The notes under the pieces are model-generated. The model worked only from the letters and a program-made list of their open reading frames with translations, was not told the origin of the DNA and searched no databases. This document shows, piece after piece, positions 1-45,604 of a stretch of DNA of 45,604 nucleotides (position 1 is the stretch's first letter; each line of letters begins with the position of its first letter). Both the position numbers and the translations under genes were made by a program. Source of the stretch: an uncultured Clostridia bacterium (GTDB taxonomy: Bacteria > Bacillota > Clostridia > Christensenellales > Borkfalkiaceae); NCBI GenBank assembly GCA_944376335.1, contig CALWCH010000014.1, positions 1 to 45,604 of the forward strand. Reading direction: 5' to 3'.

Positions 1-1
1 C

Positions 2-679
2 TTTTTTTCCGCCTGCGACGAGCTCATCTCGGGCAAGTATATCTTGGCCGACAATAAGATCGGCGAACTTTTGAAGGCCATCGCCGCGAGCGAGGAACTC
101 ACCGGCCTCTTCACTGCCGTCACCGAACGCTTTGACTATCCGGCGGCAAAGCAGGCATACCTTCGCTACCCCGCAGAGCCGGGCGGCACAAGGGGGGCGG
201 CATACCTTCCCGCAGAGCGCGGGGATATCATCGCCTTCGTATTCTGCCTGCTCGTCGACTTCGATACGGGCAATATGCGCCTCAACGACTTTTTGCGCAA
301 GTTCTTCAACGAGGACGGCAGCTACACGGCAAGCTACACGCTCTTCGTCGAGCGCATGATCCGCCCCTTCCGGGACATCGTCCGCGACTGCTTCCCCGAG
401 CTCGCCCGCCCCGGCTCCGTCTCCCGCGACAGGGAGGAGGCGCTCGACAAGATCGGCGAGATCATAAGTTTAGAGCGCGGCAGGATGCTCAAGGCCTCCC
501 TCGACAAGGTGGACGCCGATGCCTGCGAGCTCATCCTCAGCGAACTCTACGCCGCGGCGGGAAGAAGGGATTCCACCGAGCTCAAGGCGCTCCTTTGCGG
601 CTACTCCTACTTTTTGAACACGGTGGGCTATCTCAACGAGGAGAGCCGCGCGCTCTTCGAACTCAGCGCCAAGCTTTGA
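2..679 (+). CDS. Hypothetical protein, 5' end outside the window
   Basis: The reading frame is open from base 2 to the TGA at 677-679, so the gene most likely begins upstream. A TTG at 44 is in frame, but it has no Shine-Dalgarno site and the frame continues through it without a stop. The visible 225 residues are mostly helical and charged, rich in Glu, Arg, Leu and Ala, with no membrane segment, signal peptide or recognisable catalytic motif. I do not recognise the family. The stop codon overlaps a GAGGT ribosome site used by the Nudix gene that starts 8 bases later, so the two are probably co-transcribed. A metabolic or regulatory role cannot be assigned from sequence alone. Confidence 0.7.
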   Translation, partial: FFSACDELISGKYILADNKIGELLKAIAASEELTGLFTAVTERFDYPAAKQAYLRYPAEPGGTRGAAYLPAERGDIIAFVFCLLVDFDTGNMRLNDFLRKFFNEDGSYTASYTLFVERMIRPFRDIVRDCFPELARPGSVSRDREEALDKIGEIISLERGRMLKASLDKVDADACELILSELYAAAGRRDSTELKALLCGYSYFLNTVGYLNEESRALFELSAKL

Positions 680-687
680 GGTAAAAC

Positions 688-1218
688 ATGAACTTAGAGG
701 AAAAGACCACGAAAATAAATTATATCTACAGGGGCAAGATCATCAACGTCCGATGCGACGAAGCGGAGCTTCCCGACGGCAGGCCGTGCAAGCGGGAGAT
801 GATCGAGCACCCGGGCGGTGCGTCCGTCCTGTGCGTGCATGAAGGCAAAGCCGCCCTCGTCCGTCAGTTCCGCTATGCCTACGGGGAAGCGCTTTTGGAG
901 ATCCCCGCGGGCAAGCTCGAGAGGGGGGAGGACCCCATGCTTGCCGCAAAGCGCGAACTCGAGGAGGAGACCGGCCTTACGGCGGAGAGCCTTCGCCACA
1001 TCTTCACCCTCTACCCGACCCCCGGCTACACCAACGAGAAGATCTACATCTACGAGGCAGTCAACGTGAAGAAGGGGCAGCAGCACCTCGACGAAGGGGA
1101 ATTTCTCAACGTCGTCTACCTTCCCGTCGAAGAGGCTGTCCGCATGGTAAAGGAGGGGGAGATCTGCGACGCAAAGACCATCGTCGCCCTTCAGCACTAT
1201 CTTCTGCACAACAAGTAA
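688..1218 (+). CDS. nudF: Nudix hydrolase, ADP-ribose pyrophosphatase type
   Basis: This 176-residue protein has a complete Nudix box at about residues 75-97 (G-x5-E-x7-R-E-x-x-E-E-x-G-L), which binds the divalent metals used to cleave a nucleoside diphosphate linked to another moiety. Size and layout fit ADP-ribose pyrophosphatase: an N-terminal strand region with a conserved RQFRYA stretch near 59-64, the Nudix box, then a short C-terminal helix. That enzyme splits ADP-ribose to AMP and ribose 5-phosphate. It follows the upstream hypothetical gene by 8 bases with GAGGT as ribosome site, and is closed by a strong intrinsic terminator. The Nudix fold is certain; the ADP-ribose substrate is inferred from similarity to the NudF/YqkG type. 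Confidence 0.88.
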   Translation: MNLEEKTTKINYIYRGKIINVRCDEAELPDGRPCKREMIEHPGGASVLCVHEGKAALVRQFRYAYGEALLEIPAGKLERGEDPMLAAKRELEEETGLTAESLRHIFTLYPTPGYTNEKIYIYEAVNVKKGQQHLDEGEFLNVVYLPVEEAVRMVKEGEICDAKTIVALQHYLLHNK

Positions 1219-1222
1219 AGGG

Positions 1223-1248
1223 AAAGCGCCGGAAAACGGCGCTTTTTT
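1223..1248 (+). terminator. Intrinsic terminator after the Nudix gene
   Basis: A stem AAAGCGCCG / CGGCGCTTT with a five-base loop runs directly into six T residues (1243-1248), four bases after the Nudix stop codon. Confidence 0.9.
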
Positions 1249-1253
1249 GCAGC

Positions 1254-1284
1254 AAAAGAGACCTCGGGGAGCCGAGGCCTCTTT
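1254..1284 (-). terminator. Intrinsic terminator for the small minus-strand gene
   Basis: The arms 1255-1267 and 1272-1284 pair with one mismatch around a GGAG loop. Read on the minus strand, the hairpin ends in TTTT (1254-1257), as expected for the gene that stops at 1303. Confidence 0.75.
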
Positions 1285-1302
1285 CATGGGAACGCAAAAA
1301 GT

Positions 1303-1500
1303 TCAGTTGTTGCAGCCGCCGAACGAGTTGAAAAAGGATGCGAGCGTTCCGTTCTTGCTCAGCACATAGAGGGCGGCGATGAGCATGGGCCAACCCGCGC
1401 CCGTAAAGGCACTCGAGGTAAATGCCCCCGAGTTGGTCCCCAAGAGAAACAGGATAACTAAGATCCAGAGAGAGCTGTTTGAGGTCGTACAGCAGTTCAT
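1303..1500 (-). CDS. Small membrane protein of unknown function, possibly sporulation-linked
   Basis: This is a 65-residue protein with two short hydrophobic stretches (about residues 10-21 and 37-46), a Cys pair at 3-4, a Cys near the C-terminus, and many Ser, Thr, Asn and Gly. It is a real gene: AAGGAGG lies 7 bases before the ATG and a terminator follows its stop. I do not recognise a family. About 60 bases upstream, on the minus strand (1562-1569), is CATACAAT. This resembles the -10 box of mother-cell sigma E/K promoters, with an AC dinucleotide about 15 bases before it. On that weak basis the protein may be a spore-surface or forespore-membrane component. Confidence 0.65.
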   Translation of the reverse strand: MNCCTTSNSSLWILVILFLLGTNSGAFTSSAFTGAGWPMLIAALYVLSKNGTLASFFNSFGGCNN

Positions 1501-1607
1501 AGCGTTTCCTCCTTGACTGCGGACACGGAGTATGTAACGTTGTTCCGTTCCGCTTCTCTAAATTGTATGTATAAGGGCGAAAAAGTGTTCCCGAGCCCGT
1601 CATTTAC

Positions 1608-1636
1608 TTGCAAAGGGGGCGTAATTTTGGTATAAT
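1608..1636 (+). promoter_or_regulatory. Sigma-A promoter for the ECF S-component-coaX operon
   Basis: TTGCAA (1608-1613) and TATAAT (1631-1636) are separated by 17 bases. The transcript would have a leader of about 105 bases before the ATG at 1750. I see no known riboswitch in that leader. Confidence 0.85.
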
Positions 1637-1749
1637 ATCAGGGATAGCCGCGGAAAAACACGCTATAATACGGTTTTATCCATCAGGCGGCATAAGAACA
1701 ATTTTTTCTGCGGATATTTCAAAAAGGAAATCCGATGGAGGTCAATTTC

Positions 1750-2451
1750 ATGAAACGCAAACCCTTTTTCTCGGCGCGCAATATCGCTTACTTCGCCGCG
1801 CTCGTGGCGCTTCTCGTCGTTCTGCAGCTGTTTGCAAGCGCCATCCCGATGTTCGGCGTCACGCTCAACTTCTCGCTCATTCCCATCGTGCTCGGCGGCA
1901 TCTTCTTCGGGATGTGGGGCGGCGGGCTGATGGGCCTCATCTCGGGGCTCCTCACCTTCCTCGTCACCGCGGTGATGGGCAGGGAGCCCTCGACGGCCTT
2001 TCTCTTTCAGGCGAGCCCCGTCCTTTTAACGCTCACCTGCATCTTAAAGACGACGGTCGCGGGCTTTATGGCAGGGCTTTTGTATCGTCTCATCGCAAAG
2101 AAAAGCCCCATTGCGGCGTCCTATGTCTCGGCGCTCGTCGTGCCCGTCCTCAACACGGGGCTATATCTTCTCGGCATCGTCTTTATGAAGGACGCAGCCT
2201 CTGAGTTCCTCGGCACGGAGGCAACGGCGGAAGCGGTGTTTATCGCTGTGTTCCTGATGATTTGGCTCAACTTCGTGCTCGAAGTCGTCATCAACGTCCT
2301 GCTCGCGCCCGCTATCTGCCGCATCGAACACGTCGTCAACAGCAAACTTTCGCGCTATCGTGCCGACCGTGAGGGCGGCAGGGCTGTAAAGCCGGAGAGT
2401 GAAACGCAAGGGGAAGAGGGGCAGCACCATACGCCAACGGAGGAATCATGA
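1750..2451 (+). CDS. ECF transporter substrate-binding (S) component, probably for pantothenate
   Basis: This integral membrane protein of 233 residues has about six hydrophobic segments within residues 10-190 and a hydrophilic charged tail. The layout and the N-terminal helix pattern fit the PF12822-type S components of energy-coupling-factor vitamin transporters, which use shared EcfA/EcfT subunits. I chose the ATG at 1750 because GGAGGT lies at the right distance. An ATG at 1735 is itself followed by the GGAGG and has no ribosome site. The stop overlaps the coaX start by ATGA, so a pantothenate importer (PanT-like role) feeding the next enzyme is a reasonable inference, but substrate specificity cannot be read from the sequence. 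Confidence 0.75.
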   Translation: MKRKPFFSARNIAYFAALVALLVVLQLFASAIPMFGVTLNFSLIPIVLGGIFFGMWGGGLMGLISGLLTFLVTAVMGREPSTAFLFQASPVLLTLTCILKTTVAGFMAGLLYRLIAKKSPIAASYVSALVVPVLNTGLYLLGIVFMKDAASEFLGTEATAEAVFIAVFLMIWLNFVLEVVINVLLAPAICRIEHVVNSKLSRYRADREGGRAVKPESETQGEEGQHHTPTEES

Positions 2452-3230
2452 TCATCTGCATCGACGTCGGCAATACCAATATCAAATACGCCGTCTTTGA
2501 CGGCGATGCGCTCAAATTCTCCTTCCGCGTCGCGACCGATTTAAAGCGCACGTCGGACGAATACGGCTCCCAGCTCATCGGCATGCTCGACTTCAACGGC
2601 GTCAGCGCGGACGACTTCACGGGGGGCATCATCTCCTCCGTCGTGCCTTCTCTCGACTACACCATCGAGCACATGCTCAAGATGTACTTAAAAATAGACC
2701 CGCTGCAGCTTGCGCCCGGGCTCAAATCGGGCCTTAAGATGCGCGTCGACAACGCCCGCGAAGTGGGCGCCGACCGCATCGTCAACAACGTGGGCGCGCT
2801 CCACAAATACGGCAGGGGTAAGCCGATGATCATCGTCGACTTCGGCACGGCGACCACCTTCAACATCCTAAGTGCGGAAGGGGAGTTCATCGGCGGCGTC
2901 ATCGCCCCCGGCATCAGAGGGAGTCTAGACAGCCTCGTCAGCGGCACCGCAAAGCTTCCCCGCGTGGAGATCGAAGCGCCGAAGAGCGTCATCGCAACCA
3001 ACACGACCACCAACATGCAGGCAGGCATCGTCTTCGGCTTCGCGGGGCTCGTGGAATATATCGTCAAAAAAATCAAGAAGGAACTCAAGGCGGACGACGT
3101 GTTCACCATCGCGACGGGCGGATTTTCCGAGACCATTGCGAAGGAGACGAGGTGCATCGACGTCATCGACAAGATGCTCACGCTGGACGGCCTGAAGTAC
3201 TTATACGATTTGAACTGTTCGGAGGAATGA
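2448..3230 (+). CDS. coaX: Type III pantothenate kinase
   Basis: This 260-residue protein performs the first step of coenzyme A synthesis: ATP-dependent phosphorylation of pantothenate to 4'-phosphopantothenate. The ASKHA-fold signature is plain: DVGNTNIK at residues 6-13 (phosphate loop), GADRIVNN near 107-114, and DFGTATTF near 129-136, with GGVIAPG after it. The length is typical of CoaX. It overlaps the preceding transporter gene by ATGA, and hom begins two bases after its stop, so all three are probably on one transcript. Type III enzymes are not feedback-inhibited by CoA, which fits coupling to an importer. Confidence 0.95.
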   Translation: MIICIDVGNTNIKYAVFDGDALKFSFRVATDLKRTSDEYGSQLIGMLDFNGVSADDFTGGIISSVVPSLDYTIEHMLKMYLKIDPLQLAPGLKSGLKMRVDNAREVGADRIVNNVGALHKYGRGKPMIIVDFGTATTFNILSAEGEFIGGVIAPGIRGSLDSLVSGTAKLPRVEIEAPKSVIATNTTTNMQAGIVFGFAGLVEYIVKKIKKELKADDVFTIATGGFSETIAKETRCIDVIDKMLTLDGLKYLYDLNCSEE

Positions 3231-3231
3231 T

Positions 3232-4512
3232 ATGAAAAAAGTCGGAATCGCCATTCTCGGACTGGGGGTCGTCGGCGGCGGCACCTATGAGATCCTGCGG
3301 GATCACCGCGAATTTTACAAGAAGACGCAGGACGTCGATCTCGAAGTCGTCAGCGTGCTTGAACTGCGCCGTGAACGCATCGAAGCGCTCGGCATCCCCG
3401 AAGAGAACGTCGCTTCCAACATCGCGGAGGTCGTCTCCAACCCCGACGTCAACATCGTCGTCGAAGTGATGGGCGGCGTCGGCAAGGCGCGTGAGTTCGT
3501 CCTCGACGCCCTCAACGCGGGCAAGACCGTCGTCACCTCCAATAAGGAGCTCGTTTGCAAGTACTCGCACGAGCTCGAACGCGCCGCAAAGCGCCACAAT
3601 GCGGGCCTCTACTTCGAGGCAAGCTGCGTGGGTGGCGTTCCCATCATCCGCACCCTTTTAGACGGCGTGCAGGCCAACCACATCTCCTCGATGATGGGCA
3701 TCATCAACGGCACGACCAACTACATCCTCACCAAAATGACCAACGACGGGGCGAGCTATTTAGACGTTCTGAAGGAGGCGCAGGCTCTCGGCTATGCCGA
3801 GGCAGACCCCACGGCAGACGTCGAGGGTTTCGATGCGGCATACAAGCTCTCCATTCTCTCCTCGCTCGCCTTCCACACCAAGGTTCCCTTCTCCAAGATC
3901 TTCCGCGAGGGCATCACGACCATCGCGCAGGACGACATCGCCTACGGCAAAGAGCTCGGCTACTGCTTAAAGCTCCTTGCCATCGGCAAGCAGACGGAAG
4001 AGGGCATCGAAGTGCGCGTACACCCCGCCTTCATCAAGAAGGACCACCCGCTCGCCTCCGTCAACGACAGCTTCAACGCCGTCTATCTCACGGGCGACGC
4101 CGTAGACGACGTCATGCTCTACGGCCGCGGCGCGGGCGCACTTCCCACGGGCAGCGCCATCGTCAGCGACATCATCTATGCCGCCACCCATTCCGAGAAC
4201 AAGTACTCCACCTTCAAAAACAACGCCACGGCTGAAAAGGACGTCAAGTTCGTCTCCAACTTCAAGAGCGCCTACTACCTGCGTCTCACCGTCAACGATG
4301 AGGCGGGCGTGCTCGCCAAGATCGCCGCGGTGTTCGGCAAGCAGGACATCTCCATTCAGGAGATGGTGCAGAAGGAGAACGGGCAGGAGGGCAAGGCAAC
4401 GCTCGTGCTCGTCACCCACAAGACGCGCGAATTCTCGCTGCGTTCGGCGGTCACGAAGGTCGCCTCTTTGGGCATCGCCACCGTCGATTCCGTCCTCCGC
4501 GTCGTATCCTGA
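3232..4512 (+). CDS. hom: Homoserine dehydrogenase
   Basis: This 426-residue enzyme reduces aspartate semialdehyde to homoserine, the branch point to threonine and methionine. Residues 10-17 (GLGVVGGG) form the NAD(P) loop. SNKELV near 103-108, INGTTNYIL near 158-166 and the E-ADPTADVEG-x2-AAYK block around 190-205 make up the catalytic domain, including the conserved lysine. A C-terminal ACT domain (about 345-426) indicates allosteric control, usually by threonine. The gene follows coaX by one base with GGAGG as ribosome site. A GC-rich hairpin follows the stop codon. Confidence 0.96.
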   Translation: MKKVGIAILGLGVVGGGTYEILRDHREFYKKTQDVDLEVVSVLELRRERIEALGIPEENVASNIAEVVSNPDVNIVVEVMGGVGKAREFVLDALNAGKTVVTSNKELVCKYSHELERAAKRHNAGLYFEASCVGGVPIIRTLLDGVQANHISSMMGIINGTTNYILTKMTNDGASYLDVLKEAQALGYAEADPTADVEGFDAAYKLSILSSLAFHTKVPFSKIFREGITTIAQDDIAYGKELGYCLKLLAIGKQTEEGIEVRVHPAFIKKDHPLASVNDSFNAVYLTGDAVDDVMLYGRGAGALPTGSAIVSDIIYAATHSENKYSTFKNNATAEKDVKFVSNFKSAYYLRLTVNDEAGVLAKIAAVFGKQDISIQEMVQKENGQEGKATLVLVTHKTREFSLRSAVTKVASLGIATVDSVLRVVS

Positions 4513-4528
4513 CCCTGAAATAATACAC

Positions 4529-4549
4529 GGCCGCCTTCGGGCGGCCTTC
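4529..4549 (+). terminator. Probable weak terminator after hom
   Basis: A GGCCGCC-TTCG-GGCGGCC hairpin with a UUCG tetraloop is followed by TTCCTC rather than a clean T tract. Some read-through into the next gene is likely. Confidence 0.6.
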
Positions 4550-4579
4550 CTCATTGATCGGCTCATTGCGGAGGATATC

Positions 4580-5461
4580 ATGCGCGCCCTCGTCGTCATC
4601 AATGCCTATACTTCTTCAGAGAGCGAACTTCATCAGCCGTATGCGATCGCCGAGGCGCTTTCACGCCGCGGCGTAGAGACGGACGTCCTCAGAAACGGCC
4701 TCTTCCCCGCCTATTTTGAACGGGAAAAGACCGCTTCGGAATGGGCGCAAACGTACGATCTCTGCGTCTATCTCGATAAGGACAAGTACCTGAGTAAGCT
4801 GCTCGAGAAGAAGGGGATGCGGCTTTATAACTCGTCCGATGCCATCGAAGTGTGCGACGACAAACTCTTGACGCACATCGCGCTTTCGGGCGTCGTGCCT
4901 ATGCCGAAAACGCTCCCCGCGCCCCTGTGCTATACCCCGTCCGCGCCCGTCCGTGAAGAGATGCTCGAGGCAATTGAGAGCCTCTTAAATTACCCTGTCG
5001 TCGTCAAAGAATGCTTCGGCTCTCTCGGGAAAGGGGTGCACCTCGCGCGCGGCAGAGGCGAGCTCAAGGCCCTTGCAGAGCGCCTCAAAGGAGTGCCGCA
5101 CCTCTTTCAGGAATTCATCGGGGAGAGCGCCGGGAGAGATCTCCGTGTCATCTGCATCGGCGGCAAAGCCGTCTGCGCGATGGAGCGCCGTTCGGAAACA
5201 GACTTCCGCTCGAATGCAGAGCTCGGCGGGAAGGGGAGGGCAGTTGAAATTTCCGACGAGGCAAGGGCGCTCTCCGAACGCGCTGCAAGCGCCTTGGGGC
5301 TCGACTACTGCGGCGTCGACCTCCTCTTCGGCAAGGACGGCCTTCTTCTCTCCGAGGTCAACTCCAACGCCTTTTTCGGCACCATCGAACGGGTGACGGG
5401 CATCGACGTCGCCGCCCGCTATGCGTACTATCTGCTCGAAACCATCGCCAAAAGGGGATAA
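4580..5461 (+). CDS. ATP-grasp ligase, RimK family
   Basis: This 293-residue protein is related to RimK/LysX-type ligases, which join an amino acid to a carboxylate through an acyl-phosphate. Visible elements are a pre-ATP-grasp N-terminal domain, the phosphate loop region PVVVKECFGSLGKGV (about 139-153), a QEFI hinge strand near 173, the DLRVICIGG strand, and the metal-binding end with D-LLF and SEVNSNAFF. The ATG at 4580 is preceded by GGAGG; the frame is open further upstream but only as a shadow of hom. The substrate is unknown. It could modify a protein tail, a cofactor or a small peptide. It sits after the hom hairpin and no partner gene adjoins it. Confidence 0.85.
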   Translation: MRALVVINAYTSSESELHQPYAIAEALSRRGVETDVLRNGLFPAYFEREKTASEWAQTYDLCVYLDKDKYLSKLLEKKGMRLYNSSDAIEVCDDKLLTHIALSGVVPMPKTLPAPLCYTPSAPVREEMLEAIESLLNYPVVVKECFGSLGKGVHLARGRGELKALAERLKGVPHLFQEFIGESAGRDLRVICIGGKAVCAMERRSETDFRSNAELGGKGRAVEISDEARALSERAASALGLDYCGVDLLFGKDGLLLSEVNSNAFFGTIERVTGIDVAARYAYYLLETIAKRG

Positions 5462-5504
5462 ATTCCCCTGAAAGCTAAACAGAAATCGCAGAAATCGCCC
5501 GTTT

Positions 5505-5530
5505 GCATAGTAATATGCGTGACATAATAC
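5505..5530. repeat. Palindrome plus shared 16-base motif, copy 1
   Basis: GCATA-GTAA-TATGC (5505-5518) runs into ATGCGTGACATAATAC (5515-5530). The latter matches 14 of 16 bases of the reverse complement of 10277-10292. Both copies lie just downstream of a gene, next to palindromes. The function is unknown. Confidence 0.5.
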
Positions 5531-5553
5531 ACAAAAGTAACCACAATATCATG

Positions 5554-5580
5554 AAAAAGCCGCCCCGTTGCCGAGGCGGC
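5554..5580 (-). terminator. Intrinsic terminator after rnhA
   Basis: GCCGCC / GGCGGC arms (5559-5564, 5575-5580) are followed on the minus strand by a T5 tract. It closes the proC-rnhA pair. Confidence 0.8.
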
Positions 5581-5593
5581 ATCATTTTTACGG

Positions 5594-6055
5594 TCAGGCC
5601 TCTCCGCTCATACGGAGGGTGTCGATGGCTCCCCGCGCGAGTTCGTCGCAGCGGTTGTTGAGCGCATTGTCGGCATGGCCCTTCACTTTGTGAAAGACGA
5701 CTTCATGCTGCCGCGTCAAGGCAAGCAGCTGCTTCCAGAGGTCCTCGTTCAAGACGGGCTTCTTGTCGGCTTTCTTCCAGCCGAGCCTCTCCCAGCCGTA
5801 CACCCACCCCTGCACAAAGCCGTTGACGGTATAGGCGGAGTCGCTGTAAACATCCACATGGCAGGGGAATTTGAGGCGGTTGAGCCCCTCGATGACGGCG
5901 GTGAGCTCCATGCGGTTGTTGGTGGTCTCTTTCTCCCCGCCCGAAATTTCGCGCCGATGCTCCCCGAAGATGAGGATGGCGCCCCAGCCGCCCGCCCCGG
6001 GATTGCCCGAGCACGCTCCGTCCGTGTAGAGGGTGACTTTCTTGAGCTCCGTCAT
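5594..6055 (-). CDS. rnhA: Ribonuclease HI
   Basis: This 153-residue protein cleaves the RNA strand of RNA-DNA hybrids during replication. The four acidic catalytic residues are visible: D12 in YTDGACSGNPG, E50 in MELTAV, D72 in YSDSAY and D137 in RCDELA, along with H127 in KGHADN. The length matches bacterial RNase HI without an extra hybrid-binding domain. Its ATG overlaps the proC stop codon (ATGA), so the two are translationally coupled. Confidence 0.96.
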   Translation of the reverse strand: MTELKKVTLYTDGACSGNPGAGGWGAILIFGEHRREISGGEKETTNNRMELTAVIEGLNRLKFPCHVDVYSDSAYTVNGFVQGWVYGWERLGWKKADKKPVLNEDLWKQLLALTRQHEVVFHKVKGHADNALNNRCDELARGAIDTLRMSGEA

Positions 6056-6855
6056 TTTGAGAGTTCCTCGGCACGCTTTTCTGCTGCCTGCATCGCCCGA
6101 ACGATGCTCTCGGGCACCTCATTGCGCCTCAGCACTTCGAGCGCGGCGAGCGTCGTACCGCCCTTGGAGGAAACGGCAGCGATGAGCTCTTCGAGCGGGG
6201 TATCCGCGTGTGCCTCCGCCATAGCGGCGCCTCCCTTCAGCGTCTGAATGGCGAGAAGGCGGGCATCCGCTTCCTCGAGTCCGCATCTGACGCCCCCGTC
6301 GATGAGCGCCTGCAAAATGAGATAGACATACGCGGGCCCGCTCCCCGAGAGGGCGGTCACGGCGTTGAGCTTTTCTTCGGGCAGGGCGAGCACGGTGCTC
6401 GTCGCGGAGAACAGCCCGAACACGAATCCGGCGTCATCGGGGGCAAGGTCAAACGCATCGATCGCGGCGGCGCCCATCCCGACCGAACAGGGCAGGTTGG
6501 GCATCACGCGGGCGATGGGGGCGTTCGTCTCGAGCGCCGCCTTGATCTTTGCCTTCTGCATGCCCGCCATAATGGAGATGACGGGCGGAAGCCGCACATC
6601 CTTCAGCCCCGACGCAACCTCCGCAAACGTCTGAGGCTTGACGGAGAGCAATAAAAAGCGGCTTCTTTCCGCCGCAATGCGGTTCAAGATCGTCGTCTGA
6701 AAGCCACGCGCAGCAAAAAAATCGCGGCAGGCGTCCGAGGGGTCGCTCACGATGACCTCGTGCGGGGAGAGGAATCCGCGCTCCACAGCCCCCAAAACGA
6801 TGGCGCGCGCCATAAAGCCGCCGCCGACAACACCGAGTTTGCATTGATTTTCCAT
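6052..6855 (-). CDS. proC: Pyrroline-5-carboxylate reductase
   Basis: This 267-residue enzyme makes proline from pyrroline-5-carboxylate using NAD(P)H. It has the Rossmann loop GGGFMA at 11-16, SVKPQ in the first domain, and the family signature ALSGSGPAYVY followed by KGGAAMA and SSKGGTT in the helical C-terminal domain. I chose the ATG at 6855 because AGGATGG lies 8-14 bases upstream. The ATG at 6867 has the AGG directly against it. It is coupled to rnhA by an ATGA overlap and diverges from tRNA-Trp. Confidence 0.95.
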   Translation of the reverse strand: MENQCKLGVVGGGFMARAIVLGAVERGFLSPHEVIVSDPSDACRDFFAARGFQTTILNRIAAERSRFLLLSVKPQTFAEVASGLKDVRLPPVISIMAGMQKAKIKAALETNAPIARVMPNLPCSVGMGAAAIDAFDLAPDDAGFVFGLFSATSTVLALPEEKLNAVTALSGSGPAYVYLILQALIDGGVRCGLEEADARLLAIQTLKGGAAMAEAHADTPLEELIAAVSSKGGTTLAALEVLRRNEVPESIVRAMQAAEKRAEELSK

Positions 6856-6897
6856 AAAAATTGCCATCCTAAATTTTGGTTTTCGAGCAAAAACTTC

Positions 6898-6926
6898 TTG
6901 ACGAACGGGGGAAGATACGCTATAAT
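6898..6926 (+). promoter_or_regulatory. Sigma-A promoter for tRNA-Trp
   Basis: TTGACG (6898-6903), a 17-base spacer, then TATAAT (6921-6926). The tRNA starts 13 bases after the -10 box. Confidence 0.9.
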
Positions 6927-6938
6927 ATGAAAAGTCAT

Positions 6939-7013
6939 AGGGGAGTGGCTCAACGGTAGAGTAGCGGTCTCCAAAACCGTAGGTTGCGTGTTCGAATCGC
7001 GTCTCCCCTGCCA
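6939..7013 (+). tRNA. tRNA-Trp (anticodon CCA)
   Basis: The acceptor arms AGGGGAG (6939-6945) and CTCCCCT (7003-7009) pair fully. The anticodon loop reads CTCCAAA between GCGGT and ACCGT, giving CCA. The T arm contains GTTCGAATC. The discriminator is G, and CCA is encoded at 7011-7013. Confidence 0.97.
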
Positions 7014-7016
7014 AAG

Positions 7017-7044
7017 GCAGTCCGAAAAGTCGGGCTGCTTTTTT
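7017..7044 (+). terminator. Intrinsic terminator after tRNA-Trp
   Basis: GCAGTCCGA / TCGGGCTGC arms (one G-U pair) with an AAAG loop, followed by TTTTTT. The roughly 115 bases between this and the next promoter hold no gene I can see. Confidence 0.92.
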
Positions 7045-7161
7045 CTTTATTAAAGCGCGGGAGCGCACGATCATCGCCCATTGCCGTCCGTTTCATCTCT
7101 TATCTTACCAAACGCGGAAAAAAAAGTCAAACAAATGAGACATTCCCTTCCCGCACGTCAT

Positions 7162-7190
7162 TTGACGAAGCAATGCAAATGGTATATAAT
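7162..7190 (+). promoter_or_regulatory. Sigma-A promoter for the VTT membrane protein
   Basis: TTGACG (7162-7167), a 17-base spacer, then TATAAT (7185-7190). Confidence 0.85.
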
Positions 7191-7253
7191 GGGTATATCG
7201 GGGCGCCGCGCAAGGGGATGATATTTTGCCCTTTGTTTCGATATACTAATCAC

Positions 7254-8312
7254 ATGAAGCAGGCAGAGCCCTCGAAAACGACAATGCAAGCAAAGAACAA
7301 AACCCTCATTCAAATAATCTCCCTCACGGCCGCCGCCATCGCCCTGCAGGTATTTGTGGTGCTCCTTGCCTTTTTGCCCGACGTTTCGTCGAGGCAATGG
7401 CTCTATTATCTGCTCCTTGCGGGCGGCTCACTTCTCAACATCACGCTCTATGTGTTAAGCGTCGTGTTCACCGCAAGGGGGAAGGAGACGCTTGCAAAGG
7501 GCGGGCTCATCCTTGAGGTCTTTCTCCTTCTCGCCGCCGTCGTCGCCTATGTCGTCTTAAAGACGGGATTTTGGAAGATCCTGTCAGACGAACAGCTCTT
7601 TCGCGAATTTTTAGAGCGCGCGGGCGTGTGGATGAGTCTCGTGTTCATCCTCGTCCAATTTCTGCAGGTCGTCATCCTGCCCATCCCCAGCACCGTCACC
7701 GTCGTCGCAGGGAGCGCACTCTTCGGCCCGCTCTTGGGCAGCGTCTACAGCCTCATCGGCATCGTGTTGGGCTCCTTCACGGCGTTTGCCGTCGGCAGGC
7801 TCGCAGGCTACCGCGTCGTCGCGTGGCTCGTCGGCAAGGAGACGCTCGACAAATGGCTCGCTAAGATCAAGGGCAAGGATAAAATTTTCCTCTCGGCCAT
7901 GTTCCTTCTTCCCGTCTTTCCCGACGACGTCCTCTGCTTCGTCGCGGGGCTCTCCACAATGAGCTTCGGGCTGTTCGCGCTCGTCATCGGCATCTCCCGC
8001 GTCCTCGCCGTCTTTACGACGAGCTACTCCATCTCCCTCATTCCATTCGACACCTGGTGGGGGCTCCTCATCTGGGCGCTCATCGCCGCCGTCGTCGTCC
8101 TGGTCTTTTATCTACTCTATAAGAAGTCGGAAGCGATCCTTAATTTCATTCACAAGCTCTTCCATAGGGAAGTGCGCGTCAAGGAGAAGTCGGAAGGGGA
8201 TACTAACGTTAAGGTCGTCTCCCCCGAGGGCAACCTCGTCGAGAAGGGCAAAGGGGAAACCGATCCCCCGCAAAAGGACGAAGAGAGCGGGAACGCTCCT
8301 CCAAAAGAATAG
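7254..8312 (+). CDS. VTT/SNARE-associated (TVP38/TMEM64-type) membrane protein
   Basis: This is a polytopic membrane protein of about 352 residues. Two to three N-terminal membrane segments (within residues 15-105) precede the VTT core, with its PIPSTVTVVAG motif, the GSFTAFAVGR segment, and the re-entrant FLLPVFPDDV loop. A highly charged C-terminal tail of about 60 residues (Lys, Glu, Pro) is cytoplasmic. The family is related to DedA proteins and is linked to lipid scrambling or membrane homeostasis. The start is uncertain: transcription begins near 7197 and neither in-frame ATG (7218 or 7254) has a convincing ribosome site. I give the later one. A strong terminator follows. Confidence 0.8.
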   Translation: MKQAEPSKTTMQAKNKTLIQIISLTAAAIALQVFVVLLAFLPDVSSRQWLYYLLLAGGSLLNITLYVLSVVFTARGKETLAKGGLILEVFLLLAAVVAYVVLKTGFWKILSDEQLFREFLERAGVWMSLVFILVQFLQVVILPIPSTVTVVAGSALFGPLLGSVYSLIGIVLGSFTAFAVGRLAGYRVVAWLVGKETLDKWLAKIKGKDKIFLSAMFLLPVFPDDVLCFVAGLSTMSFGLFALVIGISRVLAVFTTSYSISLIPFDTWWGLLIWALIAAVVVLVFYLLYKKSEAILNFIHKLFHREVRVKEKSEGDTNVKVVSPEGNLVEKGKGETDPPQKDEESGNAPPKE

Positions 8313-8319
8313 AAACGCA

Positions 8320-8352
8320 CCCTCGGAGCACCTTCCTCCGAGGGAATTTTTT
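8320..8352 (+). terminator. Intrinsic terminator after the VTT gene
   Basis: CCCTCGGA / TCCGAGGG arms (8320-8327, 8337-8344) are followed by AATTTTTT. Confidence 0.92.
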
Positions 8353-8382
8353 GTATTTTTTTCGCGCGCGCGCCCGTTTTTG

Positions 8383-8411
8383 TTGTAAATTCCGCGAAAA
8401 TGTATTAAAAT
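8383..8411 (+). promoter_or_regulatory. Probable sigma-A promoter for typA
   Basis: TTGTAA (8383-8388), a 17-base spacer, then TAAAAT (8406-8411). A GAGG site precedes the ATG at 8443. Confidence 0.7.
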
Positions 8412-8442
8412 AGGCGACGGTAAATAGTTTTAGAGGTTTTAT

Positions 8443-10272
8443 ATGGTCAGAGAAGATTTAAGGAATATCGCCATCATCGCGCACGTCGACCACGGCAAGA
8501 CGACGCTCGTCGACCAGCTCTTAAAGCAGAGCGGCACCTTCCGCGCCAATCAAGCGGTGGAGGAACGCGTGATGGACAGCGGCGATCTCGAACGGGAGCG
8601 CGGCATCACCATCCTTGCAAAGAACACTTCCGTTCACTACAACGGCGTCAAGATCAACATCGTCGATACCCCCGGCCACGCCGACTTTTCGGGCGAGGTA
8701 GAGCGTTCGCTCAAGATGGTCTCGGGCGTGCTGCTGCTTGTGGATGCCGCCGAGGGCCCCATGCCCCAGACGCGCTTCGTCACCCAGAAGGCACTCGACC
8801 TCGGGCTCAAACTCATCATCGTCGTCAACAAGGTCGACCGCCCCGACGCCCGCGTCAAGGAAGTCATCGACGAAGTTTTGGAACTTCTGATGGACCTCAA
8901 CGCGACGGACGAGCAGCTTGAAAGTCCCTTCCTGTTCTGCTCGGGCAGAGAGGGCACGGCATCCACCGATCCCGACCAAAAGGGCACCGACTTAAAGCCT
9001 TTGTACGATGCCATCCTCTCGCACTTCCCGCCACTTGAAATGGACACGGAGGGCGAACTGCAGATCCTCGTCTCGTCCATCGACTACAACGAATACGTCG
9101 GGCGCATCGGCATCGGCCGCATCGAGCGCGGCGCCGCAAGGCCCAATCAGGACGTCACCGTCTGCAACTACAACCACCCCGAAGTCAACACGCGCGGGAA
9201 ACTCGTCGCCCTCTACGAGATCGAGGGCCTCAACCGCGTTCCCTGCGAGAGCGCCATGGCGGGCGACATCGTCTGCTTCGCAGGGCTCGAGAAGATCAAC
9301 ATCGGCGACACGGTGTGCGCTTCCGCCTGCGTGGAGCCCGTGCCCTTCGTCAAAATTTCCGACCCCACGGTGGAGATGATCTTCTCCGTCAACGATTCCC
9401 CGTTTGCGGGCAAGGAGGGCAAGTTCGTCACCACCCGTCACCTCCGCGAGCGGCTGTACCGCGAACTTTTGCGTGACGTCTCCCTCCGCGTGGAGGACAC
9501 CGACTCGACGGACGCCTTCCGTGTGAGCGGCAGAGGGGAGATGCACCTCTCCATCCTCATCGAGACGATGCGCCGCGAGGGCTACGAATTCCAGGTCAGC
9601 GCCCCCAAGGTGCTCTATAAGGAGATGGATGGGCAAAAGTACGAGCCCGTAGAGCGCCTCATCGTCGACGTGCCCGAAACGTCGACGGGCCCCGTCTTCC
9701 AGAGCATGGGCGAGAGGAAGGGCGAACTTCTCCACATGAGCGCCATCGGCTCCCGCATGCGCCTCGAATTTTTGGTGCCTTCCAGAGGACTCTTCGGCTA
9801 TAAGAGCGAATTTTTGACGGACACCAAGGGCGAGGGCGTCATGAGCTCGGTGTTCTTCGAGTACCAGCCCTATAAGGGGGAGATCGACCGCAAGACGGTG
9901 GGCTCCCTCGTCGCCTTCGAGACGGGCGAGGCGGTCACCTACGGCCTCTTCAACGCGCAAGGGAGAGGCGTGCTCTTCATCACCCCGGGTACGCCCGTCT
10001 ATGAAGGCATGGTGGTGGGGTACTCCCCCAAGGACGAGGACATCAACGTCAACGTCTGCAAAACCAAACACCTCACGAATACCCGTTCCTCCTCGTCGGA
10101 CGAGGCGCTCCGCCTCATCCCCCCCAAGAAGCTCAGCCTCGAAGAGGCGCTCGAATTCATCGGAGACGACGAACTTTTGGAGATCACCCCCAAGAATGTC
10201 CGCATCCGCAAGCGCATCCTCGATTCCGAACTGCGCGCAAAGGCACGCGCAAAGGCGAAAGCAGGGCTTTAA
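8443..10272 (+). CDS. typA: Ribosome-associated translational GTPase TypA/BipA
   Basis: This 609-residue protein has an EF-G-like layout. The G domain carries the P-loop HVDHGKTT at 14-21, the switch I RGITI, DTPGH near 70, and NKVD near 130. It is followed by the beta-barrel domain, EF-G domains III and V, and the BipA-specific C-terminal domain (about 480-609) with [11 protein letters not shown] and the helix-rich Arg/Lys tail. TypA binds the 70S ribosome and assists 50S assembly under stress and cold. It is monocistronic, with its own promoter and terminator. Confidence 0.98.
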
Positions 10273-10292
10273 CATAGTACTATGTCACGCGT
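10272..10292. repeat. Palindrome plus shared 16-base motif, copy 2
   Basis: ACATAGTACTATGT (10272-10285) is a perfect 14-base palindrome overlapping the last base of the typA stop. The stretch 10277-10292, read on the minus strand, is ACGCGTGACATAGTAC, nearly identical to 5515-5530. Confidence 0.5.
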
Positions 10293-10311
10293 AGTATTTC
10301 ATATTTTGCTG

Positions 10312-10338
10312 AAAACCGCTCTCAAAGGGGCGGTTTTT
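10312..10338 (+). terminator. Intrinsic terminator after typA
   Basis: AAAACCGC / GCGGTTTT arms with a tail of T residues (10334-10339). Confidence 0.88.
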
Positions 10339-10340
10339 TC

Positions 10341-10367
10341 ATAAATGTTCAGCCTTCTTCATACAAT
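10341..10367 (+). promoter_or_regulatory. Possible sigma-E-type promoter for yabP-yabQ
   Basis: CATACAAT (10360-10367) matches the mother-cell sigma E -10 box. ATAAAT (10341-10346) lies 13 bases before it as a possible -35. The start codon is only 5 bases after the -10 box, so the message would be leaderless. Confidence 0.45.
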
Positions 10368-10372
10368 CTACC

Positions 10373-10621
10373 ATGCAGGAAGGCAAGCAGAGTATTTTGA
10401 CGTTGGAGAACAGGGAACAGCTTCGCTTATCGGGCGTGGAGGGTGTAGACGCCTTTTCCGACCGCACGATCCGCCTCACGGTGTGCGGGGAAAAGCTCTT
10501 GATCGAGGGCGAGAACCTCAAGATCCTCGCCTTTTCCGAAGAGAGCGGCACCTTTTCCGCCGCAGGGAAAATCAGCTCCCTAAAATACGGAAGGGGCATA
10601 AAGAAGGGGCTGTTTGCTTGA
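10373..10621 (+). CDS. yabP: Sporulation protein YabP
   Basis: This 82-residue protein of the YabP/YqfC family is a small beta-rich protein made in the mother cell and needed for normal spore envelope development in Bacillus. The family pattern is clear: an LTLENRE-L-LSGVE opening, a DAFSDRTI-L strand, the LLIEGENLKIL strand, and the closing SG-FSAAGKISSLKY. There is no Shine-Dalgarno site before the ATG, and a sigma-E-like -10 box lies 5 bases upstream. Its stop overlaps the yabQ TTG start (TTGA). The gene order yabP-yabQ-divIC is the same as in Bacillus, which supports the assignment. Confidence 0.9.
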   Translation: MQEGKQSILTLENREQLRLSGVEGVDAFSDRTIRLTVCGEKLLIEGENLKILAFSEESGTFSAAGKISSLKYGRGIKKGLFA

Positions 10622-10998
10622 CGCAGCCGAAGAGTTTCTGTATTCTCCTTCTCTTCGGCTATGCGGGAGGGCTCTTTTTCGAACTCTTCCGCCCGTTCGG
10701 GCAAAAGGATAACCGCAGCATTCTTCGCTTTTTGCTCGATGCGCTCTTTTGCGTTCTCTTTGCAGTCGGGTACATTTTCTTTGCGCTGCAGCAGCGTCTC
10801 TTGCCATTTCGCCTCTATCATGGGGCAGCGCTCCTTCTCGGCATTTTCCTCTACGAGAAAACTTTGCACAAAACCGTTGCTTTTTTCGCCCGAAAGGTGT
10901 ATAATGCGATAAAGAAACAAATCACACGCAGAAAGGAACGTATAGCATGGCAGACAAGAGACCGCTCTCTCCCGAAAAAGCAACGAGGATCGCCGTAG
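10618..10998 (+). CDS. yabQ: Spore cortex biosynthesis protein YabQ, TTG start
   Basis: This is a membrane protein of 126 residues with three hydrophobic segments (about 6-20, 36-56 and 63-80) and a basic tail. It fits YabQ, a mother-cell membrane protein required for cortex formation in Bacillus. The start is the TTG at 10618: GAAGGGG lies 8 bases upstream and the codon overlaps the yabP TGA. The frame is open further upstream only as a shadow of yabP. Its last 52 bases overlap divIC in another frame, and a vegetative promoter for divIC lies inside it. Confidence 0.82.
   Translation: MTQPKSFCILLLFGYAGGLFFELFRPFGQKDNRSILRFLLDALFCVLFAVGYIFFALQQRLLPFRLYHGAALLLGIFLYEKTLHKTVAFFARKVYNAIKKQITRRKERIAWQTRDRSLPKKQRGSP
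10877..10905 (+). promoter_or_regulatory. Sigma-A promoter for divIC inside yabQ
   Basis: TTGCTT (10877-10882), a 17-base spacer, then TATAAT (10900-10905). It would let the division gene be expressed in growing cells while yabP-yabQ stay sporulation-specific. Confidence 0.75.
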
Positions 10999-11213
10999 GA
11001 GCCACCGTCGGCGGGGTTTTGCTCGTGCTCTTTCTCGTCGTCGTGCTCATCATCCAATTTGTGCAGATCGGCGTCCAGAACCGCATGGAGGACGAGCTCA
11101 ACGAGCAGATTGCCCGCTACGAGCAGCAAATTTCTGACGGCGAGGACAAGATCACCTATTATGAAGAGGGCAACGGGCTCTACTACCTGGCCCGCAAACA
11201 CGGTTGGCAGTAA
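10947..11213 (+). CDS. divIC: Cell division protein, DivIC/FtsB family
   Basis: This 88-residue bitopic protein has a short basic N-terminus, one membrane segment (about 17-41), then a periplasm-facing coiled coil (about 45-75) ending in a GLYYLARKHGW segment typical of septum formation initiators. DivIC forms a complex with FtsL and DivIB that activates septal peptidoglycan synthesis. AAGGAA precedes the ATG. Its TAA overlaps the next start codon (TAATG). Confidence 0.9.
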   Translation: MADKRPLSPEKATRIAVGATVGGVLLVLFLVVVLIIQFVQIGVQNRMEDELNEQIARYEQQISDGEDKITYYEEGNGLYYLARKHGWQ

Positions 11214-12079
11214 TGAAAGCAGCAGTCATCGATATCGGTTCCAATTCCGTTCGCCTCATGATGTGGGCGGACGGAAAAGTTTTATATAAGCAGCTCCACA
11301 CCACCCGCCTCGGCGAAGGAACGGCATTTTCGTCCGTTTTAAAAGAGGAGGCCATCGAGCGCACTGCACTTGCCGTCCGCGACTTCTTTGTGCGCGCAAA
11401 CGAGGAGGGGGCCTGCAAGGTCTTTGCCTATGCAACGGAGGCCGTCCGCTCGGCAAAGAACGGAAACGAGTTTACGGCGCGCGTCAAAGCGCTCACGGGG
11501 CTTGAAGTTGAAATTCTTTCGGGCGAGACCGAGGCGGAGCTCGGCCTTTTCGGCGCGCTCAAGGAGCGGCAGGAGGGCGGCATCATCGACGTCGGCGGCG
11601 CAAGCACGGAAGTCTGTTTCCGAAAAGGGGGACGCCTCGCCTTCTCCGTCAGCATCCCCTTGGGGGCAGTGCGCCTCTTCGATCTCTGCCATGACGATGC
11701 GCTCTTGCTCCAAAAGACCATCGCCCCGCACCTTGAAATAATCAAGGCCGCGCCCCGCCTTTCTCCCGTCTTTGGCGTAGGGGGCACGGCAACGACCATC
11801 GCCGCGCTCCGGTTGCAGCTCAAAGAATATTCTCCTGCCGCCGTGCAGGGCTGCCACATCTCAATTGAAGAGCTTGCCGCGCTCACAAATAAACTTCTCT
11901 CCCTCTCCGCGGAAGAAAGAAAAGCGCTTCCCGGGATGGACGTGCGCCGTGCCGACATCATCGCGGGCGGGGCGTACCTTCTCACAAGCGTCTTAAGGAC
12001 GCTTCAAACGGACGAGCTCATCGTCTCCGATTCGGACAATTTAGAGGGCTACCTCGCCTACAAGGGGTTCGGAGCATGA
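11213..12079 (+). CDS. Ppx/GppA family phosphatase
   Basis: This 288-residue protein of the exopolyphosphatase/pppGpp phosphohydrolase family has an ASKHA fold: DIGSNSVRL at residues 6-14, YATEAVRSAKN near 78-88, SGETEAELGLFG near 102-113, DIGG-like IIDVGGAST near 123, and GVGGTATTIAAL in the second lobe. The roughly 300-residue form lacks the HD domain of long GppA. It may hydrolyse polyphosphate or pppGpp. The ATG at 11213 overlaps the divIC stop (TAATG); a TTG nine bases earlier is possible but lies within the divIC end. It is coupled to the protease gene by ATGA. Confidence 0.9.
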   Translation: MKAAVIDIGSNSVRLMMWADGKVLYKQLHTTRLGEGTAFSSVLKEEAIERTALAVRDFFVRANEEGACKVFAYATEAVRSAKNGNEFTARVKALTGLEVEILSGETEAELGLFGALKERQEGGIIDVGGASTEVCFRKGGRLAFSVSIPLGAVRLFDLCHDDALLLQKTIAPHLEIIKAAPRLSPVFGVGGTATTIAALRLQLKEYSPAAVQGCHISIEELAALTNKLLSLSAEERKALPGMDVRRADIIAGGAYLLTSVLRTLQTDELIVSDSDNLEGYLAYKGFGA

Positions 12080-13122
12080 AAAACAACCGCTACGCCGTCC
12101 TCAACTATATTCTGCTCATCTTGGCGCTCGCCGTGACCATCTTGCTTCTCGTCAAGGGCGATGTGGGGGAGGGAGACAGGGTGCGTGCGTGCCTTTGGAC
12201 CGTCATCGGCGCCGTGCTCCTGCAGCTGCAGTATCTCATTCATGAAGTTGGGCACCTCGTCTTCGGGCTCATTTCGTGCTTTCGTCCCGTCTCCTTCACG
12301 GTGGGGTTTCTCCGCCTCTCGAGGACGGGCAAAAAGCTCTCCTTTCTTCCCCACGCGGCGGTTGCGGGCGCGTGCGAAATGTACCCCGTCGGCACAACTC
12401 ACCTAAAAACCCGCGTCATCGCCTATACGCTGGGCGGCGCGCTCTTCAACTTTCTCTTTTCAGCGGCGGCACTCATCCTGTATTTTACGCTGCCCGCAAA
12501 CGAGGGAACGCTCTTTCTCGCAGCCCTCGCGCCCTTAAACCTCTACGAGGGCATTGCAGAGCTCATTCCCGCCGCGCTTAACAGCGGCAAGACGGACGGC
12601 TGCCTCATCAAAGACCTCTTGCAAAAGGAGCCTGCCGCCATGGTCACGCTCGCCGTGTTCCGCGCACAGGGGCACATCGCACGGGGGAGCTTTTCCTCGC
12701 TCCCCCGTGACATTTTATACGACGTTCCCGTCATCCGAGAGGACGAACCCGCGTTCATCTCCCTTCTGCAGCTGCGCATGATGAAGGCTGCGCTTGGCGA
12801 GGACGCGGAAGAGGCGCTTTCTCTTGCAAACAGGCTCTCGCTCCTTTCCGAGTACCTTCCCGCGTTTGAGGCGGGGGAGATCGCCTCGGACTGCGCCTCC
12901 GTTCTTTGGGCGTTCGGCGGCGAATTTGACTATATCGAACACATCGAATGGGCAAAGGGGAGCTGTGCCCACCTCCGCGCGCAGGTGCTCTCGGGGGATA
13001 GAACGCTCCTTCCAAAATGGAAAAAGGCAGCAAAAAAACTCCCGATGCAGGGCATGCGGGAGTGGGAAAATTTCTTCTTGTCGCGCCTCAAAGATGAGTC
13101 AGTCTGCGCGGAAAACAAATAA
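12076..13122 (+). CDS. Membrane metalloprotease, M50 (site-2 protease)-like
   Basis: This 348-residue protein has an N-terminal membrane segment (about 9-26) and the zinc motif HEVGH at 56-60 inside a second one. More membrane segments lie at about 113-137 and 144-168, followed by LIPAALNSGKTDG with D174 as the likely third zinc ligand. That is the S2P/M50 arrangement. The C-terminal half (about 180-348) is soluble, with a tetratricopeptide-like helical look. Such enzymes cut membrane-embedded substrates, for example SpoIVFB and RseP. Position in a yabP-yabQ-divIC operon hints at a developmental or division role, but the substrate is unknown. It is coupled to the phosphatase gene by ATGA. Confidence 0.8.
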   Translation: MKNNRYAVLNYILLILALAVTILLLVKGDVGEGDRVRACLWTVIGAVLLQLQYLIHEVGHLVFGLISCFRPVSFTVGFLRLSRTGKKLSFLPHAAVAGACEMYPVGTTHLKTRVIAYTLGGALFNFLFSAAALILYFTLPANEGTLFLAALAPLNLYEGIAELIPAALNSGKTDGCLIKDLLQKEPAAMVTLAVFRAQGHIARGSFSSLPRDILYDVPVIREDEPAFISLLQLRMMKAALGEDAEEALSLANRLSLLSEYLPAFEAGEIASDCASVLWAFGGEFDYIEHIEWAKGSCAHLRAQVLSGDRTLLPKWKKAAKKLPMQGMREWENFFLSRLKDESVCAENK

Positions 13123-13142
13123 AAAAGGCCGCTTGAAACCAT

Positions 13143-13227
13143 CTTGAAATCAAAGATACAATTTCAAGTAAATCGCACGGAGAGTAAAATTCTGTCCATT
13201 GATAAGGACAGAATTACCCCATGGGGT
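13143..13227. repeat. Hairpin cluster between converging genes
   Basis: There are several consecutive perfect inverted repeats: CTTGAAAT / ATTTCAAG (13143-13150, 13161-13168); AATTCTGTCC / GGACAGAATT (13188-13197, 13206-13215); the 12-base palindrome ACCCCATGGGGT (13216-13227). Immediately after lies GCCTCG / CGAGGC (13228-13233, 13239-13244). The region between 13123 and 13296 has no open frame and is AT-richer than its surroundings. It may be a structured non-coding RNA or paired terminators. Confidence 0.6.
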
Positions 13228-13246
13228 GCCTCGGGTCACGAGGCGA

Positions 13247-13264
13247 CAAAAATGCGCCGTGCGC
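13247..13264 (-). terminator. Probable terminator for the XRE regulator
   Basis: On the minus strand, GCGC-ACG-GCGC is followed by ATTTTTG. The stem is short, so efficiency may be modest. Confidence 0.5.
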
Positions 13265-13296
13265 TTAAAATAAAAATATGAAGTTGTAATTAAAAC

Positions 13297-13500
13297 TCAA
13301 TCGGAAAGTCCGAGCAGATAGTCCGCGGAGACGTTGAAATAACGCGCCACCTTGGCAATGTTGGAAGCCGTGGGATCGCTCTTATTGGTTTCCCAATAGC
13401 AGACGATACCGAGGCTGACACCGAGGTCCTTCGCGACCGTAGCCTGAGAGAGACCTCTCTCTTTTCTGAGTTCCATGAGTCTTTCGGAAAATGCTTTCAT
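13297..13500 (-). CDS. XRE-family transcriptional regulator, leaderless and self-regulated
   Basis: This 67-residue protein is essentially one Cro/CI helix-turn-helix domain: the LMELRKERGLSQ helix, ATVAKDLGVS as the first HTH helix, VCYWETNKSDPTASNI across the recognition helix and wing, then a closing YFNVSADYLLG helix. It should bind DNA as a dimer. I chose the ATG at 13500. The frame is open 23 codons further upstream, but those codons contain the promoter. The -10 box ends 6 bases before the ATG and there is no Shine-Dalgarno site. A 7-base inverted repeat overlaps the -10 region, suggesting autorepression. The divergent neighbour is a tyrosine phosphatase gene. Confidence 0.88.
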   Translation of the reverse strand: MKAFSERLMELRKERGLSQATVAKDLGVSLGIVCYWETNKSDPTASNIAKVARYFNVSADYLLGLSD

Positions 13501-13506
13501 ACTGTC

Positions 13507-13535
13507 ATTATAACACAGGTTATAAATAATTGCAA
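13507..13535 (-). promoter_or_regulatory. Promoter with overlapping operator for the XRE gene
   Basis: On the minus strand TTGCAA (13530-13535), a 17-base spacer, then TATAAT (13507-13512). The inverted repeat TTATAAC-ACAG-GTTATAA (13508-13525) covers the -10 box and part of the spacer. The predicted start of transcription coincides with the ATG. Confidence 0.8.
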
Positions 13536-13613
13536 GTGGTTTTATTAAAATTTCGAGACGTCTAACCATTTTATTTTTATATATTCACAAATAAAAGCAA
13601 ATTTGGAGCACCT

Positions 13614-14072
13614 ATGACCAATATATTGTTTATATGTCACGGCAACATATGCCGTTCGCCTATGGCTGAGAGTGTCTTTGCCTATCTGTTGAAACAAAAC
13701 GGAGTTCAGGATATCAAATGCGCCTCCGCCGCGGCGCACACCGATGAGATCGGCAACCCGCCGCACTACGGCACGCGGGAAAAGCTGAGAAGGGAAAATA
13801 TTCCGCTCATCCCGCATCGCGCGCGGCTCTTAACGAGGGCGGACGGCGACAAGTTTGACCTTCTCATCGGCATGGACGAATACAACGTGCGGGATATCAA
13901 GCGCATCGTCGGCGAAAAGAACGCGCACAAAGTGCATCTTCTTTTGGAATTTGCAGGCGCTTCCCGCCCCATTGCCGACCCTTGGTACACGGGCGACTTC
14001 GACGCGACTTTTCAAGACGTCATTCTGGGCTGCACCGCACTTTTAGAAAATCTTCTTCAAAAGAACCGTTAA
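13614..14072 (+). CDS. Low-molecular-weight protein-tyrosine phosphatase
   Basis: This 152-residue phosphatase has the catalytic P-loop C8-HGNIC-R14-S (C-x5-R) directly after the first strand, and the general acid in DPWYTG near residue 123. The length and order match Wzb/PtpA-type enzymes, which dephosphorylate tyrosine kinases of polysaccharide synthesis or arginine-phosphorylated proteins. GGAG lies 7 bases before the ATG. It is divergent from the XRE regulator and 18 bases upstream of the GH127 gene. No kinase partner is visible nearby. Confidence 0.93.
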   Translation: MTNILFICHGNICRSPMAESVFAYLLKQNGVQDIKCASAAAHTDEIGNPPHYGTREKLRRENIPLIPHRARLLTRADGDKFDLLIGMDEYNVRDIKRIVGEKNAHKVHLLLEFAGASRPIADPWYTGDFDATFQDVILGCTALLENLLQKNR

Positions 14073-14090
14073 AAATAGGGGGAACACGAT

Positions 14091-16403
14091 ATGACCATCC
14101 AAGGAGCAAAACTCAAACCGCTTGACCTTCCAAACGTGCGCATCGAGGACGAATACCTTCTCAACGCCATCGAAAGGGAACGGGCTTACCTTGCCTCTCT
14201 CGATGAGGGCAGGCTGCTTGCGGGCTTTTACGAGAACGCCGGCATCAAAACGCCCTTCGTTCGCTACGGCGGGTGGGAGAGCGGGCTCATCGGCGGGCAT
14301 ACTTTGGGGCACTATCTCACCGCCATCGCGCAGATGAGCGCCCAGCCCTCCATCTCCGAAGCGCAGCGGGATTTCTTCAAAGACCGCTGCGAGCGCATGG
14401 TAAGCGCCCTCTCCGAATGTCAGACCGCCGCAAATTCAGGGCTCTTATGGGGCGCGCCCCTCATCCAAGGGGGTCCAGAGGCGCAGTTCGACAACGTGGA
14501 AAAGGGCAAGCTCAACATCCTCTCCGAGGCTTGGGTGCCGTGGTACACGCTTCACAAGATTTTACAGGGCATCATCGACGTCTACCGCTTCACGGGGTTT
14601 GAGCCCGCCCTCTCCGCCGCCAAACGCCTCGGCGATTGGGTATTCTCGCGCGTCTCAAAGTGGGATACTGCCATGCAGGAGAAGGTGCTCTCCGTCGAAT
14701 ACGGCGGCATGAACGACTGTCTCTATGACCTCTATGCACTCACGGGGGAGGAAAGTTACGCCGTCGCCGCCCACAAATTCGACGAAGAACCGCTCTTTTC
14801 GCGCATCTTGAGCGGAGAAAAGGACGTTTTAAAGGGCAAACATGCCAACACGCAGATCCCCAAAATTTTGGGCGCGCTCAACCGCTATTTTACGGTGCAC
14901 GGCAAAATGATTGCGGGCGAGAGGGTGAACGCGGCCCGCTATTTAAGCGTCGCCGAAGCCTTCTTCCGCATGGTCCTGGAGCGCCACACCTATGTGACGG
15001 GCGGCAATTCGGAGTGGGAGCACTTCGGGGCAGACTACGCCCTCGACGCCCGCCGCACCAACTGCAACTGCGAGACGTGCAACGCCTACAATATGTTAAA
15101 GCTCGCGCGCGGGCTGTTCTCAGTCACGGGCAGCGATTACTACACCGACTACTATAACAACGCCTTTACGAACTCCATTCTCCCTTCCCAGAACCCCGAG
15201 ACGGGCATGACGACCTACTTCCAGCCCATGGCGAGCGGGTACTTCAAAGTGTTCTCCCGCCCGTACGACAAATTCTGGTGCTGCACGGGGAGCGGCATGG
15301 AAAACTTCTCGAAATTAGGCGACTCCGTCGCCTACACGGACGGCGAGCGGCTGTATCTTGAGCAATACCTCTCTTCGCACATCGTTTGGGGAGAGAGAGA
15401 ACTTGCACTCTCCTGCAATTTCCCGCTCTCGGATACGGCTGAGATCAGGGCGATCCGCGGCGAAATTTCCCTCGCGCTTCTCATTCCCGATTGGGCAGAC
15501 GGCGAAATGCAGCTTTCCGTCGGCGGCAGGAAGCTTCCGCCCGTCGAATGTGACGATCACATCCTCGTGACGCTCAAGGAGGGGGAGACGCTCACCTTCC
15601 GCATCCCGCTCACCGTCACCATGCACGGCCTGCCCGACGGCAAGGACGCCTTCGCCTTCCGCTACGGCGGCGCGGTCTTGAGCGCCGATTTGGGCAAAGA
15701 GGACATGCAGGAGAAGGAGACGGGCGTCGACGTCACCATTCCCGCCCGCAAAGTGCTTGCAAGCGAGCGCATCTACTTCCCGTCCCTCTATAAACTCTTC
15801 GAGCGTCCGCAGGACTTTCTGGTGCGTGAGGGCGACACCTTCACTTTGAAGGGCGGAGACCGCAAATACACCTTCGGTCTCCACTACAAGCGCTATCAAG
15901 AGCGCTACGGCATCTACTTCCGCTTCCGCGAGGGCGAGCGCGAGGAGGAGGGCGAGACGCGCACCCCGCTCGACACCGTCCAGCCCGGCTACGGCCAGTA
16001 CGAGACGGACGAGCTGCACGCCCTAAAAGAAAAGGACACGGTGAGCATCACCTCGGACGGCACTTCCCGCTATGCACTTGCGGGCGGGTACTTTGCGTAC
16101 GACTTCCTCGTCGACCCCGAAAAGACCAATTCACTCTCTGTGGAACTTTTGGCCGCCGACAACGGCAAGCCGCTCACCATCTTCGTCGAGGGCGAAAAAC
16201 TCTATCAAAACGATTTCCTTCGCTACACCGAGGGAGAGGAGAGCTACCGCATCGAGCTTGAAATTCCTCGGGATCTTGTCGCCCGCGCCCGCAAGAAGCG
16301 CGTGAAGGGGAAGGAAGTCACCGTCCTCTCCGTGCGTTTTGAGGGCTCTAAGGAAAAGGAGAGCGCCCGCGTCTGCGAGTTTATTTACATCTTTACAAAG
16401 TAA
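14091..16403 (+). CDS. Glycoside hydrolase family 127 (beta-L-arabinofuranosidase type)
   Basis: This 770-residue protein has an (alpha/alpha)6-barrel N-terminal domain with HTLGHYL near 70-76 and WVPWYTLHKI near 148-157. The family's zinc-cysteine active site is present: E328 and C330 in NCETCNAYNML, and the C397-C398 pair in FWCCTGSG. In characterised GH127 enzymes one of these cysteines is the nucleophile and the glutamate the acid/base. Beta-sandwich domains follow, with a C-terminal module from about 640. No signal peptide is present, so it would act on imported oligosaccharides. AGGGGGA precedes the ATG. The sugar specificity is inferred from the family. Confidence 0.92.
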   Translation: MTIQGAKLKPLDLPNVRIEDEYLLNAIERERAYLASLDEGRLLAGFYENAGIKTPFVRYGGWESGLIGGHTLGHYLTAIAQMSAQPSISEAQRDFFKDRCERMVSALSECQTAANSGLLWGAPLIQGGPEAQFDNVEKGKLNILSEAWVPWYTLHKILQGIIDVYRFTGFEPALSAAKRLGDWVFSRVSKWDTAMQEKVLSVEYGGMNDCLYDLYALTGEESYAVAAHKFDEEPLFSRILSGEKDVLKGKHANTQIPKILGALNRYFTVHGKMIAGERVNAARYLSVAEAFFRMVLERHTYVTGGNSEWEHFGADYALDARRTNCNCETCNAYNMLKLARGLFSVTGSDYYTDYYNNAFTNSILPSQNPETGMTTYFQPMASGYFKVFSRPYDKFWCCTGSGMENFSKLGDSVAYTDGERLYLEQYLSSHIVWGERELALSCNFPLSDTAEIRAIRGEISLALLIPDWADGEMQLSVGGRKLPPVECDDHILVTLKEGETLTFRIPLTVTMHGLPDGKDAFAFRYGGAVLSADLGKEDMQEKETGVDVTIPARKVLASERIYFPSLYKLFERPQDFLVREGDTFTLKGGDRKYTFGLHYKRYQERYGIYFRFREGEREEEGETRTPLDTVQPGYGQYETDELHALKEKDTVSITSDGTSRYALAGGYFAYDFLVDPEKTNSLSVELLAADNGKPLTIFVEGEKLYQNDFLRYTEGEESYRIELEIPRDLVARARKKRVKGKEVTVLSVRFEGSKEKESARVCEFIYIFTK

Positions 16404-16412
16404 AATACCCCC

Positions 16413-16441
16413 TTGACAGAAGGGGAAAATGCTGTTATACT
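16413..16441 (+). promoter_or_regulatory. Sigma-A promoter for rubrerythrin
   Basis: Consensus TTGACA (16413-16418), a 17-base spacer, then TATACT (16436-16441). This is one of the strongest promoters in the window. Confidence 0.92.
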
Positions 16442-16503
16442 GATGGCGAAGCGGCAGGCGACGCTACTTTTCGCAAATCATGAGCCGCAAAAAAGGAGAT
16501 AAC

Positions 16504-17046
16504 ATGGAACAGAACAAGTATGCGGGCACGCAGACCGAGAAAAATCTCGAGGCGGCTTTTGCGGGCGAATCGCAGGCAAGAAACAAGTACACCTATTTCG
16601 CATCCGTCGCCAAGAAGGAAGGGTACGAGCAAATTTCCGCACTCTTTCTGAAAACTGCCGACAACGAGAAAGAGCACGCCAAGATGTGGTTTAAAGAGCT
16701 CAAAGGCATCGGCAATACCGCCGAGAACCTTGCCGCTGCCGCCGCGGGCGAAAACTACGAGTGGACGGACATGTACGAGGGCTTTGCCAAGACGGCAGAA
16801 GAGGAAGGCTTCCCCGAGCTCGCCGCCAAGTTCCGCCTCGTCGCCGCCATCGAAAAGCACCACGAGGAACGCTACCGCGCCCTTCTCCACAATGTGGAGA
16901 CCGCGGAAGTATTCAAGAAGAGCTCCGTCAAAGTCTGGGAGTGCCGCAACTGCGGGCACATCGTCGTGGGCGAAAAGGCGCCCGAAATTTGCCCGACCTG
17001 CGCCCACCCGCAGAGCTATTTCGAGATCCACGCCGAAAACTATTGA
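16504..17046 (+). CDS. rbr: Rubrerythrin
   Basis: This 180-residue non-haem iron protein reduces hydrogen peroxide in anaerobes. A ferritin-like four-helix domain carries the di-iron ligands (glutamates in E-x-QARNKY near 22-29, E-KEHAKMW near 55-62, E-GFPELA and E-KHHEERY near 117-123). A C-terminal rubredoxin-like domain holds one iron by C147-x2-C150 and C163-x2-C166. I chose the ATG at 16504 because AAAGGAG lies 7 bases upstream; an earlier in-frame ATG at 16480 has no such site. It is monocistronic and strongly expressed by its promoter. Confidence 0.97.
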
Positions 17047-17061
17047 GCTACCATAAACAGC

Positions 17062-17088
17062 AAAAGGCCCGCACGCTGCGGGCCTTCT
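17062..17088. terminator. Bidirectional terminator between rubrerythrin and aroA
   Basis: GGCCCGCA-CGC-TGCGGGCC is followed by TTCTT on the plus strand and by TTTTG on the minus strand. It serves both converging genes. Confidence 0.85.
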
Positions 17089-17098
17089 TCATGCACAT

Positions 17099-18358
17099 TC
17101 AGATGCGGGAGAGCAGTTCAAAATACCCCTCAAAGGTCTTTTTGGTGCAGTCGGGTTCGTCGATGATAACATTTCCCGTCTTGAGCCCGACGAGGGAGAA
17201 CGCCATCGCCACGCGGTGATCGGAAAACGTCCTCACCGTGCCGCCCTTCACGGGCGCGGGGATGATGGTAAGTTCGCCGTCCTCGTAAGCAGCCGGCACG
17301 CCGAGCGCCGTCAGATTTTCCACGATGGCATTCACGCGGTCGCACTCCTGCGCGCGGATGTGTTCAAGTCCCGTCAGACGGGAGGGGGTACGCGCAAAGG
17401 GCGCGAGCGCCGCCACCGTGAGTGCCTGGTCGGAAAAGTCCTGCAAATTCTCTTTAAACCCGTCAAAGCCGTCAACTTGCGTGCCGTCTGCAAGGAGGCC
17501 GTCCTCCGTCTCCGAGAATGTGACGCCCCGCCGCTCCAAAAGCCGCAAAAACGCCGTGTCTCCCTGCAGGCTGTCTCTCTTCACACCCCTCACGCACACG
17601 CGCACGGAAAAGAGCAGGGCAAGCGCATAGAGATAGCACGCCCCCGAAAGGTCGGGCTCTACCCGATACACGGCGGGCGCAGCGGAGGGGGGATAGACGG
17701 TGATGCGGTCTCTCTCGTGCTCCGTCCTCGCGCCGAAGGCACAAAGCATTTTCTCCGACATCTTCAAATAGCTGCTTCTCGTCCTGCCGCCCGAAAGCAC
17801 AACGGTAAAGGGGCGGGGGTGGATGGTCGCCGCCATCATCAGCCCGCTCGCAAACTGCGTACTCTTTTGCGTGTCGATCTCCGCCTCGTCCGCCGTGATG
17901 CCCGAGGATACGAGCCGGAAGGGGAAGTGCCCCCGTTCTCCCGCATACTCTATCTTAACGCCGAGGCGCTCGAGCTCAAAGAGCACATCCATCGGCCGCC
18001 GCCTCATCTGTTCCGAGCTGTCCAGATAATAGTCGCCCCCCGCAAAGGCGAGGGCAACGGGCAAAAAGCGCGCCGCCGTGCCCGCGCTCATCACGTTGAG
18101 GGAGGTCCTTCTGTTGGGGAAATTCCCGCCGCACCCCTCGATAAGAAGCCCGTCCTTCGTCTCGGAAACGGGTACGCCGAGGCTCTTTAAGCAGGAGAGG
18201 AAGGCACGCGTGTCCTCCGAGAGCCCGCCGAAGGTGAGTTCCACGCGCCCCTTTGCGAGCGCGGAAAGCAGCAGCGCGCGGTTTAAAATGCTCTTGGAGG
18301 CAGGAACGTCCGCCGTCACGTCATGGGGAACAAACTCATTTACAAGCAAGTCTTTCAT
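17099..18358 (-). CDS. aroA: EPSP synthase (3-phosphoshikimate 1-carboxyvinyltransferase)
   Basis: This 419-residue enzyme joins shikimate 3-phosphate and phosphoenolpyruvate in the pathway to chorismate. Key stretches are PASKSILNRAL near 18-28 (substrate lysine and serine), MSAGTAARFL near 88-97 (the segment affecting glyphosate binding), DSSEQMRRRPM near 107-117, KSTQFASGLM, and the C-terminal EC-DRV-AI and DHRVAMAFS motifs. I chose the ATG at 18358. The frame is open 12 codons upstream but the promoter occupies that stretch, and there is no ribosome site. The predicted message is leaderless. The divergent operon carries tyrA, so two aromatic pathway genes share the region. Confidence 0.96.
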   Translation of the reverse strand: MKDLLVNEFVPHDVTADVPASKSILNRALLLSALAKGRVELTFGGLSEDTRAFLSCLKSLGVPVSETKDGLLIEGCGGNFPNRRTSLNVMSAGTAARFLPVALAFAGGDYYLDSSEQMRRRPMDVLFELERLGVKIEYAGERGHFPFRLVSSGITADEAEIDTQKSTQFASGLMMAATIHPRPFTVVLSGGRTRSSYLKMSEKMLCAFGARTEHERDRITVYPPSAAPAVYRVEPDLSGACYLYALALLFSVRVCVRGVKRDSLQGDTAFLRLLERRGVTFSETEDGLLADGTQVDGFDGFKENLQDFSDQALTVAALAPFARTPSRLTGLEHIRAQECDRVNAIVENLTALGVPAAYEDGELTIIPAPVKGGTVRTFSDHRVAMAFSLVGLKTGNVIIDEPDCTKKTFEGYFELLSRI

Positions 18359-18364
18359 GCCCCA

Positions 18365-18394
18365 AGTATAGCACAAAGCGCGGGAAAACGTCAA
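18365..18394 (-). promoter_or_regulatory. Promoter of aroA, leaderless geometry
   Basis: On the minus strand TTGACG (18389-18394), an 18-base spacer, then TATACT (18365-18370), which ends 6 bases before the aroA ATG. Confidence 0.8.
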
Positions 18395-18413
18395 GGGAAG
18401 CCCCGCCGAAAAG

Positions 18414-18442
18414 TTGTCAAGCTCTCAAGTTCGTGGTATAAT
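18414..18442 (+). promoter_or_regulatory. Promoter of the YgjP-like gene, leaderless geometry
   Basis: TTGTCA (18414-18419), a 17-base spacer, then TATAAT (18437-18442), which ends 6 bases before the ATG at 18449. Confidence 0.85.
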
Positions 18443-18448
18443 AGAGAT

Positions 18449-19087
18449 ATGCAAGCGTTCGCATACAAGATAAAGCGCAGCCGAAGAAAGACGCTGTCTC
18501 TCTCCATCGAGCGGGACGGCTCTGTCCTCGTGCGCGCGCCGCTCACCGCGAACGACAGAACGATACAGGACTTCGTCGCCCGTCACAGGGCGTGGGCAGA
18601 GCAAAAACTTCAAAATTTCCATCCCGTCACGCTCGATTTGTCGGACAGCGCCGAGCTCTTCCTCTTCGGCACGCCCTATCTCATCCGAACGGGCAGGGCG
18701 CGCATTGCGGGGGATACCCTCTATCTTCCCGAAGAGGGGCGGGAGGGGGCACTCAAACGGCTCTTAATTCGCTTTGTAAAGGAAGTCATGGAAGTATTCA
18801 CTTCCCGCCTTGCAAGAAGCTATGACTTTGCCTATTCCTCGGTCGCCGTCTCGTCGGCGCGGGGGAGATGGGGCTCCTGCAGCAGGGAGAAGGTCATCCG
18901 CTACTCCTTCCGCATCGCCTTTCTGCCGACGCGGCTCGTCGAATACATCGCCGTGCACGAACTTTGCCACACCGTCTGCTTCGACCACAGCCCCGCCTTC
19001 TGGGCGCAGGTCAAAAGCATCCTTCCCGACTTTAAGGAGCGGAAAAAGGAGCTCAAAGAGAAAAGCGGCATCATGAACGTACTTTAA
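18449..19087 (+). CDS. YgjP-like (DUF45) zinc metalloprotease-fold protein
   Basis: This 212-residue protein of the YgjP/WLM type has RWGSCS at 140-145 and the zinc motif HELCH at 170-174, with the third ligand H180 in CFDHSPAFW. The N-terminal half is a beta-rich region. The family resembles M48 and SprT-like metalloproteases; the physiological role is poorly known. The ATG at 18449 lies 6 bases after a TATAAT box and has no Shine-Dalgarno site, so the message is probably leaderless. The frame is open further upstream but that would read through the promoter. tyrA follows 7 bases after the stop. Confidence 0.88.
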   Translation: MQAFAYKIKRSRRKTLSLSIERDGSVLVRAPLTANDRTIQDFVARHRAWAEQKLQNFHPVTLDLSDSAELFLFGTPYLIRTGRARIAGDTLYLPEEGREGALKRLLIRFVKEVMEVFTSRLARSYDFAYSSVAVSSARGRWGSCSREKVIRYSFRIAFLPTRLVEYIAVHELCHTVCFDHSPAFWAQVKSILPDFKERKKELKEKSGIMNVL

Positions 19088-19094
19088 GAATGTT

Positions 19095-19913
19095 ATGAAA
19101 ATCATCATCTACGGATTGGGCATCATCGGCGCGTCACTTGCGGCGGCGCTCAAACGGGCGGGGCACACCGTCCTCGGCAAGAACCGCAGCCGCGGACCCG
19201 TTGAATACGCCCTCGAACACCACATGATCGACGGTGAGGCCGCCTCTTACGAAGGGGCCGACGTCGTCTTTCTCTGTCTTCCCCCGGACGCAACGATGCA
19301 AGAGCTCAACGAAGACGCTTTTCCTTCGGGCTGCATCGTCTCCGACATCTGCGGCGTCAAGGAAGTCATCGAAAAAGCCGTCTATGAAAAGCCGCGCAAT
19401 TACCGCTACGTCGGCACGCACCCCATGGCGGGCAAGGAGACGAGCGGCATCCTCTCGGCTTCCGAGGACCTCTACCGCGGCAAAAACCTTGTCATCACCG
19501 TAAACGAATATACCGACCCCGCCGCCCTCGACACCATCCGCTCGCTCGCACAGGACGCAGGCTTCGGGCGCATCATGGAGTGCTCCGCGCGCGAGCACGA
19601 CGCAAAAATAGCCCTCACCTCGCAGCTTGCGCACATCGTCTCCAACGCCTACGGCAAGAGCCCGCTCTGTTCTTTCGTCTCGGGCTTTACGGGCGGCAGC
19701 TTTCAGGACATGACCCGCGTGGGCGGCGTGGACGAAAACCTCTGGTGCGACCTCTATTTCTACGCCCGCGATCCGCTCCTTCAGGAGCTCTCGGGGCTCA
19801 TCGAACGGCTCAAGGAGTTCGAGCAGGCCCTCAAAACCGAGGACAGAGAGGGGATGCGCGCCCTTTTAAGGGAGGGCAGGCTCGCCCATGATCGGTTTTT
19901 CAGTGAAAAATGA
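19095..19913 (+). CDS. tyrA: Prephenate dehydrogenase
   Basis: This 272-residue enzyme oxidises and decarboxylates prephenate to 4-hydroxyphenylpyruvate for tyrosine synthesis. GLGIIGAS at 7-14 is the NAD loop, followed by FLCLPP, SDICGVK, the conserved THPMAGKE (about 107-114), and SQLAHIVSNA plus SGFTGGSFQDMTRVG in the helical C-terminal domain. It has no ACT domain, unlike many Bacillus TyrA proteins, so tyrosine feedback may be weaker or arise elsewhere. There is no clear ribosome site; translation may depend on the upstream gene. Confidence 0.93.
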   Translation: MKIIIYGLGIIGASLAAALKRAGHTVLGKNRSRGPVEYALEHHMIDGEAASYEGADVVFLCLPPDATMQELNEDAFPSGCIVSDICGVKEVIEKAVYEKPRNYRYVGTHPMAGKETSGILSASEDLYRGKNLVITVNEYTDPAALDTIRSLAQDAGFGRIMECSAREHDAKIALTSQLAHIVSNAYGKSPLCSFVSGFTGGSFQDMTRVGGVDENLWCDLYFYARDPLLQELSGLIERLKEFEQALKTEDREGMRALLREGRLAHDRFFSEK

Positions 19914-19932
19914 GAAATTTGTTACAAACCTA

Positions 19933-19961
19933 TTTACAAACGCACAAAAATCATTTATAAT
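19933..19961 (+). promoter_or_regulatory. Sigma-A promoter for the rho operon
   Basis: TTTACA (19933-19938), a 17-base spacer, then TATAAT (19956-19961). It drives six overlapping genes with a leader of only about 12 bases containing GAGGAA. Confidence 0.82.
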
Positions 19962-19979
19962 GGTGAGGAACGGACCATC

Positions 19980-20360
19980 GTGGAAGATCGTACGATCGAG
20001 ATCAGGACACACACGAAGGGAAAGGTCTCTTTTTTCCGCGCCCGCGGCACAGTTGAGCGGACAGAGCGCGGCTTCGAAGTCAGATATCCTCAGGAGGACG
20101 AGGACGTCGTTCTCATCCTTCACAAGGACTGGCTTTCGATGGAGCGGAAGAGCCTTTCCATGCGCTTTCAGCGGGGCGAAGAGGGGGCAGCCAAGCTGCG
20201 CCTGGGCGAACAAGAGGGGAGTCTCCCCTTAAAGACGCGTTACTACGCCCTCGCAGAGAGAGAAGGTGAACTGTTTGCGGCCGTGCGGTATGAGCTGGGG
20301 GAACCCGCTCAAAAAATGATCGTCAATATCCGCATTTGTCCGTGTTCGGAGGAGAAATGA
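19980..20360 (+). CDS. DUF1934 (YwiB-like) beta-barrel protein, GTG start
   Basis: This is a 126-residue protein of alternating strands (EIRTHTKGKVSFFRARG, ERTERGFEVRYP, MRFQRGEEG, YYALAEREGELFAAVRYELG). It matches the DUF1934/YwiB family, which is lipocalin-like and often found next to argS or rho-type genes in Firmicutes. The molecular role is unknown. The GTG at 19980 follows GAGGAA by 10 bases and lies 18 bases after the -10 box. It overlaps the next gene by ATGA. Confidence 0.82.
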   Translation: MEDRTIEIRTHTKGKVSFFRARGTVERTERGFEVRYPQEDEDVVLILHKDWLSMERKSLSMRFQRGEEGAAKLRLGEQEGSLPLKTRYYALAEREGELFAAVRYELGEPAQKMIVNIRICPCSEEK

Positions 20361-21022
20361 AAATACGATATTTGGGACATTCCTGCTTTTTGCTGACGGA
20401 GAGTACCGGCACGCGCATTCTGACCGACCCGTATGGCGACGTCGGCTTCAAGATGCCCCGTGTGGAGGCGGACGTCGTCAGCGTCAGCCACGGCCACTAC
20501 GACCATAACAACGTCAAAAGTGTGGGCGGGAACCCCATCGTGCTGGACAAAGAGGGCCAGTACGAAGTCGGCGGCGTGGAGATCATCGCCGTCAAGAGCT
20601 ATCACGACAACGCCAACGGCGAGGAGCGCGGCGAGAACCTCATCTTCAAGTTCCGCCTCGACGGCATCGAGGTCTGCCACATGGGCGATCTCGGGGAAGA
20701 GTGCACCTCCTCGCTCATCGAACTGCTTCTTCCCGTGCACGTCCTGCTCATTCCCGTCGGCGGCAAATACACCATCGATGCGGAGCAGGCCAAGGAATAT
20801 GTCGACCGCATCATGCCGTCCATCGTCATCCCCATGCACTATAAGTCCAAGGGGCTCACGCTGGACATCGACAAGCCGGACGACTTCCTCTCGGAATTTG
20901 AGGAGGAGGACGTCGAAGAGCTCGAAGAGAGCGAGATCGAGCTCACGCGCGACGACATCGACGAGGAGACGACCAAGATCATCCTGATGGAGCGCTATAA
21001 GCATGGCAGAAAGGACGCTTGA
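20357..21022 (+). CDS. MBL-fold metal-dependent hydrolase (UlaG-like)
   Basis: This 221-residue metallo-beta-lactamase-fold protein has YLGHSCFLL at 5-13 and the metal motif SHGHYDHNN near 44-52 (H-x-H-x-D-H). Further down are HMGDLGE and IPMHYKS, in which the late histidine is another ligand. This matches the L-ascorbate-6-phosphate lactonase-like group of unknown substrate. A strongly acidic stretch (about 177-210) near the C-terminus is unusual. GGAGG precedes the ATG, which overlaps the DUF1934 stop. Its last 20 bases overlap the start of rho. Confidence 0.88.
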   Translation: MKIRYLGHSCFLLTESTGTRILTDPYGDVGFKMPRVEADVVSVSHGHYDHNNVKSVGGNPIVLDKEGQYEVGGVEIIAVKSYHDNANGEERGENLIFKFRLDGIEVCHMGDLGEECTSSLIELLLPVHVLLIPVGGKYTIDAEQAKEYVDRIMPSIVIPMHYKSKGLTLDIDKPDDFLSEFEEEDVEELEESEIELTRDDIDEETTKIILMERYKHGRKDA

Positions 21023-22463
21023 AGAGGACTTTCGCGAATATCTTGAAACGCTTCCCATTCAGACGCTTCGCATCTTGGGGCGCAAATTCGGCAGTTTAGC
21101 CGAAAGCCGCAAGACCAAGCGCGAATGTATCGAGGGCATCCTCGATATTCTGATGCGAAGAACAGAGCCTGCGCCCGTCTCGAAAAAGGGCGCCCCCGTC
21201 AAGCAAAATTATCTCGACCCATCCATTATTGCCCGCCTCGAACAGATCCGTCTTGCGTGGGAGAGGGAGGAATGGAAGTCCACCCCCCTCAATACCCTTA
21301 CCGTTCATTCCCCGTACCAGCCCAAGAGCTTCTTCGATCAGACCGTTCACAAGGGCATCTTGGAGCTCACGCCGGGCGGGTACGGGTTTTTGCGCGCAAA
21401 AAACTGTCAGCCATCGGACGAGGACATCTTTGTCGCGGCGCCCTTCCTGCAGTCACTCAACCTGCGCGAGGGCGATGTCGTATGCTGTACTGCGCGCGAC
21501 CGCATCGAAAACGAACCGCTCGCCTTCGGGCAGCTTCTAAGCGTCAACACCGTTCCCTACAGCGACCGGAAACCGCGTCCGGAGTTTGAAAAACTCACGC
21601 CGTGCTATCCCGAGAGGCGCATCCCGCTCTCCGAACGGAAGGGGGAGCTTTCGCTGCGGCTCATCGATGCGTTTATACCCATCGGCATGGGGCAGAGGGC
21701 ACTCATCCTTTCCCCTCCCAAGTCAGGCAAGACGACACTCTTGAAAGAGTTGGCAGTCTCTCTCGAGCGCATGCAGCCCGACGTGCACCTCATCGCGCTG
21801 CTCATCGATGAGCGGCCGGAGGAAGTCACGGAATTCAGGCGCGCCCTTTCCGATGCCGAGGTGGTCTCTACCACCTTTGACGAGGATGCCATCCACCATG
21901 TCCGCGCGGCAAAGCTCTGCATCGCTCACGCCAAGCGGTTTGCCGAACACGGCAGAAACGTCGTCCTCTTGCTCGATTCCCTCAACCGCCTCACCCGCGC
22001 CTATGCGCAGGTGACGGAACCTTCGGGGAAGACGCTTTCGGGCGGGTTGGACACGGCAGCATTTCAAGAGGCAAAGCGCTTCTTCGGTGCGGCGAGGAAT
22101 ACCGTCGAAGCGGGCAGCATCACCATCATCGCAAGTCTCTGTGTCGATACGGGCAGCCGCACGGACGACGCCATCTGCGAGGAATTCAAGGGCACGGGCA
22201 ATTCCGAGATCGTGCTCTCCCGCACACTTGCAAAAAAACACTGCTTCCCCGCCATCGATCTCAAAAGTTCGGGCACGCGCAGGGAGGAACTGCTCCTTCC
22301 CGAGGAAGAACTTTCCCTTGTGCAGACATTCCGCGAACGGCACGCCGCAGAGGATACGGGCGCCGTCCTCACCCTCATGAAGAAGACGAAGGACAACCGC
22401 GAATTCTTCTCGAAACTCAAAGATAACTTGCAGAGCGCAAGAAAGACAAAGGAGACAAAATGA
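21003..22463 (+). CDS. rho: Transcription termination factor Rho
   Basis: This 486-residue hexameric RNA helicase ends untranslated transcripts. The N-terminal helical domain (1-52) is followed by a charged linker and an OB-fold RNA-binding domain (about 115-185, G-LELTPGGYGFLR). The ATPase domain has Walker A SPPKSGKTTL at 237-246, LIDERPEEVTE, the Q-loop and R-loop regions, and LLLDSLNRLTRAYA as Walker B. The linker (55-110) is longer than in compact Rho proteins. It overlaps both neighbours, so rho expression is tied to an operon that includes ApbE and a membrane NusG-domain protein. Confidence 0.97.
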   Translation: MAERTLEEDFREYLETLPIQTLRILGRKFGSLAESRKTKRECIEGILDILMRRTEPAPVSKKGAPVKQNYLDPSIIARLEQIRLAWEREEWKSTPLNTLTVHSPYQPKSFFDQTVHKGILELTPGGYGFLRAKNCQPSDEDIFVAAPFLQSLNLREGDVVCCTARDRIENEPLAFGQLLSVNTVPYSDRKPRPEFEKLTPCYPERRIPLSERKGELSLRLIDAFIPIGMGQRALILSPPKSGKTTLLKELAVSLERMQPDVHLIALLIDERPEEVTEFRRALSDAEVVSTTFDEDAIHHVRAAKLCIAHAKRFAEHGRNVVLLLDSLNRLTRAYAQVTEPSGKTLSGGLDTAAFQEAKRFFGAARNTVEAGSITIIASLCVDTGSRTDDAICEEFKGTGNSEIVLSRTLAKKHCFPAIDLKSSGTRREELLLPEEELSLVQTFRERHAAEDTGAVLTLMKKTKDNREFFSKLKDNLQSARKTKETK

Positions 22464-23407
22464 TCATCGGTATCGATTTGGGCGGCATGTCCGCCAAGGG
22501 AGCCATCCTTCAGGACGCAAAACTTCTCGGCAAAACGCGCGTCAAGACTTCTGCCGATCAGTCAGCCGAAGATACGGCATACGAGCTTGCACGCCTTGCA
22601 ATGCAGGTCGCCGAAAATGCGGGCGTCGACTTTTCCAAAGTGAACGCCATCGGCATCGGCTCACCCGGCGTCATCGACAGCAAACAGGGTACCGTCGTCA
22701 ATTGGACCAACTTCCATTGGAAGGATGTGCCCCTCGCCTCCATCATCCGCGAGCGGACGGGCAAGCAGGTTTTTGTCACCAACGACGCCAACGCTGCCGC
22801 CCTCGGCGAAGCCAAGTACGGCGCCGGCAAGGACTTTCGGGACAGCATCCTCATCACGCTCGGCACGGGCGTGGGGGGCGGCATCATCCTCGGCGGCAAG
22901 CTCTTCGAGGGCTACAAGAGCGCGGGCGCGGAGATCGGTCACATGGTCACCCGTCAGAACGGCAAGCTCTGCTCCTGCGGCAGAAGGGGGTGCTTTGAAG
23001 TGTACGCCTCGGCGCGCGCCCTCATCGGCCTCACCCGCGATGCGATGCAGTCCGAGCTCACGAGCAAGATGTGGGACTTTGCAAAGTCGCTCGACGACGT
23101 AGACGGCAGAACGGTGTTCGAGGCGCTCCGCGCGGGCGACGAGACCGCCGAAAAGGTGCTCAAAGAATACGTTTCCAACCTCGGCGAGGGCATTTTGAAC
23201 CTCGCTGCCGTCCTCCGTCCGCAGGCGTTCATCTTGGGCGGCGGCATCTCGGCAGAGAAGGATACCCTCTTAAAGCCCCTCCGCGAATACGTCTATCCCC
23301 GACTCTACGTCTCGGAGACCTACGCGCCCCTCGAACTCCGCTGTGCGGAACTCGGCAACGACGCAGGGCTCTACGGTGCGGCGCAATACGCTTACGACTG
23401 CCTCTGA
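22460..23407 (+). CDS. glcK: ROK-family glucokinase
   Basis: This 315-residue sugar kinase has the ATP loop DLGGMSAKG at 5-13, the sugar site TNDANAAALGEAKYG near 108-122, GTGVGGGII, and the ROK zinc motif GHM followed by C-x-C-x2-x-x-C (CSCGRRGC) and FE. The most likely reaction is glucose to glucose 6-phosphate; N-acetylglucosamine or mannose remain possible. Its ATG overlaps the rho stop (ATGA). Confidence 0.9.
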   Translation: MIIGIDLGGMSAKGAILQDAKLLGKTRVKTSADQSAEDTAYELARLAMQVAENAGVDFSKVNAIGIGSPGVIDSKQGTVVNWTNFHWKDVPLASIIRERTGKQVFVTNDANAAALGEAKYGAGKDFRDSILITLGTGVGGGIILGGKLFEGYKSAGAEIGHMVTRQNGKLCSCGRRGCFEVYASARALIGLTRDAMQSELTSKMWDFAKSLDDVDGRTVFEALRAGDETAEKVLKEYVSNLGEGILNLAAVLRPQAFILGGGISAEKDTLLKPLREYVYPRLYVSETYAPLELRCAELGNDAGLYGAAQYAYDCL

Positions 23408-23408
23408 T

Positions 23409-24542
23409 ATGAAAAAACAACTTATCGCGGCGAGCTTGCTCGCCGCGTTCGCAATTTTCACGGCTTCCTCGCTCGGCGGCTGTGCGGCTCGGGGCAGCTG
23501 GCAGGGCTTTACGGGCAGATACTTCTTCCGCACGACCGCCGATCTCCGTCTTTGGGCGGGGGAAGAGGGCACGCCCTCCGCCGAGGAAGCGCAGCGCGTC
23601 TCGGAGCAGACCCAATCGCTCCTGCGGGAGCTCGAAAACAGCCTCTCGGTGACGCAGCCCTCGCCCGTCACCGACTTCAACGACGCCGCCCCCGGGGAGA
23701 CGGTGGAGCTCGACAAGGCGTCCTACGACGTATTCACACTCGCCCAAACGCTCTACGAAGAGACGGGCGGCTGCTACGATCCGTCCGTCTACCACAGCGT
23801 GGAGAGCTACGGCTTTTACAACTACAATTCGGGCGATCCCGCCCCCGAGACGCTCCCCACCGAGCAGCAGCTTTCAGCCTTGCGAACGCTCTCCGAGTAC
23901 TTCCCGCAAGTGGAGCTCTTCGAAGAGGGCGGCAGGTACTATGCCGTCAAGCCCGCGGGGGCGTCCGTCACCGTGGAGGGCGTGGAGTACGTCCTCAAAG
24001 TCGACTTCGGCGGCATCGGCAAGGGGTACGCCTGCGACCGCGTGAAGGAGCTTACAGAGGGCTTCGAATACGGCTACTTCAGCTTCAACGGCAGCAGCAT
24101 GGCGGTCAAAAAGTACACGAAGGAGCGGACATACTACGAGCTTTCGGCAGCCGCCCCGCGCGGGAGCTATAACTATCTCACCGCACAGGTGCAGGATACC
24201 TGCCTCTCGACGAGCGCAGACAACGGCCTCTATTACGAGATCGACGGCACCCGCTACAGCCAAATTATAAACCCCGAAACGATGATGCCCGTCAATGTGG
24301 AGGGCGGAAAGAACACCAAGGGCATCGTGACGGCGACCGTTCTGGGCGAGAGCGCCGCCCGCTGCGACGCGCTCACCACGGCGCTCATGGCGATGGGCAC
24401 CGAGCGCGCCGTGGAGTTTGTAAAGACGCTCAAAGAGACGGTGTGGTTCGTCGAGCTCGACGGAGAGAAGATGACCGTCTACACCAATGCCCCCGAAGGG
24501 AGCTATACGCTCGCGGACGGGTATGAGGTCGTCGCGCTATGA
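23409..24542 (+). CDS. apbE: FAD:protein FMN transferase (ApbE), lipoprotein
   Basis: This 377-residue protein has an N-terminal signal peptide and the lipobox LGGC (Cys about 25), so it sits on the outer face of the membrane. The ApbE domain shows the FAD-binding YDPSVYHSVESYGF region, the conserved DFGGIGKGYACDRV (about 200-213), SADNGLYYEIDG, and the metal-binding C-terminal SAARCDALTTALMAMG. ApbE attaches FMN covalently to Thr or Ser of secreted and membrane proteins, classically RnfG and RnfD, which are encoded by the converging operon. I chose the ATG at 23409, one base after the glcK stop; an earlier in-frame ATG is inside glcK and would spoil the signal peptide. Confidence 0.94.
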   Translation: MKKQLIAASLLAAFAIFTASSLGGCAARGSWQGFTGRYFFRTTADLRLWAGEEGTPSAEEAQRVSEQTQSLLRELENSLSVTQPSPVTDFNDAAPGETVELDKASYDVFTLAQTLYEETGGCYDPSVYHSVESYGFYNYNSGDPAPETLPTEQQLSALRTLSEYFPQVELFEEGGRYYAVKPAGASVTVEGVEYVLKVDFGGIGKGYACDRVKELTEGFEYGYFSFNGSSMAVKKYTKERTYYELSAAAPRGSYNYLTAQVQDTCLSTSADNGLYYEIDGTRYSQIINPETMMPVNVEGGKNTKGIVTATVLGESAARCDALTTALMAMGTERAVEFVKTLKETVWFVELDGEKMTVYTNAPEGSYTLADGYEVVAL

Positions 24543-25009
24543 AAGAGAGCAAGCTCAACGAAGTCAAGCGCGCCGCATGGTTCAAGGGGTGGGATCTTCT
24601 CGTCTACGCCGTCCTGCTCGTCTTTCTTGCCGCGCTCTTTTTCGCCTTCGTCATCCTGCCCGAGCGGGGCGCTCTCACGGGCATTGAAATTCTCTTAAAG
24701 AACGAGCGCGTCTTTTCCTGCGACTTTGAAGAGGGAACGTACGAGACGTTCGGGGAGAGCGTTCAAGTCCAAGAGGCGGGCAGCCTTCTCACCGTCACCG
24801 TCACGACGGAAGAGGGGTACAACGTCGTCGTCATCAACATGCAGGAGCGCACCGCAGACATGACGGACGCTGACTGCTCATGGAGCCGCGACTGCGTGCA
24901 CATGGCACCCATTTCTGACACAATGTCAGCACAAATTGCGTGTATTCCGCACGGTCTAGTGGTCGTTCCGCTCTCGGATGCGCTGCATTCCGACGGCACA
25001 CTGCATTAA
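24539..25009 (+). CDS. Membrane-anchored NusG domain II protein
   Basis: This 156-residue protein has one membrane segment (about 20-43) and then a small beta domain of the NusG domain II type (about 50-150), exposed outside. In Firmicutes such proteins are commonly found with ApbE, Gx transporters and Rnf genes, suggesting a role in assembling or using flavinylated redox proteins; that role is inference. The cysteines at 117, 122 and 138 and HMAP/CIPH motifs in the C-terminal half could bind a metal. Its ATG overlaps the apbE stop. It is the last gene of the rho operon and ends at a shared terminator. Confidence 0.82.
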   Translation: MKESKLNEVKRAAWFKGWDLLVYAVLLVFLAALFFAFVILPERGALTGIEILLKNERVFSCDFEEGTYETFGESVQVQEAGSLLTVTVTTEEGYNVVVINMQERTADMTDADCSWSRDCVHMAPISDTMSAQIACIPHGLVVVPLSDALHSDGTLH

Positions 25010-25022
25010 ATTTTGTAAAATC

Positions 25023-25056
25023 AAAAGCGCCGCCGCGGCTTTTGCCGCGGCGGCGC
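25023..25056 (-). terminator. Strong shared terminator between the rho and rnf operons
   Basis: GCGCCGCCGCGGC-TTTT-GCCGCGGCGGCGC is a perfect 13-base-pair stem (25027-25039, 25044-25056). On the minus strand it is followed by TTTTGATTTT. On the plus strand only GTTC follows, so it mainly ends the rnf operon. Confidence 0.88.
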
Positions 25057-25077
25057 GTTCACATAACCGATAAATTT

Positions 25078-25911
25078 TTATGCTTCAAATCTGGGGAAAA
25101 TGACCTTTCTCGGGCACGCCGAGACGCACGTCATGCACCCCGTGCACTTTTTATAATCGATGACGGGCAGATTGTCCTTCATCGAAATCGCCTGAGAAGG
25201 GCACTTCTTGGCGCAAATTCCGCAGCCGATGCACCCAACTTCGCACACCGCCATCACGTCCTTGCCCCTGCAATGCGAGGAGCAGGCGACATACACGGGC
25301 GCACTTGCAGGAATACGGCCGATGAGCTGTTTGGGGCAGGTGAGAATGCACGCGCCGCAGCCGATGCACTTGTCGCTCTCGACCTTGGCGACGCCGTTCT
25401 CGACGACAACGCCGCGCTCCGTGCAGACTAAGGCGCAGTCTCCGCAGCCGAGGCACGCCGTCTTGCACAGCTTGTCGCCCCCGAAGAGCGCGGCAGTCTC
25501 CTTGCACGTCATGGCCCCCACGGTATCGAACGCGGCCTTGCTGCCGCCCGCGCAGTGAACGACGGCAACCGTGCGTTCCTCGTCTTTGAGCTCGATGCCG
25601 AGAAGTTTTGCAATTTCCGCCTTCCCCTCGGGGGAGGTCACATGGCAGGCGGAGAGATCGCCCTCGCCCGAGGCGAGCTTCTGCGCAAACCCACTGCAGC
25701 CCGAGCAGCCGCAGCCGCCGCAGTTGGCGCCCGCTAAATTCTCTAAAATTTTTGTTACTTTCTCGTCAGTATCCACCTTAAACACTTTCCCGACAAGCAG
25801 AATGAGGAGCACGATGACGACGGCGATGACGGCGATGATGAGCGCGACCCAGCCCACCGTCTTCCAGGTCTCGGCGTCGATGGTGCCGAGCGTTACAAGC
25901 AAATTGGTCAT
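25078..25911 (-). CDS. rnfB: Rnf complex subunit B (iron-sulfur)
   Basis: This 277-residue subunit is the ferredoxin-side entry of the Rnf complex. A membrane segment (20-40) is followed by an ASKHA-like cluster motif C64-x2-C67-x4-C72 with C89. Then come four 4Fe-4S motifs: C153/C156/C159/C163, C182/C185/C188/C192, C227/C230/C233/C237 and C256/C259/C262/C266. Clostridial RnfB commonly carries this large cluster number. I chose the ATG at 25911 with GAGGTGG upstream; a GTG three codons earlier overlaps that site. It is the last gene of the operon. Confidence 0.95.
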   Translation of the reverse strand: MTNLLVTLGTIDAETWKTVGWVALIIAVIAVVIVLLILLVGKVFKVDTDEKVTKILENLAGANCGGCGCSGCSGFAQKLASGEGDLSACHVTSPEGKAEIAKLLGIELKDEERTVAVVHCAGGSKAAFDTVGAMTCKETAALFGGDKLCKTACLGCGDCALVCTERGVVVENGVAKVESDKCIGCGACILTCPKQLIGRIPASAPVYVACSSHCRGKDVMAVCEVGCIGCGICAKKCPSQAISMKDNLPVIDYKKCTGCMTCVSACPRKVIFPRFEA

Positions 25912-25921
25912 ATCTTCCACC

Positions 25922-26521
25922 TCACGCGATATAGCTGAACACGGTAAATGCCATGCAGATGAAGCTTGCCGTCACCATCGAGATGGGGAAGCCCGAGAGC
26001 GCCTTCCCTACACGGTAGCGGTTGAGCTTTTCGCGAAGCCCGCTCATGATGAGCATGACGAGGGTAAAGCCGATGCCCGCGAGGAAGGCGTAGAGGACTG
26101 CCCAGCCGAGGTTCATGGAAGCCGCGCCCATCACGGCGCTCATATCGCCGATGACCATCTCCGTGACGCCCAAAACGGCGCAGTTGGTCGTAATCAGCGG
26201 CAGATAGATGCCCATCGCGTTGTAGAGCGAGGGGGAGAGCTTTTTGATGATCATTTCGAGCATCTGCACGAGCGAGGCGATGACGAAGATGAACACGATG
26301 ATCTCGAGGAAGGCGATGCCGAGGGGCACCATGAGATACTCATAGAGGGGATAGGTGACGAGCGTTGCGAGCGCCATGACGATGGCGACGGCAATGCCCA
26401 TGCCGAGCGCGGAGCTCGTCTTTTTGGAGACTCCGAGGAAGGGGCAAATGCCCAGCGTCTGAGAGGTGATGAAGTTGTCCGTGAGAACGGCGGAGAGGAC
26501 AATGGCGATAAACGTTCCCAT
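25922..26521 (-). CDS. rnfA: Rnf complex subunit A
   Basis: This 199-residue integral membrane protein has six membrane segments. It has the RnfA/NqrE signature near the N-terminus (SAVLTDNFITSQTLGICPFLG) and LPLITTNCAVLGV in the middle. Each of these carries one of the paired conserved cysteines thought to hold a membrane 2Fe-2S cluster with RnfE. AAAGGAGG lies just upstream of the ATG, inside the end of rnfE. Confidence 0.96.
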   Translation of the reverse strand: MGTFIAIVLSAVLTDNFITSQTLGICPFLGVSKKTSSALGMGIAVAIVMALATLVTYPLYEYLMVPLGIAFLEIIVFIFVIASLVQMLEMIIKKLSPSLYNAMGIYLPLITTNCAVLGVTEMVIGDMSAVMGAASMNLGWAVLYAFLAGIGFTLVMLIMSGLREKLNRYRVGKALSGFPISMVTASFICMAFTVFSYIA

Positions 26522-26522
26522 C

Positions 26523-27191
26523 TTATGCCTCCTTTGCGGCGGTGCCGCGGCGTGCCTCGAAGGCGCGTCTCGCTTCCTCCGCCTGCCGCTTGGTGCGGTT
26601 TGCGGAAGTCACGCTGTCCATCACTTTCGTGAAGAGCGCGATGCTGAGTCCGAAGATGATGAAGGAGCCCGCAGGCTGCGCAAAGAGCGCAATGCTAAAA
26701 TCCCAGAGGTGCGCCCCGAAGAGAGAGCCCGAGCCCAACACTTCGCACACGATGCCCATGCAGGTGAGCGCCAGCGTAAAGCCGATGCCGTTTGCAAGGC
26801 CGTCCATCGCGGCTTCGGGCACGGTGTGCTTGTTGGCGAATGCCTCCGCGCGCCCCAAGATGATGCAGTTGACGACGATGAGCGCGAGGAACCCGCCGAG
26901 TGCGCTGTAGATATCGGGCAGGAACTTTTCAAGGACCATGCGGAGCAGCGTCACGAGCGTCGCGATGAGCACGATGTAGCAGGGGATGCGCACTTCGTTG
27001 GGAATGAGCTTGCGCATCGCAGAGATCAAAACGTTGCTTAAGGTCAAGATAACGATGATGCAGAGACCCATCGACATCGCAGACATCGCCGAAGAGATGA
27101 GCCCGAGCGTCGGGCAGGTGCCCAGCACCAGCACGAAGGTGGGGTTGGAAAAGATGACGCCGTCCAAAAAGATCTTCTTGTATTTACCCAT
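26523..27191 (-). CDS. rnfE: Rnf complex subunit E
   Basis: This 222-residue membrane protein, the inverted partner of RnfA, has NPTFVLVLGTCPTLG near 16-30 and ALIVVNCIILGRAEAFA near 103-119 carrying the matching cysteines, and six membrane segments. A charged C-terminal tail (about 195-222, Arg/Glu/Ala) extends into the cytoplasm. GGGGAGG precedes the ATG, which overlaps the end of rnfG by 8 bases. Confidence 0.95.
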   Translation of the reverse strand: MGKYKKIFLDGVIFSNPTFVLVLGTCPTLGLISSAMSAMSMGLCIIVILTLSNVLISAMRKLIPNEVRIPCYIVLIATLVTLLRMVLEKFLPDIYSALGGFLALIVVNCIILGRAEAFANKHTVPEAAMDGLANGIGFTLALTCMGIVCEVLGSGSLFGAHLWDFSIALFAQPAGSFIIFGLSIALFTKVMDSVTSANRTKRQAEEARRAFEARRGTAAKEA

Positions 27192-27783
27192 TCTGCACCT
27201 CCCCGCTTCCCTGAAGGGAAGTTTTCACATATTCGAGCGCCCCGTTGACGGAATTTCTGATGGCAGCAGAGGAATAGGAAGCTCCTGCCGAGAGCAAGTT
27301 GTCGGGGTAGGGCTCGCCCGTAAATTCCTCGGAAAAGCCGTTCAAAAATTCCTGCGTGATGCGGCCGATGTAGGATTGGCCTTCATTGGAGTTGATGGAG
27401 ACGGCGCCCACGCCCGTCACCGCGCCGTTTTCCGTGTTGATGACCACCCAGCAAGTAACGGTGCCGTTCTGATAGCCGTCAAGGCCTCTCGACTGCACGA
27501 GCCAATCGCCTGCGTGGTTGTCGCTCGTCACGACGCGCGCCGTCACGATGACCGAGCGCCCGACTTCGAGGCCGTCGCCCAAATTCTCCGCGCCCGGGGC
27601 AAGTTCCGTCGTCACGCTCTCGCCCGCATACAGCTCGGCGAGCGCTCTGTCGAGCCGTTCCTCGTCCGAGACATAGAAGAGGGCATTGCAGATGGTGAGG
27701 AACACCGAGCAGACGAGCACGATGGAGACGAGCACCACGATGCACTTAAATGCCGTGCTCTTAAAGAAGGACTTTGCACTCAT
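27184..27783 (-). CDS. rnfG: Rnf complex subunit G (FMN-binding)
   Basis: This 199-residue subunit has one N-terminal membrane segment (about 13-35) and an outward-facing FMN-binding domain. The usual flavin site pattern is S/T-G-A-T-x-x-S. Here the matching stretch is SAGASYSSAAI near the C-terminus, so a serine takes the place of the threonine that normally carries FMN. The rest of the domain, GYQNGTVTCWVVIN and GAVSINSNEGQSYIGR followed by the FL-GF segment, is normal. The ATG at 27783 overlaps the rnfD stop (ATGA). Confidence 0.92.
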   Translation of the reverse strand: MSAKSFFKSTAFKCIVVLVSIVLVCSVFLTICNALFYVSDEERLDRALAELYAGESVTTELAPGAENLGDGLEVGRSVIVTARVVTSDNHAGDWLVQSRGLDGYQNGTVTCWVVINTENGAVTGVGAVSINSNEGQSYIGRITQEFLNGFSEEFTGEPYPDNLLSAGASYSSAAIRNSVNGALEYVKTSLQGSGEVQNG

Positions 27784-28841
27784 TTTTTCGCCTCCTTCGC
27801 CCTCTTTTCCCGCTTGTAGCCGAAGGGCTTTCTCACGATGTATGTATCGATGAGCGGCGTTAAAAGATTCATGAGAAGAATTGTGAAGGACATGACCTCG
27901 ATGTGGGTAAAGTGCCTTAAGACTGCCGTTAAGACGGCGAGGGCGATGTAGTAGACGAGCTGCCCCCAGACGCCCTTGGGGGAGGTGACGTAGTCGGTCG
28001 CCATGAACACCGCGCCGAACACGAGGCCGCCCGAGAGGCAGTAGCCGGGGAAGAGCGTGATGTCGAACGTGCCGCCCGTCGCAGCCAAACAGACCGAAAC
28101 GAACCCAGAGAGCGCGATGCAAAGGATAGGCTGCCACCACTTGATGACCTTTCTTATGACGAGATAGAGGTATCCGATGAGGATGGCGAGCTTGCATGTC
28201 TCACCGATCGCCGCCGTCGCAACGCCGTTGCCAAGGAAGAGCTGCAAGAGCGTGGGCACGGGCTCCGCATAGGAGGCGCTCCCCGAGAGCGAACCGCCCG
28301 CAAGCAATGTGCCCGAAAGATAGGTAGAGCCCGTTGTAAGCACTCCGTCCGTCAAAAGTGCGCCCGCCGAGAGCGAAAAGCTGATAAAGAGGAACACGCG
28401 CCCCGCCGCCGCGGGGTTGACGAGGTTCTTGCCCGTGCCGCCGAAGAGCATCTTGACGAGCACGATGGCAAAGACGGAGCCGAGCAGCGCCTCGTACCAC
28501 TTGGTATAGGCGGGGAGAATGAGGGCGAGGATGAGCCCCGTCACGACGGACGTGCAGTCAAACTGCCTAGCCCAACTCTTTACGACCTCGCCCGCATTTT
28601 TGCATTTCTTTGCAAAGCCACCCTTGGCGATGAAGTAGCAGACAAATTCCGCCGCGACGGCACCTGCCACGCAGACGAGCAGCAGCATGAGGGCATACAG
28701 CTGAAAGAAGACGAGCGCGGCGACCGCCGAGGGCACGAGGGCGATGGCGACGTCCAGCATGATGGTGCGCGTTGTGCGCCTTCCCCTGACGTGCGGGGGA
28801 ACGGAGACGGAAATCTGCGATTTGGTTTGTTCTGCTGTCAT
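27780..28841 (-). CDS. rnfD: Rnf complex subunit D (FMN-binding membrane protein)
   Basis: This 353-residue membrane protein has eight to ten membrane segments. It is homologous to NqrB: GLILALILPAYTKWYEALLGSVFAIV in pieces, KMLFGGTGKNLVNPAAAGRVFL, and SIGET-like AIGETCKLAILIGYLYL. The covalent flavin position appears as TTGST in DGVLTTGSTYLSG, so the acceptor Thr is kept although Ala is replaced by Ser. The ATG at 28841 overlaps the rnfC stop; the frame is open upstream only as a shadow of rnfC. Confidence 0.94.
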   Translation of the reverse strand: MTAEQTKSQISVSVPPHVRGRRTTRTIMLDVAIALVPSAVAALVFFQLYALMLLLVCVAGAVAAEFVCYFIAKGGFAKKCKNAGEVVKSWARQFDCTSVVTGLILALILPAYTKWYEALLGSVFAIVLVKMLFGGTGKNLVNPAAAGRVFLFISFSLSAGALLTDGVLTTGSTYLSGTLLAGGSLSGSASYAEPVPTLLQLFLGNGVATAAIGETCKLAILIGYLYLVIRKVIKWWQPILCIALSGFVSVCLAATGGTFDITLFPGYCLSGGLVFGAVFMATDYVTSPKGVWGQLVYYIALAVLTAVLRHFTHIEVMSFTILLMNLLTPLIDTYIVRKPFGYKREKRAKEAKK

Positions 28842-30127
28842 TTTGCTTTCCTCATCTCCTGTTTGGTCTTGCGGATGCTCTGAATGAGCGGCCTCCTTGC
28901 GGGGCACACATAGGCGCATACGCCGCATTCGATGCAGTTGAGCGCACCGCCGAGCTTTGCCGCCTCGGCATAATCGCCCGCCTCGGCATAGAAGTCCGTC
29001 TGCATGGGCATGAGCTTCATGGGGCAGGCGTCCGCGCACTTGCCGCAGCTGATGCAGGGCGTGGGCTCGGAGAGCGAAACTTCCTCCGCGCTCATAAGGA
29101 GCAGCCCCGACGTCGTCTTGTGCGTGTAGAAGTCGTAGGAGGGGAGCGAAATGCCCGTCATCGGGCCGCCCTGCACGATCTTTTTGGGAGCCGTCTTCTC
29201 GCCGCCGCAGAATGCAACGAGGGCGGAAAGTGGCGTGCCCACGGGCGTCCAGATATTCTTGGGTTCGGAGACCGCCCCGCCCGTCACCGTGACGGCGCGT
29301 TCATACAGCGGCTTGCCCTGCTCGACGGCCTCATACACCGCATACGCCGTCGCAACGTTCTGCACGACGACGCCCGCATCGGCGGGGAGCTTGCCGGGCC
29401 TTATTTTCCTGCCCGTTGCAGAGTAGACGAGCTGTTTCTCGCCGCCCATCGGGTACTGCTTGCGAAGTTTGACGACGGCGATATCAGGATAGGGCTCGAA
29501 TGCCGCGATGGCGTCCGGCTTGTTGTCCTCGATGCCGATGATGATGCGCTTTGCATCCAGCGCCTGCTTTAAGTAGCGCGCGCCGCGCACGATGCCTTCG
29601 GTAAATTCGAGCATGAGGCGGTGGTCGCAGGTGAGGTAGGGTTCGCACTCCGCGCCGTTCAAAATCAGCGTGTCGACGGGGCAGGGGGGCGTCAATTTGA
29701 CTGCCGTCGGGAAGCCCGCGCCGCCTAAGCCCACGATGCCGCACGCACGCACCCGTTCGACGATCTCTTGAGGGGAAGGATCGGTGAGGGGCGGGAAGCG
29801 AAATTCCTCGCCGCTTTCGCTCGCTTTGAGCACGATGAACGTCTCTTCGCCGCCCTGTGCGGGCTTTTTCAGAATGTCTGCAACTTCCCCCGCAATGCTC
29901 GCAAAGACGCTCGAAGAGATCGCGCCGTCTGCCTTGGCGATGAGTTCGCCTCGCTTGACTTTCGCGCCCTTCTCCACGACGGGAACGGCGGGCCGCCCCA
30001 GCGACTGCGAGAGGGAGATGCACACCTCCGAAGGGGGAGGGAGCTGTTCGAGCGGCTTGCCGCCCGAGATTTTCCTGCCCTGCGGGTGGATGCCCGCAAA
30101 CAGGCGTTTGCCTTTGATCGCTTTCAA
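28838..30127 (-). CDS. rnfC: Rnf complex subunit C (NADH-binding), TTG start
   Basis: This 429-residue peripheral subunit has the N-terminal GIHPQGRK, a biotinyl-like hinge, then the NuoF-like Rossmann region with GIVGLGGAGFPTAVK (FMN/NAD binding) and LILNGAECEPYLT. Two C-terminal 4Fe-4S motifs, CISCGKCADACP and CIECGVCAYVCP, pass electrons on to NAD. The start is TTG at 30127 with AGGAGGTG 7 bases upstream. It overlaps the Gx transporter stop (TTGA), so Rnf translation begins from that gene's end. Confidence 0.95.
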   Translation of the reverse strand: MKAIKGKRLFAGIHPQGRKISGGKPLEQLPPPSEVCISLSQSLGRPAVPVVEKGAKVKRGELIAKADGAISSSVFASIAGEVADILKKPAQGGEETFIVLKASESGEEFRFPPLTDPSPQEIVERVRACGIVGLGGAGFPTAVKLTPPCPVDTLILNGAECEPYLTCDHRLMLEFTEGIVRGARYLKQALDAKRIIIGIEDNKPDAIAAFEPYPDIAVVKLRKQYPMGGEKQLVYSATGRKIRPGKLPADAGVVVQNVATAYAVYEAVEQGKPLYERAVTVTGGAVSEPKNIWTPVGTPLSALVAFCGGEKTAPKKIVQGGPMTGISLPSYDFYTHKTTSGLLLMSAEEVSLSEPTPCISCGKCADACPMKLMPMQTDFYAEAGDYAEAAKLGGALNCIECGVCAYVCPARRPLIQSIRKTKQEMRKAK

Positions 30128-30684
30128 ATAACACCTCCTGGTGTGTCTTGACCTGTTATTTTCATATAGAAGATCCGCTCGGGAACTCTCTTTAAAATGA
30201 GGATGCCTACGGCCGCCACCGCCGCGCCCGAGAGGACGCCGACGAGTGCGAAGTAGGGAAGGAGCACAAAGTTGTTGGGCGTGCTTGTCTCCAAGACGTA
30301 GACAAGTACCTGCACCGCGTTGTGAACGACCGCCGCCGCAATGTTAATAGCAAGATAGCTCACGCGGGGAAGGGCGAACCTAATTAGAACAGCCGAAAGC
30401 GCGAGCGCGCACACTCCCCCCGAGAGGGAGAAGAGCAGCGAGGACGCATTGCCCGCGATGGCTGCCCCCAGGAGCGTCCGCGCGATAAGGATGAGAAAGG
30501 CGTCGAGCGGGCCGTAGAGGACGAGCGCCAGCATGGAGAAGAGGTTGGAGAGGCCGAGCTTCGCCCCGGGGATGCCGAAGAGGGGCGGGATGAGCGCCTC
30601 CAAGGTATGTACGGCGAGGGAGAGCCCCGCAAGCACGCCGAGGACGGCGACCCGTCTGCCTGAAAATGACCGCCGAAAGTGCAT
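30124..30684 (-). CDS. Gx transporter family membrane protein, first gene of the rnf operon
   Basis: This 186-residue protein has about five membrane segments and belongs to the family once called heptaprenyl diphosphate synthase component I (PF07456), now known as Gx transporters. Visible signature parts are PGAKLGLSNLFSMLAL and the ARTLLGA segment. These proteins look like ECF S components and repeatedly occur beside ApbE, NusG-domain and Rnf genes, so flavin or quinone precursor supply is a plausible role. I chose the ATG at 30684: an in-frame start nine codons upstream would lie across the promoter. The -10 box ends 6 bases before the ATG and there is no ribosome site. Confidence 0.85.
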   Translation of the reverse strand: MHFRRSFSGRRVAVLGVLAGLSLAVHTLEALIPPLFGIPGAKLGLSNLFSMLALVLYGPLDAFLILIARTLLGAAIAGNASSLLFSLSGGVCALALSAVLIRFALPRVSYLAINIAAAVVHNAVQVLVYVLETSTPNNFVLLPYFALVGVLSGAAVAAVGILILKRVPERIFYMKITGQDTPGGVI

Positions 30685-30690
30685 AAGCTC

Positions 30691-30719
30691 ATTATACACC
30701 AAATTTTGCAAGCCGTAAA
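30691..30719 (-). promoter_or_regulatory. Promoter of the Gx-rnfCDGEAB operon, leaderless geometry
   Basis: On the minus strand TTTACG (30714-30719), a 17-base spacer, then TATAAT (30691-30696), which ends 6 bases before the ATG at 30684. Confidence 0.85.
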
Positions 30720-30798
30720 CAAAATGCGCATGAAATTGTCACATTCGGTCAAGAAATTTTCTGATAGCAAGCTTTATCTTAACTTATAAATGAAAAGC

Positions 30799-30828
30799 TG
30801 CATACTTTTTCCATAGAGAGGCAAAGTA
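30799..30828 (+). promoter_or_regulatory. Forespore (sigma F/G-type) promoter of spoVAD
   Basis: TGCATA (30799-30804), a 17-base spacer, then CAAAGTA (30822-30828) fits the sigma G pattern GNATR ... CANNNTA. It ends 6 bases before the ATG. Confidence 0.7.
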
Positions 30829-30834
30829 AATGCG

Positions 30835-31827
30835 ATGAACAGGCAGACCATCACCTTTAAGACACAGCCGAGGATCGAGGCCGTGAGCAGCATCTGCGGC
30901 ACCAAGGAGAGCGAGGGCATCGTCGGGAAGTATGCGGAGAGGGTGCTCTTTGACGACATGTTCGGCGAGGATACCTACGAGAGGGCGGAGCGCAAGATGC
31001 TGACGACGGTCATCGAGGGGGCAATTCAAAATGGCGGCATCGGGCGGGAAGATGTGGGCGTCCTCGTGCTTGGAGACCTTCTCGATCAGATCATCTCTTC
31101 GAGCTTTGCGGCGCGTGCGTTCGACATTCCCTTTTTGGGGGTGTACGGCGCGTGCTCGACGATGGCGGAGGCGCTCGCGGTCTCTGCGGCATTTTTGGAC
31201 GGCGGGCACTTTGAAAGCGCCGTTGCCGCAACGGGAAGCCACTTTGCCTCGGCAGAGCGGCAGTACCGCTACCCTTTGGAGCTCGGGTGCATTCGTCCGC
31301 CGCAGGCACAATGGACGGTGACGGGCGCGGGCGCTGCGCTGCTGACGGCCGCGGGCGAGGGCATCCGCATAACGGACGCGACGCTGGGGAAGGTGGTCGA
31401 TTACGGCGTGACCGACGTCAACAACATGGGCGCGGCGATGGCTCCCGCGGCGGCGGATACCCTGCTTGCGCACTTTCGGGAGACGGGAAGAAGCCCCGAG
31501 GACTATGACCTCATCGCAACGGGCGACTTGGGTGCGCTCGGCAGCCGCATCTTAAAGGACTTGACGAACGAGAAGGGCTTGGATATCTCCAAAAATCACA
31601 CCGACTGCGGGGAGATCGTCTATAACGTCATCGAGGACGAATACCAAGGCGGGAGCGGCGCGGGGTGTTCGGCGCTCGTGCTCTGCTCCTATCTCTACGA
31701 AAAGATGAGGCGGAGAGAGCTCAAGCGCGTGCTCTTTGTTGCAACGGGCGCACTTTTGTCCACCGTCTCTTCGGGTCAGGGGGAGAGCATTCCCTGCATC
31801 GCTCATGCGGTGAGTCTGGAGGCATAA
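30835..31827 (+). CDS. spoVAD: Stage V sporulation protein AD
   Basis: This 330-residue protein has a thiolase-like fold: VYGACSTMAEAL carries the position equivalent to the thiolase cysteine, followed by ATGSHFASAERQYR and TGAGAALLT, with late GSGAGCSALVL. SpoVAD binds dipicolinic acid and, with other SpoVA proteins, loads it into the forespore and releases it at germination. The ATG at 30835 lies 6 bases after a forespore-type -10 box and has no Shine-Dalgarno site. Its TAA overlaps the next start (TAATG). spoVAC, usually directly upstream, is absent here. Confidence 0.95.
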   Translation: MNRQTITFKTQPRIEAVSSICGTKESEGIVGKYAERVLFDDMFGEDTYERAERKMLTTVIEGAIQNGGIGREDVGVLVLGDLLDQIISSSFAARAFDIPFLGVYGACSTMAEALAVSAAFLDGGHFESAVAATGSHFASAERQYRYPLELGCIRPPQAQWTVTGAGAALLTAAGEGIRITDATLGKVVDYGVTDVNNMGAAMAPAAADTLLAHFRETGRSPEDYDLIATGDLGALGSRILKDLTNEKGLDISKNHTDCGEIVYNVIEDEYQGGSGAGCSALVLCSYLYEKMRRRELKRVLFVATGALLSTVSSGQGESIPCIAHAVSLEA

Positions 31828-32204
31828 TGCAATATCTTGAAATCGCACTCATGTTCTTAAAGGCGTTTGCGGTGGGCGGGCTCATCTGCACGGCGGCGCA
31901 GATCGTCATCAATCTCACCGACCTCACCTCGGGCAAGATCTTAGTCCTCTTTATGCTCATCGGCATCGGACTCACCGCGCTTGGGCTTTATCAGCCGCTC
32001 GTCGAATTTGCGGGCGCGGGGGCGACGGTGCCCATCTGCGGGTTTGGCTATCTGCTTGCGAACGGCGCGATGAAGGGCGCGGAACAAGGGCTGTTTCAGG
32101 CGCTGACAGGCTCGCTCGCGGCGGCAAGCGCGGGCGTGACCGCCGCCATCGTCTTTTCCTTCCTTATGTCGGTCCTGTTCAAATCGCATACCAAACACAA
32201 CTGA
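31827..32204 (+). CDS. spoVAE: Stage V sporulation protein AE
   Basis: This 125-residue membrane protein has four hydrophobic segments and matches the SpoVAE (AEB) type: a short N-terminus, AFAVGGLICTAAQIV, TSGKILVLFMLIGIGLTALGLY, AGAGATVPICGFGYLLANG, and a final hydrophobic helix. It is part of the dipicolinic acid channel with SpoVAC and SpoVAD. It is coupled to spoVAD by TAATG. Confidence 0.93.
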   Translation: MQYLEIALMFLKAFAVGGLICTAAQIVINLTDLTSGKILVLFMLIGIGLTALGLYQPLVEFAGAGATVPICGFGYLLANGAMKGAEQGLFQALTGSLAAASAGVTAAIVFSFLMSVLFKSHTKHN

Positions 32205-32206
32205 AC

Positions 32207-32236
32207 TTGACAAACGCCCCCGCTCTGTGATAGGAT
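32207..32236 (+). promoter_or_regulatory. Promoter of the serine hydrolase gene within an inverted repeat
   Basis: TTGACA (32207-32212), an 18-base spacer, then TAGGAT (32231-32236). The arms GCCCCCGCTCT (32216-32226) and AGAGC-AAA-GGGGGC (32237-32250) enclose the -10 box. For transcripts reading through from spoVAE they would form a hairpin that could act as a terminator and hide the ribosome site AGGGGG. Confidence 0.6.
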
Positions 32237-32257
32237 AGAGCAAAGGGGGCTTATGTT

Positions 32258-33121
32258 ATGGATATCAAATATTTCGACGAAGTTGCGCGGCTCACAGGCG
32301 TTCTTGGACTCAAAGTCTCGCAAGGGGGGAAAGAACTCATCCATGCGACGTGGGACGAGGAAGTGCGGCGCAACGTCTATTCCGCGTCCAAGAGCTTTGT
32401 TGCCTGCGCCGTGGGGCTTGCGCAAAGCGAGGGGCTTCTTTCCATCGACGAGCCGCTCACCGAAGCATTCCCGGAAAGCCTGCCGCCCGAATGCGGCGAA
32501 AACCTGAAAAAGGCGAAGGTGAGAGACCTTCTCACCATGTGCCTCGGGCAGGAAAAGGCGGAGCTCATGGGCCCTTACCGCCCGCTCTACGAAGAGGATG
32601 ATTGGGTGAAGCTGGCGCTTTCCATCCCATTCGTGCATGAACCCGGGAGCACCTTTGTTTACAGCAACGCAGGGCCATACCTTGCGGGGATGCTCGTGCA
32701 GAAACGCGCGGGATGCGATCTTGTGGAATACCTGACGCCCCGCCTGTTCGCCCCGCTCAACATCAAGCGCCCGACCTGGGAAGCCGATCCCTTGGGCAAT
32801 ACGTTCGGCTCGAGCGGGCTCATGCTCACCCTTTCCGAACTGCACCGCTTCGGCATGCTTCTGCTGCAAAAGGGGAAGTGGGAGGGGAAACAGCTCATCG
32901 ACGAGGGCTGGCTTAAAGAGTGCACCCTCCCGCAGTCGGCGGCTCCTTACGGGTATTTCTTCTGGATGGGAGAGAAGCACTCCTTCCGCGCGGACGGCAA
33001 AAACGGGCAGCTTTCCATCGTCTTCCCCGAAAAGGATGCCGTTGTTACCGTCGTTTCCGAAAGCAGGCATGTGCCGCTCATCTTCCGCGCCATCTACGAC
33101 AGCATTTATCCACAATTATAA
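32258..33121 (+). CDS. Serine hydrolase, beta-lactamase class C-like fold
   Basis: This 287-residue protein of the penicillin-binding-protein-like serine hydrolase family has the nucleophile in SASKSF near 43-48 (S-x-x-K) and YSNAGPYLAG near 132-141 (Y-x-N). A late H/K-x-G type motif is not obvious. There is no signal peptide, so it would be cytoplasmic, which makes a peptidoglycan or drug-resistance role unlikely; an esterase or peptidase role is more likely. AGGGGG precedes the ATG by about 8 bases. Confidence 0.85.
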   Translation: MDIKYFDEVARLTGVLGLKVSQGGKELIHATWDEEVRRNVYSASKSFVACAVGLAQSEGLLSIDEPLTEAFPESLPPECGENLKKAKVRDLLTMCLGQEKAELMGPYRPLYEEDDWVKLALSIPFVHEPGSTFVYSNAGPYLAGMLVQKRAGCDLVEYLTPRLFAPLNIKRPTWEADPLGNTFGSSGLMLTLSELHRFGMLLLQKGKWEGKQLIDEGWLKECTLPQSAAPYGYFFWMGEKHSFRADGKNGQLSIVFPEKDAVVTVVSESRHVPLIFRAIYDSIYPQL

Positions 33122-33125
33122 CGAG

Positions 33126-33149
33126 AGCCCGCCTTTAAGACGGGCTTTT
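33126..33149. terminator. Shared terminator between the serine hydrolase and the AraC regulator
   Basis: AGCCCG / CGGGCT arms (33126-33131, 33141-33146) followed by TTTT on the plus strand. The minus strand ends in CTCTCGTT. Confidence 0.75.
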
Positions 33150-33150
33150 C

Positions 33151-34113
33151 TCATGCATTGGGGGGAGCCGTATGCAGTTTGCGGTAGCGGTGGGGCGTCT
33201 CGCCGTAGAGCTCCTGAAAGGCGCGGTAGAAGTGGCTGGTATTCTCGTAGCCCACTGCGCGGATGACCTCTTCGACGGGAAGCCTGCTCGTGCGGATGAG
33301 CTCCTCGGCAGCTCTTAACCGATACTCCTGCAGAAGAAGACGGAAGGGCTTTCCGAACAATTCCCGAATACGGCGGGAGAGATACGCCTCCGCATAGCCG
33401 AGGGAGGACGCGAGAGACCCGAGCGTTGCATTGGGATAGGAGCTGTCGAGAAATCCTGAGACGGCGCGCTTCAATCTGATGTCGGGCGAGGAAACGAGAA
33501 GGGTGTTGACGAGCGTCTCGCGGTAGTAGGCGAGGTAGGAAAAGAGAAGTTCGACGATGCCCGCATACACCTCCTGCGTGCCGCCGACAACGGCGAAGAT
33601 GAGATTATCCATCAGATTGCGGATGGGAAAGTTGTTCTGCGTGCGGAAGAAGAGGTACTCGGCCTCGCCCGCGTCGTCGAAGTTGCGCGATAGAAAGCCG
33701 CTCATCACGGGGTTGCTGCTTACCCTTCGGAAGATGACGCGAAGGAGGGCATCCGACACGATGAAGTTGATGCCGATGTCCTCTTCGCCCGCCCGCTTGA
33801 TGGAGTGCCGTGCATGGCGGTTCAAGAAAATCATATCGCCGCGTTCGAGCGTCACCGTCTCCTTGCCGATGACATGCGAAATGCGCCCCGCATACACATA
33901 CATGAATTCAAGATAGTCGTGCCCGTGCTCGGGAAAGTCGACAAATCGCGTGTGCGGCCGAAGGTCGAGCTCCTTCCCTTCGAGGAATTTTGCGCTGTTG
34001 ACGATGAAGCGCTCGGAGGAGGAATAGGTGCCCTTTTGAAGAGATTTTCCTTCCAGAATATCCCGCTCTTCCTCGGAAAGGCGGGAAAGTTTTTCGATGA
34101 TCCTGCTGTCCAT
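33151..34113 (-). CDS. AraC-family regulator of rhamnose use
   Basis: This 320-residue protein has an N-terminal cupin sensor domain (HTRFVDFPEHGHDYLEFMYV and a GDMIFLNRHARHSI loop). The C-terminal double helix-turn-helix (about 218-315) includes LGSLASSLGYAEAYLSRRIRELFG and VEEVIRAVGYENTSHFYRAFQ. It is divergent from rhaB across a 123-base region, so it very probably activates the rha genes in response to rhamnose. Its own promoter is TTGACA-17-TAAAAT ending 6 bases before the ATG, predicting a leaderless message. Confidence 0.92.
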   Translation of the reverse strand: MDSRIIEKLSRLSEEERDILEGKSLQKGTYSSSERFIVNSAKFLEGKELDLRPHTRFVDFPEHGHDYLEFMYVYAGRISHVIGKETVTLERGDMIFLNRHARHSIKRAGEEDIGINFIVSDALLRVIFRRVSSNPVMSGFLSRNFDDAGEAEYLFFRTQNNFPIRNLMDNLIFAVVGGTQEVYAGIVELLFSYLAYYRETLVNTLLVSSPDIRLKRAVSGFLDSSYPNATLGSLASSLGYAEAYLSRRIRELFGKPFRLLLQEYRLRAAEELIRTSRLPVEEVIRAVGYENTSHFYRAFQELYGETPHRYRKLHTAPPNA

Positions 34114-34119
34114 GTGCCC

Positions 34120-34148
34120 ATTTTACCATGCTTTTACAAAAATGTCAA
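34120..34148 (-). promoter_or_regulatory. Promoter of the AraC regulator, leaderless geometry
   Basis: On the minus strand TTGACA (34143-34148), a 17-base spacer, then TAAAAT (34120-34125), which ends 6 bases before the ATG at 34113. Confidence 0.85.
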
Positions 34149-34179
34149 GTGGGGGCGGTAAATATGCAAAATAGCGTCC

Positions 34180-34207
34180 TTGTTCTAACTAAAAACTGTG
34201 CTATAAT
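34180..34207 (+). promoter_or_regulatory. Promoter of the rha operon
   Basis: TTGTTC (34180-34185), a 16-base spacer, then TATAAT (34202-34207). The poor -35 box fits a promoter that needs an AraC-type activator. AAGGGAG precedes the rhaB ATG. Confidence 0.75.
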
Positions 34208-34236
34208 AGTGCCAAAAGATAAGGGAGATAACATCT

Positions 34237-35535
34237 ATGAAGTACTTTCTGGCAGTTGACATCGGCGCTTCCAGCGGGCGCCACATTGTAGGGCACATGG
34301 AAGAGGGCAAACTTGTAACCGAAGAAGTGCATCGCTTCCCCAACGGCGTCAAAGAGCAAGACGGCCACCTCGTATGGGATATCGAGGCACTTCTTGCGCA
34401 CGTCAAAGAGGGCATCAAAAAGGCGTTTGCAAAGTACCCCGCGATCGAGAGCCTTGCGGTCGACACCTGGGCGGTCGATTATGTGCTCATGCAGGGCGAT
34501 AAGGAAGTCCTGCCCTGCTACGCCTACCGCGACGGGCGCACCAAGGACGCCATCGAGGCCGTCCACAACATCGTGCCCTTCGAAAAGCTCTATGAACGCA
34601 CGGGCATTCAGTTCCAGCCCTTCAACACCGTGTACCAGCTCACCGACGACAAGCTGCACGGAAGGCTCGAGGGCGTCACCGATTTTCTCATGATCCCCGA
34701 ATACCTTTCCTACAAGCTCACGGGCGTCAAGGCGCACGAGTACACCAATGCGACGTCGACGGGCCTTATCAACGCCAAGACGGGCAAGTACGACATGGAG
34801 CTTGTGAAGATGCTCGGTCTTCCCGAACACTTATTCGGTGACGTCGTTCAGCCCGGGTATGAGCTTGGTACGCTGCTCCCCGAAGTTGCAGAAGAGGCGG
34901 GGGGCAATACGAAGGTCATCCTCTGCGCCTCGCACGATACGGCGAGCGCTGTCGAGGGCATCCCCATGACGGAGGGGGCCTACCTTTCGAGCGGTACCTG
35001 GTCGCTGCTCGGCATCCGCGCAAAGCAGCCCATCTGCACCCCTGCCGCCTGCAAGGCAAACTTTACGAACGAGGGCGGCGTCGGCTATATCCGCTTTCTC
35101 AAAAACATCATGGGCATGTGGGTCATCAACCGCTTAAAGGCGGAGCTGTGCCCCGAAAAGACCTTCGACGAAGCCATGTACGCGGGCAAGGAGAGCAGCT
35201 TTGACGGCCTTGTAGACGTCAACGACGAGCGGTTCCTTGCGCCCGAGAGCATGAAGGCAGCATTCGACAGTGCGTTTCCCGAAGGGAAGGGTCCCAAGGA
35301 ATTCGGCGACTACTTCCGCTGCGCACACAGGAGCCTCGCGCTCGGCTACAAAAAGGCGCTCGAACAGCTTGCGGGGTGCACGGGTGAAAAAGTCAAGACG
35401 CTCTACATCGTGGGCGGCGGGGCGAAGAACGTGTGGCTCAACGAGCTCGCGCAGGAAGTGTGCGGCGTGGAAGTGAAGCCCATTCCCGTGGAGGCGACCG
35501 CGCTCGGCAACCTCAAGATCCAAATGAACAGATGA
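34237..35535 (+). CDS. rhaB: Rhamnulokinase
   Basis: This 432-residue FGGY-family kinase converts L-rhamnulose to rhamnulose 1-phosphate. DIGASSGRHIVG near 8-19 is the phosphate loop; VDTWAVDYVL, the substrate loop YRDGRTKD, SSGTWSLLG and the late VGGGAKNVWLNELAQEVCG (ATP site) follow. The protein ends at ATALGNLKIQMNR, soon after the ALGN motif. Relatives of about 460-490 residues carry an extra C-terminal helix, so this one is shortened. It is followed 42 bases later by rhaA with a good ribosome site. Confidence 0.94.
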   Translation: MKYFLAVDIGASSGRHIVGHMEEGKLVTEEVHRFPNGVKEQDGHLVWDIEALLAHVKEGIKKAFAKYPAIESLAVDTWAVDYVLMQGDKEVLPCYAYRDGRTKDAIEAVHNIVPFEKLYERTGIQFQPFNTVYQLTDDKLHGRLEGVTDFLMIPEYLSYKLTGVKAHEYTNATSTGLINAKTGKYDMELVKMLGLPEHLFGDVVQPGYELGTLLPEVAEEAGGNTKVILCASHDTASAVEGIPMTEGAYLSSGTWSLLGIRAKQPICTPAACKANFTNEGGVGYIRFLKNIMGMWVINRLKAELCPEKTFDEAMYAGKESSFDGLVDVNDERFLAPESMKAAFDSAFPEGKGPKEFGDYFRCAHRSLALGYKKALEQLAGCTGEKVKTLYIVGGGAKNVWLNELAQEVCGVEVKPIPVEATALGNLKIQMNR

Positions 35536-35577
35536 CCGTTTGGTCCTGAAATTAAAAATTTTCTTGGAGGAAAATCT

Positions 35578-36819
35578 ATGAGCTATCAGGAAGCAAAACA
35601 GGCCTACGCCGCCTTCGGCGTAGACACGGATGCTGCGATCGCTGCCCTCAAGCAAGTGCCCATTTCTGTGCACTGCTGGCAGGGTGACGACGTCCTCGGC
35701 TTCGAGGGTGCGGAGTCTCTCTCGGGCGGCATCCAGACGACGGGCAACTATCCCGGCCGCGCGCGCAATGCGGAGGAGCTTTTGAAGGACTACGCCTACG
35801 CGCTCTCCCTCATGCCCGGCAAGAAGCGCATCAACGTGCATGCAAGCTACGTCTTTTTGGGCGAGGACAAGGGCAAGGTCGACCGCGACAAGTACGAGCC
35901 CAAGCACTTTGCCCCCTGGGTGAAGTTTGCAAAGGAGAACGGGTACGACGGCATCGACTTCAACCCCACCTTCTTTGCACACCCCAAGATGAAGGACGGC
36001 CTCACGCTCTCCTCGCCCGACGAAGAGACGAGAAAGTTCTGGGTGGAGCACGGCAAGCGCTGCATGGAGATCGCGGCATATCTCGGCAAGGAGATGGGCA
36101 GCCCCTGCCTTGTCAACATCTGGATCCCCGACGGCTATAAGGATGTGCCCGCAGACCGCCTCGGCCCCCGTCAGCGCTATGCAAAGTCGCTCGACGAGAT
36201 GCTCGAGGGCTACGATAAGGAGTGGGTCATTCCCGCCATCGAGAGCAAGGTGTTCGGCATCGGCGTGGAGAGCTACACGGTGGGCTCCAACGAGTTCTGC
36301 CAGAACTATGCGGCAACGCGCGGCATCTGCTCGCTGCTCGACAACGGCCACTATCATCCCACCGAAGTCGTCTCGGACAAGATCCCCTCGATGCTCACCT
36401 TCTATGATAAGGTCGCGCTGCACGTCTCCCGCCCCGTCCGTTGGGACAGCGACCACGTCGTCATCTTTGAGGACGAGCTCAAAGAGATCATGAAAGAAGT
36501 CGTAAGAAACGACGCTTTGGGTAAGGTCAAGATCGCGCTCGACTACTTCGACGCCTCCATCAACCGCGTGTTTGCGTGGGTGACGGGCGAGCGCTCCGTT
36601 CAGAAGGGGCTCCTCTATGCGCTGCTCCTTCCCAATGCAGCGATGAAGGACGCGCAGGAGAAAGGGGAGTTCACCAAGCTCATGTACCTGCAGGAGCGCG
36701 TCAAGATGCTGCCCTTCGGCGACGTTTGGGAAGAGTATCTCAAAGAGTGCGGCCTCGATGAAAACCACTTTGAAACCATCATGGACTACGAAAAAAAGAT
36801 CTTGAAGGAGAGAAAATGA
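35578..36819 (+). CDS. rhaA: L-rhamnose isomerase
   Basis: This 413-residue metal-dependent isomerase converts L-rhamnose to L-rhamnulose. It carries the family's HCWQGDDV near 32-39, GNYPGRAR, the metal-site segments FNPTFFAHP and NIWIPDG, and DNGHYHPTE and HVSRPVRWDSDHVV (His and Asp ligands). The length is typical. GGAGG lies 8 bases before the ATG. It is coupled to rhaD by an ATGA overlap. Confidence 0.97.
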   Translation: MSYQEAKQAYAAFGVDTDAAIAALKQVPISVHCWQGDDVLGFEGAESLSGGIQTTGNYPGRARNAEELLKDYAYALSLMPGKKRINVHASYVFLGEDKGKVDRDKYEPKHFAPWVKFAKENGYDGIDFNPTFFAHPKMKDGLTLSSPDEETRKFWVEHGKRCMEIAAYLGKEMGSPCLVNIWIPDGYKDVPADRLGPRQRYAKSLDEMLEGYDKEWVIPAIESKVFGIGVESYTVGSNEFCQNYAATRGICSLLDNGHYHPTEVVSDKIPSMLTFYDKVALHVSRPVRWDSDHVVIFEDELKEIMKEVVRNDALGKVKIALDYFDASINRVFAWVTGERSVQKGLLYALLLPNAAMKDAQEKGEFTKLMYLQERVKMLPFGDVWEEYLKECGLDENHFETIMDYEKKILKERK

Positions 36820-37649
36820 AGGATATCATGACTGCGCCCTTCGTGCGCGAAATGTGTGAAACGACTGCCAACATGTACCGCCTCGGCTGGGATGAGCGCA
36901 ACGGCGGCAACATCAGCTACCTTTTGAAGGAAGAGGAGGTCGCAGAGTATCTCGATCTCAACAACGTGCTCCGCGTCATCCCCCTCATGGGCGTCAACGA
37001 AGTGGACTTCGACGCATCTCCCATCGAGGGCAAGATCTTCATCGTCACGGGCACGGGCAAGTACTTCAAGAACGTTGAGAAGGACCCCGAGACCAACCTC
37101 GGCATCGTCCGCATCGGCAAGGGCGGCAAGAACGTCGAGCTTCTTTGGGGCTTCAAGGACGGCGGCAGGCCTACCTCCGAATTCCCCGCACACATGATGA
37201 GCCACATGGCGCGCCTTAGTGTCGACCCCGAGAACCGCGTCGTCATGCACTCGCATCCCACCAACACGCTTGCGATGAACTATGTGCATGAGCTCGACGA
37301 GAAGAAGTTCACGCACACCCTTTGGGAGATGTGCACCGAATGCATCGTCGTCTTCCCCGAGGGCGTGGGCGTGCTCCCCTGGATGCTCTGCGGCACCGCG
37401 GAGATCGGCAAGGCGACCGCCGAGAAGATGAAGGACTTCCGCCTCGTCATCTGGGCGATGCACGGCATCTACGGCGCAGGCAAGTCGCTCGACGAGACGT
37501 TCGGCCTCATCGAGACGGTGGAGAAGGCTGCCCAGATCTACATGCTCACCGCGCACCTGCCCCGCCTCAACACCATCAAGGACGAGGATATGGTCAAGCT
37601 CGTCGATCTTTTCGGCATCGATTACAGAAAAGACTTCTTAGACCTTTGA
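36816..37649 (+). CDS. rhaD: Rhamnulose-1-phosphate aldolase
   Basis: This 277-residue class II aldolase splits rhamnulose 1-phosphate into dihydroxyacetone phosphate and L-lactaldehyde. The zinc ligands appear in VVMHSHPTNTLAM (H-x-H) and later in WAMHGIYGAG. The N-terminal WDERNGGNIS is the phosphate-binding stretch. It overlaps rhaA by ATGA. The -35 box of the next promoter overlaps its stop codon. Confidence 0.97.
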   Translation: MKDIMTAPFVREMCETTANMYRLGWDERNGGNISYLLKEEEVAEYLDLNNVLRVIPLMGVNEVDFDASPIEGKIFIVTGTGKYFKNVEKDPETNLGIVRIGKGGKNVELLWGFKDGGRPTSEFPAHMMSHMARLSVDPENRVVMHSHPTNTLAMNYVHELDEKKFTHTLWEMCTECIVVFPEGVGVLPWMLCGTAEIGKATAEKMKDFRLVIWAMHGIYGAGKSLDETFGLIETVEKAAQIYMLTAHLPRLNTIKDEDMVKLVDLFGIDYRKDFLDL

Positions 37650-37674
37650 GTTTTTCCCAAAAGTGTGCTATAAT
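37646..37674 (+). promoter_or_regulatory. Separate promoter for fucO
   Basis: TTGAGT (37646-37651), a 17-base spacer, then TATAAT (37669-37674), in the short gap after rhaD. AAGGAG precedes the fucO ATG. Confidence 0.78.
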
Positions 37675-37705
37675 CGAAGAAAATTATTGATAAGGAGATT
37701 TATTT

Positions 37706-38854
37706 ATGGCTAACAGGTTTGTTCTCAACGAAACGAGCTACCACGGCAAGGGTGCGATCCAGGAGATCGCCACCGAAGTCAAGGGCAGGGGCTTTAAGAA
37801 GTGCTTCGTCTGCTCCGACCCCGACCTCATCAAGTTCGGCGTGACCAAGAAGGTGACGGATGTGCTCGACGGCGCGGGCATCGCCTATGAGATCTATTCG
37901 CAGATCAAGGCGAACCCCACGATCGAGAATGTGCAGACGGGCGTTGCTGCCTTCAAGGCAAGCGGTGCAGACTGCATCGTCGCCATCGGCGGCGGTTCCT
38001 CGATGGATACCGCAAAGGCCGTCGGCATCATCATCGCCAACCCCGAATTTGCCGATGTCGTTTCGCTCGAGGGCGTTGCTCCCACCAAGAATAAGTGCGT
38101 GCCCATCATCGCCGTTCCTACGACGGCAGGCACCGCTGCGGAAGTCACCATCAACTACGTCATCACGGATACCGCGAAGAACCGCAAGATGGTCTGCGTC
38201 GACGTGCACGACATTCCCGTCGTCGCCGTCGTCGATCCTGACATGATGAGCTCCATGCCCAAGGGCCTTACGGCTGCGACCGGTATGGACGCGCTCACCC
38301 ACGCCATCGAGGGCTACATCACCAAGGGCGCTTGGGAGATGAGCGATATGTTCCACCTCAAGGCCATCGAGATCATCGCAAAGAGCCTGCGCGGCGCTGT
38401 TGCCAACACCCCCGAAGGAAGGGAAGGCATGGCACTCGGCCAGTATATCGCCGGCATGGGCTTCTCCAACGTCGGCCTCGGCATCGTGCACTCCATGGCA
38501 CACCCTCTCGGTGCGCTCTATGACACCCCTCACGGCGTTGCGAATGCCATCCTGCTTCCCACCGTCATGGAATACAACGCAGAGGCAACGGGCGAGAAGT
38601 ACCGCGACATCGCCAAGGCGATGGGCGTCGAAGGCGTCGATGCGATGAGCCTCGAGGATGCAAGAAAGGCAGCCGTTGCAGCCGTGAAGCAGCTCTCCGA
38701 GGACGTCGGTATCCCCAAGGACCTCAAGAACATCGTCAAGGAAGAGGACCTCGACTTCCTTGCACAGTCCGCAATGGACGACGCATGCCGCCCCGGCAAC
38801 CCCAAGGATCCCACCAAGGAGGACATCATCGCCCTCTACAAGGCACTCCTTTAA
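37706..38854 (+). CDS. fucO: Lactaldehyde reductase (1,2-propanediol oxidoreductase)
   Basis: This 382-residue group III iron-dependent alcohol dehydrogenase has the NAD loop GGGSSMDTAKA near 95-105 and the iron ligands D and H in MDALTHAIEGY, then H-SMAH in GIVHSMAHPLGALYDTPHG. It reduces the L-lactaldehyde made by RhaD to propane-1,2-diol, regenerating NAD, which is the usual anaerobic end of rhamnose breakdown. It has a good ribosome site (AAGGAG) and its own promoter as well as read-through from rhaD. Confidence 0.95.
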   Translation: MANRFVLNETSYHGKGAIQEIATEVKGRGFKKCFVCSDPDLIKFGVTKKVTDVLDGAGIAYEIYSQIKANPTIENVQTGVAAFKASGADCIVAIGGGSSMDTAKAVGIIIANPEFADVVSLEGVAPTKNKCVPIIAVPTTAGTAAEVTINYVITDTAKNRKMVCVDVHDIPVVAVVDPDMMSSMPKGLTAATGMDALTHAIEGYITKGAWEMSDMFHLKAIEIIAKSLRGAVANTPEGREGMALGQYIAGMGFSNVGLGIVHSMAHPLGALYDTPHGVANAILLPTVMEYNAEATGEKYRDIAKAMGVEGVDAMSLEDARKAAVAAVKQLSEDVGIPKDLKNIVKEEDLDFLAQSAMDDACRPGNPKDPTKEDIIALYKALL

Positions 38855-38881
38855 GTTCGCTCACAGCTTACGAGATATTGC

Positions 38882-38918
38882 AAAGAAGGCGCCGCGCAAA
38901 TTGCGCGGCGCCTTCTTT
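38882..38918. terminator. Very long shared hairpin terminator
   Basis: A perfect inverted repeat with 18-base arms runs from 38882 to 38918 (AAAGAAGGCGCCGCGCAA and its complement around one base). Both strands end in TTCTTT. It separates fucO from the converging sigma/anti-sigma operon. Confidence 0.9.
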
Positions 38919-38933
38919 GCACGCTATGAAGTT

Positions 38934-40157
38934 TTATACGCCTGCGGATCTGCGGCGGTCATCGCGGCGATCGTCATCGTCGTCATCGTCATCGTCATCA
39001 TCACCCCAATCGTCGTCATCGTCGTCGTTGTAGCGGTCGTGGTCGGAATAGGAGCCGTCCTCAAAGACGTAGTGATACCCGCCCGCGCGGATATACACGG
39101 TGAAGCGCACTTTCTCGCCCGAGAGGGTCCCTTCTGCAAGCAGCACGGACTCGCCGTCCATTCGCGCGCTCTCAAAGGTGAGTTCATCCTTTTCGCCCTC
39201 CCGCTCGATGGAGAGTTTGAGCTCCAACTCATTGCCTTCCTGCTCGTACTCGACGACGGTGCGCTCCACGCGCCTGCCGTTTTCGTAGCGGGTATAGACG
39301 TATTCCTTCTCGGTCTCCGTCTCATGCCGTTCGCTCTCCGACTCCGATTCCTGCGTGATCTCAAGATAGGAGCGGGTACTCTCGTCGAGGTAGGCGCGGA
39401 AAAAAAGCTCGTTCTCCGATTCGCCGCCGTCCTGCTCCGTCTCGTAGTTGCCGACAACGGGATAGCGCTGCCCCTCGGCAAGGAGCTCGCCCTCGATGGC
39501 GTACTCTTCCTCCGTCTCGCCGCCGTCGTATTCGCCCTCCAAAAAGAGCTTGTTGAAGTAGAGGGTATAGGAGACGCTGTCGCCCAAAAGGTCGGTGTAG
39601 GCGATGCGCATGCCGTATTCGTAGCCGTCCGCTCCCGCGACGGCGGTCGCCTCGATGGCGTCCTCGCTCAGAAGCCCTTCGACGAGGGAGAGATAGCGGT
39701 TGACCGTCTCCACATGCTGCTCTTCGGCATCGCTCCTTGCGCTTGCGCTCTTCATGGAGAGGGCAGCCGAGGCGCTCTCTGCCGCAGCGACGGGGGAGGC
39801 GTTGCCCTCGGCGGCAAGCAGCGTTCCAAGAGATGCCGCCCCGTAGGCATAGAAGGAATCGGCATCCGTGATCTTTGCAAACTTGTTGCCGGGAAGGGGA
39901 GCGGGGCCGGGGATGGGGCTCCCGGGGAGCAGGATGGGCAGAAGAATGGCAAGGATGAGCACGATGGCCGCCGCGCCGATGGCGGGAATGAGTACTTTCT
40001 TCTTATTCTTCACGGTCTCGGTGCCGCCGTCCGCACGCGCCAAGACGGGGGCCTCCTCGGCGGTATAGCCGAGCTCCGCTTTGATGTTCTCCTTGATGCG
40101 CTCATCGGGGAGAACGCGCTTGGCATCTTCTTTGAGCAGTTTTTTGACGTCTTTCAT
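38934..40157 (-). CDS. Membrane anti-sigma factor with sensor domain and poly-Asp tail
   Basis: This 407-residue protein is encoded directly after an ECF sigma factor (ATGA overlap), the usual place for its anti-sigma factor. Residues 1-52 are cytoplasmic, hydrophilic and helical. 54-78 is a membrane segment followed by a Pro/Gly linker. 95-370 is an outward-facing domain rich in Glu, Tyr and Ser. Residues 378-396 are almost all Asp with one Trp-Gly interruption, then an Arg-rich end. No zinc H-x3-C-x2-C motif is present. The outer domain is related to most of the divergent lipoprotein: ETEEEYAI-EG, ENGR-VER and EEGNE-EL blocks occur in the same order. The ligand is unknown; the acidic tail suggests cation binding. 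Confidence 0.8.
   Translation of the reverse strand: MKDVKKLLKEDAKRVLPDERIKENIKAELGYTAEEAPVLARADGGTETVKNKKKVLIPAIGAAAIVLILAILLPILLPGSPIPGPAPLPGNKFAKITDADSFYAYGAASLGTLLAAEGNASPVAAAESASAALSMKSASARSDAEEQHVETVNRYLSLVEGLLSEDAIEATAVAGADGYEYGMRIAYTDLLGDSVSYTLYFNKLFLEGEYDGGETEEEYAIEGELLAEGQRYPVVGNYETEQDGGESENELFFRAYLDESTRSYLEITQESESESERHETETEKEYVYTRYENGRRVERTVVEYEQEGNELELKLSIEREGEKDELTFESARMDGESVLLAEGTLSGEKVRFTVYIRAGGYHYVFEDGSYSDHDRYNDDDDDDWGDDDDDDDDDDDRRDDRRRSAGV
38970..39026 (-). repeat. GAT/GAC codon tract encoding the poly-Asp tail
   Basis: Nineteen codons hold 17 Asp plus one Trp and one Gly, from mixed GAC and GAT triplets. Triplet slippage could change the length without a frameshift. Confidence 0.75.
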
Positions 40158-40678
40158 GCTTTGTCCTCCTCCAAGTGTTTTTTGAGCTTTTTAAACGCCT
40201 CGTTGTTGCGCCAGGTGACCGTGCCGATGGGGATATCCAGCATCTTAGAAACTTCCCGCCGCTTGTATCCCGCCACCTGACAGAGCATGAGGATTTCATA
40301 TTCCTCGGGCGTTAAGATGCGGGCGGCAAGGTCGAATACGTAAGGAATTTCTGCCTCGGCGGTGCCGTATTTATAGGCGTCCTCCTGAAAGTCGGTGGAA
40401 ACTTCCCGCTTATTTTTCTTCAAATGGTTCAGGGCGAGGGAGCGGGCGATCGTGCACAGCCAAGCCGTGAAGTTGCTCCCCGCGCGGTACTGCGCAAGCG
40501 ACCGCATGGCGCGAAGGTATGTCTCCTGCAAGACGTCCTCGGCGTGCATTTTATCGTGCACGATGTACAAAATGGTAAAGTAGGCGGCGCGGTTGGTGCG
40601 CTCGTAAATACGGTCGAACGCGCGCGTATCTCCGCCTCTCAGCGCCTCTACACTCTTTTCCAAGCTCTCATCTTTCAT
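40154..40678 (-). CDS. ECF-type RNA polymerase sigma factor
   Basis: This 174-residue sigma-70-family protein has only regions 2 and 4. Region 2 (about 19-90) includes DRIYERTNRAAYFTILYIVHDKMHAEDVLQETYLRA as its core. Region 4 (about 118-170) includes LTPEEYEILMLCQVAGYKRREVSKMLDIPIGTVTWR as its helix-turn-helix. No extra C-terminal domain is present. Immediately upstream is a motif shared with the divergent lipoprotein gene, so the sigma factor probably activates its own operon. Its TGA overlaps the anti-sigma ATG. Confidence 0.94.
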   Translation of the reverse strand: MKDESLEKSVEALRGGDTRAFDRIYERTNRAAYFTILYIVHDKMHAEDVLQETYLRAMRSLAQYRAGSNFTAWLCTIARSLALNHLKKNKREVSTDFQEDAYKYGTAEAEIPYVFDLAARILTPEEYEILMLCQVAGYKRREVSKMLDIPIGTVTWRNNEAFKKLKKHLEEDKA

Positions 40679-40695
40679 ACTCTTTCCATACTATA

Positions 40696-40721
40696 AACAA
40701 CCGAACGCGTCCGATTGTTGG
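40696..40721 (-). promoter_or_regulatory. Putative ECF-dependent promoter of the sigma/anti-sigma operon
   Basis: On the minus strand CCAACAATCGG is followed by TTGTT-TATAG. AACAA and TTGTT are 14 bases apart. The whole 40696-40719 block is also a near-perfect palindrome (20 of 24 positions). The ATG lies 17 bases after TTGTT. Confidence 0.6.
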
Positions 40722-40809
40722 GAAAATAAGAAATTTTCTACTATTTTATCAAAACCGATGGCAGTTCGTCAAGGGGAGAAAAAATTTTTTAGGAAATTTT
40801 GCTCTTTTT

Positions 40810-40836
40810 CCAACAAACGGCGTTTGCCCGCTTGTT
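40810..40836 (+). promoter_or_regulatory. Putative ECF-dependent promoter of the lipoprotein gene
   Basis: CCAACAAACGG (40810-40820) and TTGTT-ATATAG (40832-40842) match the upstream motif of the sigma operon, with 15 bases between AACAA and TTGTT instead of 14. Its -35 region does not look like a sigma-A promoter. Confidence 0.6.
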
Positions 40837-40903
40837 ATATAGGTGCAAAGGGAAAAAACTTCCGGAGATCCCCCCTCAAAAACATCTTAAGGAGAAAACA
40901 ACA

Positions 40904-41896
40904 ATGAAAAAGACGATCACCCTCATCCTGGCAGTATCCGCACTTACCCTTGCCCTCGGGGCGACCGCCTGCAATACGGGCAGCGTTTCCCTCGGCGGCA
41001 ATACCGAACACCCCGCAGAGAGCGAGAGCGTGTACGGCGTCTCCGCCGCGACCGCGGGCATGCTCATCCAGTCGATGGACGCAACCGTGACGCCCGAACT
41101 CCCCACGGTTCCCGAAACGCCTGCAACGCCCGAGACGCCCGCCGTTCCCGAGACCCCGACGACGCCCGAAACTCCGACGACCCCTACGACCCCGGAAATT
41201 CCGACAACGCCCGAGGCGGACGATTTCTCCGAACTCGACCACTACATGGGGCTTGTGGACGGCTTCCTGAACGGCAGCGGCTACAGCTTCCGCGTGGAGG
41301 CCTCCGATAGGGCAGAATACGAAGAGAAGATGACCGTCTCCTACAGCGGCCTGCAGGGCAAATCGCAGTATGAGATGCTCTACAACAAGACGCTCATCCC
41401 CGACGACGATTGGGACGATGACAGATGGGACGACGATTGGGATGAGACCGAAGAGGAATATGCGATCGACGGCATCCTCATCGTGGACGGCACCGAATAC
41501 CCCATGCGCGGCGTGCGCAGCATCGAAGAGGAGCGCGACGAATACGAGAGCGAGACGCAGTTCGTCGTCACCCTTGCAGAAGGGATGACGATGTGGGTGG
41601 AGCAGAGCGAGAGCTCGGAGGGAAGAGAGTACGAGCTCGAATACAGCTACTCCATCCGCGAGAACGGCCGCATCGTCGAGAGAAGTTCCTTCTCCTTCGA
41701 GGAAGAGGGGAACGAGACAGAGCTTGAGATGATCCGCGTGAGCGGTTCGGAGCGCGAAGTGTTCCGCTTCGAGGAGGAGAGCTACCGCGGGAAAGACTAC
41801 ATCCTCGTCCGCGTCGGCAGCGGCAGGGAAGGGCAAAGCTACCGCGTCGTAAGAGAGAGCGACGGCAGCTACACCTACGAGCCCTTCACGAGATAA
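40904..41896 (+). CDS. Lipoprotein paralogous to the anti-sigma sensor domain
   Basis: This 330-residue exported protein has a signal peptide ending in a slightly non-standard lipobox (GATAC, Cys 23). A Pro-Glu-Thr repeat linker (about 65-104, units of PETP and TTP) looks like a wall-spanning spacer. Residues 105-330 match the outer domain of the anti-sigma factor in the same order: YG-SAAT near 44, LVDGFL, ETEEEYAIDG at 181, RENGRIVER at 252 and EEEGNETEL at 266. The DDDW/DDDRW/DDDWD insert at 167-180 echoes the anti-sigma acidic tail. AAGGAG precedes the ATG at 40904. It probably sits on the cell surface; its function is unknown. Confidence 0.85.
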   Translation: MKKTITLILAVSALTLALGATACNTGSVSLGGNTEHPAESESVYGVSAATAGMLIQSMDATVTPELPTVPETPATPETPAVPETPTTPETPTTPTTPEIPTTPEADDFSELDHYMGLVDGFLNGSGYSFRVEASDRAEYEEKMTVSYSGLQGKSQYEMLYNKTLIPDDDWDDDRWDDDWDETEEEYAIDGILIVDGTEYPMRGVRSIEEERDEYESETQFVVTLAEGMTMWVEQSESSEGREYELEYSYSIRENGRIVERSSFSFEEEGNETELEMIRVSGSEREVFRFEEESYRGKDYILVRVGSGREGQSYRVVRESDGSYTYEPFTR

Positions 41897-41912
41897 CAGC
41901 CCCAAAAGATGC

Positions 41913-41942
41913 AAAGAGCGGCCAAAAAACGGCCGCTCTTTT
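41913..41942 (+). terminator. Intrinsic terminator after the lipoprotein gene
   Basis: AAAGAGCGGCC / GGCCGCTCTTT arms (41913-41923, 41931-41941) followed by T residues. Confidence 0.92.
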
Positions 41943-41991
41943 CTGTATTTTATACTTTTGAAAACGATTTGAGAAATTTCGCGTTATCCAC

Positions 41992-42020
41992 TTTACTTTT
42001 TCACGCAAAACGTGTATAAT
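41992..42020 (+). promoter_or_regulatory. Promoter of the DtxR-like regulator
   Basis: TTTACT (41992-41997), a 17-base spacer, then TATAAT (42015-42020). A strong AAAGGAGGTG ribosome site follows. Confidence 0.78.
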
Positions 42021-42040
42021 CAACAAAAAGGAGGTGCGGC

Positions 42041-42415
42041 ATGGCCATCAAACGAACGAGGGAATCGGAGGAAATGTATCTGGAGACCATTCTGCTTCTG
42101 CACCGCGGCAAGCCCAACGTGCGCGCCGTAGACGTGGGGGAGGAACTCGGCTATGCGAAGTCGAGCGTCTCGCGCGGGGTCAACCTCTTAAAGGATCGGG
42201 GCTATATCGAGATCGACCACGAGACGGGCAACATCACGTTTACGGAAGCGGGAAAGAAAAAGGCGGAGGGCATCTATGAGCGCCACAGCGTGCTCACCAA
42301 GGCGCTCATGAAGATGGGCGCGGAGGAACACATCGCCGAAGAGAACGCCTGCCGCATTGAACACGTCGTCTCCGAAGAGATGATGCAAGTCTTTAAGAAG
42401 TTTATTGAGTCTTGA
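42041..42415 (+). CDS. DtxR-like metal-dependent regulator with an iron-type site
   Basis: This 124-residue protein has an N-terminal winged helix (about 8-70, with AVDVGEELGYAKSSVSRGVNLL as the recognition unit) and a dimerisation domain. The length equals MntR and there is no SH3-like third domain. The metal ligands resemble DtxR/IdeR rather than MntR: M12 in EEMYLET, and C104, E107 and H108 in ACRIEHV. MntR normally has Asp and Glu at the first two of these places. Iron sensing is therefore more likely than manganese sensing. A terminator follows the stop directly; the target genes are not visible here. Confidence 0.88.
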   Translation: MAIKRTRESEEMYLETILLLHRGKPNVRAVDVGEELGYAKSSVSRGVNLLKDRGYIEIDHETGNITFTEAGKKKAEGIYERHSVLTKALMKMGAEEHIAEENACRIEHVVSEEMMQVFKKFIES

Positions 42416-42421
42416 GAGGGC

Positions 42422-42452
42422 GGGAGCGCGAAAGAGCGCTCCCTTTGCTTTT
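42422..42452 (+). terminator. Terminator after the DtxR-like gene
   Basis: GGGAGCGC / GCGCTCCC arms (42422-42429, 42436-42443) followed by TTTGCTTTT. Confidence 0.85.
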
Positions 42453-42471
42453 GACGATGAGAGGGGAAAGG

Positions 42472-43776
42472 ATGGACGAACAGCAAAGAGAACTTGAACT
42501 CAAGCGCCTGGATGAAGAGATACGGGGCGCCGCCGCCCGATTGGGAGAGCCGTTGAAGGGGCGCTTCGACCCGTTTTCCGCGCCCGCCATCCTCTTCACG
42601 GAGGCTCTCTTTTACGAAGCTTCCCTGCTCGGCGCAAGCGATATCCACTTTTCCCCCGAAGCGGAAGAGGTGCGCGTTGAATATCGCATCGACGGAGACT
42701 TTCTTCCCCGCCTCACCTATCCCGCGGCGGGGCACAGACGCATCGCAACGAGACTCAAGGCGCTCTCGGGCATGAATATTGCCGAGTATCGCCTGCCGCA
42801 GAACGGGCGCATTTCGCGCGATCTCTACGGAGAGGACTATGATCTGCGCGTCTCCATGCTCCCCGCGGCGCATGGGGAGAACATCGTCATCCGCCTGCTG
42901 CCCCGCCGCCTGCCGTTTACGCGGGAAGAGCTCGGTTTTACAGAAGAGGAGCAGGCAGCCGTCCTGCGCATGCTCGCCCGCCCCGGGCTCGTGCTGCTGA
43001 CGGGTCCGACGGGATGCGGAAAATCGACAACGCTCGCCTGCCTTTTGCTTGAGCTTGCCTCGGAGCATAAGAATATCATCACCGTGGAGGACCCCGCCGA
43101 GTACCTCATCGAGGGCGTGCAGCACGTCTCTCTTCCCGCAAACGGCCGCCTCACCTTTTCGGCGGCTCTCAAGGATGTGCTGCGGCAGGACCCGGACGTC
43201 GTCATGATCGGAGAGATCCGAGACGGCGACACGGCACGGGAGGCGGTGCGCATGGCGATCGCGGGCAGGCTCGTCCTCTCCACGCTGCATACGAAAGATG
43301 CGGTGAGCGCCGTCGTTCGCCTCAGAGACCTGGGCATTGAGAACAGCTTTCTTGCCGAAAGCCTCTCAGGCGTCATCTCTGAGCGGCTCGTAAAGCGCAT
43401 CTGCCCGCACTGCCGCGCGGCATATCCCGCCGATGCGCCCGCCCTTCCGGATGGGAAGGAGCTCTTTTACGGTAAGGGCTGCGAAGAATGCGGCGGAAGG
43501 GGCACAAAGGGCAGGATGGCCGTCTTTGAAGTGCTGGAGATCAGCACCCGGCTCCGCAATGCCCTCCGCGAAGGAGCCGAGACGGATGCGCTCTTCGCCC
43601 TCTCCCGAGAAGAGGGAATGAACACGATGGGGGAGAACGCTTTGAAGCTTTTGGAAAGCGGGGAGATCGACGCCATAGCATACCGCCAAATTCTCGGCCT
43701 TCCCGCAGCCGAGCAGAAAAGCCCTTCCGCACGGAAAGGCCCTTTACCCGCTGAGTTCCTCGCGGAAGTGAGATAA
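42472..43776 (+). CDS. Orphan GspE/PilB-type secretion ATPase
   Basis: This 434-residue ATPase of the type II secretion and type IV pilus family has an N2 domain (about 35-145), Walker A GPTGCGKSTT at 178-187, the Asp box DIHFSPEAEEVRVEYRIDGD-like segment near 57, and Walker B DPDVVMIGEIRDGDTA near 240-254. It also has HTKDA and a C-terminal four-cysteine zinc motif (CPHC ... CEEC). The usual N-terminal MshEN domain is missing, so the protein is short. No pilin, PilT, PilC or peptidase gene is nearby. I chose the ATG at 42472 with AGGGG upstream. It may power a competence pseudopilus encoded elsewhere. Confidence 0.88.
   Translation: MDEQQRELELKRLDEEIRGAAARLGEPLKGRFDPFSAPAILFTEALFYEASLLGASDIHFSPEAEEVRVEYRIDGDFLPRLTYPAAGHRRIATRLKALSGMNIAEYRLPQNGRISRDLYGEDYDLRVSMLPAAHGENIVIRLLPRRLPFTREELGFTEEEQAAVLRMLARPGLVLLTGPTGCGKSTTLACLLLELASEHKNIITVEDPAEYLIEGVQHVSLPANGRLTFSAALKDVLRQDPDVVMIGEIRDGDTAREAVRMAIAGRLVLSTLHTKDAVSAVVRLRDLGIENSFLAESLSGVISERLVKRICPHCRAAYPADAPALPDGKELFYGKGCEECGGRGTKGRMAVFEVLEISTRLRNALREGAETDALFALSREEGMNTMGENALKLLESGEIDAIAYRQILGLPAAEQKSPSARKGPLPAEFLAEVR
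43717..43740 (-). terminator. Terminator of the spoIIA operon
   Basis: On the minus strand GCCTTTCCG / CGGAAGGGC with one mismatch is followed by TTTT. It lies within the last codons of the converging GspE gene. Confidence 0.6.
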
Positions 43777-44469
43777 GATCTTGCTCTCGATGCGGGAGAC
43801 CTGCACCTGCGATACGCCGACCACCTGCGCAACTTCGCTCTGCGTCATGTCGCGGAAGTAGCGCAAAACGACGATCTTTTTCTCCCGTTCGGGAAGCCTC
43901 TCGATGGCCTGCTTTAAAAGCACCTTATCGAGAAGTTCCTCGGGCGTCTCGGGCGAGGCAAGGCGGTCTGCGATCGGGCTCAAGTTTCCGTCCTTATGCG
44001 GCGCTTCCTCGTAGATGGAGACGGGCATGCGCGACGAGCCGAGCGCGAACACCACTTCGCTCTCGTCGATGGCAAACGCAGAAGCGACTTCCTTTACGGT
44101 GGGCTCCTTGCCGTGCTCCTGCGTATAGCGTTCGATGTAAGCGCTTATCTCCCGTGCCGTCCTCTTGAGCGCCCGCGAGACCTTCACGCTGCCGTCGTCG
44201 CGCAAGAATCGCTTGATCTCTCCCGCGATCATGGGCACGGCATACGTCGAAAAGCGCACGCCGAAGCGCTCGTCAAAGCCATGAATGGCCTTCAAAAGCC
44301 CCATGGAGGCGAGTTCAAACAAGTCGTCGTACTCCACGCCCTTATTGAGATAACGGCGAAGGATGCTCTTTAAAAGGGGGGTGTTGTGGGTGAGAAGGGT
44401 CTCCTTTGCGGCAGCATCTCCTTCCTTTGCGGCGCGGATGAGGCGCAGCGTCTCTTTCTCATCGAGCAT
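43744..44469 (-). CDS. sigF: Sporulation sigma factor F
   Basis: This 241-residue sigma factor with regions 2, 3 and 4 is the first forespore-specific sigma factor. Region 2 includes LLKSILRRYLNKGVEYDDLFELASMGLLKA in its core and RFSTYAVPMIAGEIKRFLRD. Region 4 ends with MTQSEVAQVVGVSQVQVSRIESKIL. SigF and SigG are alike, but the position directly after spoIIAB fixes it as SigF. Its start overlaps the spoIIAB end by 11 bases. Confidence 0.95.
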   Translation of the reverse strand: MLDEKETLRLIRAAKEGDAAAKETLLTHNTPLLKSILRRYLNKGVEYDDLFELASMGLLKAIHGFDERFGVRFSTYAVPMIAGEIKRFLRDDGSVKVSRALKRTAREISAYIERYTQEHGKEPTVKEVASAFAIDESEVVFALGSSRMPVSIYEEAPHKDGNLSPIADRLASPETPEELLDKVLLKQAIERLPEREKKIVVLRYFRDMTQSEVAQVVGVSQVQVSRIESKILSHFREELSG

Positions 44470-44902
44470 TGGCTTCCGCCGTCCCGCCGAAGCATTTTGT
44501 CATCTCCACCCGCGTGCCTTTTTTCGGCGCCGAGGTGACGTGAAATTCGTTCATGAAGGTCTGCATGATGGTAAAGCCCATGCCCGAGCGTTCCTCCCCC
44601 GGACAGGACGTATAGAAGGGCGTGAGGGCGCGCGGTACGTCCTCGATGCCTTTCCCGCTGTCCGTTACAATGATATGTAGGCGGTTCTCCTCAGTCTCAC
44701 ATTCCACGCTCACCCAATACTCGCCCCCCTTTTCGGGATAGGCGTGCACGATGCAGTTGGTGACGGCTTCCGAGACGGCGGTCTTGACGTCGGAAAGTTC
44801 GGAGAGGGTGGGGTTTAAGGGCAGGGCAAACGCCGCGACGACGTTGCGGGCAAACACTTCGTTTTCGGAGAGCGCCAAAAAGCATAGTTTCATTCTGTTC
44901 AT
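44459..44902 (-). CDS. spoIIAB: Anti-sigma F factor, serine kinase
   Basis: This 147-residue GHKL-fold kinase holds SigF inactive and phosphorylates SpoIIAA. The ATP-site boxes are visible: AVSEAVTNCIVHAYP (N box), DSGKGI (G1) and RSGMGFTIM (G2). The length is normal. The ATG lies 8 bases after the spoIIAA stop, preceded by AGGTGGA. Confidence 0.95.
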   Translation of the reverse strand: MNRMKLCFLALSENEVFARNVVAAFALPLNPTLSELSDVKTAVSEAVTNCIVHAYPEKGGEYWVSVECETEENRLHIIVTDSGKGIEDVPRALTPFYTSCPGEERSGMGFTIMQTFMNEFHVTSAPKKGTRVEMTKCFGGTAEANAR

Positions 44903-44910
44903 AGTTCCAC

Positions 44911-45219
44911 CTAAATTTTTGGCACCAAAGAATAGATGCCGCTCATCAATAAGATCTTGTCCGCCCCCTGATTGGGCGCCTCTACCGCCATCCGGATGCC
45001 GTAGCGCGAGAGCTTTTTATACCTTCCCATGAGATACCCGATGCCCGTCGAGTCCATAAAGCGGACGCCTGCCAGATTGAATATCGCACGCGTGACGCCT
45101 GCGCTCTCATCGATGAGTGCGTCCGTCTTTGTTCGAAGCGATAAAACGGAATGTTCGTCGAGCTCTCCCTCCAAATAGAGGATGAGCTCCCCGTCCCTTT
45201 TCAAGCTTTGAATGTGCAT
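44911..45219 (-). CDS. spoIIAA: Anti-anti-sigma factor (STAS domain)
   Basis: This 102-residue STAS-domain protein releases SigF when unphosphorylated. The phosphorylated serine is S57 in RFMDSTGIGYL. I chose the ATG at 45219, with GGGGGA 5 bases before it; a TTG four codons earlier is embedded in that ribosome site. Upstream, 45234-45247 is the palindrome CGGAAT-TT-ATTCCG, and CGTCGAA at 45276-45282 is one base off a Spo0A box, but no convincing sigma-H promoter can be drawn. Confidence 0.94.
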   Translation of the reverse strand: MHIQSLKRDGELILYLEGELDEHSVLSLRTKTDALIDESAGVTRAIFNLAGVRFMDSTGIGYLMGRYKKLSRYGIRMAVEAPNQGADKILLMSGIYSLVPKI

Positions 45220-45353
45220 CCTGTCCCCCAAGCCGGAATTTATTCCGATTGTAGCAGAAGGGGAGGGGAAAAGCGCGTCGAATGCCGTCGGAAAGGGGGT
45301 TTTCGGGGCGAAAAAATTTTTTTCTTTTTTTCCTTAAAAGTGCGGAAAAATAC

Positions 45354-45382
45354 TTGACTTTATTCTCCGTTTGTAATAGAAT
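45354..45382 (+). promoter_or_regulatory. Sigma-A promoter for the tRNA pair
   Basis: TTGACT (45354-45359), a 17-base spacer, then TAGAAT (45377-45382). The tRNA-Met starts 34 bases later. Confidence 0.85.
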
Positions 45383-45391
45383 AAGCAAGCG

Positions 45392-45520
45392 TTGTGAGTG
45401 AGCACCGCAAGATAAGGGCCTTTAGCTCAGTTGGTTAGAGCAGTCGGCTCATAACCGATCGGTCCGCGGTTCAAGTCCGTGAAGGCCCACCACCCTTCGG
45501 GGACCGCCGTGCACTCACAA
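45392..45520. repeat. Inverted repeat flanking tRNA-Met
   Basis: TTGTGAG-TGA-GCAC (45392-45405) upstream of the tRNA can pair with GTGC-A-CTCACAA (45509-45520) downstream. This gives 11 base pairs with a small internal loop around the precursor. Confidence 0.55.
45416..45492 (+). tRNA. tRNA-Met type (anticodon CAT)
   Basis: GGGCCTT (45416-45422) pairs with AAGGCCC (45482-45488). The loop CTCATAA between GTCGG and CCGAT gives CAT. CCA is encoded at 45490-45492. It lacks initiator features, so it is elongator Met; an Ile2 tRNA with modified C34 cannot be excluded. Confidence 0.93.
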
Positions 45521-45531
45521 AACATTCAGAT

Positions 45532-45604
45532 GGCCCAATAGCTCAGTTGGTTAGAGCGCCAGCCTGTCACGCTGGAGGTCGACGGTTCGAGCCCGTTTTG
45601 GGTC
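45532..45604 (+). tRNA. tRNA-Asp (anticodon GTC), cut by the window end
   Basis: GGCCCAA (45532-45538) pairs with TTGGGTC at the last bases of the window, with one G-U pair. The loop CTGTCAC between CCAGC and GCTGG gives GTC. Only the discriminator base and CCA are missing. Confidence 0.93.

Follow-up and report, generated by a model that had tools for sequence, protein, structure and literature searches.

An ECF sigma factor locus of gut Clostridia in which the anti-sigma sensor and the adjoining lipoprotein share an acidic domain

The window, a stretch of 45,604 nucleotides from an uncultured Clostridia bacterium (contig CALWCH010000014.1), contains a sigma factor gene, an anti-sigma factor gene and a divergent lipoprotein gene. 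The first (40154..40678, minus strand) encodes a 174 aa protein with Sigma70_r2 and Sigma70_r4 domains, matched above cut-off in Pfam (PF04542, 3e-15; PF04545, 2.3e-6) and by the NCBIfam sigma70-ECF model TIGR02937. It has only regions 2 and 4, in the size range of about 170–200 aa expected of an ECF (group 4) factor. The downstream gene (38934..40157, minus strand, 407 aa) overlaps it and, as expected of a co-encoded membrane anti-sigma factor, specifies a cytosolic end (residues ~1–54), a membrane helix (residues 57–76; 39930..39989, minus strand) recognised from the model secondary structure and a hydrophobic stretch, an outer domain of the family described below and a poly-Asp tail. The AlphaFold model places a beta region at residues 168–373 (39039..39656, minus strand), with blocks of pLDDT 85–97 up to residue 370. 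Anti-sigma factors of the ZAS/zf-HC2 type carry a His/Cys zinc motif in the cytosolic end; this motif is absent here, residues 1–54 containing no Cys or His, and a Pfam search of the protein gave no match to RsgI_M (PF23750) up to E 1.

The lipoprotein gene (40904..41896, plus strand) encodes 330 aa. Bacterial lipoproteins carry a signal peptide and a lipobox terminating in Cys, and this protein has both (MKKTITLILAVSALTLALGATAC, Cys23), followed by a Pro/Glu/Thr linker and the shared domain, whose beta region spans residues 127–328 in the AlphaFold model (41282..41887, plus strand). We place the start at the ATG at 40904, from which the signal peptide runs to Cys23; the start in the open reading frame list (40799) is too early. 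An intrinsic terminator-like hairpin lies 3′ of the gene (41913..41941, plus strand), one of four such sites in the region, where shuffled sequence has 3.7 on average. Flanking genes, named by eye, are for sugar catabolism upstream and an MntR-like regulator downstream. A functional link to them was rejected, as the flank is kept in only three window-type loci (L064–L066) of 51 scanned; L085 has one distant alcohol-dehydrogenase match to the flank (1e-58).

Judged from their sequences, the anti-sigma outer domain and the lipoprotein domain are members of a single family that is very acidic, rich in beta structure and without annotation. When anti-sigma residues 96–373 were locally aligned with lipoprotein residues 39–330, the score was 243, against 51 ± 8.8 (maximum 92) for 1000 shuffles with composition kept (z 21.8), and BLASTP aligned the two at 33% over 163 columns (E 1e-8). 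When the whole genome (assembly 86% complete) was searched using HMMER, the lipoprotein query retrieved the anti-sigma gene (E 2.3e-16) and, up to E 1, just two further matches, at 0.07 and 0.3. The initial annotation had proposed this kinship from the ordered blocks L-LV-G-L, ETEEEYAI, ENGR-VER and EGNE-EL, which do occur in order in both proteins, the start motif loosely; the contrasting anchors it described, a membrane helix in one and a lipobox with linker in the other, are likewise present. Both proteins have a pI of ~4.1, which might suggest a chance or compositional resemblance between two acidic proteins, but the shuffle and profile scores refute this, as does the fact that one profile and one tree hold both copies, and we give that explanation virtually no weight.

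In profile searches the two outer domains match each other, and neither has a Pfam or NCBIfam match above cut-off; an NCBIfam lipoprotein match (IgA-binding BAC) falls in the Pro/Glu/Thr linker, far below cut-off, and was set aside. The order of the helix and 14–15 beta strands is equal in the two AlphaFold models, compared by element order without superposition, consistent with the common fold that had been anticipated. Searching the PDB by structure gave no match at E ≤ 0.001 for either model, and a profile search of PDB sequences reached a best E of 0.076; Foldseek matches (porins, amine oxidases, VtrA/VtrC) were non-significant and were not used. Eleven glutamates are at least 90% conserved in an alignment of 74 rows. 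At this level 22 positions, including 11 Glu, are conserved in both copies, and a further 25 positions, lipobox included, are conserved in one copy and different in the other. A comparison of two alignments (A3 and A4) was not used because rows common to both make it non-independent. The analysis thus points to an acidic surface family of gut Clostridia, rich in beta structure and lacking annotation, which was encountered in a single order only and has no significant relative among solved structures.

Our survey covered 106 loci of the order. In 28 (class P) a sigma factor accompanies a domain-bearing anti-sigma factor and a domain-bearing lipoprotein; in 51 (class R) sigma factor and lipoprotein are present and the anti-sigma outer domain is instead of the RsgI_M type; in 24 the lipoprotein is alone, with no sigma factor seen nearby, some of these lying at contig ends. 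In every class P locus the two copies are divided between a lipoprotein with a lipobox and the membrane protein encoded after the sigma factor (28/28, L152 assigned by eye), and the 27 lipoproteins other than that of the window also have a lipobox-like Cys. RsgI_M scored above the curated cut-off in all five class R proteins tested by Pfam, the remaining 46 being assigned with a profile built in this analysis; Asn-Pro stands near the start of the matched stretch in 45 of the 51, some of the six misses being mis-trimmed matches. A recurring sigma/anti-sigma/lipoprotein unit, as first proposed, is therefore borne out by the P loci, and the idea of a three-part loop with a sensor copy may apply to those 28 and does not extend to the 51 with RsgI_M-type anti-sigmas or the 24 lone genes. 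rpoC is a recurring neighbour of P and R loci in the genus, and one cluster recurs in 12 loci (8 R, 4 P; representative L172).

Within the genus, the domain is present in 36/36 genomes with the sigma factor and 11/25 without (Fisher 2e-7). The initial annotation had held that a lipoprotein regularly found without the sigma pair would speak against its loop. This is partly the case, since 11 of 47 domain-bearing genus genomes, several of them incomplete, lack a match to the window-type sigma factor; however, an ECF promoter is lacking ahead of 21 of the 24 lone genes (the upstream sequence of L198 is too short to judge), which fits coupling to the sigma factor.

Of 29 sensor-bearing anti-sigmas, 28 match a profile of the class R proteins at their inner end (E ≤ 0.01), as does only 1 of 580 shuffled sequences. 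The P and R anti-sigmas share this inner end, and the sensor has therefore been exchanged. A single origin of the sensor copies was rejected (AU p 0.0005) in a test run after the first tree had been seen. It retained 24 of the 75 loci that are of class R or have a lone lipoprotein, and left out from the start the four rows of L085 and L203, which were long branches; gene conversion between copies after one capture could also produce this rejection. The arrangement thus seems to have been built more than once in related bacteria and, the trees being unrooted, only nesting gives the direction from lipoprotein to sensor. We tentatively suggest, at less than even confidence, a repeated output-to-sensor capture, in which, on more than one occasion, anti-sigmas of the order lost an RsgI-type outer domain and gained in its place a copy of the lipoprotein made by their own sigma factor. 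This would give a minimal self-matched switch of one sigma factor, one inhibitor, one output and two promoters, with output and sensor competing either for a common ligand or for binding to one another. Such a capture, if real, would offer a clean example from nature of a receptor derived from its own effector. Close relatives combine one and the same pair of sigma and lipoprotein families with either of two sensors, making the effect of the exchange directly testable.

Matching ECF-type promoters precede both transcription units of the window: one, found by pattern, for the sigma/anti-sigma operon (40693..40721, minus strand; CCAACAA ... TTGTTTAT) and one, found by pattern and position weight matrix (PWM), for the lipoprotein gene (40810..40839, plus strand; CCAACAA ... 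TTGTTATA). A SigmaA-type promoter-like site, TTGACG-18-TAAAAT, also lies upstream of the sigma gene (40743..40772, minus strand), and similar sites were seen by eye in L064–L066. Upstream of the lipoprotein gene an ECF-type promoter is present in 28/28 P, 42/51 R and 3/24 lone loci, and the promoter variant is identical at the sigma and lipoprotein genes in all 30 loci having both; in the shuffle control the pattern matched 10 of 3680 stretches. These patterns were derived from the loci they score, the hold-out excepted, and weaker target promoters escape them. With a PWM trained on 34 sites (L064–L114) and a 99% shuffle threshold, 21 of 23 P lipoprotein genes in the hold-out (L151–L204) pass; the corresponding figures are 11 of 23 for P sigma genes and 3 of 19 for R lipoprotein genes. 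Autoregulation of the sigma factor is suggested by the motif common to both genes, yet the window's sigma promoter scores 1.3, below the threshold of 3.6. Across 25 module-bearing genomes a strict pattern gave 32 matches, of which 26 fall at the module; the reversed control gave 3. The window genome (G000) has exactly two, the sigma and lipoprotein promoters, and the same picture is seen in G034, G001, G055, G184, G308, G266, G312 and G333; off-module matches number one in G017 and five in G314, and six of the 25 genomes have none at all. An earlier pattern, CCAACAN{16,19}GTTNTA, was replaced as it cannot match the sigma promoter and has three off-module matches in G001. The lipoprotein gene is thus very probably a target of the adjoining sigma factor, and the switch appears largely dedicated to one surface protein, with a set of matching promoters small enough for full modelling.

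The reading we prefer, while rating it somewhat below an even chance, is an autoregulated, self-contained ECF switch that serves one surface lipoprotein and whose sensor derives from its own output. The sigma factor would transcribe its own operon and, from the matching divergent promoter, the lipoprotein gene, and would be held by the membrane anti-sigma, probably through its inner end. The outer sensor would be a captured copy of the lipoprotein domain, so that sensor and output may recognise the same outside ligand, perhaps a cationic one given the strongly acidic domain with its near-invariant glutamates. Ligand on the sensor copy would presumably lead to proteolytic degradation of the anti-sigma and free the sigma factor; accumulating lipoprotein would then sequester the ligand and so turn off the switch, a negative feedback by titration. 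Sequence comparison supports the common domain, the sensor exchange, the promoter pairing and the very small matching-promoter set; the shared-ligand feedback is inferred. Such feedback would be unnecessary for the module as such, since R loci make the same kind of lipoprotein without a paralogous sensor, and the 25 positions that differ between copies imply that the two domains may not bind the same thing.

Those differing positions, together with the unrelated sensor of the R loci, also favour plain domain reuse, in which sigma drives the lipoprotein as a protective output and the copy in the anti-sigma, captured as a convenient neighbour, senses something else. We consider this unlikely, as the 22 positions conserved in both copies suggest a common property and origin on more than one occasion speaks for the particular domain being important. 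Conservation of those 22 positions would equally suit a switch in which the lipoprotein itself binds the sensor copy, like with like, and stabilises the anti-sigma, so that its level, placement or damage is read. The adjoining paralogous domains in 28 of 106 loci and the presence of the domain in every sigma-bearing genome of the genus agree with this, but the anti-sigmas of 51 loci lack the domain and still stand beside the same kind of lipoprotein, and 24 lipoproteins, some at contig ends, are alone; on balance we think it rather unlikely.

The initial annotation knew of no described system with this arrangement. This stands for the domain and module, which were not found among the literature matches listed; it does not stand for the logic, which has at least one precedent. 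The sensor domain of BlaR1 is related to the secreted beta-lactamase that BlaR1 induces, which probably makes it a further one, although it involves no sigma system and a beta-lactamase fold. In the Streptomyces sigE operon the lipoprotein CseA is encoded with an ECF sigma factor, as in the window, but control is by a two-component system rather than an anti-sigma, and we know of no paralogous sensor for CseA. SigV–RsiV of Bacillus subtilis, the lysozyme receptor system, also pairs an ECF sigma factor with a membrane anti-sigma whose outer domain is reported to bind the ligand directly, with degradation by regulated intramembrane proteolysis following, but that outer domain is not the one found here. 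RsgI-type anti-sigmas are linked to the window through its class R relatives, which have RsgI_M, a homologous inner end and the same sigma and lipoprotein families, the window protein differing in its acidic domain in place of RsgI_M. The closest precedent found is SigI6–RsgI6 of Clostridium thermocellum, in which the outer GH10 module of RsgI6 is 57% identical to Xyn10D, and the autoregulated SigI6 activates the xyn10D promoter among others (PMC4711584). As in the window, the outer sensor of the anti-sigma is closely related to a product of its own sigma factor (PMC4711584). The systems differ in that SigI6 is a SigI rather than an ECF factor, that a known enzyme family was added after the RsgI periplasmic domain whereas the window sensor replaces RsgI_M, and that SigI6 has several targets, against the single one found here, an adjoining lipoprotein of unknown fold.

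The window holds a gene for a plain ECF sigma factor by Pfam and NCBIfam (40154-40678, minus strand) and, recognised from sequence, an overlapping gene for a membrane anti-sigma factor (38934-40157, minus strand) and a divergent lipoprotein gene (40904-41896, plus strand). The initial annotation had placed one domain in both the outer part of the anti-sigma factor and the lipoprotein, and this was upheld: the two matched with E-values of 1e-8 (BLASTP) and 2.3e-16 (HMMER, window's genome), and their alignment scored 243 against 51 ± 8.8 for 1000 shuffles. Judged by sequence, they are homologous. Neither had a family above cut-off in Pfam or NCBIfam, and HMMER found no third copy better than E 0.07 in the window's genome, which is 86% complete. 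Elsewhere in the window, a pair of genes next to each other (43744-44902, minus strand) resembles, by eye, sporulation sigma-F and its anti-sigma SpoIIAB.

AlphaFold models, made from alignments of 80 and 74 rows that combined the window's sequences with those of related loci, predicted one order of elements for both proteins: a helix close to the anchor is followed by a flexible stretch, another helix and then beta strands, 14 in the lipoprotein and 15 in the anti-sigma factor, with pLDDT mostly above 90 in the beta blocks. Foldseek gave no PDB match at E ≤ 0.001 for either model, and a profile search of PDB sequences with the domain gave no significant match (best E 0.076). The domain is strongly acidic, with a net charge of −48 for the mature lipoprotein and −54 for the anti-sigma outer part, and a beta-part pI measured in 135 of 136 family members at a median of 4.18 (maximum 4.68). 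In the 74-row alignment, 11 glutamates reach 90% conservation or more. Within the window-type group (18 of its 20 loci used), 22 positions, 11 of them glutamate, are at least 90% conserved in sensor and lipoprotein alike, and 25 are conserved in one copy and different in the other. Very acidic C-terminal stretches, often poly-Asp, occur in the window's anti-sigma factor (38934-39038) and in related ones: 12/29 domain-bearing and 25/51 RsgI_M-type anti-sigma factors, and only 3/105 lipoproteins of the P, R and lone loci described below.

Searches of 101 genomes with each window protein (E ≤ 0.001) matched the lipoprotein in 55, some through the low-complexity linker only, and the anti-sigma factor in 50. 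Of 297 genomes examined in the order, 62 were matched by a 40-row profile; a sample of 391 genomes spanning the class gave four matches to another profile, each from this same order. Profiles built in this analysis sorted 105 stretches and the window into 28 class P loci (sigma factor, anti-sigma factor and lipoprotein, the last two both with the acidic domain), 51 class R loci (the anti-sigma factor has an RsgI_M-type outer domain instead; RsgI_M was above the Pfam cut-off in 5/5 relatives tested) and 24 lone lipoprotein loci, an upper bound as some stop at contig edges (e.g. L097, L198). Of the other three, L105 shows a sigma factor and a lipoprotein where a contig ends, L154 lacks a lipoprotein and L200 lacks a sigma factor. 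By manual tally, the 62 genomes of the order divide into 25 with P loci, 22 with R loci and 13 with lone loci, leaving 2 other. P loci differ in arrangement: the lipoprotein gene may be divergent, stand first or come last, and L163 was scored convergent because its frame ran from stop to stop.

Several loci depart from these layouts. Two adjacent family lipoproteins lie beside a sigma factor and RsgI_M-type anti-sigma factor in L185 (5100-7330) and L197 (5169-7657), and in L269 (4794-7577) the domain sits inside a 928-codon frame immediately after the sigma factor. L153 and L156 have lipoprotein genes with an ECF promoter and no sigma factor nearby, and L154 a sensor-bearing anti-sigma factor with no lipoprotein nearby; these are either split loci or contig breaks. 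Sigma and RsgI_M-type anti-sigma factor form a single open frame of 429-558 codons in L067 (6159-7754), L080 (2849-4396), L109 (3238-4884) and others, amounting to 9/51 class R loci and 14/66 of another set, largely of the same genus. Such fusions appear to be membrane-tethered ECF sigma factors joined to their own inhibitor.

The survey of co-occurrence suggested by the initial annotation bore out the association in one direction. Among 61 genus genomes (sigma limit 1e-15, linker-only domain matches left out, manual count), 36 had a sigma match, with a best E of 1.7e-29 or lower in each, and all 36 had the domain; no sigma factor without the domain was found. The converse did not hold, as 11 of the 25 genomes without a sigma match carried the domain and 14 lacked it (Fisher 2e-7 for the whole comparison).

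The lipoprotein genes are preceded by the motif TCCAACAAA, and 17-18 nt of spacer separate CCAACA from a following GTT.TA. From 34 sites in L064-L114 we trained a PWM whose threshold was set at 99% of shuffles. In the held-out loci L151-L204 this threshold was exceeded by 21/23 P lipoprotein genes but by only 11/23 P sigma genes and 3/19 R lipoprotein genes; lone lipoprotein genes exceeded it in 1/14 and 2/9 cases, and the window's sigma promoter fell below it (1.3 vs 3.6). We then scored three variants, D1 (CCAACA), D2 (TTGG[CT]AAAA) and D3 (CCAATAAAA), all of them paired with a TTGT/GTT element at a fixed distance and written from the same data they score. They occurred at 28/28 P, 42/51 R and 3/24 lone lipoprotein genes, and in 10/3680 shuffled stretches. 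Among sigma genes they were found in 21/28 P loci, four of the seven misses being lipoprotein-first, and in 10/51 R loci; R loci of L064-L114 are lipoprotein-first in 31/32, bar a few, and there a single promoter could serve all genes. Upstream of the window's sigma gene there is also a sigmaA-type promoter-like site that could keep up a basal level. Lone lipoprotein genes of L092-L094, L096, L098-L101, L110 and L113 lack an ECF promoter; by eye, a TATAAT-like element is visible at several of them.

The variant was identical at the sigma and lipoprotein genes in all 30 loci having both (18 D1, 11 D2, 1 D3), a co-change that one sigma factor acting on both promoters would produce. Genome-wide, the strict D1 pattern gave 32 matches in 25 genomes (reversed control, 3) and none in six of them; 26 lay at the module formed by the three genes, and the others were one in G017 and five in G314. 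In the window's genome the two matches fall on the promoters of the sigma gene and the lipoprotein gene, and these alone were matched also in G034, G001, G055, G184, G308, G266, G312 and G333.

A profile of the R cytosolic end matched 28/29 sensor-bearing ends at E ≤ 0.01 (shuffles, 1/580), so the inner end is homologous in P and R anti-sigma factors, with a different outer part. A tree of 81 sigma rows, made by a quick method, puts the window with full support among 20 P loci, and the P-type sigma factors of L152, L154, L155 and L157 in a supported group with 31 R sigma factors; the label P requires six changes, and starred branches force at least two. In a FastTree phylogeny of the domain, with 131 rows each 180 residues or longer, window-type sensors and window-type lipoproteins are sister groups, except for the lipoproteins of L169 and L170 among the sensors, and the L152 group of sensors is nested among lipoproteins. 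Forcing all sensor copies into one group cost 268 log-likelihood units (AU p 0.0005; 27 sensors, 50 lipoproteins).

The clearest case of exchange is L152, from genome G239. The inner end and membrane helix of its anti-sigma factor match R anti-sigma factors of the same genus (L068, 36% over 85 columns); beyond the helix it is 51% identical to its own lipoprotein over 320 columns, and its sensor is only 30% identical to that of the window. A gene that we take to be rpoC, from its sequence and characteristic motifs, adjoins this locus and 22 R loci of L064-L114, which suggests that the sensor was exchanged in place. The anti-sigma factors of L154, L155 and L157 match that of L152 at 38-42% over their length, and the four may thus share a single capture. 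For the sensor copies as a whole, one capture followed by gene conversion is also possible.

A common domain, an exchangeable sensor, promoter pairing and few other matching promoters are supported at the sequence level. We propose that a ligand would trigger loss of the anti-sigma factor and that the lipoprotein would feed back by competing for that ligand, in our view the best reading; a rival is that it would do so by binding the sensor. The acid-rich conserved positions suggest, as a guess, something cationic as the ligand.

Our literature searches returned no description of a sigma factor, sensor-bearing anti-sigma factor and paralogous lipoprotein in this arrangement among the matches listed. 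Related systems have been described: RsiV is a direct ligand receptor, RsgI passes on its signal by way of autocleavage, RseP and a cytoplasmic AAA+/ClpP protease (PMC12203970), and zinc-finger and further domains have been reported as additions to ECF factors (ECF52; PMC5826349). The outer GH10 module of Clostridium thermocellum RsgI6 is reported to be 57% identical to Xyn10D, and xyn10D to be one of several promoters activated by SigI6 (PMC4711584). RsgI6, as presented there, likewise carries an outer module akin to the product of its own sigma factor's target.
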